Position numbers and translations under genes: made by a program. From positions 1-64,000 of the forward strand of contig DVLT01000008.1 in assembly GCA_018715345.1 (NCBI GenBank): 64,000 bases of DNA, written 5' to 3'. Under the pieces are notes generated by a model. That model was given only the letters and a program-made list of their open reading frames with translations. It was not told the DNA's origin and made no database searches. This DNA is from Candidatus Onthocola gallistercoris (GTDB lineage: Bacteria; Bacillota; Clostridia; Lachnospirales; Lachnospiraceae). Positions 1 to 64,000 of this stretch are shown piece after piece (the first letter of the stretch is position 1; every line of letters begins with the position of its first letter).

Positions 1-1
1 C

Positions 2-30
2 ATGACATTTTTTGTAAAAAAGTGTATAAT
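2..30 (+). promoter_or_regulatory. sigma-A type promoter upstream of carD-like gene
   Basis: ATGACA - 17 bp - TATAAT. Confidence 0.5.
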
Positions 31-40
31 ATAATTATCA

Positions 41-86
41 ACGTGCTGGGCAAGGTGAAAGCCGATTGAGTTCAGCGCGTTTTTTA
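41..86 (+). terminator. intrinsic terminator-like hairpin
   Basis: ACGTGCTG...CAGCGCGT stem with inner GGC/GCC, followed by TTTTTT. Confidence 0.5.
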
Positions 87-204
87 TTTATAGGAAAGAC
101 GGCTCCTTTACCGTATATCTGAAATATTTTAGATATGGGGATATGCATGTATGTTTTTGGAGAAAACTGGGAATGATGAGTTTATGATGGAAAGGGTGAA
201 AAGT

Positions 205-714
205 ATGTTTCAAGTAAATGACATGATCGTTTACGGTACACATGGCGTGTGTAAAGTTCAGGAAATTGTTTCCAGAGACTTCGGAAAAGAGATGAAAGAT
301 TACTATTTATTAAAACCTGTCTATGATTCGGGAGCGACCATCTTCGTGCCGGTGGATAACGAAAAGCTTCAGGCCAAGATGCGCCGGGTCCTTTCGGAGG
401 AGGAGGTCCGCCGGATGATCCATGGTATGCCGGATGAGCAGCTCATATGGATCGAGAATGACAATGCGAGAAAGGAAGCCTATAAACAGATCATGGATAA
501 AGGAGACCGTGCCCAGCTGATCCAGTTGGTAAAAACACTTTATTTCCATTCCAAGAAACAGAAAGAGAAAGGCAAACGGCTGCATGTATCCGATGAAGTA
601 TTTCTGAGAGAGGCTGAAAAGATTTTGTATGAAGAGATTGCCCTTGTCCTTCACATGGACAAGGAGGAAGTCAGACCTTATATCATAAAGGAACTGGCGG
701 AAGAGAAAGATTGA
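205..714 (+). CDS. CarD family transcriptional regulator
   Basis: MFQVNDMIVYGTHGVCKVQEI N-terminus typical of CarD/CdnL; start moved to internal ATG. Confidence 0.85.
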   Translation: MFQVNDMIVYGTHGVCKVQEIVSRDFGKEMKDYYLLKPVYDSGATIFVPVDNEKLQAKMRRVLSEEEVRRMIHGMPDEQLIWIENDNARKEAYKQIMDKGDRAQLIQLVKTLYFHSKKQKEKGKRLHVSDEVFLREAEKILYEEIALVLHMDKEEVRPYIIKELAEEKD

Positions 715-731
715 TCTGCTGATGATGGCGG

Positions 732-780
732 ACTGCACGTACTGGCTGATGAAAGGCGAGCCGGTCGTGCAGTTTTTTTT
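732..780 (+). terminator. intrinsic terminator
   Basis: CTGCACG...CGTGCAG stem followed by 8 T. Confidence 0.8.
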
Positions 781-825
781 CGTGATACACTTGGCAAGCG
801 GCTGTCGCGCTTGCGCGAACAGGCA

Positions 826-1611
826 TTAGTCGAATATGGGGATAGAGTCGTCAAAGGTTTTCATACGGAACCAGTGGGTATAGACTTTTTTCATGTCCAA
901 TCGGTCATACAGGAGAAAAGCGCCTGTATTGCCATGACGGACTTGTAAATGCGCTTTTGTGGCGCCCATTGTTTGCCCTTGGCGTATGATTTCACTGCAT
1001 AGGCGCAAGGCCAGTCCTTGACGACGGTAAGCTTCATCCACATGGATGGCATACAACCCGATATATCCCCGCTCTAAGACCCCCAGACCGGTGGCGATGA
1101 TCCGGCTGCCGTCTTTGATATGGACGCAGAAGTAAGGCGATTGGATGCGTCTGAAAATATGTTTTTGGATATTTTCCATTTGGGGAACGGGTATATGGAT
1201 CAGTTGGTTGACGCCCTCCAGCCACTCATCATCCATCTGACGGGAAACAGTGAGACGATAGGGATCGGATGACGGAGGAGTGTAATTCCAGTCCGACAGG
1301 CTGCGGCACAGTACATCCACGTACTTAACGATGGGATATCCTTTTTTTTCCAAAAGCATGTCCAAATTGCCCGGTATGATATGGGACATTTTATAGATGA
1401 CCGGCAGGTGGAGCCTGCGGTAACGTTCTTCGCAGTAAGCGATCTTTTCTTCCAGAGGATATTCGGAAGGGTAAAGGGGACAGATGCAGTTGGCCCGATA
1501 GGTATATCCTCCGGAAAAACGGAGGAGCCATCCATCGTAGATTTCCTGACGGACAGAGGGAAAAGCATTCAGCATGATTTCTTCAATTTCGTTGGCTAGA
1601 TATTTACTCAT
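826..1611 (-). CDS. GNAT family N-acetyltransferase
   Basis: C-terminal IHVDEAYRRQGLALRLC acetyl-CoA motif; internal Met start (MSKYLANEIEEI). Confidence 0.75.
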   Translation of the reverse strand: MSKYLANEIEEIMLNAFPSVRQEIYDGWLLRFSGGYTYRANCICPLYPSEYPLEEKIAYCEERYRRLHLPVIYKMSHIIPGNLDMLLEKKGYPIVKYVDVLCRSLSDWNYTPPSSDPYRLTVSRQMDDEWLEGVNQLIHIPVPQMENIQKHIFRRIQSPYFCVHIKDGSRIIATGLGVLERGYIGLYAIHVDEAYRRQGLALRLCSEIIRQGQTMGATKAHLQVRHGNTGAFLLYDRLDMKKVYTHWFRMKTFDDSIPIFD

Positions 1612-1812
1612 GGGTATTCCTTCCATATATAAAAACAGACAAAAAGACTCCAGACAGGAGTGGTATAAACTCCAATATTGAACGAATATACTCCAATCCG
1701 GCGGAAAAGTCAAATCTGTAAAGGCTATTCAGGCATAAAAAGTAAAAAAAGACCATAAGCTGATGTATGAATCTTTTACAGCGGCGGATACTATCTGCCA
1801 GGAGGTGAGTGT

Positions 1813-2475
1813 ATGGAGGCACCGGAAAGAGAAATGATCAAGGAATATGGCCAGGCCATTCTTTCGGGAAATGAAAAGGGGCACCGGATACTTTTGATGA
1901 CCATTATCGGAGAGATCGAGGGCCATGAAAATGTACCAGATCAGCATAAAACGACCCGATATGACCACATTTTACCCATGTTGGCGGCCTTTGAGGACAA
2001 TGCGGCCTTTGACGGCATGCTGGTCCTTTTGAATACCCAAGGCGGCGATGTGGATGCGGGGCTGGCCATAGCGGAGATGATCGCGTCGTTGAGTAAACCC
2101 ACTGTTTCTCTGGTCCTGGGAGGCAGCCATTCCATCGGGGTGCCTTTGGCGGTTTCCACCGATTATTCATTTATCGTACCAACAGGGACCATGCTGATCC
2201 ATCCGGTGAGGATGGGCGGCACGGTGATCGGAGCGCCGCAAAGTTTTGACTATTTTAAACGGATACAGGATCGTATCACAGGATTTGTGTCTGGGCACAG
2301 TAAAGTATCTAAAGAAGAACTGGAAAAGATGATGCTGGAAAGCGGCGAACTGACAAAGGATCTGGGGACGCTGCTCACTGGACGGGAGGCTGTGGAAAAG
2401 GGGCTGATCGATGACGTGGGCGGTATCCGGGATGCCTTGGATTATCTTAATAAGAAAATCGATGAGGGGAGATAA
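1813..2475 (+). CDS. ClpP-like serine protease (TepA/YmfB-like)
   Basis: NTQGGDVDAGLAIAEMI and GGSHSIGVPLA motifs; located upstream of ftsK/spoIIIE. Confidence 0.8.
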   Translation: MEAPEREMIKEYGQAILSGNEKGHRILLMTIIGEIEGHENVPDQHKTTRYDHILPMLAAFEDNAAFDGMLVLLNTQGGDVDAGLAIAEMIASLSKPTVSLVLGGSHSIGVPLAVSTDYSFIVPTGTMLIHPVRMGGTVIGAPQSFDYFKRIQDRITGFVSGHSKVSKEELEKMMLESGELTKDLGTLLTGREAVEKGLIDDVGGIRDALDYLNKKIDEGR

Positions 2476-2493
2476 AATAATCTCCCCTAAATT

Positions 2494-2522
2494 TTGACAA
2501 AGAAATCATTATGTAATATAAT
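2494..2522 (+). promoter_or_regulatory. promoter of uppP
   Basis: TTGACA - 17 bp - TATAAT. Confidence 0.7.
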
Positions 2523-2572
2523 AAAAACGATTCATTTTATCCTGCAGGGAACAGATATGGGGGGCGGTATAT

Positions 2573-3445
2573 ATGAATCTTATCCAGGCCATATTTATGG
2601 GGATCATCCAGGGACTGACCGAATTTCTGCCGGTGAGCAGTTCCGGACATTTAACGATCTTCCAGTACATATTTGGCATAAACACAGATACGGGACTATT
2701 ATTTGAAGTGATGCTCCACCTGGGGACTTTGGTGGCCGTATGCATCGCTTTTTGGAAAGATATCAAAAAACTGTTCATGGCAGCCGTGGGGCTTGTTGTG
2801 GACGGCGCAGCGAATATAAAAGATTTTATCGTCAATAGGGGCAAGAAAGGAAAGGGGCATCGCCGTATGGTGATCAATGCCTACCGGAAGTTTGTCCTGC
2901 TCATTCTTGTTACCACGATTCCCACGGGCATCTGTGGGATCATTCTGAGTAACTTTATGGATTCCATTACCAGTTCGCTTCTCATTCCAGGATTATGTCT
3001 GATCGTGACGGCGATCTTGCTGCTCATATCGGATGTGCTCCCTGGCGGAAAGAAGAAAGTAAAGGCTACCGGTTATACAGACGCAGCTTTGGTGGGATTG
3101 GCCCAGGGTATTGCCGTCCTGCCGGGACTGTCTCGCTCCGGGACCACGATCACGGCTTGCCTGGCTTTGGGATTTGACAGGACGTTTGCTGTGAAGTACT
3201 CTTTTATCGCATCCATTCCGGCGATCGTCGGAGCAAATTTACTCGAATTGCGTCACCTGGGGGATGCGCTTTCGGGAGAGAATCATTTCCTGTATTATAT
3301 CATCGGCATGGTCATTGCCGGCGTGCTGGGTTACGTCTGCATCAAGGTTATGCTGTATGTGGTCAAGAACAAGAAGTTTATTTATTTTGCCTATTATTGT
3401 GCGATCATTGGCACGATTTCTTTGATCAGTTATTTCTTCATGTAA
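2573..3445 (+). CDS. uppP: undecaprenyl-diphosphatase
   Basis: IQGLTEFLPVSSSGHL and LPGLSRSGTTI motifs. Confidence 0.95.
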   Translation: MNLIQAIFMGIIQGLTEFLPVSSSGHLTIFQYIFGINTDTGLLFEVMLHLGTLVAVCIAFWKDIKKLFMAAVGLVVDGAANIKDFIVNRGKKGKGHRRMVINAYRKFVLLILVTTIPTGICGIILSNFMDSITSSLLIPGLCLIVTAILLLISDVLPGGKKKVKATGYTDAALVGLAQGIAVLPGLSRSGTTITACLALGFDRTFAVKYSFIASIPAIVGANLLELRHLGDALSGENHFLYYIIGMVIAGVLGYVCIKVMLYVVKNKKFIYFAYYCAIIGTISLISYFFM

Positions 3446-3459
3446 TATGTTCAGGTATA

Positions 3460-3493
3460 CAACCGGAGGATTACAGCCTTAATCCTCCGGTTG
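3460..3493. repeat. perfect inverted repeat between uppP and ftsK
   Basis: CAACCGGAGGATTA-CAGCCT-TAATCCTCCGGTTG. Confidence 0.8.
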
Positions 3494-3517
3494 AGAGGTT
3501 TTAGGAGGTTTTTGCAG

Positions 3518-6292
3518 ATGGCTGCCAGTGGAAAGAATCAAACAAAGACGACTCGGAAAAAGTCGCCGGCATCAGGGAAAAGACGGAAATCGACAGCAAA
3601 GAAAACAGCCGCAAAAAAGAATACGGTCAAAAAAGGGGATGCCTTTACGCCGGAGGAACAGGAGGCGAGAAAGGGCATACGGGATGAGATCCTCGTGATC
3701 GGTGTGCTCGCTGTCAGCATTTTGATGGTCTTAAGTACATTTAACATGTGCGGACAGTTGGGAGAGTGGATTTCCTACGGACTTTTCGGGCTGTTTGGCC
3801 GGCTGGCTTATATTTTCCCGCTGCTGGTCTTTTTCGGCATTTCTTTTTTTGTATCGAATAAAAATAACCGGATCGCAAAGGTCAAGCTGGCTGCCAGTAT
3901 TTTTTGTTATATCTTTCTGATCATCCTTTTTCATATGCTGACAGAACCCTATATTGCAGGTACAAAGCTTTGGACAAGTTTTACAGAAAGTGCTGTTTCT
4001 AAAAGGGGAGGCGGCCTGATCGGCAGTGTCGGCTCAAAGGTGCTTTATCCCCTTCTCGGAAGTGTGGGCAGCTATGTTGTACTGTTTCTGCTGATACTGA
4101 TCTGCATGATCTTGATCACCCGGAAACGTTTTGTCATACCCTTTTTCCGCAAGAGCCGGAGCGCCTATGAACGGGCTGCAAAGCAGCACCGGGAGCGGGT
4201 ACAGGAGAAGGAAAAGATCCGGGAAGCCAGGCTGGCTGAAGCGCGGGAAGAAAAGTTCGGAGGCCGGGATCTGAATTTTGATCTGTCCTCGACCTTGCCA
4301 AAAAATGAAGATGAGAAAGGGCAGAAATCAGAAAGCGCAGACACGGAAGGAAAAGTGCAGACGGACAAAACAGTTGGTAAGAAGCGCCGCAAAAAAGCGG
4401 AGATATCCGATTTTGAGGCGGCTGTTGACAGTGGAGAACAGGTACCGGAGCCGGCGGATGTGGATGCCATATATGGAGAAACGCTTTTTGTTGAAGAGGA
4501 GCCGGATTTTACGGTGAACCGTATGGAGGATATCGTCCCTGCTGATATGAAGGAAATCCATGCAGAGGATTTTGATGACGGGAATATATTGGAAGATGAC
4601 TATCCCTCCGATACAGGCGTTTATCGGAAAACCATCAGAGAAAATGAAAATATAAAGACAGAGTCGGCGGCTGCGGGTACCGCAGCGGTATCGGAGCAAG
4701 GAAAAGCGCAGCCGGAGGAGAGAAAAGCAGTCCCTGCGGCAGCAGGGAAACAGCCGGGCGTGGGAACATCCGCAAAGGCAGAGGCTCCTTCTGACATGGA
4801 GAATCTCAAGACGGCTCAGGATATCGAGCAGGCGTTAAATGAGAAGAAAGAATATGTTTTCCCGCCCATGGATCTGCTTGTCCATGGCAGTTCTTCCGGC
4901 GGTACAAGTGAGGAAACCCTCCGAAAGACAGCTGTCAAACTGAGACAGACTTTGGAAAGTTTTGGCGTGAAAGTCCAGATCACCAATGTGAGCTGCGGAC
5001 CGTCGGTGACCCGGTATGAATTATCCCCGGAACAGGGTGTCAAAGTGAGCAAGATCGTCAGCCTTTCCGATGATATCAAGTTAAATCTGGCCGTGGCGGA
5101 TATCCGTATCGAAGCGCCCATACCGGGCAAGGCAGCCATCGGTATCGAAGTACCCAATAAAGAAAAAACGATGGTCATGCTGAGGGATCTGTTGGAAAGC
5201 CGGAATTTTCAACAGAAAAAGGGTGGTATCGCCTTTGCAGTGGGAAGGGATATCGCCGGTCAGGCCATCGTGGCGGATATTGCCAAGATGCCCCATCTTC
5301 TGGTGGCCGGAGCCACAGGATCCGGAAAATCGGTCTGTATCAACACTTTGATCATGAGTGTGATCTACAAATATAAGCCGGAAGAAGTACGACTCATCAT
5401 GGTGGATCCGAAAGTGGTGGAATTGAGTGTTTATAATGGCATCCCTCACCTGCTCATCCCGGTGGTCACCGATCCGAAGAAGGCGGCTGGCGCCCTCAAT
5501 TGGGCAGTCATGGAGATGGATGACCGATACAAGAAATTTGCTGAGCTGAATGTGAGGGATCTGAAAGGCTATAATGAGAAAGTAGCTGCCACTGAACCGA
5601 AGAGTGAGGACTATCCGGTCCTGCCCCAGATACTTATCATCATCGACGAGTTGGCAGACTTGATGATGGTGGCACCCGGAGAGGTGGAAGACGCCATCTG
5701 TCGTCTGGCCCAGTTGGCCAGAGCCTGCGGTATCCATTTGGTCATCGCCACACAAAGACCATCGGTCAACGTGATCACCGGCTTGATCAAGGCCAATATC
5801 CCATCCAGGATCGCCTTTTCCGTTTCCTCCGGTGTGGATTCCCGGACTATCATTGACATGAATGGGGCGGAAAAATTGCTGGGTAACGGGGACATGCTGT
5901 TTTATCCGTCCGGTTATCAGAAACCGGTACGGGTCCAGGGGGCTTTTGTTTCCGATAAAGAAGTCAACGATGTGGTGAGCTTTTTAAAGGAGAAGTCGGA
6001 TGGAGACAGTTACAATGAAAATATCGTGACAAAGATCACCAGCAGTGCCGTGTCGACAGCCGGCGGTGAGAGGGACGACTACTTTGTGGAAGCCGGAAAG
6101 TTCATCATTGAGAAAGATAAAGCGTCCATCGGCATGATCCAGCGGATGTTCCGGGTGGGCTTCAACCGGGCAGCCCGGATCATGGATCAGTTGGCCGACG
6201 CCGGTGTTGTGGGACCTGAGGAAGGGACAAAGCCGCGGAAGGTTTTGATGTCCATGGAACAGTTTGAACAATATGTGGATGAGTATGTATAA
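3518..6292 (+). CDS. FtsK/SpoIIIE family DNA translocase
   Basis: N-terminal TM region, [17 protein letters not shown] Walker A, C-terminal gamma-like winged helix; RBS TAGGAGG before ATG. Confidence 0.95.
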
Positions 6293-6394
6293 AGGGATTT
6301 GGGAGAGACTAAAACCATAAAGTCCTGCGGCTGTTCTGATTGCTGCAGACTTATGAACCATAAACCAATCGATTGAAACAGGAAGGAGAGCGTT

Positions 6395-8065
6395 ATGAAA
6401 ACAGATATTCAGATCGCGCAGGAAGCGGTGATGGAACCCATCCGTCTGGTGGCCGAACGTCTCGGCGTGACAGAGGATGAATTGGATATGTATGGAAAAT
6501 ACAAGGCGAAATTCACAGACGAGCTTTGGGAACGGATCAAAGATCGGCCAGATGGCAAGCTTGTCCTGGTGACAGCCATCAATCCCACCCCGGCGGGGGA
6601 AGGAAAGACGACCATCAGCATCGGCTTGGGAGAGGCCATGGGTGTGCTTGAAAAGAACGCGGTGCTGGCGCTTCGGGAGCCGTCTTTGGGTCCCTGTTTT
6701 GGCGTGAAAGGCGGCGCTGCCGGCGGCGGTTATGCCCAGGTGGTGCCCATGGATGAGTTAAATCTGCATTTTACAGGGGATTTCCATGCCATCACTTCTG
6801 CCAATAACCTGCTGGCGGCCATGTTGGACAACCACATCCAACAAGGAAATGAACTGAGGATCGATACAAGACAGGTGGTCTGGAAACGATGTGTGGACAT
6901 GAACGACCGGGTACTGCGCAACATCGTGGTTGGTCTGGGCGCGAAAGCGGACGGTGTTGTCCGGGAAGATCATTTTGTCATCTCGGTGGCGTCGGAGATC
7001 ATGGCCATCCTCTGCCTGGCAGAGGATATACGGGATCTGAAAGAGATGCTGGGCAGGATCATCGTGGCCTACAATGTGGACGGTGATCCGGTGACGGCAA
7101 AGGATCTGAAGGCGGTGGGCGCCATGGCGGCCCTGTTAAAAGACGCCATCCGTCCCAATATCATCCAGACGCTGGAGCATACGCCGGCCATTGTACATGG
7201 AGGCCCATTTGCCAATATCGCCCACGGCTGCAACAGTGTCCGGGCCACAAGAACCGCTTTAAAACTGGCTGATGTGGTCATAACGGAAGCCGGATTCGGC
7301 GCGGATCTGGGGGCGGAAAAGTTTTTTGATATCAAGTGCCGTAAGACCGGCCTGAAACCGGACGCGGTGGTTTTGGTGGCCACCATCAAAGCTCTTAAAT
7401 ATAATGGCGGCGTGCCAAAGGCCGAAGTGGCGGAGCCCAATATGGAAGCGCTGAAAAAAGGTATCGTCAATCTGGAAAAGCATATTGAAAATCTCCAGAA
7501 GTTCGGTGTTCCCATCGTGGTGACCCTGAACCGATTTTCAAAGGATACACAGGAAGAGATTGATTTTGTGAAGGCATTTTGCGAGGAAAGAGGCTGTGCC
7601 TTTGCCCTTTCGGAAGTGTGGGAAAAGGGCGGCATGGGCGGCCTTGAACTGGCCGGGAAAGTACTTGAAATACTGGATACAAAGGAAAGTCATTTTAAGG
7701 TTTTATATCCGGATGACATATCCCTTGAAAGCAAGATCGAAACCGTGGCCAAAGAGATCTACGGAGCCGATGGCGTCACCTATTCGCCGGCGGCCAGGAC
7801 GGCTCTGAAAAAGATACAGGATATGGGGATGGGACATCTTCCGGTATGCATGGCTAAAAATCAGTATTCCCTGTCAGACAATCCGAAACTCCTTGGACGT
7901 CCCAGCGGATTTACAGTGAACGTACGGGAAGTTTATGTGAGCGCCGGCGCCGGCTTTGTGGTTGCCATAACCGGGGCGATCATGACCATGCCCGGGCTTC
8001 CGAAACATCCGGCGGCTGAAAATATCGATGTGGACGATCAGGGAAGGATCACAGGATTATTTTAA
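6395..8065 (+). CDS. fhs: formate--tetrahydrofolate ligase
   Basis: [43 protein letters not shown]. Confidence 0.97.
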
Positions 8066-8079
8066 GGAGGATGAGATAA

Positions 8080-8919
8080 ATGGCAGTAAAGATCGACGGT
8101 AAGATGATTTCCGCCCAGATAAAAGATGAACTGAAGGAAAAAGTTGCCGCTTTAAAGGCGGAAGGAAAGGAGATCACCCTGGCAGTTGTCCAGGTGGGAA
8201 ATGATCCGGCCTCCACCGTGTATGTGGGAAACAAAAAGAAAGCCTGCGCCTATATCGGGATCCGGTCCCTGGCCTATGAGTTGCCGGAGGAGACGACAGA
8301 AGATGAACTGTTGGATCTGATCCAGACCCTGAACCAGCGGAAGGATGTGAATGGTATCCTTGTCCAGCTCCCCCTTCCGGACCATATCCGGGAAGATCTG
8401 GTGATCCGGGCCATCGATCCGAAAAAAGATGTGGACGGTTTTCATCCCCAGAGTGTGGGAATGCTCAGCATTGGTGAAAAGGGCTTTGTATCCTGTACCC
8501 CGGCGGGTATCATCCAGCTTTTAAAGCGAAGCGGTATTGAGATCGAAGGTAAGGAATGCGTTGTTGTGGGCAGGAGCAATATTGTCGGAAAACCCATGGC
8601 CATGCTCCTTTTGCGGGAAAACGGTACGGTGACCGTCTGCCATTCCCGAACCCGGAATTTAAAAGAAGTATGCCGGCGGGCGGATATCCTGGTGGCAGCC
8701 ATCGGAAAACCGAAGTTTTTTAACCATGAATATATCAAAGAAGGCGCGGTGGTCATCGATGTGGGCATCCACCGAAATGAAAATAACAAGCTGTGCGGAG
8801 ACGTGGACTATGATGATGTCTATCCCCATGTATCAGCCATCACCCCGGTACCGGGGGGCGTAGGTCCCATGACCATCGCCATGCTGATGTATAACTGTGT
8901 CCAGGCAGCGGAAATGTGA
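8080..8919 (+). CDS. folD: bifunctional methylene-THF dehydrogenase/methenyl-THF cyclohydrolase
   Basis: VQLPLPDHI, VVGRSNIVGKPMAMLLL, TPVPGGVGPMT. Confidence 0.97.
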   Translation: MAVKIDGKMISAQIKDELKEKVAALKAEGKEITLAVVQVGNDPASTVYVGNKKKACAYIGIRSLAYELPEETTEDELLDLIQTLNQRKDVNGILVQLPLPDHIREDLVIRAIDPKKDVDGFHPQSVGMLSIGEKGFVSCTPAGIIQLLKRSGIEIEGKECVVVGRSNIVGKPMAMLLLRENGTVTVCHSRTRNLKEVCRRADILVAAIGKPKFFNHEYIKEGAVVIDVGIHRNENNKLCGDVDYDDVYPHVSAITPVPGGVGPMTIAMLMYNCVQAAEM

Positions 8920-8930
8920 GGACCGACGGA

Positions 8931-10268
8931 ATGAAGATCATGTTTATATCCCTGGGCTGCGACAAAAACCTGGTGGACTCGGAAGTGATGCTGGGGTTAT
9001 TAAGAGACCGGGGACATATGCTGACTAATGATGAAAACGAGGCGGAAGTCATCGTCATCAACACATGCAGTTTTATCCACGATGCCAGAGAGGAAAGTGT
9101 GGAAACCATTCTGGAGATGGCAAAGCTGAAGGAAAACGGTAAATGCCGGCTGTTGATCGTGGGCGGCTGTCTGGCGGAAAAATATAAAGACGAGATTTTT
9201 AAGGAGATTCCTGAAGTGGACGCTGTGCTAGGCACCACAGCTTACGACCGGATCTGCCAGGTCATTGATGAGGCGACGGAAGGCAAAAGGCCCATGGCCT
9301 TTGAAAGCATCGACCGTCTGCCTAAAGGCCATGTGCGGCGGGTGATCACCACCGGCGGCTATTTCAGTTATCTGAAGATTGCGGAAGGCTGTGATAAGCA
9401 CTGCACCTACTGTATTATCCCGAAACTGAGGGGATCTTACAGAAGCGTTCCCCTGGAGGATATACTGACCGATGCCCGGGAACTGGCGGCAGCAGGTGTG
9501 AAAGAGTTGAATATCGTGGCTCAGGAAACCACCATGTGGGGTAAGGACATCTACGGGGAAAAGCGGTTTCCCATGCTCCTGAAAAAACTCTGTCAGGTGG
9601 AAGGCATTGAATGGATACGGATCCTGTACTGTTACCCGGAAGAGATCACAGACGAACTGATCCAGGTCATGGCAGAGGAACCAAAGATCTGTCACTATCT
9701 GGATCTGCCCATACAGCACGGCAGTGATGCCATCCTGAAACGGATGGGGCGGCGTACCAGCCGGAAGGAACTGGAAGAGATCATCGGAAAGCTTCGGACG
9801 GCCATGCCGGATATCGCCCTTCGGACCACGTTGATCACCGGTTTTCCGGGAGAGACGGAAAAGGACCACGAAGAACTGATGGATTTTGTGGAGAAGATGG
9901 ATTTTGACCGGCTGGGTGTGTTTACATATTCACCGGAAGAAGGCACACCGGCTCAGAAAATGGAAGGGCAGATCCCGGAAGAACAAAAGGAAGAACGGCG
10001 AGATGACCTGATGGCGCTCCAGCAGGGGATTTCTGAGGAAAATTCCCGAAAGATGATCGGCAGGACGCTGCAGGTGCTGGTGGAAGGCCGTATACCTGAA
10101 GAGGATGTCTATGTGGGGCGTACCTATCGGGACGCGCCGGATGTGGATGGTTATATATTCCTGAAAGCTGAGGAAGAGCTGATGTCCGGGGATATGGTCA
10201 CAGCCAGAGTCACCGGGGCGGACGCCTATGATTTGACTGGGGAGGTATTATATGAATTTACCGAATAA
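8931..10268 (+). CDS. rimO: ribosomal protein S12 methylthiotransferase
   Basis: MiaB-like radical SAM CDKHCTYCIIP, N-terminal SLGCDKNLVDSE. Confidence 0.95.
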   Translation: MKIMFISLGCDKNLVDSEVMLGLLRDRGHMLTNDENEAEVIVINTCSFIHDAREESVETILEMAKLKENGKCRLLIVGGCLAEKYKDEIFKEIPEVDAVLGTTAYDRICQVIDEATEGKRPMAFESIDRLPKGHVRRVITTGGYFSYLKIAEGCDKHCTYCIIPKLRGSYRSVPLEDILTDARELAAAGVKELNIVAQETTMWGKDIYGEKRFPMLLKKLCQVEGIEWIRILYCYPEEITDELIQVMAEEPKICHYLDLPIQHGSDAILKRMGRRTSRKELEEIIGKLRTAMPDIALRTTLITGFPGETEKDHEELMDFVEKMDFDRLGVFTYSPEEGTPAQKMEGQIPEEQKEERRDDLMALQQGISEENSRKMIGRTLQVLVEGRIPEEDVYVGRTYRDAPDVDGYIFLKAEEELMSGDMVTARVTGADAYDLTGEVLYEFTE

Positions 10269-10779
10269 ACTGACTGTACTGCGTGTGATACTGATACCGT
10301 TTTTTGTTGTCTGCCTTTTAAATGGTTTTGTATGGCCGGCAACGATCTTCTTCATCCTGGCCAGTCTGACGGATATGCTGGATGGAAAGATCGCCAGAAA
10401 ATATCATCTGGTGACCAATTTCGGAAAGTTTATGGATCCGCTGGCAGATAAACTGCTGGTGGCTGCGGCCTTGATCTGCTTTGTGGAACTTGGCCGTATG
10501 CCGGCGTGGATCGTATTGATCATCATCAGCCGGGAGTTTTTTATCAGCGGCTTCCGTCTGGTGGCTGCGGAAGGCGGTGTGGTCATCGCTGCAGGTTATT
10601 GGGGCAAATTAAAGACGGCGGTCACCATGGTGACGATCATCTTTATGCTGCCTGACTTTGGCGGTACAGCCGTGCATATCATAGAGCAGATATTGATCTA
10701 TCTGTCCCTGGCTTTGACGATCATATCCATGATCGATTACGTTGTGAAAAATAAAAGTGTCCTGGGAGGCAAGATGTGA
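10252..10779 (+). CDS. pgsA: CDP-diacylglycerol--glycerol-3-phosphate 3-phosphatidyltransferase
   Basis: DMLDGKIARKYHLVTNFGKFMDPLADK CDP-alcohol phosphotransferase motif. Confidence 0.95.
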   Translation: MNLPNKLTVLRVILIPFFVVCLLNGFVWPATIFFILASLTDMLDGKIARKYHLVTNFGKFMDPLADKLLVAAALICFVELGRMPAWIVLIIISREFFISGFRLVAAEGGVVIAAGYWGKLKTAVTMVTIIFMLPDFGGTAVHIIEQILIYLSLALTIISMIDYVVKNKSVLGGKM

Positions 10780-12017
10780 TGACAGCAGAGCTGATATCCG
10801 TAGGAACGGAAATATTGCTTGGAAATATTACAAATACAAATGCCCGTTATCTGGCAGAGGAATGCGCCATGTTGGGGCTGTCCTGTTATTACCAGGTGAC
10901 AGTGGGAGACAATGAAGAACGGCTGGCCGGCGTCATGAAAACGGCGCTGGAACGGTCGGATGTGGTCCTCATCTCCGGCGGCCTTGGGCCGACGGAAGAT
11001 GATCTGACAAAGGAAACACTGGCGAAAGTTCTCGGAAGGGAACTTTATGAGGACCAAAAGATCAGAAAAGACATAGAAAACTATTTTCATAAAACCGGCA
11101 ACCGCCATATGGCGTCCAATAATCTGAAACAGGCCCAGGTGATCGAAGGCGCGGTGATCCTGGACAATCCCAACGGGACGGCTCCCGGACAACTTGTAAG
11201 GACGGAGGAAGGCAAGATCGCCGTATTGATGCCAGGACCGCCAGGGGAGATGATCCCCATGTTCCGTGATAAGGTAAAGCCTTATCTGGAGTCGCTGACA
11301 CCGGGAACATTGTACTCTGAAATGCTCAGGATATGCGGCGTCGGCGAAAGTTCGGTGGCAGAGATGCTTAAAGATATCATTGATGCCCAGACTAATCCCA
11401 CCATCGCCCCTTATGCAAAGACCGGCGAAGTACATCTGCGTATCACCGCCTTGGCGCCGGATCAGGAGACCGGAAAAGCCATGGTAGCGCCTGTGGTCGA
11501 TCAGATTCGGGGGCGGTTGGGAGACCATATATACACGACAAAGGATGAAACGATGGAAGAACATCTGATCCGGCTTTTACAGGAAAAACAGATGACCATC
11601 ACCACCGCCGAATCCTGTACCGGCGGCTTATTGGCAGGTACATTGATCAATGTTTCCGGTGCCAGCGATGTGTTTCATCAAGGGTTCATCACCTATGACA
11701 ATCAGGTAAAGCACAGAGTGCTTGGCGTTAAAGAAGAAACTCTGCGGCAGTTTGGAGCTGTCAGCCGTCAGTGTGCCCAAGAGATGGCAGAAGGCGCGGC
11801 CAGGGCCGCCGGCGCGGATGCGGCCATCTCGGTCACCGGCATTGCCGGACCGGGCGGCGGTACAGATGAAAAACCGGTGGGTCTTGTTTACATCGGCTGC
11901 TATGTCCGGGGAAAGGTGACTGTGGAAGAGTGCCATTTCAGCGGAAACCGGCAGAAGGTGAGGGAACTGACTGTAAAACGGGCCATGAACCGGATGCGGC
12001 TTTGCCTGGAACAGTAA
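10776..12017 (+). CDS. cinA: CinA family protein
   Basis: ISVGTEILLGNITNTNARYLAEE and ESCTGGLLAGTLINVSGAS. Confidence 0.93.
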   Translation: MMTAELISVGTEILLGNITNTNARYLAEECAMLGLSCYYQVTVGDNEERLAGVMKTALERSDVVLISGGLGPTEDDLTKETLAKVLGRELYEDQKIRKDIENYFHKTGNRHMASNNLKQAQVIEGAVILDNPNGTAPGQLVRTEEGKIAVLMPGPPGEMIPMFRDKVKPYLESLTPGTLYSEMLRICGVGESSVAEMLKDIIDAQTNPTIAPYAKTGEVHLRITALAPDQETGKAMVAPVVDQIRGRLGDHIYTTKDETMEEHLIRLLQEKQMTITTAESCTGGLLAGTLINVSGASDVFHQGFITYDNQVKHRVLGVKEETLRQFGAVSRQCAQEMAEGAARAAGADAAISVTGIAGPGGGTDEKPVGLVYIGCYVRGKVTVEECHFSGNRQKVRELTVKRAMNRMRLCLEQ

Positions 12018-12034
12018 AGGGGGAACCAGTCCCG

Positions 12035-13924
12035 ATGCACAGACAGAAAAATGCGAAAATACTTTTGATGGGAATCCTCTTTTGCGCTGTTTTATTCATA
12101 ACAGCCTGTACCGGATTTCGGAAGATGACCATTGATACCCGTATGGAAATGGATGAAAATTTCCAGGGACAGAGGGTCATGACGACGATCCTTTCCAGCA
12201 GCATATTTGATCAGGCATTCGGCGGTGATCTGGAACGTCTCCAGGATATGGTGACCGAATACTGTCCGACCACGATGCAGTGTACGGCCAGTGAGGCGGA
12301 TGGGGATGTGCAGATCACCATGACGCTGCCCTTTGCCAATTATACGGATTATGAAAATAAGATCGGCCAAATCCTGGAACGGACGCCGGGAATTTATTTT
12401 GATTATTCCAATTCCATGTTTAAAAGCGGTTTCATGCTCCAGGAAGATTTCACTTCCCTGGATCTGTTCCAGTGGCTTTTGCAGGCTTTAGCCAACGAAT
12501 ACAGCGGACTGGCGGACCGGAGCCTGGAAGATATCTTCACTCTGGGAGATACGGAAGTGGTCTTTGACGGCGGCGAAGCCCTTGCTTCCCAGCAGCCGAT
12601 CACTGTGGAGCAGATGGAGTCCCATGCCTTTGACTCCATTTCCGCGGACATTACAATACACGACAATGCCTATGAAGTGGAAGTCAACTTCTTTGTGGAC
12701 AGCGACACCTATTATTCCATGGGCGACCGGATGGATGCGGTCATGCAGCGGCTGGCTCCGGCGGGGGCCACTTACAATGCTTCCACGTCCGACAGCCAGC
12801 GGATCTATACCTTCGGTTTCAGCGCCTACAACGAAGAATCACTGATCGAGCAGCTGAATACGGTATTGTCCACAGAAAACTGCGAGTTTGAAGTGACCGA
12901 TGAAGGGAACAATGAGCAGACGCTGGAAGCCAGAAGGGATCTGACCATTTATCTGGACGGATCTTATTTCCTGGATTTCAGCGAGCCGGATACGACGATG
13001 ACGTATCATCTGACAGCAGATTCCCGGTATTCCTTTGAGAACTGCGAATCCCTGACCGGTTTTCTGCGCAATTTCACCACAGAACAGGAAGGGGACACTT
13101 CCAGCGCCTACATTGTGGTGGGACCATCAGACCGGGTGCAGGTGGAGATGTCCTATAGTATCGACATCCGGCACATACAGGCGGAAACGATCATCAATAG
13201 CGACAATTCGCTGGAACGGAATCTGATCTTTTCCCTGGGAGCGTCGGAAGCAGAGATCGTAGGCGATTCTTTTTCCACAAAGGTCCAGGGCAGGATCAGC
13301 GATGGCATGAGTTTTGAGACAGAAGAGCAGGATGAGCAGGTCCTCTACAAAGTGCATATAACGGCCCAGAGCCCGGAAGAACTTTCCACATTGACGACCC
13401 GGTTTTTAAACGGCGGCGATACGGAAAACCAGACCAGCATACTCACCGGCGGACGGGAGGAGAGGCACCGGCTCCGCACCATCAGCTATGCTTATGAAGA
13501 TACGATCAATCTGGAAGGATTTCTGGGGGGCGCTGTTTCCGAGGAGGGTATCACCTACCGGATCACTTACCCGAGACAGTATACAGCGGCATTGACTGAA
13601 GGCACATTTACAGACGTTCAGGCGGATGGCAATGTGCTCAGCCTTACGACTCTTAATCCGGTGCTCACAGTAAAAAGCGAGGCGTCCGCCGCCAATATCG
13701 TGGGCATAACCCAGATCATCCTATGGTGGGCTTCCCTTGTGCTGATGCTGATCGGCCTTGTGCTCAACCTGCGGCATATTGTGGGACTTTGGAAGGAAAA
13801 AGAGGCTTATCTGGGCAGGGTGGATCTGTTTACAAAGAAAAACATGGCCGGCATGACCGTCTGCATTGTGGCGGTGGTCATCTTTGTGATCACATCTTTG
13901 CGGATGATCTTCAGGATTTACTGA
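12035..13924 (+). CDS. predicted lipoprotein of unknown function with C-terminal TM segments
   Basis: lipobox-like LFITAC after signal peptide; two hydrophobic stretches near the C-terminus. Confidence 0.7.
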   Translation: MHRQKNAKILLMGILFCAVLFITACTGFRKMTIDTRMEMDENFQGQRVMTTILSSSIFDQAFGGDLERLQDMVTEYCPTTMQCTASEADGDVQITMTLPFANYTDYENKIGQILERTPGIYFDYSNSMFKSGFMLQEDFTSLDLFQWLLQALANEYSGLADRSLEDIFTLGDTEVVFDGGEALASQQPITVEQMESHAFDSISADITIHDNAYEVEVNFFVDSDTYYSMGDRMDAVMQRLAPAGATYNASTSDSQRIYTFGFSAYNEESLIEQLNTVLSTENCEFEVTDEGNNEQTLEARRDLTIYLDGSYFLDFSEPDTTMTYHLTADSRYSFENCESLTGFLRNFTTEQEGDTSSAYIVVGPSDRVQVEMSYSIDIRHIQAETIINSDNSLERNLIFSLGASEAEIVGDSFSTKVQGRISDGMSFETEEQDEQVLYKVHITAQSPEELSTLTTRFLNGGDTENQTSILTGGREERHRLRTISYAYEDTINLEGFLGGAVSEEGITYRITYPRQYTAALTEGTFTDVQADGNVLSLTTLNPVLTVKSEASAANIVGITQIILWWASLVLMLIGLVLNLRHIVGLWKEKEAYLGRVDLFTKKNMAGMTVCIVAVVIFVITSLRMIFRIY

Positions 13925-14006
13925 TAAAACGGATAAAAGCTGTACCGGGCTGAGATATTCAGAGGATCCGGCATGGTATTATCCGGAAAATGGGGGAGGA
14001 AACATA

Positions 14007-14576
14007 ATGGATTTTTTTGAGAAGCTTCGCAACTATGAGCCGGAGCCGCCCCGGCGGGAAAAGACGCCGGAAGAACTTATGGAAGAAAAGATCCGGGCGC
14101 TCATGTCCGATCCGGATGTCCATAAGATTGTTGAGGATATGCTTGATAAGATCAAAAGTAACTGTATGCAGGCGGCGGAACGGGGTGAAAAACGGCTGTG
14201 CGGCTTCCTTCGGGGATACAGCTCCGACTGGTACGATAAGGACGGCTACAGCCATCCGCGGGAATACTACAGCAGGTTTTATCCGTGGGAAAACGGCGTA
14301 CGCCAGACAACCGAGCGTATCACATTTGATTTTCGGAACCTGTATCAGACGAATATTTACGCCTACGATTTATGGGAAGATCAGCAGGCAATCCTGCGTC
14401 TGTTGACTGAACGGATGCGGGAGGAAGGATTCCCTGACGGCGTCCTGTCCGCAGCCTGCCATACGATCGAATGGCGGATGAAGGAAGGTGTGCCCGAATC
14501 CGCCCGTCAGGGCTGGGGCAAGTACACTGCCCAATACACGGACAGTTATGTGATCGAAGTGGATATCCGGTGGTAG
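14007..14576 (+). CDS. hypothetical protein
   Basis: intact 189 aa ORF with upstream GGGGGAGG; family not recognised. Confidence 0.6.
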   Translation: MDFFEKLRNYEPEPPRREKTPEELMEEKIRALMSDPDVHKIVEDMLDKIKSNCMQAAERGEKRLCGFLRGYSSDWYDKDGYSHPREYYSRFYPWENGVRQTTERITFDFRNLYQTNIYAYDLWEDQQAILRLLTERMREEGFPDGVLSAACHTIEWRMKEGVPESARQGWGKYTAQYTDSYVIEVDIRW

Positions 14577-14611
14577 GATACAGGGAATATTTATAGGGAA
14601 TATTTCTTAAA

Positions 14612-14659
14612 AAAAAACGCAAACCAAAATCCGAATGAGGGTTTTGGTTTGCGTTTTTT
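14612..14659. terminator. bidirectional intrinsic terminator
   Basis: AAAAACGCAAACCAAAA...GTTTTGGTTTGCGTTTTT between convergent genes. Confidence 0.85.
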
Positions 14660-14715
14660 CTTACCATAGACAGATTGGCCGCAGAGCAGGGGCTTTTATG
14701 TTTTATTTATATTTT

Positions 14716-15387
14716 TTATTTCTTCCCCAGCCTCCGATACAGCAGCGTCATAATCCCGCAGGCGGCCAGGATGATCGCCAGGATCATCAAAGCACAGTGC
14801 ATGAAAAAGGCATCGGGCAGGATGGTGATGAACGGGTCGGTGGCGGCGGTGAAGATCCAGTAGTCGTTGTTGAACATGAGCCGGTGGAAAGCCACGAAAA
14901 AGCCTTCCCAGTTGACGGCAATGGCCAGGCCGAAAACCACCGGCAGGGCCACAGTCAGTATGGCGGACAGTTTTAAGAAGAAATAATTCCTGCTGCCCGT
15001 TTTTTTACGGATACGCCACAGCCAGATCAGCAGGAAAACGGCCAGTATGCCGAAGATGGCAGCGCCGTATTGAAAGATGGCAAACAGATCCTTCACCTCT
15101 TCAAAGTGGATCCGTCCGGATTCCGACATGGGAAGATCGGGAAAAGAAAGTTCGCCATCAAAAAAGATGGAATTATAGTCGATGAGCGCGTCATAGTTAT
15201 CCCGGATGACGTCCTCCGTATAACCGGATGTTCCGGCGATATCGAGCAGTCCGATATCCATATAATACAGCGGCCGGAAGTTTAAAGTAAACACGACGGA
15301 AGCACAGAAAATAAATAATGTCAGAATGATGCCGGCAAGGACCTGAAGCCATGTGGGCCGGCCGGATGTGTGTAACGCTGCAGTCAT
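14716..15387 (-). CDS. TIGR01906/DUF1461-like integral membrane protein
   Basis: TM pattern plus YMDI, YNALIDY-like segment and a C-terminal TM pair. Confidence 0.7.
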   Translation of the reverse strand: MTAALHTSGRPTWLQVLAGIILTLFIFCASVVFTLNFRPLYYMDIGLLDIAGTSGYTEDVIRDNYDALIDYNSIFFDGELSFPDLPMSESGRIHFEEVKDLFAIFQYGAAIFGILAVFLLIWLWRIRKKTGSRNYFFLKLSAILTVALPVVFGLAIAVNWEGFFVAFHRLMFNNDYWIFTAATDPFITILPDAFFMHCALMILAIILAACGIMTLLYRRLGKK

Positions 15388-15524
15388 GATAAAAGCCTCC
15401 CATATAAAATCTAAGAATCAGTATAGCATAAAAATACAGAACGTACACTGTTTTTGCGTGGACAAACGGAAAACAGACTGATATAATATCAAAGAAAGTT
15501 TAATAACTTTCATATTCATAAAAT

Positions 15525-15539
15525 CGGGCGAAAGTCCGG
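15525..15539 (+). other. GNRA-tetraloop hairpin preceding the preQ1 aptamer
   Basis: CGGGC-GAAA-GTCCG. Confidence 0.5.
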
Positions 15540-15540
15540 A

Positions 15541-15574
15541 CTGGTTCGAGAACTTCCCAGGATAAAAAACCAAG
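15541..15574 (+). ncRNA. preQ1-I riboswitch candidate
   Basis: CTGGTTCGAGAACTTCCCAGGATAAAAAACCAAG: P1 CTGG/CCAG, loop, and A-rich tail AAAAAACCAAG as in class I preQ1 aptamers. Confidence 0.8.
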
Positions 15575-15614
15575 TATCAAATATCAGGGGTGATCCCCGG
15601 AGAAAGATTGGAGA

Positions 15615-16217
15615 ATGAATATGAAGAAAAAAAGAACACCTGTTATGTGGGAATGCATGATCGCATTGGGAATGGGAATGAACATCGTCGGCGCTTTTTT
15701 GGCCATGAATCTGCGCCTGCCCATCTATCTGGATTCGGTGGGAACAGCAGTGACCGCAGCCTTTCTGGGACCGGTGGCGGGAGCCATCACCGGTTTCCTT
15801 GGCAGCATATGCAGCGGATTCCTCTTTGATGTTTATTCCTTTTATTATGCGCCGGCCCAGATATTGACCGGCCTGATGGCCGGATGGCTGTTTTCTTCCG
15901 GATGGCTTTTTGTCAAAAGCCCGGAGGGCAAGGAGCGGATACATCGGCTGAGACTGGCTGCCGGGACGCTGGCAGTTTCCATCCCCACCAGTATCGCCAG
16001 CTCGGTGGTGACAGCCTTTCTGTTTGGAGGCATCACATCTTCCGGGTCCACCTATCTTGTGCTGCTTTTGGACAAGTTGGGCGTACCGCTGACCCTCAGC
16101 TGTTTTATCGTCCAGGCATTGACCGACTATGGGGATGAACTGACGGCCCTGGCTGTGGCATCGGTGGTGCTGAGCGTGGCAGGTTCGCGGATACTATCCG
16201 CTGTACGGAGGCGCTGA
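15615..16217 (+). CDS. ECF transporter S component (queuosine precursor type, QrtT-like)
   Basis: six-TM S-component-like protein (LRLPIYLDSVGTAVTAAFLGPVAGAITGFLGS) directly under the preQ1 aptamer. Confidence 0.75.
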   Translation: MNMKKKRTPVMWECMIALGMGMNIVGAFLAMNLRLPIYLDSVGTAVTAAFLGPVAGAITGFLGSICSGFLFDVYSFYYAPAQILTGLMAGWLFSSGWLFVKSPEGKERIHRLRLAAGTLAVSIPTSIASSVVTAFLFGGITSSGSTYLVLLLDKLGVPLTLSCFIVQALTDYGDELTALAVASVVLSVAGSRILSAVRRR

Positions 16218-16221
16218 ATAT

Positions 16222-16911
16222 ATGGACAGATACAATAAGATCACAGAAAAGAATCCACGGGAGATCGTGCTTTTGAAAGCCTTCCCATGCGCGTGGGGGC
16301 GGTGTCGTTTCTGTGATTACATAGACGACAATTCCCGGGATGAAGAGGCCATGATCCGGCTTAACCGGCAGGTGCTGGCCAATGTGACCGGTGAACTGGG
16401 CGTACTGGAAGTGATCGATTCGGCCAGCTGTTTTGAACTGCCTAAACAGACGTTGGCGGACATCCGGGATATTGTAAAGGCTAAGAACATCCATCGGCTT
16501 TTTTTTGAAAGCCACTGGATATACCGGCACAGGCTGGACGAGATGCGGGAATATTTCGGCTGTCCCATCACCTATAAGATCGGAGTGGAGACATTCGACA
16601 ATGATTTCCGGGAGAATTATCTGAACAAACATGCGGATTTTACCTCCCCGGAGGAAGTGGCCCGGTGGTTCGATTCTCCATGCATCATGGTCGGTATAAA
16701 GGGGCAGACAAAGGAGATGATCGCCCGGGATGTGGAGATACTGAAAAAGTATTTCCGGCTGGGAACGGTCAATGTATATACAGATAACACGACGGATGTG
16801 AAGCGGGATGAAGAACTGGTACAGTGGTTTGCCAAAGAGTACGCTTGGCTGAAGGATGATCCGTCGGTGGAAGTACTTTACGAAAATACGGATTTTGGTG
16901 TGGGAGACTGA
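16222..16911 (+). CDS. radical SAM protein, candidate queuine lyase (QueL-like)
   Basis: CAWGRCRFC (CX4CX2C) cluster motif; adjacent to the preQ1-associated ECF gene. Confidence 0.7.
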   Translation: MDRYNKITEKNPREIVLLKAFPCAWGRCRFCDYIDDNSRDEEAMIRLNRQVLANVTGELGVLEVIDSASCFELPKQTLADIRDIVKAKNIHRLFFESHWIYRHRLDEMREYFGCPITYKIGVETFDNDFRENYLNKHADFTSPEEVARWFDSPCIMVGIKGQTKEMIARDVEILKKYFRLGTVNVYTDNTTDVKRDEELVQWFAKEYAWLKDDPSVEVLYENTDFGVGD

Positions 16912-17012
16912 AACGTCGTCCGGATGCGGACGGCTGTCGGCTTTACAGAGACATGGAATTATGGTATCCTGATACCGTTAAGTTTAACAATATAAGGCAA
17001 AGAAGAGAGGGA

Positions 17013-18515
17013 ATGGACATGAATATCACATATACGAGTACACGGGGACACGGCGGAGAAGTCACGGCTTCCATGGCCATATTAAAAGGACTGGCAGATG
17101 ACGGCGGCCTGTTTGTCCCGGTGACTATGCCAAAATTGGATGTGACAGTGGATCAGCTGAAAAATATGACTTATCAGGAGACGGCTTACGAAGTGATGAA
17201 ACTGTTCCTGACAGATTTCACGGAAGACGAGCTGAAAGACTGCATCCGTAAAGCCTACGATGAGAAATTTGATACAAAAGAGATCGCGCCGATCCGGGAG
17301 GCCGGCGGCGCTTACTACCTGGAACTGTATCACGGCGCGACCATCGCGTTTAAGGATATGGCGTTGTCCATCCTTCCCCATCTGATGATCACAGCGGCCA
17401 GGAAGAACCATGTGACAAACGATATCATTATCCTGACAGCCACATCCGGCGATACGGGAAAAGCGGCTATGGCCGGATTTGCCGATGTGCCGGGAACGAA
17501 GATCGCCGTATTTTATCCGAAGGATGGCGTAAGTCCGGTGCAGGAACGTCAGATGGTGACCCAGAAAGGGGACAATACCTTTGTTGTCGGCATTGAAGGC
17601 AATTTTGACGATGCCCAGGCCGGCGTGAAAAAGATGTTTTCCGACAAGGAACTGGAAAAGGAACTGGATGCCCATGGTTTTCAGTTCTCATCGGCCAATT
17701 CCATCAATATCGGCCGTCTGGTCCCGCAGATCGTTTACTATGTCTATGCCTATACCCGCCTTGTAAAAGACGGTCGGATAAAGGACGGAGATAAGATCAA
17801 TATCACCGTTCCCACAGGAAACTTTGGAAACATACTGGCAGCTTTCTATGCCAAACAGATCGGGCTTCCGGTAAATAAGCTGATCTGTGCATCTAATGAG
17901 AATAAAGTATTATATGATTTCTTCGCGACAGGAACCTATGACCGGAACCGGCCTTTTGTGGTCACATCTTCGCCGTCCATGGATATCCTGATCTCCAGCA
18001 ACCTGGAACGGCTCATCTACCGTCTGACGGACAATGACCCCCAGGCCACGGAAAAGCTGATGCAGTCGCTGGCTTCCGGCGGACAGTATACCATCACCGA
18101 CGCCATGCGGGCAAAATTGACCGATTTTTACGGGAATTTCGCCACAGAGGAAGAGACTTTGGCCACGATCCGTGATCTTTATCAGGAGACGGGCTATGTG
18201 ATCGACACCCATACGGCCGTTGCGGCAGCTGTATACAGAAAGTATAAAGCAGCCCATGCCGGGGATCCGGCGGTGACGGTGATCGCGTCCACGGCCAGCC
18301 CATACAAGTTCTCACGGAGCGTGATGAAAGCCATTGATCCCGAACTGGAAGAAAAGACAGTCGATGAGTTTGCTCTGGTGGACGCCCTTTCAAAAGCTTC
18401 CGGTACACCGGAGCCAAAGGCGGTGTCCGAACTGCGGACAGCGCCGGTACGTCATAAGACAACCTGTGCAGTGCCGGACATGGAAAAGACGATAAAAACA
18501 TGGTTGGGAATCTGA
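17013..18515 (+). CDS. thrC: threonine synthase
   Basis: YTSTRGH, ELYHGATIAFKDMALSI, ATSGDTGKAAMAG. Confidence 0.95.
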   Translation: MDMNITYTSTRGHGGEVTASMAILKGLADDGGLFVPVTMPKLDVTVDQLKNMTYQETAYEVMKLFLTDFTEDELKDCIRKAYDEKFDTKEIAPIREAGGAYYLELYHGATIAFKDMALSILPHLMITAARKNHVTNDIIILTATSGDTGKAAMAGFADVPGTKIAVFYPKDGVSPVQERQMVTQKGDNTFVVGIEGNFDDAQAGVKKMFSDKELEKELDAHGFQFSSANSINIGRLVPQIVYYVYAYTRLVKDGRIKDGDKINITVPTGNFGNILAAFYAKQIGLPVNKLICASNENKVLYDFFATGTYDRNRPFVVTSSPSMDILISSNLERLIYRLTDNDPQATEKLMQSLASGGQYTITDAMRAKLTDFYGNFATEEETLATIRDLYQETGYVIDTHTAVAAAVYRKYKAAHAGDPAVTVIASTASPYKFSRSVMKAIDPELEEKTVDEFALVDALSKASGTPEPKAVSELRTAPVRHKTTCAVPDMEKTIKTWLGI

Positions 18516-18627
18516 TATAACGGATCGATCGATGATGACATATGAATGTTTTGATGATATAGCATCCTGTGTGGAACCGTTTTGCGATCTTCACCAGAGA
18601 TAATATGTTGTCCTATCATAAATATAA

Positions 18628-18682
18628 CGCCTTACGGCTGGCACTCCTTCCCAAAAGATGGAAGGAACCTGGCCGTAAGGCG
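18628..18682. terminator. hairpin terminator between convergent genes
   Basis: CGCCTTACGGC...GCCGTAAGGCG followed by TTTCATTT. Confidence 0.65.
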
Positions 18683-18714
18683 TTTCATTTGTAAAAGATG
18701 TTTTGGGGAGCCAC

Positions 18715-19668
18715 TTATGCATCTGCATGCAAAGTGGACGCATCGTAATTTTCATTAAACAGTAGATGTTCGCCAAGTTTTCTGGCGGATTTGGGAGGTC
18801 GGACGGAAGCATGAGGCGCATCCGGTAAGAAACCTTCAAATATGAACATCTGAGCCCGGCTGCGCATCTTTTCATAGGCATCCCGGCTTTTGATGGTCCA
18901 GACAGCCAGTTTGGAACGGAACAGTCCGCAGGCAATCCGTACATTCAGACTGCCGATATCCGTATATTTGTAGGAGATAAAATCCGGGCGGCAGAGAAAA
19001 TTGCTGCATAATGATGTGATCAGGAAAAGGACCAGATCACAATGGGGCTTCTCTTTAAAAAAGTTACAGGATAGCTGTCCCCGCAGGATATCCGGATGAT
19101 GTTTGCGGAACCATCGGAGCACAAGCGGGTTAAAGGATTCGATCAGGAAGGGCCCTTGATAGGCAGCCAGCGCTTCGTAAACCTTACGGCATAGTTCCTT
19201 ATACTTGGCTGTTTCACATTTTAATTCGATGAGAAGCGGAACCTGACCGTTTACCATCTGAAGCACTTCATCCAGTGTGGGGATCGTCTCTTCTGTATTC
19301 AGAAGATGATAAGTGCGGAGTTCCTTTAAAGTGGTCCGTTCGATCTTGCGGTCAATATGGCACATGCGGTAAAGGGACTCATCGTGATGGACAACAAGCT
19401 GCTGATCTGCAGTGAGATGCACATCCAGTTCGATACCGTAATTGCGGTCCACAGCCCGTTTGAACGCCATCATGGAATTTTCCGGTATACCCCAGGAATT
19501 GTCGTGAAGTCCCCGATGGGCAAAGTTTTTTCCAACAAAAGGCTCCCATACCTTTTGCCGGCGTCCAGGGATCCGGGGCGCGGTGGCGAACAAAAAGCCC
19601 AGTTGGAGAAAAAAGGCAGTATGGAGCAGATGCCGGGCCTTTTTTGAAATATTTCCCATAAAAAACAC
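18715..19668 (-). CDS. glycerophosphodiester phosphodiesterase family protein
   Basis: FAHRGLHDN, PENSMMAFKRAVDRNYGIELDVHLTAD, HDESLYR. Confidence 0.92.
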   Translation of the reverse strand: MFFMGNISKKARHLLHTAFFLQLGFLFATAPRIPGRRQKVWEPFVGKNFAHRGLHDNSWGIPENSMMAFKRAVDRNYGIELDVHLTADQQLVVHHDESLYRMCHIDRKIERTTLKELRTYHLLNTEETIPTLDEVLQMVNGQVPLLIELKCETAKYKELCRKVYEALAAYQGPFLIESFNPLVLRWFRKHHPDILRGQLSCNFFKEKPHCDLVLFLITSLCSNFLCRPDFISYKYTDIGSLNVRIACGLFRSKLAVWTIKSRDAYEKMRSRAQMFIFEGFLPDAPHASVRPPKSARKLGEHLLFNENYDASTLHADA

Positions 19669-19753
19669 CTCATTTTATGATTTGTAAAAACATATAATAA
19701 ATACTAACATCGATCGAGGGAAATATCAAGCCGGGCAGACAGGGAGAATACCC

Positions 19754-19782
19754 TTGAATTTACCCGCATATTAGGATATAAT
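19754..19782 (+). promoter_or_regulatory. promoter of 6S-like RNA
   Basis: TTGAAT - 17 bp - TATAAT. Confidence 0.7.
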
Positions 19783-19796
19783 ATTTACAGTAAATA

Positions 19797-19972
19797 AGCC
19801 TGGAGTGTTCGATAGTCCTGCTATTTTGAACCTACATTTATTTGAACGGGATGCCATATAGTAATAATATGTCAGGCCTCCGATTTGCAGTGGAAGACAG
19901 AAAAATTAATGAGGCAACCCACTTGACGTCTCGCTAGGCGTCAGAATGCAGGAGACGGCACTCTGGGTTTTT
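19797..19972 (+). ncRNA. ssrS: 6S RNA (SsrS) candidate
   Basis: 9-bp closing stem CCTGGAGTG/CACTCTGGG, TTGAACCTACATTTATTTGAACGGGAT segment, own promoter, T-rich end, no ORF. Confidence 0.75.
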
Positions 19973-20010
19973 TATTTCAGGGAAATTCATTCATAAAGAT
20001 CATAAGACAA

Positions 20011-20037
20011 AAGACGACAGTTTAGTCGTCTTTTTTT
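20011..20037 (+). terminator. intrinsic terminator
   Basis: AAGACGAC-AGTTTA-GTCGTCTT followed by T tract. Confidence 0.75.
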
Positions 20038-20075
20038 GTCGGAGGAGGGATAATCTGAAACGGCGTCTCTTTTTA

Positions 20076-22313
20076 ATGGCCATGGCCGGTATCATACTCA
20101 CCGGTCTGCTTTTATATGTATTCTATCTGAGAAACATGTGGCTTTCCCAGGAACAGCTGACCCGCGCCCAGGCAGCTAAGATGCTGGCATTGATGCATTG
20201 CAGCAAAACAGAATGTGAAGCGGCGGTGGATGTATCTGCCATCCGGGATGTGGATGAAAACAGCTGGTACGGAAAATATGTTTCTGTGGTCATTAACGAA
20301 GGATGGATGTCCCTGACAGACGATGGGGATTTTCGCCCGATGGATGCGTTTACATATGGGGATATGCGGACCATTATGGAATGCTTTCATGTTTCGGAGG
20401 ACAATCTGAGCTTTTCCATGGATTTTGTGCAGGAGGATGGTCTGGTCCCGAAACATCGATGGCTGGAAGTTTTCCGTCTGCTCTGTGTCCAAAACAGCCA
20501 GATAACGACCCAGGCCATGCTGATCATCGGCACGGGCGCCAATATGACCGGCCTGAACGACTGGCAGCTCTTGTCCGACGACGGACTGAAAGGCTATGAA
20601 GGACTGACAGTGGATATGTACCTGTACAAGGAAGTGACAGCCTGGGTACGGGATGATGAGATATTGTGCATCATCGGCGAAAGCGGAGAGGAGGCAGTGC
20701 TGGAAAATGTATGGATATCCCAAGTGGGGGATACGCTGGATATTTTTACTCAGGGATTTACATTGAACATGGCTATTGGGCAGCCGTTGGAAGAGGACGT
20801 GGCAGAACAGATGGGGGATATCGTATTTGAAAACGGAACTTTAAAGGGTATAAGGATCAAACCGGACCATATACGGGCGCGTCTGACAGCAGTCGCTGGT
20901 GACAGTATGACGCTGGAAGGATATGGGCAGATCCCAACGACAGAAAAACTGGTGATCTATCAGATCTATCCCCAGCCCATGAACATTCAGCCGGATCAAC
21001 TGTTGGCAGATGGATCCACCACCTATGAGTTTGTTCTGGAAGGCGGATCCATATGCGGTGTCATCTGGCAGGCTTATACGGAAGAATCCATCCGTGTGCT
21101 TCTCCATGACGACAGTGATACCGACGACATCCATGAATATGTGACGCTGACTTGTGATGAGACTTATTGGGTCGCCAGTGATTCCATGATCGAGAAAAAA
21201 CAGGCGGGAGAAGAATGGACCATATCGGTCGGGGATCCCCGGCTGGAAGATGGGAAGCTGACCATTAAAGCGGATTCGGAGGAAGGCAAGATCCGGATGT
21301 TGTCTCTGGATCGGGGATGCGGTATTCCCAGCTATCGGGGAACCATCGAGCTGCAGCCGGCACAGGGTGGGATCCTGGTGATCAATGAACTGCTTTTGGA
21401 AGAATATTTATATGGCGTCGTGCCCAGCGAGATGCCGTCGGATTATGGGGAGGAGGCTTTAAAAGTTCAGGCAGTGTGCGCCAGGACTTTTGCACGGGCT
21501 CACCTGGATTCTTCCTTCAACGGTTATGACGCCCATGTGGATGATACGGTTTCCAGCCAAGTATACAACAACACCCTGGAGACGGATGCCAGCATACAGG
21601 CAGTCAAGGAAACGGCGGGTCAGGTGCTGGAGACGAACGGTGATCTGATTTCTGTATACTTTTTTTCCACATCCTGCGGCCATACTTCCGATGCGGCGGA
21701 TGTGTGGTATACCGGAGAGGGGGATACCACTGTTTCAGAGGCGTGCGGCCGTTTTTTAAGTGACGAGAACATTCCTTTGGTTCTGTCAGAACGGGAAGAT
21801 TTTGTGGCCTTTATCGACAATGATGCAGGATATGGATATTTTGAACAGGATATACCATGGTTTCGTTGGCAGACCACCGTATCTTTGTCGGACATTCAGG
21901 AGCACATGACCGAAGAACAGCGGACATCTGTGGGAAGATTGACAGAGGTTTCAGAAGGAGAGCGGGCAGAAAGCGGCCTGTTGAAATCCCTGGCGCTGAA
22001 AGGAGAAAATGGAAGCCTGGAAATATTTGGAGAATACAGGATACGCTCTGTTCTGTCACCGGAAAATACGTCTGTTTTGCTGCAGGATGGGGAAGAAGTC
22101 ACCGGGGCAACGCTGCTTCCCAGCGGATATATTTATATGGAACCGGTACTGGATGCGATGGAAAATGTGACCGGATATGAGATCCATGGCGGAGGATACG
22201 GTCATGGTACCGGCATGAGTCAAAATGGAGCCTGGGCCATGGCCAAGGCCGGGAAAAATTATCAGGAGATCCTCGAATATTTTTTCCCGGCGGCAGAGCT
22301 GATCGTGGAATAG
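20076..22313 (+). CDS. SpoIID/LytB domain-containing protein
   Basis: LLEEYLYGVVPSEMPSDYGEEALKVQAVCARTFA and GHGTGMSQNGAWAMAKAG; N-terminal TM. Exact start uncertain. Confidence 0.9.
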   Translation: MAMAGIILTGLLLYVFYLRNMWLSQEQLTRAQAAKMLALMHCSKTECEAAVDVSAIRDVDENSWYGKYVSVVINEGWMSLTDDGDFRPMDAFTYGDMRTIMECFHVSEDNLSFSMDFVQEDGLVPKHRWLEVFRLLCVQNSQITTQAMLIIGTGANMTGLNDWQLLSDDGLKGYEGLTVDMYLYKEVTAWVRDDEILCIIGESGEEAVLENVWISQVGDTLDIFTQGFTLNMAIGQPLEEDVAEQMGDIVFENGTLKGIRIKPDHIRARLTAVAGDSMTLEGYGQIPTTEKLVIYQIYPQPMNIQPDQLLADGSTTYEFVLEGGSICGVIWQAYTEESIRVLLHDDSDTDDIHEYVTLTCDETYWVASDSMIEKKQAGEEWTISVGDPRLEDGKLTIKADSEEGKIRMLSLDRGCGIPSYRGTIELQPAQGGILVINELLLEEYLYGVVPSEMPSDYGEEALKVQAVCARTFARAHLDSSFNGYDAHVDDTVSSQVYNNTLETDASIQAVKETAGQVLETNGDLISVYFFSTSCGHTSDAADVWYTGEGDTTVSEACGRFLSDENIPLVLSEREDFVAFIDNDAGYGYFEQDIPWFRWQTTVSLSDIQEHMTEEQRTSVGRLTEVSEGERAESGLLKSLALKGENGSLEIFGEYRIRSVLSPENTSVLLQDGEEVTGATLLPSGYIYMEPVLDAMENVTGYEIHGGGYGHGTGMSQNGAWAMAKAGKNYQEILEYFFPAAELIVE

Positions 22314-22319
22314 GGATTT

Positions 22320-23327
22320 TTAGAGGGGATTGCGGCCCCACAGCTTGAGAGAGCGATTCAGTAAGGCGCGTTTTCCTGGGGAAAAGACCAGGTCGAACTC
22401 ACCGGCATAGTCCAGGATACGGCCATTGAAACCCTGTTTAAAGCGGTAAACCCCATAATTGGGATGGGTCACATCCCAGTAATAGGGAATACCTTGAAAA
22501 TCATACAGATCGCTTCCCTGGGAGATGGCATATCGGATCATCTCCCATTGCATCAGATAATTGGGCATCAGTTCCCGGTGGGAAGAGGAGGAAGCGCCAT
22601 ACACATAACAGCTTTTCCCGGCGTAGGTCACCAGGAGAGCGGCTGAAAGGGGAATATTTTGGTAAAAACAGACAAATAGCTGACAGGTTTTTCCAAGTTC
22701 CCGATACATGCGTTTAAAATAGTTTTCGGAGCGGAGGCAGAAGCCGTCTCTGGCGGCGGTCTCCTTGCTGAGTTTATAAAAACTTCCCAGCATTTCCGGG
22801 CCGCATATCCTGCATTCCAGTCCATGGCGGCGGGCCAGACGGATATTATAACGATATTTTCGATGAAAGGCGGAAAAAATCTCATCTTCCGTCTTGTTTT
22901 TTATGTCCAGCACATAATTGTTCCGACACTGGACCGTATCATATCCGTTTTTTGTATCGGCGTGGACAAAACCGGATCGAACAAGATTTTGGATGGCCTG
23001 GGAGTCGTTGTTTTCGATCATCGGATCGATCTTAAATAGGCAGGCATGGTAGGCTCTGGCCAGTTGAATGACCTTTTCCGTCAGACGGGTGACCGCCTCA
23101 CCATTGTGAAAATCACAGACATAACCTCTGGGCGCATAAAAGACAGTTCCGCCAAGCAGCGGGATGCGGCGGATATGTATGCGCACAGCGCCGGTGATCT
23201 TGCCGTTTTTATCATGAATGGACAGTGTTTCGTGGGTAAAATGACACTTTACACGCTCCCAGGCTTCTGATTGGGTAAAGCTTCCGTTTGGATGCTCAGC
23301 AATAAAAGATTCAATATCATTCATCAT
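22320..23327 (-). CDS. FemAB-type peptidoglycan bridge aminoacyltransferase
   Basis: FemXAB-like: SFTQSEAWERVK, HRKYRYNIRLARRHGLE, YDFQGIPYYWD. Confidence 0.85.
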   Translation of the reverse strand: MMNDIESFIAEHPNGSFTQSEAWERVKCHFTHETLSIHDKNGKITGAVRIHIRRIPLLGGTVFYAPRGYVCDFHNGEAVTRLTEKVIQLARAYHACLFKIDPMIENNDSQAIQNLVRSGFVHADTKNGYDTVQCRNNYVLDIKNKTEDEIFSAFHRKYRYNIRLARRHGLECRICGPEMLGSFYKLSKETAARDGFCLRSENYFKRMYRELGKTCQLFVCFYQNIPLSAALLVTYAGKSCYVYGASSSSHRELMPNYLMQWEMIRYAISQGSDLYDFQGIPYYWDVTHPNYGVYRFKQGFNGRILDYAGEFDLVFSPGKRALLNRSLKLWGRNPL

Positions 23328-23401
23328 GATCGACCTCCTGAATGAAGATTAAAATGACGTTGTATACATGTTGTATCTGAAAAGCAAGGTAATTGAAAAG
23401 A

Positions 23402-24223
23402 TCATCGGATGACCACACATCGCATGCCCATGGATTCATATCGGTCTTTAAACAGTTCCTTCTCATAGGCGGTCACACCGCTGGCCTGAAGTGGGTCATT
23501 AAAATAATAGAACTGATCATCGCATCCGATGAGGACCATACAGTGTTCATTGGCCATCCAAGTAAAAGTTTCACCGGTGCATTCCCCATGTTCATCCAAC
23601 AGCTGCCATGTGGACGATGGATAAGTTTCTTTCATATACATGGTCGTCCAGACCAATGCCGGGATACCCTGATCCGTATAAAGGGTTGTCAGATCTTCCA
23701 TGGAAGTGCCGCTCATGTCCACGGCCTGAAGAGAATCGGGCAGATACAGGGATAGCAGGCGGACAATGACGGGAGGATAACATCCATAGCCCTCATCGGT
23801 CCAAGGATCGCCAATATAAGCTTCGTCGGGAGAGGGCGCAGCCAGAGTACCATCCGGCAGATAAGAAAAATCAGCTTTATCAAGGGAAGAGACCAGTTCA
23901 GAGAGGGAAGGGGCACATCCGTAGTATTCCAGCAGCATGTAAGCGCTGACTGTTTCGCAGCCGGTGGGAAGGATATCCAGTTGGGAATAAAAAGGAACGT
24001 CAATGAGAGTTGGCAGGCCTTCGGAATATGGGTTGGCAAAAAAACGGCTTTCCTCGACAGTATTGGCTCTGCAGGGTGAAGTGAAAAGATAGAAAAATGA
24101 AAAGAACAGGGTTATGAGAAAACAGATAACCGCCATTCCTGCAAAATGTTTGATCAAGTATTTCATAAAAATCCCCCGTTTTCGTATGTCTTTATAAGAC
24201 AACTTTATCGCGGGGAAAGACAA
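23402..24223 (-). CDS. C39-like cysteine peptidase
   Basis: DVPFYSQLDILPTGCETVSAYMLLEYYG and a late His (ANEHCMVLIGCDD); N-terminal TM. Confidence 0.8.
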   Translation of the reverse strand: MSFPAIKLSYKDIRKRGIFMKYLIKHFAGMAVICFLITLFFSFFYLFTSPCRANTVEESRFFANPYSEGLPTLIDVPFYSQLDILPTGCETVSAYMLLEYYGCAPSLSELVSSLDKADFSYLPDGTLAAPSPDEAYIGDPWTDEGYGCYPPVIVRLLSLYLPDSLQAVDMSGTSMEDLTTLYTDQGIPALVWTTMYMKETYPSSTWQLLDEHGECTGETFTWMANEHCMVLIGCDDQFYYFNDPLQASGVTAYEKELFKDRYESMGMRCVVIR

Positions 24224-24267
24224 GAAGTCTCCATAAAAATGTCAGAAAAATGTAAAAAATAAAATAA

Positions 24268-24293
24268 GCGCCGACAGGCGTGACGGCGCTTCC
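24268..24293 (-). terminator. intrinsic terminator
   Basis: AAGCGCCG...CGGCGCTT; T-rich on the minus strand downstream. Confidence 0.7.
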
Positions 24294-24299
24294 AAAAGA

Positions 24300-25136
24300 T
24301 CAATATTTCAGATGATAATTATCGGGTTTTTTTGGTGTGAGGGAGTAATTTAGTTCCGCTCCCAAAAAAAAGATATACATGATCATATAAAGATAAAGGA
24401 AAAACAGCATCAGGTAAGCCAGGCTGCCATACATGTAGGAAGGCGCCCTGGCGTAATCCACATATAGTGAAAAGATATAGGAACTGATCATCCAACCGCT
24501 GGCTGTAAAAACTGCACCTGGGAGCTGCCTGAGGATCCGCATCCGGGATGCGGGCAAAAATTTGTAAAAAACAGCAAACAGACAGATATAAAAGGATAGG
24601 GCAAAAAGCGTCCGTATCAGTCCAAGCATGGTGGAAAAATCTTCAAAAAAAGGAAAACGTTCCACAAGCCACATGAAGATCCGGTTGCCGAAAACGAGGA
24701 AGATCAGAGTGAAAATGATAAGGATGGCAAACAGGACCGTGTAAAAGGCTGCTTTTAACCGGATCCGTATATAGCTGCGGTTTTCCTCGATTTCATTCAC
24801 CGCATTCAGTCCGTTGGCTAAAGCCATGATGCCTTTTCCGGCACTCCATATGACAGTGATGATGGAAAAAGAAAGTAATGTGGTGCTGGAAGATCGATAA
24901 ATACTGTTGAGGACCGTCGCCGCCACAGAATAATATTTGGCAGGGATGATCAGGCTCAGGCCATCCAGCAGACCGTCCAGACCGATGGGTAGGAAACGCA
25001 GCAGTGTGAGGAGAAAGATGATAAACGGTATGGCAGAAAGGATGAGAAAATAGGCGGACTGGGCGGCAAAAGCCGAGACATGATCCCGCCGTATTTTTTT
25101 TAGCATATTCTGGACCCACACGATCAGACGCAGCAT
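24300..25136 (-). CDS. YihY/BrkB family membrane protein
   Basis: DHVSAFAAQSAYFLILSAIPFIIFLL plus multiple TM segments; internal ATG start preceded by GGGGAAAG. Confidence 0.88.
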   Translation of the reverse strand: MLRLIVWVQNMLKKIRRDHVSAFAAQSAYFLILSAIPFIIFLLTLLRFLPIGLDGLLDGLSLIIPAKYYSVAATVLNSIYRSSSTTLLSFSIITVIWSAGKGIMALANGLNAVNEIEENRSYIRIRLKAAFYTVLFAILIIFTLIFLVFGNRIFMWLVERFPFFEDFSTMLGLIRTLFALSFYICLFAVFYKFLPASRMRILRQLPGAVFTASGWMISSYIFSLYVDYARAPSYMYGSLAYLMLFFLYLYMIMYIFFLGAELNYSLTPKKPDNYHLKY

Positions 25137-25436
25137 ACTTTCCCCTCCTCGAACCGTCAAAAGTCTGTATGACCGTCCGGCTATTGACGGATGTTTTTTT
25201 GTAAACTGAGGAAATTCTATCATGAATCCCATAAAAGTTCAATCAAATTCCAGCGCCAAGGCTTGACAATATCAATGTTTGCATTAAAGCAAAATTCACT
25301 GTAAAAGCTACGAATGCGTCAATGGACAGTTATGTGAAAAAGACATGAAATTTCATGCAGAAATCTTGACATAGATGTATAAAGATGTATTAACACCGTT
25401 TGAATTTCATGAACGGTTATTAGCCGCATAAAAATA

Positions 25437-25458
25437 TTGCCCGGTACAAACCGGGCAA
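25437..25458. terminator. hairpin in long intergenic region
   Basis: TTGCCCGG-TACAAA-CCGGGCAA with A/T-rich flanks. Confidence 0.5.
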
Positions 25459-25573
25459 CGCAAAAATTTTATATTTTTTTCATTGTCTACTTGACGGGTA
25501 GCACACCAAAAGGCGGCAGCCTGTCCTTTTGTCAGTTATTTTAATGGTTGATGATCCTCTGCAGCCGATGTGG

Positions 25574-26599
25574 TCATACAATGAACATCGCATCCCCGAA
25601 GCTGAAAAAACGGTAGCGCATATTGACTGCTTCTTTATAGGCGTCCAGAATATGTTCCTTGCCGGCCAGAGCGGATACGAGCATGAGCAAAGTGGATTCG
25701 GGAAGATGGAAATTGGTGATCAAAGCATCGATACATTTAAAAGTATAACCCGGATAGATGAAAATGTCTGTCCATCCGCTCGTTTCATGGACGGATCCTT
25801 GGGCGTCCGAGGCGGATTCCAGAGTCCGGGTGCTCGTGGTCCCCACGGAAATGATCCGGCCGCCGGAGCGTTTTGTTTCATTGATGGTATCCGCCGCTTC
25901 TTTACTGATCATGTAAAATTCAGAGTGCATGTGATGATTTTCCACATCGTCCACTTTGACCGGACGGAAAGTGCCCAGTCCCACATGCAAAGTGACACGG
26001 GCGATGCGAACGCCTTTTTCCTGGATCTTTGCCAGAAGTGATTCCGTAAAATGCAGTCCGGCGGTGGGAGCGGCGGCGCTGCCTTCGTGTTTGGCGTAGA
26101 CGGTCTGGTAACGGTTTTTATCTTCCAGTTTGTGGGTGATATAAGGGGGCAAGGGCATCTCGCCAAGGGCGTCCAACACTTCTTCAAAAATCCCCTCATA
26201 TTCAAAGCGGATCAGCCGGTTACCCTCATCCACCACATCTATGACCTGTCCTTTCAAACGACCGTCCCCAAAAGTGAGACGGGTGCCAGGGCGGGCCTTT
26301 TTACCAGGCCGGACCAGCGTCTCCCATACATTGCCCTCTTTCCTTTTTAAAAGCAGGACCTCGATATGCGCGCCGGTATCCTCTTTTATGCCGTGCAGAC
26401 GGGCGGGGATGACCTTTGTGTCGTTGATGACCAGGCAGTCGCCTGGATTCAGATAATCAATAATATCCGTAAAAATACGGTGTTGGATCTGACCGGTCTG
26501 TTTATCCAGGACCAGAAGCCTGGATGCGGAACGATCTTGCAACGGATCCTGGGCGATCAGTTCTTCCGGCAGATCATAATAAAATTCCGATGTTTTCAT
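25574..26599 (-). CDS. queA: tRNA preQ1(34) S-adenosylmethionine ribosyltransferase-isomerase
   Basis: [51 protein letters not shown]. Confidence 0.97.
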
Positions 26600-26821
26600 A
26601 AATCTTTTCTGTCTCCTTTATCCGGTGTGAACCCGGAAATATCAGTTTTCAATTATATCATCCTGTCATGGGCATTTCAATACAGATGCGGAAGAAACAG
26701 GTGGGGAATCCTGTCGCTGTATTGGGAATTTTGTTGAATTTTCCCATATATTGTGCTAAATTAACCATTATATACAAAAAATGGAAATATATGCAATATT
26801 TCGGCACGGGAGGAGTTTCAT

Positions 26822-26990
26822 ATGGTACGTGAATATTTGAAACAGAATGTGTATGAAGCCTTGCAAGACCGAATGAAATTTATTTTTGAAGAGTTTGACA
26901 ATTGGCCAGGCATGGCGTCCGGCCGAAGAAGAGTCAGATGACTGAGGGGCGGAGGGGCATCCAGGAAGCAGAACAGACCATCCTAATTGA
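26822..26990 (+). pseudogene. remnant of IbrA-like phosphoadenosine phosphosulfate reductase family gene
   Basis: MVREYLKQNVYEALQDRMKFIFEEFDN resembles the IbrA N-terminus, good RBS, truncated at 39 codons. Confidence 0.5.
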
Positions 26991-27028
26991 TAAAAATTTG
27001 CCTTGACCCTTATGGAAAAATGCACTAT

Positions 27029-27072
27029 GATATCCATAGAGAGTTAGTGAAAACTAACTCTCTATGGATATC
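27029..27072. repeat. 20-bp perfect hairpin with GAAA loop
   Basis: GATATCCATAGAGAGTTAGT-GAAA-ACTAACTCTCTATGGATATC. Confidence 0.9.
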
Positions 27073-27111
27073 TATTCCTTAAAATAGTCATATCAGAGAA
27101 AGGGTGGTCGG

Positions 27112-27399
27112 ATGAGTATCGTGATCGTAGGCGGCAACGAAAGAATGGCCGGACAGTATGTGGATATATGTAAAGAATATGGCTGCAAAGCCAAGGTTTT
27201 TACAAAAGAAAAAGGTTCCTTGCGCAAAAAGATGGGATGTCCGGATCTGCTGATCTTGTTCACCAGTACCGTATCCCATAAAATGGTCATCAGCGCTTCT
27301 CAAGAGGCGAAAAAAAATCGGATTCCTGTCGCCCACGTGCATACAAGCAGTGTTTCGGCGCTCCATACGATTTTATCGAAGCATTGTCAGCCGGCCTGA
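27112..27399 (+). CDS. DUF2325 domain-containing protein
   Basis: IVIVGGNERMAGQYVDICKEYG...HTSSVSALHTIL. Confidence 0.75.
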   Translation: MSIVIVGGNERMAGQYVDICKEYGCKAKVFTKEKGSLRKKMGCPDLLILFTSTVSHKMVISASQEAKKNRIPVAHVHTSSVSALHTILSKHCQPA

Positions 27400-27565
27400 T
27401 GCCAGACATTCTATTTAGGAAGGTATACGTCTCTGTCTGCATGATCTTTTTGTGTAACAATCTTCATCGATCCTATGAAAATAAAAGATGGTGGAAAAGA
27501 TGGCGATTGTATTTTATCTGTAAGGAGGGATATAATTGAAAATATAATGAAAGGATGTGAACCGT

Positions 27566-28180
27566 ATGTTTCGGATCATTTCGTTGATGGTCGGTTATAT
27601 TTTTGGAAATTTTCTCACGGCGGATGTTTTAACCTGGCGTCTTTTCCATATGAAAGCAGACGATATAGGAAGCGGAAATCCGGGGACGGCCAATATCACG
27701 TCCCAGCTTGGACTGGGATACGGACTTTTGGTCTTAGCTGGCGATGTGACTAAAACGATAGCAGCCTGTCTGATCTGCAGATATCTGCTGTATCCGGATA
27801 TGGGAGAAGCGGCGGCCCTTTATGGGGGATTCGGTGTGTGCCTGGGACATGATTTTCCCGTTTGGAATCGTTTTAAAGGCGGGAAAGGCGTGGCTGTAAC
27901 CTGCACATTTATCGTACTTGTCCTGCCGGTCTGGGGACTGATATCCGATGTGGCCGGTCTGGCTGCCGTGTTTTTAACCGGGTCTTTGGCTGTGGGAGCG
28001 GTGGTGATTCCTTGTGTCTTTACGTTAGCCGCTTTTATAAAACTGGGAGTGGAAGCTGGCCTGGTCATGTTGGCCGCTTCCATTATGATGGTATCCAGAC
28101 ATTTTGAAGGGCTCAAGGAAATGAGGTCCGGGGAGGGCAAGAGAGTGCATTGGTCAAGAAAACGGCCAGAGGAACATTAA
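27566..28180 (+). CDS. PlsY-like glycerol-3-phosphate acyltransferase
   Basis: GSGNPGTANI, LGHDFPVWNRFKGGKGVAV. Confidence 0.85.
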   Translation: MFRIISLMVGYIFGNFLTADVLTWRLFHMKADDIGSGNPGTANITSQLGLGYGLLVLAGDVTKTIAACLICRYLLYPDMGEAAALYGGFGVCLGHDFPVWNRFKGGKGVAVTCTFIVLVLPVWGLISDVAGLAAVFLTGSLAVGAVVIPCVFTLAAFIKLGVEAGLVMLAASIMMVSRHFEGLKEMRSGEGKRVHWSRKRPEEH

Positions 28181-28242
28181 AACGGACTGGATACTAAGTT
28201 GTATATATTGTAGGTACTTTTAAAAAAAATTAAAATAAGGTG

Positions 28243-28271
28243 TTGACAAAAGACGAAATATAGTATAGTAT
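28243..28271 (+). promoter_or_regulatory. promoter of tRNA operon
   Basis: TTGACA - 17 bp - TAGTAT. Confidence 0.6.
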
Positions 28272-28308
28272 TAGTTGTGCGGTCGGCAAGAAGCTGACAC
28301 AGCAAAAT

Positions 28309-28382
28309 GGCCCAGTGGCTCAGTTGGTTAGAGCGCCGCCCTGTCACGGCGGAGGTCGAGAGTTCGAGTCTCTTCTGGGTCG
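28309..28382 (+). tRNA. tRNA-Asp(GTC)
   Basis: cloverleaf; acceptor GGCCCAG/CTGGGTC, anticodon GTC. Confidence 0.95.
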
Positions 28383-28408
28383 TTCAACTGAATATGATTT
28401 GATATCAT

Positions 28409-28481
28409 GGGGTCTTAGCTCAGCTGGGAGAGCATCTGCCTTACAAGCAGAGGGTCATAGGTTCGAGCCCTATAGGCCCCA
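28409..28481 (+). tRNA. tRNA-Val(TAC)
   Basis: cloverleaf; acceptor GGGGTCT/AGGCCCC, anticodon TAC. Confidence 0.95.
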
Positions 28482-28503
28482 TAAAGCTGAAAAGCTTCAA
28501 TCC

Positions 28504-28577
28504 GGCGAGGTAGCTCAGTTGGCTAGAGCATGCGGTTCATACCCGCAGTGTCGGGGGTTCAAATCCCTTCCTCGCTA
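28504..28577 (+). tRNA. tRNA-Met(CAT)
   Basis: cloverleaf; anticodon CAT (elongator Met versus Ile2 not resolved). Confidence 0.92.
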
Positions 28578-28585
28578 TACAAAGA

Positions 28586-28629
28586 GACCTGAAAGTTTTG
28601 GAAGTGATCCGAGACTTTCAGGTCTTTTT
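28586..28629 (+). terminator. intrinsic terminator after tRNA operon
   Basis: GACCTGAAAGT...ACTTTCAGGTC followed by TTTTT. Confidence 0.85.
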
Positions 28630-28899
28630 GTCTGCCGGAGCAAATATCACAGAACAGGCCATATGCGCTTCGAATGTATATGGCCTGTTCTGGCGTCTTT
28701 GGCCTGAAATTTAACAGAAGATATGCTTAGTTTTTTACATTTTTTGTGTATAGTAAAATGGTCGGCAAAAGCATAGGATCAATGGCTGGTAAACTGTGAA
28801 AAAAGTATGAAAAAACTTCCACCTTAAAATATTTTTTAAACATGTTACACTAAGTTTAATGAAACACGTGGAAAAATATATGAAAGAAGGAGAAAGTTT

Positions 28900-29676
28900 A
28901 TGAACCGTAACAAAACCAGCAGAATACCGAAAAAGGTTTGGTTACTCATCTCGTTTGCTGTGGCAATGGTTGTATGGTATCTGTTGTCCATCAATCCTCA
29001 GACAGCGCGGAGCTTCCCAAACCTGGTTGTGACTCTGGAATCGCTTAAGACAATGATCGATCGAGGCGTATTCTTTAAAGACTTGTCAAGCAGCTTGATT
29101 TCCGTAAGCGCAGGATTTGCCATTGGATTCGTCTTGTCATTGCCCGTTGCCATATTGATGGCCTGGTATGCGCCGGTACGTAATATCCTGGAACCCTGGA
29201 TCCAGTTTATCCGTAACATCCCGCCGCTGGCTTACGTGCCGCTGATCGTTATCTCAGCAGGCGTCGGCAGAAAGCCTCAGATCATCGTCATCACCATTGC
29301 CACATTCCTGATCATGACCATAACCATCTATCAGGGCGTTATCAACATCGATGAGACGCTGATCAAAGCTGCAAGAGTTCTTGGCGCAACAGATAAAGAT
29401 ATATTCCTGAAGGTTATCGCTCCGGCCACCTTACCGTTCATCATGACGGCCGTACGGCTCGGTACATCAACCGCTCTGACCACTTTGATCGCCGCCGAAT
29501 CAACAGGCGCTGTCGCTGGCCTGGGAATGCGGATCCGATCGCTGAATAACAGTTTCGAGTCGGCGCCGATGCTCATGTACATAATCATTATAGGTATTAT
29601 CGGTATGATCGTTGAGAAAATCGTTAAGTTCTTAGAAAGGAAGTTCACAGGATGGCAGGAGAAACGAGAAATATAA
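28900..29676 (+). CDS. ABC transporter permease (nitrate/sulfonate/taurine type)
   Basis: six-TM SsuC/TauC-like, KAARVLGATDKDIFLKVIAPATLPFI EAA loop. Confidence 0.88.
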   Translation: MNRNKTSRIPKKVWLLISFAVAMVVWYLLSINPQTARSFPNLVVTLESLKTMIDRGVFFKDLSSSLISVSAGFAIGFVLSLPVAILMAWYAPVRNILEPWIQFIRNIPPLAYVPLIVISAGVGRKPQIIVITIATFLIMTITIYQGVINIDETLIKAARVLGATDKDIFLKVIAPATLPFIMTAVRLGTSTALTTLIAAESTGAVAGLGMRIRSLNNSFESAPMLMYIIIIGIIGMIVEKIVKFLERKFTGWQEKREI

Positions 29677-30443
29677 AATTACGGATCGACAATGTCCGGA
29701 AGGTATATAATACCCGGAACGGCGAGATGATCGCTCTGAACGGGGTAAGCCTTGATATCAAAGAAAATGAATTTATCTGTGTGGTAGGTCCGTCGGGATG
29801 CGGGAAATCCACCTTGTTGAATATCATAGCCGGTCTTTCCGAGCCCACGTCCGGTAAAGTTTACTGTGATGGTAAAGAAGTTGTGGGAACCGGTACAGAA
29901 CGAGGCGTTGTTTTCCAGCAATATGCTCTGTTCCCCTGGATGACAGTGAAGAAAAATGTTATGTTTGGCCTGAACTTAAAAGGCATCAAAGGTCAGGAAG
30001 CAGAAGATATTGCCATGAAATATATCAAAATGGTCCAGTTGGAAGATTTTGTGGATCATTATCCGAAAGAACTTTCCGGAGGTATGAAACAACGTGTGGC
30101 TATTGCGAGAGCCTATGCGGTCAATCCTTCTGTACTTCTGATGGACGAGCCCTTCGGAGCTCTGGATGCTCAGACGAGGACTCAGCTTCAGACAGAATTG
30201 CTGGAAACATGGGAAAAAGAGAGAAAGACCTGCTTTTTCATCACTCATGATGTGGAAGAAGCGATCATCCTGGCGCAGAAGGTTATCATCATGAGCGCCA
30301 GACCGGGACGTATCAAAGATATTGTGGATATCAATATTCCGTATCCGCGTACACAGGAAACCAAAATGACGCCGGAATTTCTTGAGCTGAAGAACCATAT
30401 TTGGAGTCAGGTATATCAGGAATATCTGGAAGTCAGAAAATAA
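29652..30443 (+). CDS. ABC transporter ATP-binding protein (SsuB/TauB type)
   Basis: VVGPSGCGKSTLLNIIAGL Walker A, LSGGMKQRVAIARA signature. Confidence 0.95.
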   Translation: MAGETRNIKLRIDNVRKVYNTRNGEMIALNGVSLDIKENEFICVVGPSGCGKSTLLNIIAGLSEPTSGKVYCDGKEVVGTGTERGVVFQQYALFPWMTVKKNVMFGLNLKGIKGQEAEDIAMKYIKMVQLEDFVDHYPKELSGGMKQRVAIARAYAVNPSVLLMDEPFGALDAQTRTQLQTELLETWEKERKTCFFITHDVEEAIILAQKVIIMSARPGRIKDIVDINIPYPRTQETKMTPEFLELKNHIWSQVYQEYLEVRK

Positions 30444-30531
30444 TGCCTATGGGGCTGGATTTGCCGGTCCACAACCGGAAAACGGGAATGCCCAAGGTGT
30501 ATAAAAAACATATCAAAGGGAGGAAAAGGAT

Positions 30532-31605
30532 ATGAAATTGAGAAAATTGGTCAGCGCCGTTTTGGCGGCAACGATGACAGCGGCTCTGGTAGTTGGCTGC
30601 TCCAGCGGTTCAGGAGAGACAACGGCAAGCACCACTGCTGCAACAGACACGGCGGCAGCAGGTGAGGAAACCACAGCTTCCGTTGAACCGGTGACAGTCA
30701 ATGTGGCTTATATGCCCAACTATGGTTCATTGTGGGCCATTGAAAATGCCATCGCTCAGGGCTATATGGAAGAGGAAGGTATTACGGTCAATCTGACAGA
30801 GTTCCAGGATGGCCCGACGATCATTGCGGCTATGGAATCCGGAAGTATTGATGTGGGATACATTGGCCAGGGCGCTCACAAACTTTGTATCGAAGGGCAG
30901 GCGACTATTTTTGCTCTGTCCCATATATCCAATGGTGACGCGGTTATCGGCGGAGAGGGCATCACATCCATCGAAGATCTGGCAGGAAAACAGGTGGCAT
31001 ATTCTTCCGGAAGTTCCAGTGAAGATATCCTTGTTAAAACACTTTCATCTGCCGGCATGACAATGGATGACATCACACCGGTGGATATGGACGCATCTGC
31101 CATCGTTACAGCTATGCTTTCCGGCGGTGTTGACGCATGTGCCACATGGTCACCCAACAGTTTGACGATCCTTGATCAGGATCCTAATGCGACGAAACTT
31201 GCTGACAATCTGACATTCAAAGACGATACCATTTCTCTTGCCAGCTGGATCGCAATGCCGGAATATGCGGAAGAGAACAGAGATGTTCTTGTGAGATTTA
31301 CTCGCGCGCTGTTCAAAGCTATGGATTATGCTGCTGATGAGCATCAGCAGGAAACAGCTGAATTGGTGGCTACCCGTACAGCTACAGATGTGGACTCCGC
31401 ATACAATCAGAGAGGCGATGCTGAATGGCTGACCGGAAAAGAAGTAGCTGAAGGCGCTGCTGATGGTACAGTAGAAGGTTACTACGAACTTCAGAAACAG
31501 AATCTGATCGATGCGGGAAGCGTGACTCTGGATGAGGGTGAAGAAGCGCCGGCAGTATCCGACTATGTTATGTTAGACCTTATGATAGAGGCTGGAGACT
31601 ATTAA
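30532..31605 (+). CDS. ABC transporter substrate-binding lipoprotein (SsuA/NMT1-like)
   Basis: lipobox LVVGC, periplasmic-binding fold ESGSIDVGYIGQGAH. Confidence 0.88.
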   Translation: MKLRKLVSAVLAATMTAALVVGCSSGSGETTASTTAATDTAAAGEETTASVEPVTVNVAYMPNYGSLWAIENAIAQGYMEEEGITVNLTEFQDGPTIIAAMESGSIDVGYIGQGAHKLCIEGQATIFALSHISNGDAVIGGEGITSIEDLAGKQVAYSSGSSSEDILVKTLSSAGMTMDDITPVDMDASAIVTAMLSGGVDACATWSPNSLTILDQDPNATKLADNLTFKDDTISLASWIAMPEYAEENRDVLVRFTRALFKAMDYAADEHQQETAELVATRTATDVDSAYNQRGDAEWLTGKEVAEGAADGTVEGYYELQKQNLIDAGSVTLDEGEEAPAVSDYVMLDLMIEAGDY

Positions 31606-31624
31606 TAGAGACAAAACATATAGG

Positions 31625-31652
31625 CAGGGCTGCTTTCTTGCAGCCCTGTTTT
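31625..31652 (+). terminator. intrinsic terminator/attenuator after substrate-binding protein gene
   Basis: CAGGGCTGC-TTTCTT-GCAGCCCTG followed by TTTTC. Confidence 0.7.
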
Positions 31653-31680
31653 CACAATAAAGATTTGTGGAGGTACAGAT

Positions 31681-32502
31681 ATGAAACATGATTACTATTA
31701 TTACAATAAAGAGGAAATGCTGCGGGCTCCGAAGATCCCTCTTATTGTTATGAAGGATAATCCGGAAGTTTTTGAAGATATGGCCCGGGAGATGGCAGAT
31801 ACGATCAAGGATAAGAACAGCAGAGGTGAAACCACCGTTTTCATTTGCCCTGTCGGACCAGTTGGTCAGTATCCGTATTTTGTGGATATGGTGAATAATG
31901 AAAATATCAGTTTAAAAAATGCTTGGTTCATCAATATGGATGAATATCTGACAGATGATAAAAAATGGATTCCGAAGGAAGAATCTTTAAGTTTTCGCGG
32001 ATTTATGGAGCGGAATGTCTATTCCAAGATCCGTCCGGAATTGGTCATGCCTCCAGAACAGAGGATTTTTCCGGACCCGGATGATCTGGGCCATATTGGC
32101 AAAGTGATCGAAGAGCTGGGAGGCGTGGATATCTGCTTCGGCGGGATCGGGATCAATGGCCATGTGGCGTTTAATGAGGCAGATGATTCCCTGTCCAATG
32201 AAGCATTCTTGGCGCAGCATACACGGGTATTGGAGATTTCCAAAGAGACGCGGGCGGTCAATTCCATTGGTGATCTGAATGGCGCTCTGGATGACATGCC
32301 GAAATATTGCATCACCATCGGCATCAACGAAATCGCCCATGCGAGAAAGATACGGCTGGGAGTTTTCAGAGATTGGCACAGGAGTGTGGTCAGACATGCG
32401 GCATACGGTGAACCTTCTTCCCATTTCCCGGTCACACTTTTACAGGATCATCCGGATATCAGTATCCGTATGACAGAATTTGTGGCAAATCTTCCAGAAT
32501 AA
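31681..32502 (+). CDS. NagB-like glucosamine-6-phosphate deaminase/isomerase family protein
   Basis: FINMDEYL, GGIGINGHVAFNEAD. Confidence 0.85.
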   Translation: MKHDYYYYNKEEMLRAPKIPLIVMKDNPEVFEDMAREMADTIKDKNSRGETTVFICPVGPVGQYPYFVDMVNNENISLKNAWFINMDEYLTDDKKWIPKEESLSFRGFMERNVYSKIRPELVMPPEQRIFPDPDDLGHIGKVIEELGGVDICFGGIGINGHVAFNEADDSLSNEAFLAQHTRVLEISKETRAVNSIGDLNGALDDMPKYCITIGINEIAHARKIRLGVFRDWHRSVVRHAAYGEPSSHFPVTLLQDHPDISIRMTEFVANLPE

Positions 32503-32515
32503 GGAGAACAAGGCT

Positions 32516-33667
32516 ATGGAGAAATATTATATTAAAGGCGGCAGCGTCTATATGGATGGTCGGTTCTGTGACCGGACGATCGCCATGGAGGATGGGCATA
32601 TATTTGTTCTTCCAAAAGACTTTGAGCCGGGCGGAGACGCCCAGGTCTACAACGCATCCGGATGCCATGTGGTTCCCGGATTTATCGATGTCCATACCCA
32701 TGGAGCAGTGGGAGTGGATGTGAATGCGGCATCGGCAGAGGATTTGGAAAAAATCTGCCAGTTTATGGCCGGGAATGGTACTACTTCCTGGCTTTGTTCC
32801 GTGCTGACAGACACAAGGGAACAGACACTGGCATGTATCGATGCCTTTAATGAACATGAAAAGATGGATCAGCAAGGCGCCCATCTGCTGGGGATCCATC
32901 TGGAGGGACCGTTTCTTGCATCTGAATTTAAGGGCGCCATGCCGGAATATCTCCTTCAAAAAGCCAACATGCCCCTGCTGGCTGAGTATCAGGAAAGGGC
33001 AAAGGGGAATATCCGATATATCACCGTTTCACCGGAAGTGGAAGGCATTGTGGAAGCCATACCGGATATCCGTAAGATGGGTATAAAGGTGGCCATCGGT
33101 CATTCGGGGGCAGACTACGAAACAAGTATGAAGGCCATAGAAAACGGGGCCGTCTGCTGCACCCATACTTTCAATGCCATGAAACTGCTGCACCAGCATT
33201 TCCCGGCTATCATGGGAGCCGCTTTGGAATCGGATATTTACTGCGAGGCCATATGCGACGGGCGGCATCTGCACCCGGGAGTTGTTCGCCTTTTGCTGAA
33301 AACAAAGGGATTGGATAAAGTGGTGGCCATCACAGATTCCATCATGGCAGCCGGACTTCCCGATGGACAGTATAAACTGGGTGTCAACGACGTGGTCGTT
33401 GTGGACGGAGATGCCAAGTTGGCGGATACAGGTGTGCGCGCCGGCAGTACGTTGACACAGAACACAGCGCTTTTGAATCTGCTCCGGTTTACAGGCAGAG
33501 ACTTAAACCAGATCCTGCCTTTGCTGACGGAAAATCCTGCAAAGATGCTGGGGATCTATGATAAAAAAGGATCCATTGCCGATGGTAAAGATGCGGATAT
33601 CGTGATCCTGGATCAGGAAAATGAAATAAAGGATGTCTTTGTTTCCGGAAAGTTGATCCGGCGCTAA
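32516..33667 (+). CDS. nagA: N-acetylglucosamine-6-phosphate deacetylase family protein
   Basis: PGFIDVHTHGAVGVD, LGIHLEGPFL, THTFNAM, TDSIMAAGLPDGQY. Confidence 0.9.
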   Translation: MEKYYIKGGSVYMDGRFCDRTIAMEDGHIFVLPKDFEPGGDAQVYNASGCHVVPGFIDVHTHGAVGVDVNAASAEDLEKICQFMAGNGTTSWLCSVLTDTREQTLACIDAFNEHEKMDQQGAHLLGIHLEGPFLASEFKGAMPEYLLQKANMPLLAEYQERAKGNIRYITVSPEVEGIVEAIPDIRKMGIKVAIGHSGADYETSMKAIENGAVCCTHTFNAMKLLHQHFPAIMGAALESDIYCEAICDGRHLHPGVVRLLLKTKGLDKVVAITDSIMAAGLPDGQYKLGVNDVVVVDGDAKLADTGVRAGSTLTQNTALLNLLRFTGRDLNQILPLLTENPAKMLGIYDKKGSIADGKDADIVILDQENEIKDVFVSGKLIRR

Positions 33668-33749
33668 AAGCTATAAACGGGATTTGGGTGGTATACAAAG
33701 ACCACGCGGGATGCTAAAATAGGCCTGATAACAAAGGGGGAAATGATGT

Positions 33750-35243
33750 ATGCTTATCATATTAACATGTTGTCTTGTTATGGCATCCATACTGATCCTG
33801 TGCGTAAAAAGAAGCAAGGAATCTTTTTATCTATGCGGCCTGTCCCTAAGCCTGATGCTGGAAATCTGCGGCGTGATGATCTTTATCGCGAAAAAAGGCG
33901 GTATATCTCAGGAAGTGGTCCAGTTCCTCTATTTCTCACGAAGCATCCAGCAAAAGGTCCAGTACTTCCTGATCACATTTAACCAGATGGGATATCTGGT
34001 GGCCTTGGGAAGGATATTATTTCCATATTTTCTCATACAGTTGGCGCTTCATTATACAATGATACCATTTCTGAGAAAAAATGTCCGTATAAGCAGAATG
34101 GCAACTGCATTTCCGGTCTTGATGCTGATCGTGTATTGGCCTGGGATCTATCGGAGTATCACGGAACATTACCTCCAGCTTCAAAAGATCATTGCGGATG
34201 TGACGCTGGTTGTCCTGACCTTGTATATGGTCACAGCAATGGCGCTGCTCTTTTACGAATATCTGTCCATCAGCATGCGTTTTTGCAAACGGCAGTTCAG
34301 TTTGATCGCAATATGTCTCGTATCCATGACAGGCATTTATTGTTTGTACTATCAGCAGGATCCGGGACAGGTATATCATTTCTACAGTTATACATATGCG
34401 TGGAACCGGGGGATCGGTTATCTCCAAGTGAATCCTTCCTTCGGCAGTTATGTGATGCTGGTGGTCATCAGTGTGATCTGCTGTATCTTGGGATTCGTGA
34501 GTATTTTCCGTTACACTCAGGAAAATATCATGGAAAACCGGGAAGAAGTGGTCATGGAACGTAAATTTGACACAGCCCGGGTTGGAGCGTCCATGTTTGT
34601 CCATAGCATGAAAAACCAACTTCTGTCCAGCAAAGTTATTTTTAAACGGATCGACCAGCTTTATGAGAATCCGGAGCTGGATAAGGACAAGCTGAAAGAA
34701 TATGTGGATGCGCTGGAAGATCTGAACGGGGCCTTATTGGGGCGGATGGAAGAATTGTACAGTTTTGTCAAGACCAATTCCATCTATATCGTACCCGTCA
34801 CGTTGAAGGATATCGCCGAATGTACTTTAGAGCGGTTTCATGAAAAGTATCCCGATGTACAGGTGCATGTGGATGTGAATGAGGAGACGGAGATCCTGGC
34901 AGACAAGATCCACTTCAGTGAAGCGCTGTATAATCTGCTGATCAATGCCCAGGACGCGGTGGTGGCCGCCGGGCGGGAGCAGGATGGACAAGTATCCTTG
35001 ATTTCCCACAATGAGCGGTTATATACGGTGCTGGAAGTGAAGGACAACGGAAATGGCATGACAAAAACGCAGAGGAAAAAGATTTTTGAGCCCTTTTATT
35101 CAAGTAAAAATTCAAATTTCAACTGGGGCATGGGGCTGTACTATGTTCGCGAAATTGTGAAAAGCCACCTGGGTTCTATCCGGGTAGAAAGTAAGGAAGG
35201 TGTGGGAAGCAGCTTTTTTATACTGCTGCCCAAATATCAATAG
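33750..35243 (+). CDS. membrane sensor histidine kinase
   Basis: N-terminal TM segments; HATPase motifs NLLINAQDAV and VKDNGNGM. Confidence 0.9.
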   Translation: MLIILTCCLVMASILILCVKRSKESFYLCGLSLSLMLEICGVMIFIAKKGGISQEVVQFLYFSRSIQQKVQYFLITFNQMGYLVALGRILFPYFLIQLALHYTMIPFLRKNVRISRMATAFPVLMLIVYWPGIYRSITEHYLQLQKIIADVTLVVLTLYMVTAMALLFYEYLSISMRFCKRQFSLIAICLVSMTGIYCLYYQQDPGQVYHFYSYTYAWNRGIGYLQVNPSFGSYVMLVVISVICCILGFVSIFRYTQENIMENREEVVMERKFDTARVGASMFVHSMKNQLLSSKVIFKRIDQLYENPELDKDKLKEYVDALEDLNGALLGRMEELYSFVKTNSIYIVPVTLKDIAECTLERFHEKYPDVQVHVDVNEETEILADKIHFSEALYNLLINAQDAVVAAGREQDGQVSLISHNERLYTVLEVKDNGNGMTKTQRKKIFEPFYSSKNSNFNWGMGLYYVREIVKSHLGSIRVESKEGVGSSFFILLPKYQ

Positions 35244-35246
35244 AAG

Positions 35247-35930
35247 GTGCATAGCATGGAGAAGAAAATCAGAATCATGATAGCAGATGATTTCCCGTTG
35301 TTGAGGGAGGACTTGACAGAGCTGATCAATGGTCAGCCGGACATGGAAGTTGTGGGAACGGCAGCCAGCGGCAATGAGATCATTGAACTGGCCAGACATA
35401 CGGTTTATGATCTGATCTTGATGGATATCGAGATGGAACAGATGAATTCGGGGATTTTGGCCACGGAAGCCATACGGGAGGAAAACCCGGAAGCGGGTAT
35501 CATTTTTCTGACGGCTCATGAGACCCGGGAAATGATCGTCACTGCCATGGGCGCTGGAGCGATGGATTATCTGGTAAAGGGCAGCGATGATGATCAGATC
35601 TTATATCATATTCATTGCGCTTATGACGGACATCCGGCCATGCAGACCCGGATACACGAAACGATCATGCAGGAATACGCCCGTCTCCAGAAAAGCGAAC
35701 GGAGTTTACTTTATTTTATAAACAATATATCCCGACTGACTGCGGCAGAGCGGGAGCTGATCAAGCTCTTGCTCCAGGGACATAAAGTCAGCGAGATTGC
35801 CAGGATACGTTGTGTGGAAGTCAGCACAGTCAAGACACAGATCAAAGGGCTGCTGCGCAAGTTTGGCTGCAGCCGTACAAAGGAGATCGTAAAAACGATA
35901 CGTGAACTGGGTGTGGAGCATTTGTTTTAA
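35247..35930 (+). CDS. LuxR/NarL-type response regulator
   Basis: receiver domain (MIADDFPLLREDL, DLILMDIEM) plus C-terminal HTH. Confidence 0.9.
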   Translation: MHSMEKKIRIMIADDFPLLREDLTELINGQPDMEVVGTAASGNEIIELARHTVYDLILMDIEMEQMNSGILATEAIREENPEAGIIFLTAHETREMIVTAMGAGAMDYLVKGSDDDQILYHIHCAYDGHPAMQTRIHETIMQEYARLQKSERSLLYFINNISRLTAAERELIKLLLQGHKVSEIARIRCVEVSTVKTQIKGLLRKFGCSRTKEIVKTIRELGVEHLF

Positions 35931-35977
35931 ACACAGGCGGGGAGACTTCCAGGCAAAATCGGTGTAGGAAAGGAACA

Positions 35978-37150
35978 ATGACCATGGGTGATAATTTATT
36001 GATTGTACATGGCGGCGGACCAACGGCGGTGATCAACGCTTCGCTTTACGGTGTGATGCGGGAAGCGCTGAAGCATCCGGAACTGTCCCATATATATGGT
36101 GCCAGGAACGGCACCGGCGGATTGTTAAAAGAAGATTTTATAGAACTGAAGGATGTACCGGAGGAAAAACTGGAGCTGCTCCTTCAAACGCCCGGAAGCG
36201 CCATCGGCACTTCCAGGGATGCTTTGGAACAGGAAGAGTATGACAGGATGACAGAAATACTGGAAAAGCACCAGATCCGTTACGTACTCTTGAATGGGGG
36301 AAACGGCACCATGGACACCTGCGGAAAACTGTCCAAGGCCTGTCAGGCCAAAGGGCTGGATGTATGCGTGATGGGTATTCCCAAAACCATGGATAATGAT
36401 CTGGCCATTACGGATCACAGTCCTGGATTTGGAAGCGCGGCCCGTTTTATCGCCCAAAGTGTGAAGGAAGTCTGCGTGGATGTGAAAGGCCTTCCTATTC
36501 ACGTTGTCGTGGTGGAAGCTTCCGGACGGAATGCAGGCTGGATCACCGCAGCCTCGGCGTTGGCGGCGGATGAAGACGGCATCGGGCCGGATCTGATCTA
36601 TCTGCCGGAACGGCCCTTTGATGAGGACAAGTTCATCGAGGATGTGAAAAAGCTTCTGAAAAAGAAATCGGGTATCGTGGTGGTTGCCAGCGAAGGGCTG
36701 ACCGATAAAGATGGGAAACCCATTGTCAAACCCATATTTAAAACAGAACGGGCCACCTATTTCGGAGATGTGAGTTCCCATCTGGCCAATCTGGTGGTGG
36801 ATCGTCTGGGCTATAAGGCCAGGGGCGAGAAGCCGGGACTGATCGGCCGGGCCTCCATCAGTCTGCAAAGTAGTGTGGACAGGGAAGAAGCGGTCCTTGC
36901 CGGTGAAACCGCCTGTAAGGCAGTCCTTGCCGGTGAAACCGGAAAGATGGTGGGATTCAAGCGGGAATCCACAGATCCTTACCGGATCATCCCCATACTC
37001 ATCGACATCGATGAAGTGATGATGTATGAAAAGACCATGCCGGATGAATATATCAACGAAGAAGGCAATGGTGTGACAGAAAGCTTTAAAGAATGGTGCC
37101 GGCCGCTGATCGGCGGCGGACTGCCAAAAATGATTTCACTGAATGATTAG
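35978..37150 (+). CDS. 6-phosphofructokinase family protein (phosphoryl donor uncertain)
   Basis: GGPTAVINASL, LLNGGNGTMDT, GIPKTMDNDLAITDHSPGFGSAARF. Confidence 0.88.
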   Translation: MTMGDNLLIVHGGGPTAVINASLYGVMREALKHPELSHIYGARNGTGGLLKEDFIELKDVPEEKLELLLQTPGSAIGTSRDALEQEEYDRMTEILEKHQIRYVLLNGGNGTMDTCGKLSKACQAKGLDVCVMGIPKTMDNDLAITDHSPGFGSAARFIAQSVKEVCVDVKGLPIHVVVVEASGRNAGWITAASALAADEDGIGPDLIYLPERPFDEDKFIEDVKKLLKKKSGIVVVASEGLTDKDGKPIVKPIFKTERATYFGDVSSHLANLVVDRLGYKARGEKPGLIGRASISLQSSVDREEAVLAGETACKAVLAGETGKMVGFKRESTDPYRIIPILIDIDEVMMYEKTMPDEYINEEGNGVTESFKEWCRPLIGGGLPKMISLND

Positions 37151-37161
37151 GAGGAAAAACT

Positions 37162-38316
37162 ATGTTAGTACCTATGAGAGCGATTCTTGACGCTGCGGAT
37201 AAAAATGATTATGCCCAGGGCGCCTTTAATGTGAACGCAGTCTGCCAGGCAAAAGCGGTCATCAATGTGCATGAGATGTTCAGAAGCCCGGCTATTCTCC
37301 AGGGAGCCGATCTGGCCAACGGATTTATGGGCGGACGGACAGATTTTATGAATGCCACATTGGAGGACAAAAAAGCGGGCGCCAGGAACATTGCGGCGGC
37401 TGTAAAGAAATACGGAGTGGACAGTCCCATCCCGGTGGCGTTACATCTGGATCATGGAAAAGATTTTGATTCCTGTGTGGCAGCCATTGAAGGCGGCTAT
37501 ACAAGCGTTATGATCGATGGCAGTTCCCTTCCCTTCGATGAAAATGTGGAACTGACCCGGGAAGTTGTAAAATATGCCCATAAGCTGGGTGTCACAGTGG
37601 AAGGCGAACTGGGTGTGCTCGCCGGAGTGGAGGACCATGTATTTTCCGCAGACAGCACTTACACCAATCCGTTGAGCGCCATTGAATTTTTCAGAAAGAC
37701 AAAAGTGGATGCCCTGGCCATCAGCTACGGTACCATGCATGGCGCCAACAAAGGTAAAAATGCGGTGATCCGTAAAGAGATCGCCATTGCCATCAAAGAG
37801 TGCATGCGTCATGAAGGCATTGAAGGTTATCTGGTAAGCCATGGTTCTTCCACAGTTCCCCAGTATATTGTGGAAGAGATCAATGCACTGGGCGGTGAAC
37901 TGACCAATACATATGGCATTGACGCCAACCAGCTGATCGAAGCCGGACATTGCGGCATCAACAAGATCAATGTGGATACGGATATCCGTTTGGCAGTGAC
38001 ACGGAATATGAAAGAACTGTTCGCGAAGGACAAAGCCCTCAGAAACAGCGCTTCTGTAGGTCCGATCTATGAACTGCTGGAGAAAAATAAATCGGCCTTT
38101 GATCCGCGGGTATTTATCACGCCGATCATGGATACGGTCATGTACGGCAATGTGCCGGATGAAGATGTGGCACGGATCTGCAAATGCATCGAGGACGGCG
38201 TGAAAGAAGTTGTGGGAACACTGATCGTGAAATTCGGCAGCTATGGAAAAGCGCCGAAAGTAGAGAGAGTGACCTTGGAAGAGATGGCTGACCGTTATAA
38301 GAAGAACGGTATCTGA
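37162..38316 (+). CDS. class II fructose-bisphosphate aldolase family protein
   Basis: GAFNVNAVCQAKAV, LHLDHGKDFDSC, MIDGSSLPFDENV, VSHGSSTVPQ. Confidence 0.88.
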   Translation: MLVPMRAILDAADKNDYAQGAFNVNAVCQAKAVINVHEMFRSPAILQGADLANGFMGGRTDFMNATLEDKKAGARNIAAAVKKYGVDSPIPVALHLDHGKDFDSCVAAIEGGYTSVMIDGSSLPFDENVELTREVVKYAHKLGVTVEGELGVLAGVEDHVFSADSTYTNPLSAIEFFRKTKVDALAISYGTMHGANKGKNAVIRKEIAIAIKECMRHEGIEGYLVSHGSSTVPQYIVEEINALGGELTNTYGIDANQLIEAGHCGINKINVDTDIRLAVTRNMKELFAKDKALRNSASVGPIYELLEKNKSAFDPRVFITPIMDTVMYGNVPDEDVARICKCIEDGVKEVVGTLIVKFGSYGKAPKVERVTLEEMADRYKKNGI

Positions 38317-38336
38317 TAAAGGAGGTACAGCCAAAG

Positions 38337-39185
38337 ATGAAACATATCTATCTGAATCTGAAACGTTTTGATGTCCCTGTGGAGATGGGCGGAGTCAACC
38401 GTCTGGCTCCTGTGGCAGACTGGGCTGGAAAGATCGTGGAAGAAACCCAGGAAACATTGAAAGTTTACGATCCCTCTGAAGTGGAATTTGCCATGTTCTT
38501 TCCGGAAATCCACATTTTAAATGCAGCAGCGGCTAAAAGCACCGACAGTCCCATACAGGTGGGCTGCCAGGGCGTTTACAGAGAGGATACGGCTGTGGGA
38601 GGTAATTTTGGCGCTTTCACCACCAACCGTCCCGCTTCTTCCATGGCAGCAGCCGGATGTGATGCGGTATTGATCGGCCACTGTGAAGAGAGAAATGATA
38701 AGATGGGCATACTGGCTGAAGCCGGTGTGACAGATACGGATGCGGTAAACCGGATCTTGAACCAGGAAATCCGATGCGCCATCGCAAGGGGTATGAAAGT
38801 GCTTTATTGCATTGGTGAGAAAAGTGAAGAACAGGAACAGTGGCAGGAGGTACTGGGCAAACAGTTGGACATCGGTCTGAAGGATGTGGACACATCCAAA
38901 GTGGTCATTGCCTATGAACCGATCTGGTCCATCGGGCCAGGCAAGACGCCGGCTGGAAAGGATTATATCACCAAGATCGCCCGTTTCGTAAAAGAACGTA
39001 CCGGCGGCATGGACATTGTATACGGCGGCGGCCTGAAACAGGATAATGCAAAGATGCTGGCTTCCATCCCGGAAGTGGACGGCGGTCTGATCGCCCTTAC
39101 CCGTTTCTCGGGTGAGATCGGCTATTATCCGGAAGAATACCTGGAAATCATCAAATTATACATGAATGGGGGAAATGAAAAATGA
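38337..39185 (+). CDS. divergent triose-phosphate isomerase family protein
   Basis: LNLKRF, IGHCEERND, AYEPIWSIGPGKTP, YGGGLKQDN. Confidence 0.85.
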   Translation: MKHIYLNLKRFDVPVEMGGVNRLAPVADWAGKIVEETQETLKVYDPSEVEFAMFFPEIHILNAAAAKSTDSPIQVGCQGVYREDTAVGGNFGAFTTNRPASSMAAAGCDAVLIGHCEERNDKMGILAEAGVTDTDAVNRILNQEIRCAIARGMKVLYCIGEKSEEQEQWQEVLGKQLDIGLKDVDTSKVVIAYEPIWSIGPGKTPAGKDYITKIARFVKERTGGMDIVYGGGLKQDNAKMLASIPEVDGGLIALTRFSGEIGYYPEEYLEIIKLYMNGGNEK

Positions 39186-40657
39186 AAATAGATTTTGAAT
39201 ACGGTCAAGGCACCATGACAGCTGATCTGCCGGACAATACCGATATTTTTATTCCTGGTGAAACAGTGAAGGATCCGGCTTATATCCCGGAAGATAAGTT
39301 GATCGAGGCCTATGAAGAAAGTCTGGCCCATCCCATCGGTATGCCCACCCTTACGGAACTGGCCCACAAGGGATCCACAGTGACCATCGTTGTCCCGGAC
39401 CGGGTAAAAGGCGGTGAACAGCCCACCAGCCACAGAAAAGTGAGCATCAAGTGCATATTGAAGGAACTTTATGCAGCCGGTGTGGAGAAAAAGGACATCC
39501 TTTTCATCATTTCCAACGGCCTGCATCCCCGGAGCAAAGAATCGGATGCCAAAGCCATCTTTGGTGAAGAACTGTTCAACGAGTTCTGGCCCACAGGACA
39601 GATCATCAGTCATGATAGTGAAGATCCGGATCATATGGTGGATCTGGGAACGACAAAACGGGGCGACCCGGTATTTATGAATAAATATGTCTATGAATGC
39701 GATATTCCGATCTTGATCGGTCATGTACAGGGCAATCCTTACGGCGGTTATTCCGGAGGATACAAACACAGCGCCACCGGTATCACCAACTGGCGCTCCA
39801 TTGCCAGCCACCATGTGCCTTCTGTTATGCACAGGGATGATTTCACACCGGTCAACGGCGGCAGCCTGATGCGGAATAAATTTGACGAGATCAGCATGCA
39901 TATGGAAGAGAAGATGGGACACCCATTCTTCTGCTGTGATGCCGTGCTGGATACCAATTCACGTCAGATCGCCATTTATTCCGGTTACGCAAAAGAAATG
40001 ATGCCGGAAAGCTGGAAGATCGCTGACAAACGGACGTATGTACACTGGGCTGAGAAAAAATATGATGTGCTTGTATTTGGTATGCCTCAGAAATTCCACT
40101 ATGGAGACGGCATGGGAACCAATCCCATCATGATGATGCAGGCGTTGAGCGCCCAGGTACTCCGCTTCAAACGGGTGATGAGCGATCACTGTGTGATCAT
40201 CTGCGCCTCCACCTGTAATGGCTATTTCCATGACGAATTGTGGCCGTATCTGAGAGAACTTTATAATCTCTTCCAGCATGACCATATGGACACCCTTCCG
40301 GATATGAATCGCTATGGTGAATATTTTGCGACAAATGAAGAATATATCCGGAAATATCGTTTTACCAATGCTTTCCATCCATTCCATGGTTTCTCCATGA
40401 TGTCCTGCGCCCATATCGCTGAGATGAATACCAGCGCCATCTATATGGTGGGCTGTGAGGAACCGGGTTATGCCAGAGGTATGGGATTAAAGACCCGGGC
40501 AACCTTTGAAGAAGCGTTGGAGGACGCCAAGAAGAAATATGTGGGTGAAAATCCCAACATTCTTGCTCTTCCCATGACTTTCAAAAAAGCCTCCGTGCAT
40601 CTGTGCATGAAGAATCCGGCAGATGATTGTATGGATGCATATGGCCATCGTCAGTGA
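39182..40657 (+). CDS. LarA-like nickel-dependent racemase/epimerase family (DUF2088)
   Basis: VVPDRVKGGEQPTSHR, SNGLHPRSKESD, GGYSGGYKHSATGITNW. Confidence 0.75.
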   Translation: MKIDFEYGQGTMTADLPDNTDIFIPGETVKDPAYIPEDKLIEAYEESLAHPIGMPTLTELAHKGSTVTIVVPDRVKGGEQPTSHRKVSIKCILKELYAAGVEKKDILFIISNGLHPRSKESDAKAIFGEELFNEFWPTGQIISHDSEDPDHMVDLGTTKRGDPVFMNKYVYECDIPILIGHVQGNPYGGYSGGYKHSATGITNWRSIASHHVPSVMHRDDFTPVNGGSLMRNKFDEISMHMEEKMGHPFFCCDAVLDTNSRQIAIYSGYAKEMMPESWKIADKRTYVHWAEKKYDVLVFGMPQKFHYGDGMGTNPIMMMQALSAQVLRFKRVMSDHCVIICASTCNGYFHDELWPYLRELYNLFQHDHMDTLPDMNRYGEYFATNEEYIRKYRFTNAFHPFHGFSMMSCAHIAEMNTSAIYMVGCEEPGYARGMGLKTRATFEEALEDAKKKYVGENPNILALPMTFKKASVHLCMKNPADDCMDAYGHRQ

Positions 40658-40666
40658 TAAAAAAAT

Positions 40667-40706
40667 AAGATGCTGATCCGTTTTTACGGATCAGCGTCTT
40701 TTTTTA
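40667..40706 (+). terminator. intrinsic terminator
   Basis: AGATGCTGATCCG-TTTTTA-CGGATCAGCGTCT followed by T tract. Confidence 0.9.
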
Positions 40707-40819
40707 TCGGGAATTTGGCCTTGCCGAACGGAACATATCCCTGTATACTGGGAATAGACCATTTTTCCGCTGCCGGGAATATCCAGGCGGCAGGTATGAA
40801 ATCATAAAGGAGTGGGATC

Positions 40820-41305
40820 ATGAGAATAGGTATGGGCTACGATGTTCACCGGTTGACCGAAGGACGGCCTCTGATCATCGGCGGCGTGGAGATACCTTAT
40901 GAACGGGGACTTCTGGGACATTCGGATGCGGACGTTTTGCTGCATGCAGTGATGGACGCCATACTGGGAGCGGCAGCTCTTGGCGATATCGGAAAGCATT
41001 TCCCGGATTCGGACGACGCTTATAAAGGCATATCCAGTATGAAACTTTTGGAACATGTCATGAAACTCATAAAAGAAGAAGGTTATCAAGTGGGGAATCT
41101 GGACGCCACCATCATCGCCCAGCGCCCGAAGATGGCCGGATACATTCCCGATATGCGCAAAAATATCGCGGAGGTACTCCATATTCCTGTGTCTGCAGTG
41201 AATGTGAAAGCCACGACAGAAGAGGGACTGGGATTTACTGGAGAAGGACTGGGCATTGCGGCCCAGGCAGTATGTTTACTGGAGGTTTTACAGAAATGGG
41301 CATAG
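40820..41305 (+). CDS. ispF: 2-C-methyl-D-erythritol 2,4-cyclodiphosphate synthase
   Basis: [35 protein letters not shown]. Confidence 0.97.
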
Positions 41306-41316
41306 GAACCGATATC

Positions 41317-42222
41317 ATGAGCGAAACACCGAGGGAACTGCGGGCGGAGGACTACGATTTTCTCCTTCCCTATTTTAAGATGCGCTATTCACATACGTGT
41401 GAAAATGTGGTGATGAGCCACTTTATATGGAAAGATTATTATAATACCCGGTATGTGGCCGATGAGGGCGGTCTGATCTGGATCATGAATGCATTTGGGG
41501 AGACGTTTTCCATGCTTCCCCTGTGCAGGGAAGAAGATCTGAGACTTTATTTTGACAAGACAAAGCAGTATTTTAATCAGGTGCTGGGTAAGAAGCTGGT
41601 CATTTACCTGGCGGATGAAAAAGGCTGCGACCTGCTCCGCCTTTCAGAGGATGAATTCAGTATTGAGGCGGACCGGAGGTATTTTGATTATATTTACAGC
41701 GCGGATAAACTGCGGACCTTATCAGGCAAAAAATATCATAAAAAGAAAAATCATCTGAACGCTTTTTTGAAGGAGTATGAGGGACGCTATGAATACCGCT
41801 CCCTTTGCTGCGGCCATAAAGACGAGATCATGTCTTTCCTGAGAAAATGGGAAGATGTGCGTGACATTGAGGACGAATATCACCGGGTGGATTTTGAACT
41901 GAACGGCATAGAATATCTGCTGGAACACCAGCTTTGCGTGGATTTCAATATGGGCGCGGTATACATTGATGGCCGGATGGAAGCCTTTTCACTGGGAGTC
42001 TACGGTAAGCATGAGAGGATGGCGGTGATCCATGTGGAAAAGGCCAATCCCAACATACGGGGACTGTATGCGTTTATCAATCAGCAGATGCTGGTCCATG
42101 AGTTTCCGGACGCGCTGTTTGTCAACCGGGAGGACGATATGGGACTGGAGGGGCTTAGAAAGGCCAAGATGTCCTATCATCCCATTTATCTGATGCAGAA
42201 ATACAATATTATCGAAAAATAG
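41317..42222 (+). CDS. DUF2156 (phosphatidylglycerol lysyltransferase-like) protein
   Basis: KKYHKKKNHLNAFLKEYEGRYEYRSL, NREDDMGLEGLRKAKMSYHP. Confidence 0.82.
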   Translation: MSETPRELRAEDYDFLLPYFKMRYSHTCENVVMSHFIWKDYYNTRYVADEGGLIWIMNAFGETFSMLPLCREEDLRLYFDKTKQYFNQVLGKKLVIYLADEKGCDLLRLSEDEFSIEADRRYFDYIYSADKLRTLSGKKYHKKKNHLNAFLKEYEGRYEYRSLCCGHKDEIMSFLRKWEDVRDIEDEYHRVDFELNGIEYLLEHQLCVDFNMGAVYIDGRMEAFSLGVYGKHERMAVIHVEKANPNIRGLYAFINQQMLVHEFPDALFVNREDDMGLEGLRKAKMSYHPIYLMQKYNIIEK

Positions 42223-43338
42223 GTGATCATTTTGGATATACAATGGATGCTGCCACAGGATATGGACCAGGTTGGCCGACTTTGGCAGGAATGTTTTTGC
42301 GACCCGCAAAGCTATGCGGATTTTTACTTCAGGACCATGCCGGGGCAGAACCGGATCCTGGGGTTAAAGGAAAAGGAACGTCTCATCTCCATGATCCATC
42401 TGAATCCTTATGTGCTTTCGGCTGACGGCCGTCGGTTTGACAGTACTTATATCGTGGGGGTGGCTACGGATGCGGCATATCGCCACCAGGGCCATATGCG
42501 CCGGCTGCTGGACAGAACTTTTGAATGTCTGTATGGGGAAAGACAGCCCATGGCTTATCTGATGCCTGCGGATCCGAAGATCTATGAACCCTTTGGTTTC
42601 CGTTATATATATCAGCAGTTTTATATCAAGATGCCTGCGGCCAACACATTGGGCGAGTATCTGAGGGCAGCCGGTGACGTGGGGTTGCGGGCTTATTCGG
42701 CCAGCCCGGCGGATGCAAGACAGCTTGCCGAATGGGCAAACGATTGTCTCGGTTCCCGGATGGACGTATTCACATGGCGGGATGAACGGTATTATGATAA
42801 TCTTTTAAGAGAGACAGCATCTGACGGCGGCGAAGTACTCATGTTTTATGAAGGAGAAAGGCTGGTGGGGACAGCTGCCTATATTGCGGAAGAGACTTAT
42901 GAAGTCCGGGAGATCCTGGCCTATCCAGGTTATGAACCCCGGCTGGTGGAATGGCTGGCCGGGCATCTGGGGGATCGGGCTGGGATGATGCTCATGCCCC
43001 CGTGGAAGGCGGACGAAGCAGGTGTGGAGAACGGTTTTCGGCCGATGATCATGGGAAGGATCCTATATCTGGAAAGTTTCCTGCGGCTTTTGCGTTTTGA
43101 CAGGGAGGCGGATCATCTGTGCCTTGAGGTGAAAGATGACCTTATCCAGGAGAATAACGGCAGCTTCCGGATCGTCATCCGCAATGGCAAGGCGGAGAAA
43201 GTTACCCGCCTTGATCATCCGGAAGCCGGCTGTCTTAAAGTCACGGTGGAAATGTTGATGCAGGCGGCTTTTGGACAAGGATCTGCCCTTCAGGGTATCC
43301 AGCCATTTGAACATATATTTATCAATGAAATCGTATAG
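42223..43338 (+). CDS. GNAT family N-acetyltransferase (Eis-like)
   Basis: VGVATDAAYRHQGHMRRLL with long C-terminal region. Confidence 0.82.
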   Translation: MIILDIQWMLPQDMDQVGRLWQECFCDPQSYADFYFRTMPGQNRILGLKEKERLISMIHLNPYVLSADGRRFDSTYIVGVATDAAYRHQGHMRRLLDRTFECLYGERQPMAYLMPADPKIYEPFGFRYIYQQFYIKMPAANTLGEYLRAAGDVGLRAYSASPADARQLAEWANDCLGSRMDVFTWRDERYYDNLLRETASDGGEVLMFYEGERLVGTAAYIAEETYEVREILAYPGYEPRLVEWLAGHLGDRAGMMLMPPWKADEAGVENGFRPMIMGRILYLESFLRLLRFDREADHLCLEVKDDLIQENNGSFRIVIRNGKAEKVTRLDHPEAGCLKVTVEMLMQAAFGQGSALQGIQPFEHIFINEIV

Positions 43339-43355
43339 CAGACAGGAGGAAAAGA

Positions 43356-44762
43356 TTGAAAATGAAAATATATAACACTATGACACGGAAAAAGGAAGAT
43401 TTTGAACCGGTGGAACCGGGCAAGGTCCGGATGTATGTATGCGGCCCCACCGTATATAATTACATCCATATTGGAAATGCCCGTCCCATGATCGTATTTG
43501 ATACGGTCCGCCGTTACTTTGAGTATAAGGGTTATGATGTGAATTATGTGTCCAATTTTACAGATGTGGACGATAAGATCATCAAAAAGGCCAATGAAGA
43601 GGGCGTGGATGCTTCGGTCATTTCTGAGCGTTTTATCAAAGAGGCCCAGAAGGATATGGAAGGTCTGAACGTGAAGGAAGCCACCCATCATCCGAAGGCC
43701 ACTGAAGAGATCGGCGGCATGATCGATATGATCCAGACATTGATCGACAAGGGCCATGCCTACAATGCAGACGGCACTGTTTATTTCCGGACCCGTTCCT
43801 TTAATGGATACGGCAAACTTTCCAAAAAAAATATCGATGATCTGGAAGCCGGCCACCGTTCCATTGCGGTCACCGGTGAGGAAGGCAAAGAAGATCCATT
43901 GGACTTTGTCCTTTGGAAACCGAAAAAAGAAGGGGAGCCATCCTGGCCTTCACCCTGGGGCGAGGGACGTCCGGGCTGGCATATCGAATGTTCGGTCATG
44001 TCCAAAAAATATCTGGGAGATGAGATCGATATCCATGCCGGCGGCGAAGATCTGATCTTTCCCCACCATGAGAATGAGATCGCCCAGAGTGAGGCGGCCA
44101 ATGATCATACATTTGCAAAATACTGGATGCACAATGGCTTTTTGAATATTGATAATGTGAAGATGTCCAAGTCGTTGGGCAACTTTTTCACCGTCCGTGA
44201 GATCAGCGAAAAATATGATCTTCAAGTACTCCGGTTCTTTATGCTCAGCGCCCATTACCGCAGTCCGCTGAATTTCAGCGCGGATCTGATGGCAGCTTCC
44301 AAAAACGGTCTGGAGCGTATCTTGACCGCCGTGGATCGTCTGAAGGAACTAAAAGGGACAGACGGACAGATCCGGGCGGATGAGAAGGCGGTTGTGGAAC
44401 AGACAGAGGCTCTTGTGAAGAAATTCGAGGATGCCATGGAGGATGATTTCAATACAGCAGATGCGGTTTCTGCCATATTTGAGATGGTCAAACTGGCCAA
44501 TGTCTCTGTGACAGAAGATTCCAGTGCCGGCCTGATCGGCCTTGTGCGGACAAAGATCGAAACCTTGTGTGATGTACTGGGCATCATCACTGACCGGAAA
44601 CAGGAGATACTGGATGGGGAGATCGAAGCGCTGATACAGGAACGTCAGGAGGCAAGAAAGGCCAGAAATTTTGCCCGGGCAGATGAGATCCGGGACATGC
44701 TGGCAAAACAGGGTATCTTGTTAGAGGATACAAGAGAAGGTGTCAAATGGAAAAGGGCTTAA
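43356..44762 (+). CDS. cysS: cysteinyl-tRNA synthetase
   Basis: YVCGPTVYNYIHIGNARP, GWHIECSVMS, KMSKSLGNF. Confidence 0.97.
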   Translation: MKMKIYNTMTRKKEDFEPVEPGKVRMYVCGPTVYNYIHIGNARPMIVFDTVRRYFEYKGYDVNYVSNFTDVDDKIIKKANEEGVDASVISERFIKEAQKDMEGLNVKEATHHPKATEEIGGMIDMIQTLIDKGHAYNADGTVYFRTRSFNGYGKLSKKNIDDLEAGHRSIAVTGEEGKEDPLDFVLWKPKKEGEPSWPSPWGEGRPGWHIECSVMSKKYLGDEIDIHAGGEDLIFPHHENEIAQSEAANDHTFAKYWMHNGFLNIDNVKMSKSLGNFFTVREISEKYDLQVLRFFMLSAHYRSPLNFSADLMAASKNGLERILTAVDRLKELKGTDGQIRADEKAVVEQTEALVKKFEDAMEDDFNTADAVSAIFEMVKLANVSVTEDSSAGLIGLVRTKIETLCDVLGIITDRKQEILDGEIEALIQERQEARKARNFARADEIRDMLAKQGILLEDTREGVKWKRA

Positions 44763-45247
44763 GCGAAGGAGAAACGCTTCTGGCTCAGCTTTTTCCGGCA
44801 AAAGCTGAGGATATCGGCCAGTATTCGCCGCTCACATTGGCTTACATCGGCGATGCGGCCTATGAGTTGATCGTCCGTTCTCTGCTTTTAAGACAAGGCA
44901 ATGCGCCGGTGCAAAAGCTGCACCGGCGAGCCAGCCAGCTGGTCAAAGCGCCGGCTCAGGCTCGGATGATCCGCCGGCTTTCGCAGCAGGGTTATTTGTC
45001 GGAGGCGGAAGAAGCTGTCTATAAAAGAGGACGTAATGCCAAATCCCACACGGTGGCCCGGCATGCCAGTGTATCTGAATACCGTATGGCCACTGGATTC
45101 GAGGCGCTGATGGGCTGGCTCTATCTGAAAAAAGATTACGGCCGGATGCTGACCCTGATACGGAAAGGACTGGATGCGGGGATGGAGCAGATACTCGGCT
45201 TGGAACAGAAAGACGGCTGTCCGCCGGTTTTGGAAGAAGATTTGTAA
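44747..45247 (+). CDS. mrnC: mini-ribonuclease III
   Basis: LTLAYIGDAAYELIVR, KRGRNAK, FEALMGWLYL; overlaps the cysS 3' end. Confidence 0.93.
   Translation: MEKGLSEGETLLAQLFPAKAEDIGQYSPLTLAYIGDAAYELIVRSLLLRQGNAPVQKLHRRASQLVKAPAQARMIRRLSQQGYLSEAEEAVYKRGRNAKSHTVARHASVSEYRMATGFEALMGWLYLKKDYGRMLTLIRKGLDAGMEQILGLEQKDGCPPVLEEDL
44904..44928. repeat. GC-rich perfect hairpin inside mrnC
   Basis: CGCCGGTGCA-AAAGC-TGCACCGGCG. Confidence 0.8.
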
Positions 45248-45283
45248 AAGATCCGGATGGATAGGTATACAGGAGATGAAAAC

Positions 45284-46024
45284 ATGGGATATGAAGAATT
45301 GAAGATAGAGGGCCGGAATCCGGTGCTGGAAGCGTTCCGTTCCGGAAAGACGATCGATAAGCTGTTTGTCCAGGATGGATGCCAGGATGGACCGATCCGG
45401 ACTATTTTGAGGGAAGCCAGAAAACAGGATACGATCGTCCGCTTTGTGACAAAAGAACGGCTGGATCAGCTTTCTGAGACCCGCCGTCACCAGGGCGTGA
45501 TCGCCATAGCAGCAGCCTACACCTATGCCACAGTGGAAGATATATTGGAAAAGGCCGCCCAAAAGGGAGAGGATCCGTTTATTTTTATCCTGGACGGCAT
45601 TGAAGATCCCCATAATCTGGGGGCCATGATCCGTACGGCCAATCTGTGCGGCGCCCACGGCGTGATCATTCCAAAACATAGAGCAGTGGGCTTGACCGGC
45701 GTGGTGGCCCGGACTTCTGCCGGAGCTATCAACTATACACCTGTGGCCAAGGTCGCCAATCTGGGCCAGACTGTGGAGCAGCTGAAAAAGGCGGGACTAT
45801 GGTTTGTATGCGCGGATATGGATGGGGAAGTGATGTACCGTCTGAACCTGAAGGGCCCCATTGGCCTGATCATCGGCAGTGAAGGAGAGGGTGTGGGACG
45901 GCTGTTGAAGGAAAAATGCGATTTTACGGCAGCGATCCCCATGAAAGGGGATATCGATTCCCTGAATGCCTCCGTTGCGGCAGGCGTACTGGCTTACGAG
46001 ATCGTCCGGCAGAGGATGATGTGA
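45284..46024 (+). CDS. rlmB: 23S rRNA (guanosine-2'-O)-methyltransferase RlmB family
   Basis: IEGRNPVLEAF, LDGIEDPHNLGAMIRTANL, IIGSEGEGV. Confidence 0.93.
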   Translation: MGYEELKIEGRNPVLEAFRSGKTIDKLFVQDGCQDGPIRTILREARKQDTIVRFVTKERLDQLSETRRHQGVIAIAAAYTYATVEDILEKAAQKGEDPFIFILDGIEDPHNLGAMIRTANLCGAHGVIIPKHRAVGLTGVVARTSAGAINYTPVAKVANLGQTVEQLKKAGLWFVCADMDGEVMYRLNLKGPIGLIIGSEGEGVGRLLKEKCDFTAAIPMKGDIDSLNASVAAGVLAYEIVRQRMM

Positions 46025-46094
46025 CCGGGATTTGACACATGCACGGTCATTGTATATAATGAATGAGATAAAATTTAGTCAAAGGATAAGGTGA

Positions 46095-46610
46095 GTGACA
46101 ATGAGTTTAATGCAGCAGTGGGAAGACAGAATGGAGGCGCTGAAAAAAGATACTTCAGGCCAGCAGAAATTCTGGACAGACTATTTCCTTCAGGAAAAAG
46201 CAATTTATGAACAGTTGCTGGAAGAGCCGGTGGAAGTTGTTTCCGGCACAGTGCAGGAACTGGCAGATAAATATGGCATGGATGTGGTCCTTTTCGGCGG
46301 CGGATTTCTGGATGGTATCAATGAAAGCATCAAGGAACCGAATCCGGTAAACGAGTTGGAACCGGATTCCCATGTGACGATCGACATTGATCTGGAAAAA
46401 CTGTACTACAATATGGTGGCAGCCAGAGCCGACTGGCTTTATGAACTGCCCCAGTGGGATAAGCTGCTCACAGAAGAAAGACGGAAAGAACTTTACAAGG
46501 AGCAGAAACGTTCCACCACCATCGTAAAGGGCAAGAAGATCGGCAGAAATGATCCTTGTCCTTGCGGCAGCGGAAAGAAATATAAGTTTTGCTGCGGAAG
46601 AAATAAATGA
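46095..46610 (+). CDS. SEC-C metal-binding domain protein
   Basis: C-terminal [22 protein letters not shown]. Confidence 0.88.
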
Positions 46611-46628
46611 TAAAGATCGGACAAAAGA

Positions 46629-46657
46629 CACAGGCTTGAATAGCCTGTGCCTTTTTT
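46629..46657 (+). terminator. intrinsic terminator
   Basis: ACAGGCT-TGAAT-AGCCTGT followed by TTTTTT. Confidence 0.75.
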
Positions 46658-46704
46658 ATTAAAAATAACTAAAAAAGATATGAAATATTCAGCAGTTATG
46701 CCTG

Positions 46705-46733
46705 TTTACAAGAAGAGAAACCGGGGATATAAT
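46705..46733 (+). promoter_or_regulatory. promoter of sucrose operon
   Basis: TTTACA - 17 bp - TATAAT. Confidence 0.75.
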
Positions 46734-46743
46734 AAAACCATCA

Positions 46744-46761
46744 TATGAGAACGTTCTCATA
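46744..46761. promoter_or_regulatory. LacI-family operator O1
   Basis: perfect palindrome TATGAGAACGTTCTCATA at the expected transcription start. Confidence 0.8.
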
Positions 46762-46812
46762 AAACAAACAAAATGAACGTGAATAAATGGCTTAAATAAA
46801 AGAATATATCAT

Positions 46813-46828
46813 ATGAGAACGATTACAT
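46813..46828. promoter_or_regulatory. LacI-family operator O2
   Basis: ATGAGAACGATTACAT, imperfect copy of O1, centre 68 bp downstream. Confidence 0.7.
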
Positions 46829-46852
46829 CATAAATCAAAGGGAGGAAAAATC

Positions 46853-48754
46853 ATGGACTACAAAAGGTCGGCAAAAGAAGTCATTGAGTACATTGGCGGA
46901 AAAGAGAATATCGTTTCTGCGGCCCACTGCGCCACAAGACTCCGCCTTGTCATCGCGGACAATGACAAGATGAACACAGAGGCCATTGAGAATGTGGACG
47001 GTGTGAAAGGCGTGTTTGAGGCAGCCGGGCAGATCCAGATCATCTTTGGGACCGGAACGGTCAACAAGGTGTATGATGAATTTATTGCCCAGGCAGGCAT
47101 TACAGCCGCATCGAAAGACGATGTGAAACAGGCGGCCAATGCCCAGCAGAACGTGTTTAAGAGAGGTATAAAGACACTGGGAGACATATTTGTCCCCATT
47201 ATCCCTGCGATCGTGGCCAGCGGTCTGCTCATGGGTGTTTTGGAAGGTCTGTGCAATGTGTGGCCGGAGATGGCCAATTCCGGCACTTATACGATCATCC
47301 ATATGTTCAGCAACGCGGCCTTTAACTTTCTGCCGATACTGATCGCCATTTCGGCGGCCAGAACCTTTGGCGGCAATCTGTTCCTTGGCGCTGTCATCGG
47401 TATGATCATGATCCACGGCGATCTGATCAATGCCTGGTCCGTATCCGGCATGAATCCGGCGGATATCCCCACAGCAAGCGTGTGGTTTGGTCTTTATGAT
47501 ATACAGTTGGTGGGTTATCAGGGACATGTCATCCCGGTTATCATTGCCGTATGGTTGATGTCTTTTATCGAGAAACGGCTGCACAAGATCGTGCCGGAGA
47601 TCATCGATCTGTTTGTGACGCCTTTGGTATCCGTACTTGTGACCGGATATCTGACATTGACCATTATCGGACCCATATTCTCCACAGTGGAAAACTGGGT
47701 ACTTTCCGGAGCGCAGGCTCTGATATCCATTCCCTTTGGCATCGGCGCGGCCGTTGCCGGCGCCCTGTATGCCCCCACGGTTGTGGCAGGACTCCATCAT
47801 ATGTACAATGCCCTTGAAGCAGGGCTCATCAGTCAGATCGGTGTCAATACATGGATGCCCATTGCCACAGCAGCCAACGTGGCCCAGGGTGCAGCCGCGC
47901 TGGCAGTTGCGCTCAAAACAAGAAACAACAAGACAAAAGCTATGGCTTTGCCGGCTTCCTTATCCGCATTTCTCGGCATCACCGAACCGGCCATTTTTGG
48001 TGTCAACATCCGTTTTATGACGCCTTTTGTAGCCGGCTGTATCGGCGGCGCCTGCGGCGCCCTCGTGGCAGGCATATTTGGCATCGGAGCCAGCGCCTAT
48101 GGCATCACCGGCCTGTTTGGTTTCCTGATCACGACCAATTATACATTCCAGTATGCTCTTGAGATGATCGTGGCTGCAGCTGTTGCTTTTGTGATCTCTT
48201 GGGCTTTGTTTAAAGGAGAGGACAAAAAGACGAAAAAAGCGTCGGGGACAACAAGTGTACAGGCAGCAGCCAGCCTGACTGCGCCTGCTGAAGGAAAGGA
48301 TGAAAAAAATACGGTATATGCACCGATGAAGGGTGAAGCGATCCCCATGACAGAAGTGAAAGATGAAACCTTTGCAGGGGAAGTACTGGGAAAAGGCTTT
48401 GCCATGATCCCGGAAGAAGGGAAGATCTATGCGCCTTTCAATGGTACGTTGGATATGATCTTTGATACAAAACATGCCTTGGGACTGACCAGTCAGGATG
48501 GTGTTGAACTGCTGATCCATGTGGGAATCAATACAGTGGAACTGAATGGCCAATATTATACAGCCCATGCACAGAATGGCGATACTATCCGCCAGGGACA
48601 GCTGCTCCTGGAATTTGATATTCCCAAGATCCAGGCGGCGGGATATGATGTGACCACGCCGGTGATCGTTACAAATACGCCGGATTACAGCGAAATACTC
48701 GTTGAAAAGACTGGAGCCTGCGATGCGGGAGAGAAAGTGATGACAGTAAAATGA
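46853..48754 (+). CDS. sucrose/beta-glucoside PTS transporter EIIBCA
   Basis: EIIB AAHCATRLRLVI, EIIC region, C-terminal EIIA LLIHVGINTVELNG. Confidence 0.93.
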   Translation: MDYKRSAKEVIEYIGGKENIVSAAHCATRLRLVIADNDKMNTEAIENVDGVKGVFEAAGQIQIIFGTGTVNKVYDEFIAQAGITAASKDDVKQAANAQQNVFKRGIKTLGDIFVPIIPAIVASGLLMGVLEGLCNVWPEMANSGTYTIIHMFSNAAFNFLPILIAISAARTFGGNLFLGAVIGMIMIHGDLINAWSVSGMNPADIPTASVWFGLYDIQLVGYQGHVIPVIIAVWLMSFIEKRLHKIVPEIIDLFVTPLVSVLVTGYLTLTIIGPIFSTVENWVLSGAQALISIPFGIGAAVAGALYAPTVVAGLHHMYNALEAGLISQIGVNTWMPIATAANVAQGAAALAVALKTRNNKTKAMALPASLSAFLGITEPAIFGVNIRFMTPFVAGCIGGACGALVAGIFGIGASAYGITGLFGFLITTNYTFQYALEMIVAAAVAFVISWALFKGEDKKTKKASGTTSVQAAASLTAPAEGKDEKNTVYAPMKGEAIPMTEVKDETFAGEVLGKGFAMIPEEGKIYAPFNGTLDMIFDTKHALGLTSQDGVELLIHVGINTVELNGQYYTAHAQNGDTIRQGQLLLEFDIPKIQAAGYDVTTPVIVTNTPDYSEILVEKTGACDAGEKVMTVK

Positions 48755-50202
48755 ATGAAAAAGGGAAAACATTGTTGGCGGAAACATTAAAACGGGAAAA
48801 GGAAGGCGCCCTTCTGGCGGCGTCTGACCCATACCGTTTAAAATTTCATCTGATGCCCAAGGCGGGATGGATGAACGACCCAAATGGTCTGTGCCAATTC
48901 AAGGGTGTATATCATGTGTTTTATCAGTATTCGCCTCTGGATGCCAAGGGCGGCATGAAGGCGTGGGGGCATCAGACGACCCGCGATTTTATCCATTGGG
49001 AACATGAGCCGGCTCCCCTTTTCCCGGACAGGGATTTTGACCGGAGCGGCGTCTATTCCGGTTCCGCTTTTATCCATGATGACCGGATGTATCTGTTTTA
49101 TACAGGCAATGTGAAACTGGACGGGGACTATGACTATATCAACAACGGACGGGAAGCCAATACCATCCTGGTGGAAAGTGGGGATGGCCATCGCTTTTCG
49201 GACAAAGAACTTCTTATGACCCGGAAGGACTATCCTGACGACTATACCTGCCATATAAGAGATCCAAAGGTATGGGAGGAGGACGGTCGTTTCTACATGA
49301 TCCAGGGCGGCAGAAAAACAGGCGATACAGGTGCAGCTCTGATCTTCGGCTCACAGGATCTGCGTCACTGGACATTCGAAAAGGAACTGAAAACCGATGG
49401 ATATTTTGGCTATATGTGGGAATGCCCGGACTATTTTGAACTGGATGGTGAAAAGGTCTTATCCTTTTCGCCCCAGGGATTGGGATCGGAAAGGTATCGT
49501 TTCCAAAACGTATACCAGTCCGGCCATGTGGTCCTGCAAAAATCACCGGTTGATTTTACAGAAGACGACCGGGTGGATGAAAGCACATTTGAAGAGTGGG
49601 ATCACGGTTTTGATTTCTATGCGCCTCAGACATTTCTGGATGAGAAAGGCCGGCGCATACTCATCGGCTGGGCAGGCGTTCCCGATGCGGACTATGACAA
49701 TGAGCCCACTGTGGAAAGAGGCTGGCAGCATGCCTTGACTTTGCCGCGGGTCCTGCATGTGAAAAACGGCAAGATGATCCAGATACCGGTGGAAGAATTG
49801 GAAGAACTCCGAGATGAGGCATTTAAGATAAATGCGGGAGAGAAAAAGAGACTGGATCGGGAGACATTCGAGATGGCGATCCGGCCGGAGACAGGGAAGG
49901 AATTTCAGACAGTTTTTGAGTGCGGCTGCGAAAAAATTGTGATAGAATATACCAAAGACTGCGTGTTCCGTCTGCAGATATCTGAAGAAGCCGGGCGGGG
50001 AAGGAAGCTGCGCGAGATACGCGTGGATGAGCTTCGCAGCTTGAGGATTTTTATGGATACTTCCCTGATCGAAATATATGTAAATGACGGTGAGAACGTC
50101 TTTACGTCCAGATTTTATTTTCCAAGACGGGACCGCACGGTATGTGTTGAAGGTGCCGATAGGATAAAAGGATGGTACCTGTCGGAAATGGAGGGAAATT
50201 AA
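48751..50202 (+). CDS. scrB: sucrose-6-phosphate hydrolase (GH32)
   Basis: HLMPKAGWMNDPNGLCQFKGVYHVFYQY, RDPKVW, ECPDYF. Confidence 0.95.
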   Translation: MNEKGKTLLAETLKREKEGALLAASDPYRLKFHLMPKAGWMNDPNGLCQFKGVYHVFYQYSPLDAKGGMKAWGHQTTRDFIHWEHEPAPLFPDRDFDRSGVYSGSAFIHDDRMYLFYTGNVKLDGDYDYINNGREANTILVESGDGHRFSDKELLMTRKDYPDDYTCHIRDPKVWEEDGRFYMIQGGRKTGDTGAALIFGSQDLRHWTFEKELKTDGYFGYMWECPDYFELDGEKVLSFSPQGLGSERYRFQNVYQSGHVVLQKSPVDFTEDDRVDESTFEEWDHGFDFYAPQTFLDEKGRRILIGWAGVPDADYDNEPTVERGWQHALTLPRVLHVKNGKMIQIPVEELEELRDEAFKINAGEKKRLDRETFEMAIRPETGKEFQTVFECGCEKIVIEYTKDCVFRLQISEEAGRGRKLREIRVDELRSLRIFMDTSLIEIYVNDGENVFTSRFYFPRRDRTVCVEGADRIKGWYLSEMEGN

Positions 50203-50204
50203 CA

Positions 50205-51170
50205 TTGAAAAAATTACTTGCTATAGGAGAAGCGTTGATCGACCTGATTCCGGAAGAGACAGGCAGAGCCCTAAAGGATGTGATCGGTTTTCGTCCGGCA
50301 GTGGGCGGCGCGCCGGCCAATGTGTGCGGTGCCTATTCCCGGCTTGGCGGGCCGTCGGAGATGATCACCCAGCTGGGGATGGATCCCTTTGGCGACAAGA
50401 TCATCGAAGAGTTTGACCGATATCATATCGGAAGGGATTATGTTTCAAGGACAGCGGAGGCCAACACATCTTTGGCTTTTGTAGCTTTAAAGGAGGACGG
50501 GAACCGGGAGTTTTCTTTTTACCGGAAACCGGGGGCAGATATGCTCATGAGTCCCGACCGGATCCGCCGGGAGTGGTTTGAAGATGCTTTTGCGCTGCAT
50601 TTCTGTTCCGTATCCATAGGAGATTTCTCCATGAAGGAAGCGCATAAACGGGCCATCTGCTATGCGGAGGAGACGGGAACATTGATCAGTTTCGATCCCA
50701 ATCTGCGCTTTGCCCTGTGGCCAAGTAATGAAGAACTGAAAACGGCTGTGGATGAATTTCTTCCCAAAGCGAATATACTGAAGATCTCAGACGAGGAACT
50801 GGAATTTCTCACCGGCAAGACCGAGATAGAAGATGCGCTGCCCCAGCTCATGCAAGGAAATGTGAGACTGGTCATCTATACAAAGGGGTCCAAGGGGGCG
50901 CAGGCGTTTACTGCTTCCACAAAGGCAAAAGCAGCCAGCAGGAAGGTTAAGGCCATCGATACGACAGGAGCGGGGGATGCCTTCATCGGATCCTTCCTGT
51001 TCCAGCTTTCAAAAGATGGGGTCAGCGCGGACACGCTTTCGGAACTGTCTGCGGATCAGCTGACCCGGTACCTGGATTTTTCCAACAGATACTGCGGCTT
51101 GAGCGTGCAGCGCAATGGCGCCATCATGTCCTATCCCACGTTGGATGAGATGATAGGAGAGATGTCATGA
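50205..51170 (+). CDS. PfkB-family fructokinase
   Basis: AIGEALIDLIPEE, DTTGAGDAFIGSFL; likely TTG start. Confidence 0.92.
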   Translation: MKKLLAIGEALIDLIPEETGRALKDVIGFRPAVGGAPANVCGAYSRLGGPSEMITQLGMDPFGDKIIEEFDRYHIGRDYVSRTAEANTSLAFVALKEDGNREFSFYRKPGADMLMSPDRIRREWFEDAFALHFCSVSIGDFSMKEAHKRAICYAEETGTLISFDPNLRFALWPSNEELKTAVDEFLPKANILKISDEELEFLTGKTEIEDALPQLMQGNVRLVIYTKGSKGAQAFTASTKAKAASRKVKAIDTTGAGDAFIGSFLFQLSKDGVSADTLSELSADQLTRYLDFSNRYCGLSVQRNGAIMSYPTLDEMIGEMS

Positions 51171-52189
51171 CGATCAATGAGATAGCCCGGTTGGCAGGTG
51201 TATCCAGAGCCACAGTATCCCGGTATCTGAACGATGGATATGTCAGTGAGGAGAAACGGCAGATTTTACAGAAAGTCATCAAAGACACAGGATATGAGCC
51301 GTCCAAGCAGGCGCAGAACCTGCGTAAAAAGACCACCGGACTGATCGGCGTGATCATCCCCAGGATCCAGTCCGAATCGGTCAGCCGGATGGTGGCCGGC
51401 ATAAGCAGCGTTCTTTCCAAAGAAGGCTATCAGCTGCTTTTGGCCAATACTCAGAATGATGAGAAGGAAGAACTGAAGTACCTCCGTATATTCCGAAACA
51501 ATCAGGTGGACGGTGTGATCTTTATAGGGACCATCTTTACCCGGGAACACTTCCGGCTGATGGAAGAACTGGAAGTGCCGTTGGTCGTATTGGGACAACA
51601 GATCCAGGCATGGCCCTGCGTCTATCAGGACGATTACCATGCGGCCTATGATCTGACTGCGCGCTTACTGAAACAGGCTTCCAAGATCGGCTATATCGGT
51701 GTCACCACCTTGGATAAGGCGGTGGGAGAAGGACGTAAACAAGGCTTTATGGATGCGGTGGCGGATATCAAACCCGAGTGCCAGGTGGAGATCCGGCAGG
51801 CGGCTTTCAGCGCCCTGGCCGGATATGATAAGGCCCGAGAACTGCTGACGAAGGAACCCAAGACGGATACCCTTTTTTGCGTGACCGATGAGATCGCGGC
51901 CGGCGCGCTGAAATATCTTCATGAAGCCGGATATCAGGTCCCGGAGCAGGTTCAGCTGGTCGGTTTTGGCGATACGGCCATGGGTAAAATGGTCACCCCC
52001 GAAATCTCCAGCGTGCACTTTTATTATAAAACCAGCGGAATGGAAGCGGCGAAGCTGCTTCTGGAGATCCTCCAGGAGGGCAGGGATATTAAAAAAGAGA
52101 TCAAGATGGGATACCGTTTATGTATCTGCGCTTCCCTCCGGGCTCCGACAGCCGACAACGGATCTAGGACTTGTAAAAGCGGAGCGTGA
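51167..52189 (+). CDS. LacI family transcriptional regulator (ScrR-like)
   Basis: TINEIARLAGVSRATVSRYLNDGYVSEEKR HTH; last gene of the sucrose operon. Confidence 0.93.
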   Translation: MTINEIARLAGVSRATVSRYLNDGYVSEEKRQILQKVIKDTGYEPSKQAQNLRKKTTGLIGVIIPRIQSESVSRMVAGISSVLSKEGYQLLLANTQNDEKEELKYLRIFRNNQVDGVIFIGTIFTREHFRLMEELEVPLVVLGQQIQAWPCVYQDDYHAAYDLTARLLKQASKIGYIGVTTLDKAVGEGRKQGFMDAVADIKPECQVEIRQAAFSALAGYDKARELLTKEPKTDTLFCVTDEIAAGALKYLHEAGYQVPEQVQLVGFGDTAMGKMVTPEISSVHFYYKTSGMEAAKLLLEILQEGRDIKKEIKMGYRLCICASLRAPTADNGSRTCKSGA

Positions 52190-53054
52190 ATGCGATAAAT
52201 TCCTGTAAAGCCGGGGGAAGGCTGTGGGATTTCATATAACTGATATAAAACTGGCGTTTGATGGCGCTTTCGATGGGATAGACGATCAACTGTCCCCGGC
52301 TTTCCAGATCAGCGATGGAAAAACGGGACAGGATGGATACGCCCATACCGGCGGTGATCATCTGCTTGATGGATTCCAGATCATTGATCTGCGCGACCAC
52401 ATTTAACTGCTGTCGATGGATATTTAGTTCATCCAAATATCTGTCGGCAGCTTTTTTTGTGCCGGATCCCTGTTCCCGGATGATGACCGGCTCCATTAAT
52501 AGACGATAAATATCCGGAGACTGTTTTTTGAGTTTTAGGTAGTGGTCGGTGGCCGGTGTGGCCAGCACAAGCTGATCTGTGCAAAAAGGCAGACTGACAC
52601 ACTTGCTTGAAGGATGGGCCTCGCCGATCAATCCCAGCTGGATGGTCCCATCCAGGATTTTTTCTTCGATTTCCCGGCTATCTCCCTGTTGGATGCGGAA
52701 ATAGGCAGAAGGATAGGCTTTGTGAAACCGGTTCAGTATATGGGGCAGCAGATAACCGGATGGTATGGTGGACGCGCCGATGTGAAGGACCGTCTCACCG
52801 GTGTTGTTTAAAGCATGGATGGCAGCTGCTTTTGTCTCCAGGATACGTCTGGCATATTGTAAAAAGGTTTGACCTTCCAGCGTCAGATGGATGGATTTGG
52901 TCGTTCTTTGTATCAACTTTTTTCCCAGTTCGTTTTCCAGATTTTTAATATGGGAACTGACCGTGGACTGGGATATAAACAAATGATCCGCCGCTTTTGA
53001 GAAACTTTTCAAGTCAGCCACAGCTGCAAATGCTTCCAGCTGCCTAAATTCCAT
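52164..53054 (-). CDS. LysR family transcriptional regulator (selenium-metabolism-associated type)
   Basis: MEFRQLEAFAAVADLKSFSKAADHLFISQSTVSSHIKNLE; gene context. Confidence 0.85.
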   Translation of the reverse strand: MEFRQLEAFAAVADLKSFSKAADHLFISQSTVSSHIKNLENELGKKLIQRTTKSIHLTLEGQTFLQYARRILETKAAAIHALNNTGETVLHIGASTIPSGYLLPHILNRFHKAYPSAYFRIQQGDSREIEEKILDGTIQLGLIGEAHPSSKCVSLPFCTDQLVLATPATDHYLKLKKQSPDIYRLLMEPVIIREQGSGTKKAADRYLDELNIHRQQLNVVAQINDLESIKQMITAGMGVSILSRFSIADLESRGQLIVYPIESAIKRQFYISYMKSHSLPPALQEFIAFTLRFYKS

Positions 53055-54213
53055 GGCAGATCACCTCCAGAGCCCGGATGGCTGTTTCAACTTCCGTCCG
53101 GGTATTTTTATGTCCAAAAGAAAAACGGATCGTGCCAGTGGGATAGGTCCCGAGGGTTTTGTGGGCTGAAGGGGCGCAGTGGAGCCCTACTCGCGTCTGG
53201 ATGTGATAGTCTTGGTCCAGAAGGAAAGCAGCCTGTGCCGGATCTGCCCCTTCGATCTGGATAGAAACCACCGGGGCCCGGCCGCAGGATGTGGGCAGAC
53301 CGATGACCTTTATCCGGGGAATCTGGCGGACGCCGTCTAAAAATATCTGTGTCAGTTCCAGTTCGTGACGGCGGATCCGATCCATTCCGGTCTGCTCAAG
53401 CCAGACGAGGGCGGCATGGAGACCGTATATGCCTGGGAGGTTCAAGGTTCCCGCCTCAAAACGATCCGGCATAAAGTCCGGTGTTGTCTCCGTATGGGAT
53501 AAACTGCCTGTGCCGCCGGTGATCAGCGGTTCCAGAAGTGGGATCATCGGTTCTTTCATGAGAAAGCCGCCGGTCCCCTGAGGACCTAGAAGGCTTTTAT
53601 GTCCGGTAAAGGCGAGGATATCAATATGCATCCGCTCCATATCGATGGGGAACAGTCCGGCAGTCTGGGCGCTGTCCACAATATAGATGAGGCCGTGCTC
53701 CCGGCAGAACTGTCCGATGGTTTCGATGGGCAGAAGTGTTCCGCACACATTGGATGCATGGGTGGTGATGACAGCGCGGGTGTTGGGCTTTAAAAAGCCG
53801 GTAAGCCGGATTGGATCCAGACAGCCGTTTTTGTCACAGGGGATCCGGTCAAAGGTGATCCCCTGCCCGGTCAGCTGGTTTAAGGGACGCATAACGGCAT
53901 TATGTTCCATGGAGGAGACGAGCACATGGTCGCCGGGTTTTAAAAGCCCTTTTAGGATCATATTCAGGCTTTCGGTAATATTGACTGTAAAAACAGTATT
54001 TTTACAGTCATCGCCGTGGAAAAGCCGTGTCAGCGCCTCCCGGGTGTCATAGACCACATCCTCCGCCAGGTAAGCAGAGGAATAGCTGCCCCGGTTCACG
54101 TTGCATCCCACATGTTTCATATAATCCACCATCGCATCAATGACTTGCGGCGGCTTTGGAAAAGAAGTGGCAGATTGATCAAAATAGATTTTTGTTTCTT
54201 TGGATATATCCAT
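53044..54213 (-). CDS. cysteine desulfurase family protein (class V aminotransferase, EF2568-like)
   Basis: YFDQSATSFPKPPQVIDAM, DSAQTAG, FTGHKSLLGPQGTGGF, RVGLHCAPSAHKTLGTYPTGTIRFS. Confidence 0.85.
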   Translation of the reverse strand: MDISKETKIYFDQSATSFPKPPQVIDAMVDYMKHVGCNVNRGSYSSAYLAEDVVYDTREALTRLFHGDDCKNTVFTVNITESLNMILKGLLKPGDHVLVSSMEHNAVMRPLNQLTGQGITFDRIPCDKNGCLDPIRLTGFLKPNTRAVITTHASNVCGTLLPIETIGQFCREHGLIYIVDSAQTAGLFPIDMERMHIDILAFTGHKSLLGPQGTGGFLMKEPMIPLLEPLITGGTGSLSHTETTPDFMPDRFEAGTLNLPGIYGLHAALVWLEQTGMDRIRRHELELTQIFLDGVRQIPRIKVIGLPTSCGRAPVVSIQIEGADPAQAAFLLDQDYHIQTRVGLHCAPSAHKTLGTYPTGTIRFSFGHKNTRTEVETAIRALEVICHGI

Positions 54214-54257
54214 GACGTACCTCGCTTCACATGTATTTATTAATAGTATTATATATG

Positions 54258-54280
54258 ATTTATTGAGATATTCAATAAAT
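54258..54280. promoter_or_regulatory. candidate LysR operator in divergent intergenic region
   Basis: ATTTATTGA-GATAT-TCAATAAAT, 9-bp perfect arms. Confidence 0.5.
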
Positions 54281-54357
54281 AATGACGAATATGCAAATAA
54301 ATGAATCAGCAGGACGGACAGAATGTGGTACAATGGTCACAGATTGGAGGAAAAGTT

Positions 54358-55422
54358 ATGAAGAATGAAAAACTGAAGATCGGTATTGCCGGCCTGTTGA
54401 TCGGTCTGATCGCCGCCGCATTGGTCTATTTTGGCAATCCGGTGAACATGGGATTTTGTATCGCCTGCTTCATCCGGGATACGGTGGGCGCGTTGGGACT
54501 GCATCGGGCAGAAAATGTCCAGTATATCCGGCCGGAGATCATCGGACTTGTGCTGGGAGCCTTTTTGATGTCTCTGGCAAGAAAGGAATTTGCGCCAAAG
54601 GGCGGATCGTCTGCCATGACCCGGTTTATACTGGGATTTTTTGTCATGATCGGCTGTCTTGTCTTTTTAGGCTGCCCATTCCGGATGATCCTTCGGATAG
54701 CCGGCGGAGACATGAATGCCATTGTGGGGCTGGTCGGCTTTGTGGCTGGCATCGGTGTGGGCATCCTCTTTTTAAATCGGGGCTATTCTCTGAAACGCAG
54801 TTATAAACAGAGTAAGGCAGAAGGTATCGTATTCCCAGCCATTCAGGTGGCCATGCTGGCCCTTCTGATCGCGGCGCCCGCCTTTATTTTTTTCACCGCG
54901 GCAGATGGCGGACCGGGAGGACTCCATGCGGCTGTATGGATTTCACTGGCAGCCGGACTGGCTGTGGGAGCCATGGCCCAGGTGACCCGTCTTTGTATGG
55001 TGGGCGGCATCCGGGATTTCATCCTGTTTAGGGAAACAAAACTGTTGATCGGTTTTGCAGCCATCCTTGTGGCCGCTCTGGCAGCCAATCTGGCCATGGG
55101 TAATTTTGATCCGGGCTTTGTCGGACAGCCGGTGGCCCATTCTGACGGACTGTGGAATTTCCTTGGAATGCTTTTAGTGGGATATGGGTGTACATTGCTT
55201 GGCGGCTGTCCCCTCCGCCAGCTCATTTTGGCTGGAGAGGGTAACGTGGATTCGGCAGCAGCCTTTATCGGACTGGCTGCAGGCGCTGCCTTTGCCCATA
55301 ACTTTGGTCTGGCTTCTTCCACCAGCGGCGCGACAGCCGGCGGCAAAGCGGCGGTCATCATCGGAATCGTTGTGGTGACAGTGATCGCCTTGGCCCATAC
55401 ATTCAGAAAAAGTGAAGCATAG
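54358..55422 (+). CDS. YedE-like membrane protein (putative selenium transporter)
   Basis: FGNPVNMGFCIACFIRDTVGALGLH, repeated GCPxR motifs, about 10 TM segments. Confidence 0.85.
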   Translation: MKNEKLKIGIAGLLIGLIAAALVYFGNPVNMGFCIACFIRDTVGALGLHRAENVQYIRPEIIGLVLGAFLMSLARKEFAPKGGSSAMTRFILGFFVMIGCLVFLGCPFRMILRIAGGDMNAIVGLVGFVAGIGVGILFLNRGYSLKRSYKQSKAEGIVFPAIQVAMLALLIAAPAFIFFTAADGGPGGLHAAVWISLAAGLAVGAMAQVTRLCMVGGIRDFILFRETKLLIGFAAILVAALAANLAMGNFDPGFVGQPVAHSDGLWNFLGMLLVGYGCTLLGGCPLRQLILAGEGNVDSAAAFIGLAAGAAFAHNFGLASSTSGATAGGKAAVIIGIVVVTVIALAHTFRKSEA

Positions 55423-55436
55423 AGGAGGTATAGAAG

Positions 55437-55640
55437 ATGATCGATGCAAGGGGAAGATCCTGCCCGGAACCGGTGATCATGATCAAAAAAGCCATGGAGA
55501 CAAAAGCGGCTTCCTATGAAATGCTTGTGGATAGCCGGGTTTCTGTGGAGAACGTGACCCGTTTTGCCACCCACTATGGCTACCAGGTACAGGTGGAACA
55601 AAACGGGGAAGAATTTCGGATGATGATCACGAAAAAATGA
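55437..55640 (+). CDS. TusA/SirA-like sulfurtransferase (YedF N-terminal domain only)
   Basis: MIDARGRSCPEPVIMIKKAM CPxP motif. Confidence 0.85.
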   Translation: MIDARGRSCPEPVIMIKKAMETKAASYEMLVDSRVSVENVTRFATHYGYQVQVEQNGEEFRMMITKK

Positions 55641-55888
55641 CGGATCATACATATATTGCCACTTTTTATTCCCATTTTGGCGCTATACGGTTTCAGAAGG
55701 CGTTGAAAAAGGCGGGATTGACCGGCGAGATGATGCCGGTGCCCAGAGATCTCAGTTCATCCTGCGGAACCTGCGTCCGTTTTGAAGCCGATGCGTTTCA
55801 GGCGAGGGATGGGTACCATGAGATCGAACAGATCGTCCGGGTGGGAAATAAAGGTTACGAATGTATTTACCGGGCCGAGGACAGTTAG
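55637..55888 (+). CDS. DUF3343 putative Se/S carrier-like protein
   Basis: YIATFYSHFGAIRFQKALKKAGL, SSSCGTCVRFE; ATGA overlap with previous gene. Confidence 0.75.
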   Translation: MTDHTYIATFYSHFGAIRFQKALKKAGLTGEMMPVPRDLSSSCGTCVRFEADAFQARDGYHEIEQIVRVGNKGYECIYRAEDS

Positions 55889-56079
55889 ATCAAAAAGGAT
55901 ATGGGCTTTCTGCTCTTTTTTGCATAGACGGAGGGAGCGGAAAGCCTTTTTTATGCTATAAGAAAGTCTTTCAAATTCTCCTATCGGAATAAAAAACCTC
56001 TTGATGAAAATTCATATTTCAGAAACATCCTGTAAACGAAATATAAAAAAACCGCCGCTAAAATGATGCCATACAAAAG

Positions 56080-56344
56080 ATGAGCTTGTGGACGGATGTG
56101 GATGCGGGGGTCCGGAACCGGCTGTTTGAAAATCTGATCATCAACGGCTGCGTGGCCGGAGGCAGAAAGTATTGCCACATCAATGCCAATGGTGATATCG
56201 AACCTTGTGCTTTTATCCATAAGTACAGATCACCAGAATCTTGAAACCGCCAAAGAGTTTTCCGATAAATGTGTGGAGACTGCGGAAAAATGGGCGCCTG
56301 TGGCGGAAAGACTATGGCAGGAATCCCATGGAGAAAACACTTGA
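56080..56344 (+). pseudogene. remnant of radical SAM protein C-terminus
   Basis: GCVAGGRKYCHINANGDIEPCAFIH then a frame break; ETAKEFSDKCVETAEKWAPVAERLWQESHGENT* in another frame. Confidence 0.6.
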
Positions 56345-56369
56345 CTTTTAAACAGTGGGATATTATAAT
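56341..56369 (+). promoter_or_regulatory. promoter of MATE leader
   Basis: TTGACT - 17 bp - TATAAT. Confidence 0.65.
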
Positions 56370-56409
56370 ACCTCCCAGAGTAAAAACGAATAGGGTTTTA
56401 CCGCCGGGT

Positions 56410-56466
56410 AACGCTTCAACCTGATCCAGTAGGCCGTTGAATGGACAGGGACGAAGCGTTTTTTTT
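56410..56466 (+). terminator. intrinsic terminator in 5' leader of MATE gene
   Basis: AACGCTTC...GAAGCGTT with inner CCTG-A-TCCA/TGGACAGG, followed by T tract. Confidence 0.75.
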
Positions 56467-56568
56467 GTCCTGTGGAAACATCTGTGGAACATGGAGAAAA
56501 GGGGAATACTTTGGGATCATCCCATGTTTTTTCTTTATGAATGCGGTTTTGTCAAGGAGGTTGTTGCG

Positions 56569-57909
56569 ATGAATCAGACATTAAAAGACTATGCCAGATA
56601 TGCTTCCCTAAATGTGTTGGGGATGATCGGTCTGTCCTGTTACATACTGGCCGATACTTTTTTCGTTTCCTTAGGTATGGGCGCCAATGGACTTACAGCG
56701 CTGAATCTGGCCATACCCGTTTATAATTTTATCAATGGCGCAGGATTGATGATCGGCATGGGTGGGGGGACAAAGTATTCCATTGCCCAGAGTCAGAAGG
56801 ATGGAAAGACGGCCAATCAGGTTTTTACCCATGCGGCTATGTTGACCATTTCCGTTGCCATGATATTTTTTTTAGTCGGTGTGTTTGGAACGGAAACTTT
56901 GGTACGTGCTTTGGGCGCAGACGCACAGGTTTTTGATATGAGTCGTACCTATCTGCGGGTACTTCTTATGTTTGCCCCCATGTTTATGATGAACAATCTG
57001 CTTCTATGTTTTGTAAGGAATGATGGAAGTCCCCAGTTATCCATGGCAGCCATGATCACAGGAAGTCTTTCCAATGTGGTTTTGGATTATGTGTTTATTT
57101 TCCCGATGGGGATGGGTATCTTCGGGGCAGCCTTTGCCACCGGGTTGGCCCCCATCATCAGTATGGGTGTGCTGTCCACATTTTTTATAAAGAAGAAAAA
57201 CCATTTTAAACTGACACGGTGCCGGATCCGCCTTGGACGGCTGTGGGGCATCCTTTCCAACGGTGTACCTTCCTTTGTCACAGAAGCTTCTTCGGGGATC
57301 GTTATGATCGTTTTTAATCAGATCATTCTGGGGCTGGAAGGCAATACAGGCGTGGCAGCTTACGGTGTCATTGCCAACTTATCACTGGTCGTGGTCGCCA
57401 TTTATACAGGGATTTCCCAGGGTATACAGCCCATCCTCAGCCGGAATTATGGCATGGGGAACCGGAAAAGCGTGTCGGATATCCTGCGATATGCCATGCT
57501 GACCATGCTGGCCATATCAGCCGTTGTATATGGCGTTGTATTCTTTGGGGCTGACCAGATCGCGGCGATTTTCAACAGTGAAGGAGATGCTGCTTTGCAG
57601 GCCATCGCGGTAAAAGGGCTGAAATATTACTTTACGGCAGTGGCATTTGCCGGATTTAATATCATCCTGTCCGTTTACTATACATCCACCGAGTACGTGC
57701 GGCCGGCCTATGTCATATCTTTGTTGAGGGGATTCATATTGATCCTCCCCATGGCCTTTACTTTGTCAAGGCTGTTTGGCATAACCGGCGTATGGTGTGC
57801 TTTCCCGGCAACGGAAGGTCTGGTGGCTTTGATCGGTCTGGGGATCTATGTGTACTCGGCAGAACGGAAAAGAAAAATAAAAAATAAGAGCCGGCAGACT
57901 TTGGTCTGA
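56569..57909 (+). CDS. MATE family efflux transporter
   Basis: 12-TM pattern; LSCYILADTFFVSLGMGANGLTALNLAIPVYN; start set at ATG after AAGGAGG. Confidence 0.9.
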   Translation: MNQTLKDYARYASLNVLGMIGLSCYILADTFFVSLGMGANGLTALNLAIPVYNFINGAGLMIGMGGGTKYSIAQSQKDGKTANQVFTHAAMLTISVAMIFFLVGVFGTETLVRALGADAQVFDMSRTYLRVLLMFAPMFMMNNLLLCFVRNDGSPQLSMAAMITGSLSNVVLDYVFIFPMGMGIFGAAFATGLAPIISMGVLSTFFIKKKNHFKLTRCRIRLGRLWGILSNGVPSFVTEASSGIVMIVFNQIILGLEGNTGVAAYGVIANLSLVVVAIYTGISQGIQPILSRNYGMGNRKSVSDILRYAMLTMLAISAVVYGVVFFGADQIAAIFNSEGDAALQAIAVKGLKYYFTAVAFAGFNIILSVYYTSTEYVRPAYVISLLRGFILILPMAFTLSRLFGITGVWCAFPATEGLVALIGLGIYVYSAERKRKIKNKSRQTLV

Positions 57910-57978
57910 AAATGCCTGGGGGTGAAAGAAAGAAGGCCGTGATAAAATACAGTCAGTAAGGAAAAAAGGAAGATGACC

Positions 57979-58674
57979 ATGGGAAAAATACTGTATTTTA
58001 ATCGTCAGGGAGAACGGACCTTGTCCTGCAAGGATACGGTGTATTTCGTAAATAGCAGCAGACTTGGCGTCTATTCCCTGGCAGACGGCTTAAACTCGCT
58101 GAAATGGTCCCATATCGGGGCGTCGGCGGTACAAAAGGCCGTGGCAGATATGGCGGCGGAAAAGGGGGATGAACTTTTCACAGAGTCGGAGCAGGATGTG
58201 CAAAGGAATCTCATTGAAATCGTCCACCGGACATTATATAATTTAGCTGAGAAACAAGGCAGTCCGGATGACTATGCATCAACGATGATGACCGTGTTCG
58301 TTTCGAAGAAAAGCGGATGTATGAGGTGGCTTCATATCGGAGACGGACTGATATTGAAAGAAGATGTGTCAGGCAACCTGTCTGTCCTGTCCCATCCCCA
58401 TAATGGGGTGACCAGACAGTTTACCTACACCACAGCCCATGATCAGCTGGATCGGTATATGCGTATGGGGACCAAGCCTTTAAAAGGCGTAAGACGGCTG
58501 ATCATGATGACCGATGGCGCCGCCTTTCCATTTTATCGAAACCGGAAACTGACCGGATGGGGAAAATGGCTGATCGGTAGGGGCATAGAGTCTGTTCTGG
58601 CGGAACTGGAAAAGATCGGCCCGGCAGACGACTACAGTATGATCGATGTATTTGTCAATGACCGGGAGGGATGA
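57979..58674 (+). CDS. PP2C family protein phosphatase
   Basis: SLADGLNS, HIGDGLIL, MMTDGA, DDYSMIDV PP2C motifs. Confidence 0.82.
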   Translation: MGKILYFNRQGERTLSCKDTVYFVNSSRLGVYSLADGLNSLKWSHIGASAVQKAVADMAAEKGDELFTESEQDVQRNLIEIVHRTLYNLAEKQGSPDDYASTMMTVFVSKKSGCMRWLHIGDGLILKEDVSGNLSVLSHPHNGVTRQFTYTTAHDQLDRYMRMGTKPLKGVRRLIMMTDGAAFPFYRNRKLTGWGKWLIGRGIESVLAELEKIGPADDYSMIDVFVNDREG

Positions 58675-58677
58675 TTT

Positions 58678-60030
58678 ATGAAATATGGGGAAGGACAACT
58701 TCGGGCAGATGCCTATACACTGAAGGCCCAGGTAAAACTACGCTGTGTGGAGGAAAATCAAAAAATGCAGAAGGCCATCCGGGACGGGGATCAGAAAGTG
58801 TTTCTGGATATCCTGAAACATGCGGTGGATTACCGGCTGACATGGGGCGATCATATCCGGCGATTCATTTATGACAGCATTGCCCCGGGACACACTTCTT
58901 TGGAAGATTTGAGCGATGAAACGGTCATGGATTTTATACGAAAAGCATTTCGGGATAATGGCATGGCCAACCGAGGCAGTATGAATCCAAAGACGACCAC
59001 AAAGCTGGGGGCCCGATTAAAGGAGTGGATGGCCAGTCCGGCGGTGAAGATTTCAAGGCAGACCTGTTTTTTGTTTTGTTTTGGACTGAATATGGATGAA
59101 GAGCAGGCATCCTATATGCTGACCTATGTATTGCGACAGGCGGATTTTAATGTGCGAGATCCCAAAGAGGCGATCTACTACTACTGTCTGAAGTACAATC
59201 TCCAGTATACAGGCGTTGTTTCCTGGCTGGAATGGTATGATACGGTGGAGCCTGGAGAAGATGACAGGAAAGCAGAAGCTTACTCCGGGACACTGATCCT
59301 AAAAAGGGACCTGTATTCTCTTGAAAAAGATATGGACGACAAACCGTTTAAAGATTATCTGAGGCGTTTGAAATCCAACGCAGGAGACGAGAAAAAGAAC
59401 AGCAGGACACGGGCGGCGGTTTTAAAAGGGCTGTTGAATGAATTGAGTTATTCCATATCCGGAGAAAGATGTGAAGCTTTAAGCCAAAACAGTCAGGCGC
59501 GGGAGGTTGTCTATACAAGGGAGATACGGAACATACGGGATTATACTCGGAAACAACAGATGCTGCGGCGGCTGAACCGGGCAAAAGAGGCAGTGGATTA
59601 TCAATGGCTGGAACAGGAATTGCTCGCCACGCCAGACGGTACGGTGGAGATTCCTGAAATACTGGGAGAAATGATACGGGAAAAGATCATCGAGATCCCC
59701 ACATTTTCTGAAAAATCCCTGGAGAAAAAAATATCAGACCGGGAGACGGAGATCACCCGGGAAGATATTTTGATGGCAGTTTTTTTGTACTGTACTTGCG
59801 GAATGGGCGATGCGGAAGTGGACGGTGGTGAGTCCTATCCGGAGCGGAAAGCCGAATTTGTTTATGAAGCCAACAGGAATCTGGATAAATGCGGTTTCAG
59901 CGAGATCTATCTGCCCAATCCTTTTGAATTGTTTTTGGTATCCTGCCTGCTTCAAAAACGACCGTTGAATTACTTTTTGACGGTCTGGAAAGCCTGCAGG
60001 AGAAAGACAGGGGATGGCCATGGAAAGTAG
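58678..60030 (+). CDS. protein of unknown function in PP2C/kinase cassette
   Basis: intact 450 aa ORF 3 nt after the PP2C gene, overlapping the kinase start; no recognised domain. Confidence 0.75.
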   Translation: MKYGEGQLRADAYTLKAQVKLRCVEENQKMQKAIRDGDQKVFLDILKHAVDYRLTWGDHIRRFIYDSIAPGHTSLEDLSDETVMDFIRKAFRDNGMANRGSMNPKTTTKLGARLKEWMASPAVKISRQTCFLFCFGLNMDEEQASYMLTYVLRQADFNVRDPKEAIYYYCLKYNLQYTGVVSWLEWYDTVEPGEDDRKAEAYSGTLILKRDLYSLEKDMDDKPFKDYLRRLKSNAGDEKKNSRTRAAVLKGLLNELSYSISGERCEALSQNSQAREVVYTREIRNIRDYTRKQQMLRRLNRAKEAVDYQWLEQELLATPDGTVEIPEILGEMIREKIIEIPTFSEKSLEKKISDRETEITREDILMAVFLYCTCGMGDAEVDGGESYPERKAEFVYEANRNLDKCGFSEIYLPNPFELFLVSCLLQKRPLNYFLTVWKACRRKTGDGHGK

Positions 60031-62332
60031 AATCGTGGATCGAAGAAAAAGTATCCTTTCTCTGGGGATCGAAAGGGTACATATCGCTGGTTCGGACTAT
60101 GTCCTCCAGGGGGAACCGAAACGGGGTGGAAGCTGTCTGGTCTATACGGCCATAAAAACGGAACAGGTGGGAGATACAGTATACGAACATCGGGTGTTGC
60201 TGAAGGAATTTTATCCCCTGTTGGGTATGGGACAGACAGCCGGTATTCTTCGGGATCAGGATGGTTCCTTACAAGTGCCGGAGACAACGCGATGTTCGGA
60301 AGATTATAAGCGGAACCTGAAACGGTTCCAGGCATCCTATGGGATGATGCTGGAGTTGGGGCGAACAGAGACGGGAGCGGAACATACGACGGTCGCCGTG
60401 TCCATGATGGAAGATAATGGGACCTGGTATATGGAAGAGGCTTATGACACCGGCGAAAGTCTGGACGTTTTTGTAGGTAAGTGGCAGCTGGATCTGAAAG
60501 ATTTTCTCAATGTTTTTTACCGATGTCTGGAGGCGGTGGGCCGGCTTCACAGATTGGGATATTATCATCTGGATCTGAAACCTCAAAACATTTCCTGTAC
60601 AAGAAACATTGTCATCAAGCTGATCGACACCGATTCTTTTGTACAGATATCCCGGCTTTCAGAATATAAGGTGTTGTCCTGGACGAGGGGGTATTCTGCC
60701 CCGGAACTGGAAAGCGCGATCCGTTCACCGGAAGACATGCCCTATCTGATCGGCCCTTGGACGGATGTCTTTTCATTGGCCCAGATCCTTTGCTGGTATC
60801 TGTTTGGACATCCTCTGGAGGAAGAGGAAAAAGAAGCGGCGTTGGATCAACTGGAAAAAGCCGTGGAGAAACGACTTATACGTATAGAGTCCCTCCCGGA
60901 TGGCGATATGTCAGAAAGGACATTTTCCATGAAGGGAGTATATATGCTGAGGCAGATCCTGTCAGATGCCTTAAATCCTAGGTGGAAGCAGAGGCCATCA
61001 TCTGTGTCGGCTTTGAAAGATGCTCTTGTGGACGCCTATAATGAGCTGTTTGCGCCGGAGGCCGGAGCCGTATTGGTGGATAATTTCCATATACCGGACG
61101 TGATCGGATATGTTTTTGAAAAGCGGATCGGGCAACTGGAAACATTGTTTGAATATGGTGATTATGCCGGTGTGGCTATCCTATCCGATGATCAGGGAAA
61201 AAGGAAGGCATTGGCTTACACCTATGGCGCTGTCCGAAGGATGGATTATCAGTGTATCATGGAACTTCATTGTAAAAGTTTCACAGATATACCTGGACAG
61301 TTTTTTGAACATAAAAGAAATACTTATGAGTTTGTATATCCAGTGGATTCTTTGGAGGGAAGAGGCATATATATATGGTATGCAAACCGGGATCGGCTGA
61401 AGAGTTGGCTGACAGACTGTGATCTTCCTGTCCTGCTTATCATATTTGACGAAAGGGAAGAGGATGTGCTGGATAAGGAGGAGGCAGTCATTATGAAGGA
61501 ACTGTTGGAGCTGCCTGCCTGTGACTGGCTGATCGTGGGACAGTATAACAGGTGCCGTTCCAGAAATAAGCTTCAATATGATATACGGACATTGGATCTG
61601 GATCGGGAAAATGAGCAGCCTATGGCGCCAAAAACTTATGAAAAGCGTGTACAAAGAAGGCGGATCGCACTGGCGGCGCATCTGGCTGTGGCGTGCATCC
61701 TAGCCTGGATGGGGAGATGGCTGGCTTTGCTTGGCGCTTCGCAAGCCGTGCCGGCTTATAAAGTGTTTGAAACAGAAGAATTTGTGTACTTTGCTTTACG
61801 ACAGGATTTTGCGCCAGAGTCGCTGATCTACGTTGCGGGAGCTGTCCTGGTTTATATCGGCATACTCTGCGGTCTGTACGGAATGTACCGATATTATAGA
61901 CCCTATGGCTGGAAGATGTTTTTACAAAAATATGCGTTTGCCATCGGCGCTTTGTTTGCTTTTCTATTGACTTTAGCCGTACCGGAGGCGTACGCGGATG
62001 AAGCCCTATCCTGGGTGATGGATCGATATGGGATAGCCTGGTATCAGACATATCTTGTGGAGAGAATGGCTTTGGGATTGTTGTACTGTATGGGCGCGGC
62101 GTTTTTGATACTGTGGCTTTGGCATATCTGTTTTGGAGAGAGATCCCGTTCACGGTGGCTTCAGGCCGCAGCGGCCCTGACATGGATGTTCTCGGCGGGA
62201 TTTGCGGTTTTACAAACATGGGTCAATCGAGGCGAGATGGTGTTCCTGATCATCTGTCTGGCGGTGGACTTGGCGGCAACCCTTTGCTTTTTACGGCAAA
62301 AAAAGCCCTGTAAGGAGCAGATGGAAGAATAA
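60014..62332 (+). CDS. Ser/Thr protein kinase with STAND-like middle region and C-terminal TM segments
   Basis: GGSCLVYTA G-loop, VLLKEFYP, GYYHLDLKPQNI catalytic loop, IDTDSF (DFG position), SAPELE (APE). Confidence 0.85.
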   Translation: MAMESRIVDRRKSILSLGIERVHIAGSDYVLQGEPKRGGSCLVYTAIKTEQVGDTVYEHRVLLKEFYPLLGMGQTAGILRDQDGSLQVPETTRCSEDYKRNLKRFQASYGMMLELGRTETGAEHTTVAVSMMEDNGTWYMEEAYDTGESLDVFVGKWQLDLKDFLNVFYRCLEAVGRLHRLGYYHLDLKPQNISCTRNIVIKLIDTDSFVQISRLSEYKVLSWTRGYSAPELESAIRSPEDMPYLIGPWTDVFSLAQILCWYLFGHPLEEEEKEAALDQLEKAVEKRLIRIESLPDGDMSERTFSMKGVYMLRQILSDALNPRWKQRPSSVSALKDALVDAYNELFAPEAGAVLVDNFHIPDVIGYVFEKRIGQLETLFEYGDYAGVAILSDDQGKRKALAYTYGAVRRMDYQCIMELHCKSFTDIPGQFFEHKRNTYEFVYPVDSLEGRGIYIWYANRDRLKSWLTDCDLPVLLIIFDEREEDVLDKEEAVIMKELLELPACDWLIVGQYNRCRSRNKLQYDIRTLDLDRENEQPMAPKTYEKRVQRRRIALAAHLAVACILAWMGRWLALLGASQAVPAYKVFETEEFVYFALRQDFAPESLIYVAGAVLVYIGILCGLYGMYRYYRPYGWKMFLQKYAFAIGALFAFLLTLAVPEAYADEALSWVMDRYGIAWYQTYLVERMALGLLYCMGAAFLILWLWHICFGERSRSRWLQAAAALTWMFSAGFAVLQTWVNRGEMVFLIICLAVDLAATLCFLRQKKPCKEQMEE

Positions 62333-62403
62333 ACAATAGGATCAAAAAAAGAGGCGCCTTCTTTACAATTCCGAAAAAAATGCTATAATGATGAACGGCA
62401 TAA

Positions 62404-63183
62404 ATGGTAGTTATGAAGAAGGAGCGGATGAAAATGGAGCAAAAGACAAAACAGCCGCTGGCTGCGGTCAAAAATCGAAAAGATTTTCTGGAGTGTGAAC
62501 GCAGGAATATCTTTTTGTTGATGATGTTTGTGGGCGGATATTTTGGAACCTTTACCTATACCATCAGAGGAGGCGTGTTTTGCAATGCCCAGACAGGCAA
62601 TTTTGTTCTGCTGGCCATGGCTTTGGGGGATCGGAGGTGGCTTCACGCCTTGTATTTTTTCATACCGATCACAGCCTACTGTCTTGGAGCTTTTATGTCA
62701 GAACTTCTTCCGAATCAGATAAAAAAGCTCCATCTGATCCGATGGGATACACTTCTGATCATCATAGAGATGGCAACGGTCGTGTTTCTCGGCTTTTTAC
62801 CGGAAAGGGCGCCGGTGCAGATCACCCAGGTCCTGATCAATTTTATCTGTTCCATGCAGTATAACACTTTCCGGCAGGCGGAAGGCGTGCCCATGGCCAC
62901 CACTTTCTGTACTAATCACATCCGTCAGGTGGGAGTGGCCCTTTGTAAGGTGATGCGTCATCCTTCTGACAGAGACGGACATCTTAAACGGCTGGGGCTG
63001 CATGCGGGGATGCTGACTGTTTTTGTGGCGGGAGGAGCGATTTCCACGTTTTTGTGCCGGATCCTACTTGGGAAGGCCATCTGGTTATCTTTGATCCCTT
63101 TGGGCATTGTATTGATCCATCTCCTTTATGCGGATCTGGTCCGGGAAAAAGGACAACTGGACAAAAAACCCGGCGGCCATTGA
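62404..63183 (+). CDS. YoaK family (DUF1275) membrane protein
   Basis: GGYFGTFTYTIRGGVFCNAQTGNFVLLAMALG, CSMQYNTFR. Confidence 0.88.
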   Translation: MVVMKKERMKMEQKTKQPLAAVKNRKDFLECERRNIFLLMMFVGGYFGTFTYTIRGGVFCNAQTGNFVLLAMALGDRRWLHALYFFIPITAYCLGAFMSELLPNQIKKLHLIRWDTLLIIIEMATVVFLGFLPERAPVQITQVLINFICSMQYNTFRQAEGVPMATTFCTNHIRQVGVALCKVMRHPSDRDGHLKRLGLHAGMLTVFVAGGAISTFLCRILLGKAIWLSLIPLGIVLIHLLYADLVREKGQLDKKPGGH

Positions 63184-63336
63184 TCACAGACTGAAAAAGC
63201 TCATGGGCCAGGCGGTTTTGAAAGCCCATATCTGTCACTGTGTCCGGCAGATGGGCCTTTTATAAAAAAACGGGAGATATGGAAACAGGGAGCAGCCGGA
63301 TGACTGTTCCCTGTTTTTTCATAGATACAGACCGGA

Positions 63337-63978
63337 TCATTGGATTGAGGAATGGCTCATGATGAAGAAGGCTTCCTGCTGGGGAAGTACCTTCTTTTCC
63401 ATTTTTTCCAGGGAGTCATCATAGGCTTGCGCTTCCTTTTCATCGATGGTCATGACCGGACTGGAGGCATAAGACCATTTCCGCCCGTCCAACACATCCG
63501 GTACAAGTTCCTTTACCAGCATGGCAGTGGGATATTGGCCATCCATACGGATATGATATCGTTTGCAGCTTTTGAAACCACAGCTGACATAGTTAAATGG
63601 ATTTCCAAAGATGACGACAGTGTCATAACCTAATTTGACGGCCCTGTCCAAAGAGTGTCGGATGAGCATCTTACCATAGCCTTTTCTCTGGTATTCAGGC
63701 GCGATACAGACCGGCCCAAAGGTGAGGATGGTTTTTTCAAAACCATTTTCATCGGTCAGTTTGGCTTTCGTATACATGATATTTCCAATGATTTCCCCAT
63801 CCAGTTCCAATACAAAATCCAGCTGGGGAATGAAATCTTCGTGATCCCGCATGATGTGGACCAGATAGTGCTCACTGCAGCCGGGAACATAAATATTATA
63901 AAAAGCTCTCCGCGTAAGCTGCTCCACCTTGCAGCGATCGGATTTTTCTTCATTACGGATGACGATCTTTCTGTTCAT
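63337..63978 (-). CDS. GNAT family N-acetyltransferase (YhbS-like)
   Basis: GPVCIAPEYQRKGYGKMLIRHSLDRAVKLGYDTVVIFGNP. Confidence 0.9.
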   Translation of the reverse strand: MNRKIVIRNEEKSDRCKVEQLTRRAFYNIYVPGCSEHYLVHIMRDHEDFIPQLDFVLELDGEIIGNIMYTKAKLTDENGFEKTILTFGPVCIAPEYQRKGYGKMLIRHSLDRAVKLGYDTVVIFGNPFNYVSCGFKSCKRYHIRMDGQYPTAMLVKELVPDVLDGRKWSYASSPVMTIDEKEAQAYDDSLEKMEKKVLPQQEAFFIMSHSSIQ

Positions 63979-64000
63979 GGTAAACCTCCTTTGACATTCG

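Follow-up and report, generated by a model that had tools for sequence, protein, structure and literature searches.

What is the function of a protein of no recognisable family whose gene lies between those of a PP2C-type phosphatase and a membrane Ser/Thr kinase? The question arises from a three-gene cassette in the window, which is the whole stretch of DNA analysed here, 64 kb long, and represents the first part of a contig of 91 kb; the draft genome comprises 2.39 Mb. An earlier note, made from the sequence of the window, had read the cassette as a possible undescribed phospho-signalling system with a kinase, a phosphatase and a third protein. A kinase encoded together with a phosphatase is familiar, whereas the conserved third partner is not; this middle protein of 450 aa is named MID here. 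The features of the cassette are as follows.

57973 (or 57979)..58674, + strand: PP2C-type Ser/Thr phosphatase of 233 aa, or 231 aa if translation starts with the ATG at 57979; Pfam PP2C_2, 1.8e-23
58678..60030, + strand: MID, 450 aa, all-helical, member of an unnamed kinase-linked family; family alignments A1-A5 and AlphaFold2
60014..62332, + strand: membrane Ser/Thr kinase, whole gene, 772 aa, overlapping MID by 17 nt; Pfam Pkinase, 2.8e-16
60113..61045, + strand: kinase domain, about residues 34-344; Pfam and motif alignment
61046..61660, + strand: degenerate STAND NTPase-like domain, about residues 345-549; alignment with the MID loci L023 and L032
61682..62293, + strand: six candidate transmembrane helices, residues 557-760; hydropathy scan

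The cassette and its products

A check of the open reading frames showed three tightly packed genes on the + strand, in exact agreement with the 3 nt between PP2C and MID and the 17 nt overlap between MID and kinase given in the earlier note; an alternative in-frame kinase start at 60020 would reduce the overlap to 11 nt. The cassette is flanked by a MATE transporter gene upstream and a DUF1275 gene downstream (Pfam), and, in agreement with the earlier note, neither rsgA nor rpe is among these neighbours. The promoter scan detected no promoter-like site directly upstream of PP2C, and the DUF1275 gene is preceded by one, but such matches were no commoner than in shuffled sequence. MID is absent from the one genome of the same genus that was compared, where no insertion boundary could be drawn because the flanking genes are not conserved there.

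The assignment of the first gene to the phosphatases holds: besides the Pfam match, the core and metal-binding Asp motifs (CKD, ADG, GDG, TDG and DDYS) are kept in an alignment with PP2Cs that adjoin other MIDs. Its nearest relatives are the PP2Cs of L032 and L023. The kinase domain contains the HLDLKPQN motif by which it had been recognised, along with the RGGSCLVY loop, the lysine of LLKEFYP, DTD replacing DFG, SAPE and TDVFS, and alongside the Pfam match, the alignment recovers the features of the Pkinase fold, namely the catalytic Lys, HxD, the D of DFG and APE.

The strongest matches of the kinase domain are the STAND-fused kinases of L023 (2.7e-37) and L032 (6.5e-35). The homology continues colinearly past the kinase domain into their STAND domains, which are NB-ARC, AAA_16 or nSTAND in Pfam, as far as residue 467 with L023 and residue 422 with L032. 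The Walker A motif (P-loop), which reads GIGGIGKS/T in these relatives, has become SDDQGKRK in the window kinase, and no intact P-loop NTPase follows its kinase domain, nor is there an NTPase match in Pfam. When the part after residue 345, including the transmembrane helices, was used as a separate query, no homologue was detected among 1572 neighbourhood proteins. We read the C-terminal part as a decayed STAND domain that was re-anchored in the membrane. The C-terminus with multiple transmembrane segments described earlier is therefore retained as the six candidate helices, but the description needs to be extended by the STAND-like domain that precedes them.

MID, which the earlier note could place in no family, matched nothing above any curated cut-off in Pfam, NCBIfam and PADLOC, and nothing significant among the PDB sequence profiles. 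AlphaFold2 predicted the whole protein to be all-helical (mean pLDDT 74.9), and the N-terminal domain of the B. wexlerae homologue was modelled with a mean pLDDT of 92.4. Foldseek returned no significant structural match for the whole MID in the PDB and the viral models, and no match better than E = 2.5 for the N-terminal domain in the PDB. The conserved parts of the family are this N-terminal domain (about residues 36-196) and a C-terminal domain (about 320-446), and the middle is variable; an internal duplication relating the two domains was rejected. A search of the open-access literature yielded no description of the family, an absence that is in itself not proof of novelty. It is worth mentioning that two longer MIDs (L093 and L095) contain an insertion for which Pfam gives weak, baseplate-like matches.

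The MID family and its linkage to kinases

Searching with the single sequence brought up MID relatives in 12 further genomes of the taxonomic family to which the window genome belongs, at 22-33% identity. A profile of 13 members then matched 56 of 396 sampled genomes of this family. In the wider draws, it matched 5 of 387 other genomes of the class and, weakly, 1 of 198 from the phylum. Among named genome contigs, which were scanned with a closer 11-member alignment, there were 190 relatives; the 80 that were taken come mainly from Blautia, a common human gut genus, and also from Scybalocola, Ruminococcus, Oscillospiraceae and Christensenella. Within Blautia, 56 of 64 species have the gene, as a rule in a single copy; if only the more complete genomes are counted, the figure is 31 of 34. 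MID is thus a real family, near-core in Blautia and patchy outside that genus, and the impression of a conserved third partner that a single locus had given is borne out.

We gathered MIDs by MID similarity alone and scored their neighbours within four genes. A kinase was found in this range for 104 of 123 MIDs, and for 73 of the 79 whose locus was not cut by a contig end, as compared to about 2% expected per nine-gene stretch, which is our estimate from 5 Pkinase matches in the 2.39 Mb window genome. The genome-wide count was chosen as background since a background taken within the loci is biased by the MID-linked kinases themselves. PP2C was nearby in 63 of 123 cases, and kinase and PP2C were both nearby for 51 of 75 MIDs from named contigs. 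More weight belongs to the genus-dispersed set, which includes the window, as the synteny of Blautia loci is due to common descent; here a kinase lay within four genes in 44 of 50 loci. Of the five MIDs that come from other families of Clostridia, four likewise adjoin a kinase. MIDs with no nearby kinase at uncut loci include L077, L091, L139, L151 and L163, whose neighbours are unrelated. The distances among MIDs correlate with those among their kinases (r = 0.96, 92 pairs, reached in 0 of 2000 permutations), a value to which shared species history, not removed here, contributes. The association of kinase and MID is far from chance.

The fixed element is the pairing of kinase and MID, while gene order varies. 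We observed the orders KIN-PP2C-MID, PP2C-KIN-FHA/ABC-MID, PP2C-MID-KIN and MID-KIN-STAND as well as divergent pairs, on varying strands. The first type is the Blautia module, KIN-PP2C-MID with a membrane kinase, which is preceded by rpoC in 27 loci and followed by rpsL/rpsG in 19. Judged by eye, apparent terminator hairpins follow rpoC and a promoter-like block precedes KIN, which together suggest that the module is a separate transcription unit; a shared operator upstream was considered and rejected, as just the promoter-like block is conserved and forms no clear palindrome. In the second type, an FHA/ABC transporter lies between PP2C-KIN and MID. In the third, the kinase that accompanies MID is fused to a STAND domain of the NB-ARC, NACHT or AAA type, often with TPRs; MID and kinase are sometimes transcribed divergently, and an adjacent PP2C is mostly missing from such STAND-type loci. 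The expectation that the three genes would co-occur is therefore upheld for many genomes, in which MIDs sit beside kinases and PP2Cs, but a conserved order is not.

The window and L023 combine these module types. The window MID is closest to the MIDs of the Blautia/FHA group, whereas the only strong matches for the window kinase are the STAND-type kinases of L023 and L032. A system that is modular yet functionally coupled would be expected to show such an exchange of partners within a linked pair.

Possible roles of MID

We favour the reading in which the cassette performs reversible Ser/Thr phosphorylation with MID as its dedicated substrate or output, and assign it a probability of roughly 0.55. 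In this mechanism, the membrane-bound kinase would take in a signal via its C-terminal part, PP2C would undo the phosphorylation, and MID would serve as the cytosolic partner dedicated to passing on the output, most likely through its own phosphorylation and a subsequent change in its protein-protein contacts. That the three proteins act in one pathway is inferred from gene linkage, and an active kinase, its direct contact with MID, and the action of MID through protein contacts are presumed along with it. The mechanism is favoured by the linkage, the intact motifs of kinase and PP2C, the retention of a helical MID while the sensory or regulatory part of the kinase changes, and the hybrid pairing in the window. 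Counting against it are the lack of any mark of a phosphosite in MID, the MIDs with no kinase nearby, and the STAND-type loci, mostly devoid of PP2C. Extended to the family, this reading makes MIDs an undescribed component dedicated to the output of Ser/Thr kinase signalling in Clostridia, for which the odds seem slightly better than even. The same odds apply jointly to the view of one component plugged into several kinase types, comprising membrane kinases, FHA-transporter modules, STAND-TPR fusions and the degenerate STAND-membrane form, and near-core in Blautia between rpoC and rpsL.

A less probable role, though the nearest competitor, is that of a docking adaptor or allosteric activator, which would act stoichiometrically on the kinase and recruit substrates or couple the kinase to its sensory part. 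MID tracks the kinase over PP2C (104 against 63 of the 123 loci), its kinases fall into two quite different subfamilies and include STAND-TPR, FHA-ABC and membrane types, and its all-helical architecture would suit such a part; however, an adaptor should occasionally be fused to its kinase, and no fusion occurs among the MID loci listed, and MIDs divergent from their kinase (L028, L030 and L074) also speak against this role. The divergent transcription in some loci would be in keeping with a DNA-binding regulator of the XRE-like helix-turn-helix kind, controlled by phosphorylation and targeting its own module or other genes. In STAND-type MIDs, the pattern WL.G..P.RE..F.ICFAL resembles XRE helices 3-5, and hhalign gave P = 0.012 for the XRE profile at the corresponding position, whereas the values for four other profiles were 0.22-0.49. 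The insignificant PDB fold matches include cyanase and Stl, which hold XRE-like domains. We nevertheless regard this regulator as improbable: hhalign assigns a probability of only 3.5%, no helix-turn-helix family turns up when alignments A1 and A3 are scanned with Pfam, the N-terminal domain has no convincing PDB match, and its acidity (median pI 5.1) makes nucleic-acid binding by MID less likely.

The earlier note had also raised a role in phage defence, flagged there as inference, and this part gained no support. The corresponding reading would be a defence or cell-suicide module in which infection triggers an NLR-like STAND kinase and MID is the regulator or effector. Many MID-linked kinases are indeed fused to NB-ARC/NACHT-like STAND domains and TPRs, an architecture type common in bacterial conflict systems (PMC8195603, PMC7159879), and the distribution of MID outside Blautia is patchy. 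On the other hand, PADLOC gave weak, generic matches to the kinase domain only (best 1.5e-9, mad6), and the window locus has neither a full-protein PADLOC match nor defence partner genes beside it. Moreover, MID is near-core in Blautia, unlike defence islands, and the window kinase has lost its P-loop. Plasmid records contained no match at the threshold used, and a phage collection contained one, a 4 kb unannotated faecal record. Taken together, defence appears very unlikely. Mere coincidence, in which MID would be a cytosolic protein with no relation to the kinases in its neighbourhood, is hardly credible; it could appeal to the minority of MIDs that lack a kinase, but it would have to account for a kinase at 73 of 79 uncut loci instead of about 2%, in orders and orientations that change across many genera.

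Comparison with known systems

We know of no dedicated target for most bacterial Ser/Thr kinases. One unnamed family that tracks kinases of different types through many genera raises the concrete question of whether MID is a substrate or an adaptor, and it would bring NLR-like STAND kinases and housekeeping-like membrane kinases into one signalling framework. Because the family adjoins such kinases across many gut Clostridia, our results suggest a widespread signalling pathway in these bacteria with an unstudied third component.

The PrpC-PrkC (Stp1-Stk1) pair of Firmicutes resembles the window in that a PP2C and a membrane Ser/Thr kinase are encoded together. The earlier note had distinguished the cassette from this usual pair, and rightly so: Pfam finds no PASTA domain in the window kinase, the Stp1/IreP model (NF033484) scores 24.1 bits against the window PP2C (cut-off 230) and the Stk1 model (NF033483) 16.3 bits against the kinase (cut-off 450), the neighbours are different, and MID is added. 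In FHA-ABC transporters under Ser/Thr kinase control, of the Rv1747 type, we know of no MID counterpart; some MID modules place an FHA-ABC transporter between kinase and MID, and the window has none. The TerY-P triad of Ter systems consists of a vWA protein, a PP2C and a kinase. It is likewise a three-gene cassette of kinase, phosphatase and partner, whereas the partner in the window gave no vWA match and has an all-helical model. The same comparison applies to the vWA-PP2C-kinase theme of PMC7159879.

The nearest publications that we found deal generally with STAND-centred conflict systems (PMC8195603, PMC7159879). The STAND NTPase-kinase fusions of these systems likewise have a kinase followed by STAND, with the relatives of the window kinase as intact examples. 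In the window, by contrast, the STAND part is devoid of a P-loop and runs into membrane helices, and a conserved MID partner is present.

Transcription as a possible target

In L032, one of the loci collected around MID relatives, a sigma-70 family gene (regions 1.2-4) sits between a long MID of 740 aa and a STAND kinase (L032:8741-15287), and this position hints that some MID modules act on transcription.

Variant MIDs and a second kinase cluster

In the long MIDs at L093:7565-9508 and L095:87-2213, an insertion separates the N- and C-terminal domains, and Baseplate_J and gp6 domain II are both matched weakly. Kinases also adjoin the MIDs at L094, L097-L101 and L103, which form a second subfamily whose relationship to the first is weak. 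The window's own genome carries a second kinase cluster (L037:4857-10082, G000:C48), in which a 278 aa gene is flanked by two kinases of 932 and 511 aa; no MID was found in this cluster.

Sucrose and selenium genes in the window

Genes for sucrose utilisation occupy 48751-52189, and a selenium-metabolism cluster, which is of a kind already known, lies at 52164-55888.

Within 48751-52189:
sucrose-6-phosphate hydrolase
fructokinase-like sugar kinase
LacI-like regulator, following these two genes (assigned from sequence)

Within 52164-55888:
LysR regulator (NF040786)
enzyme resembling cysteine desulfurase/selenocysteine lyase
putative selenium transporter YedE
small protein of 83 aa, a member of the cluster
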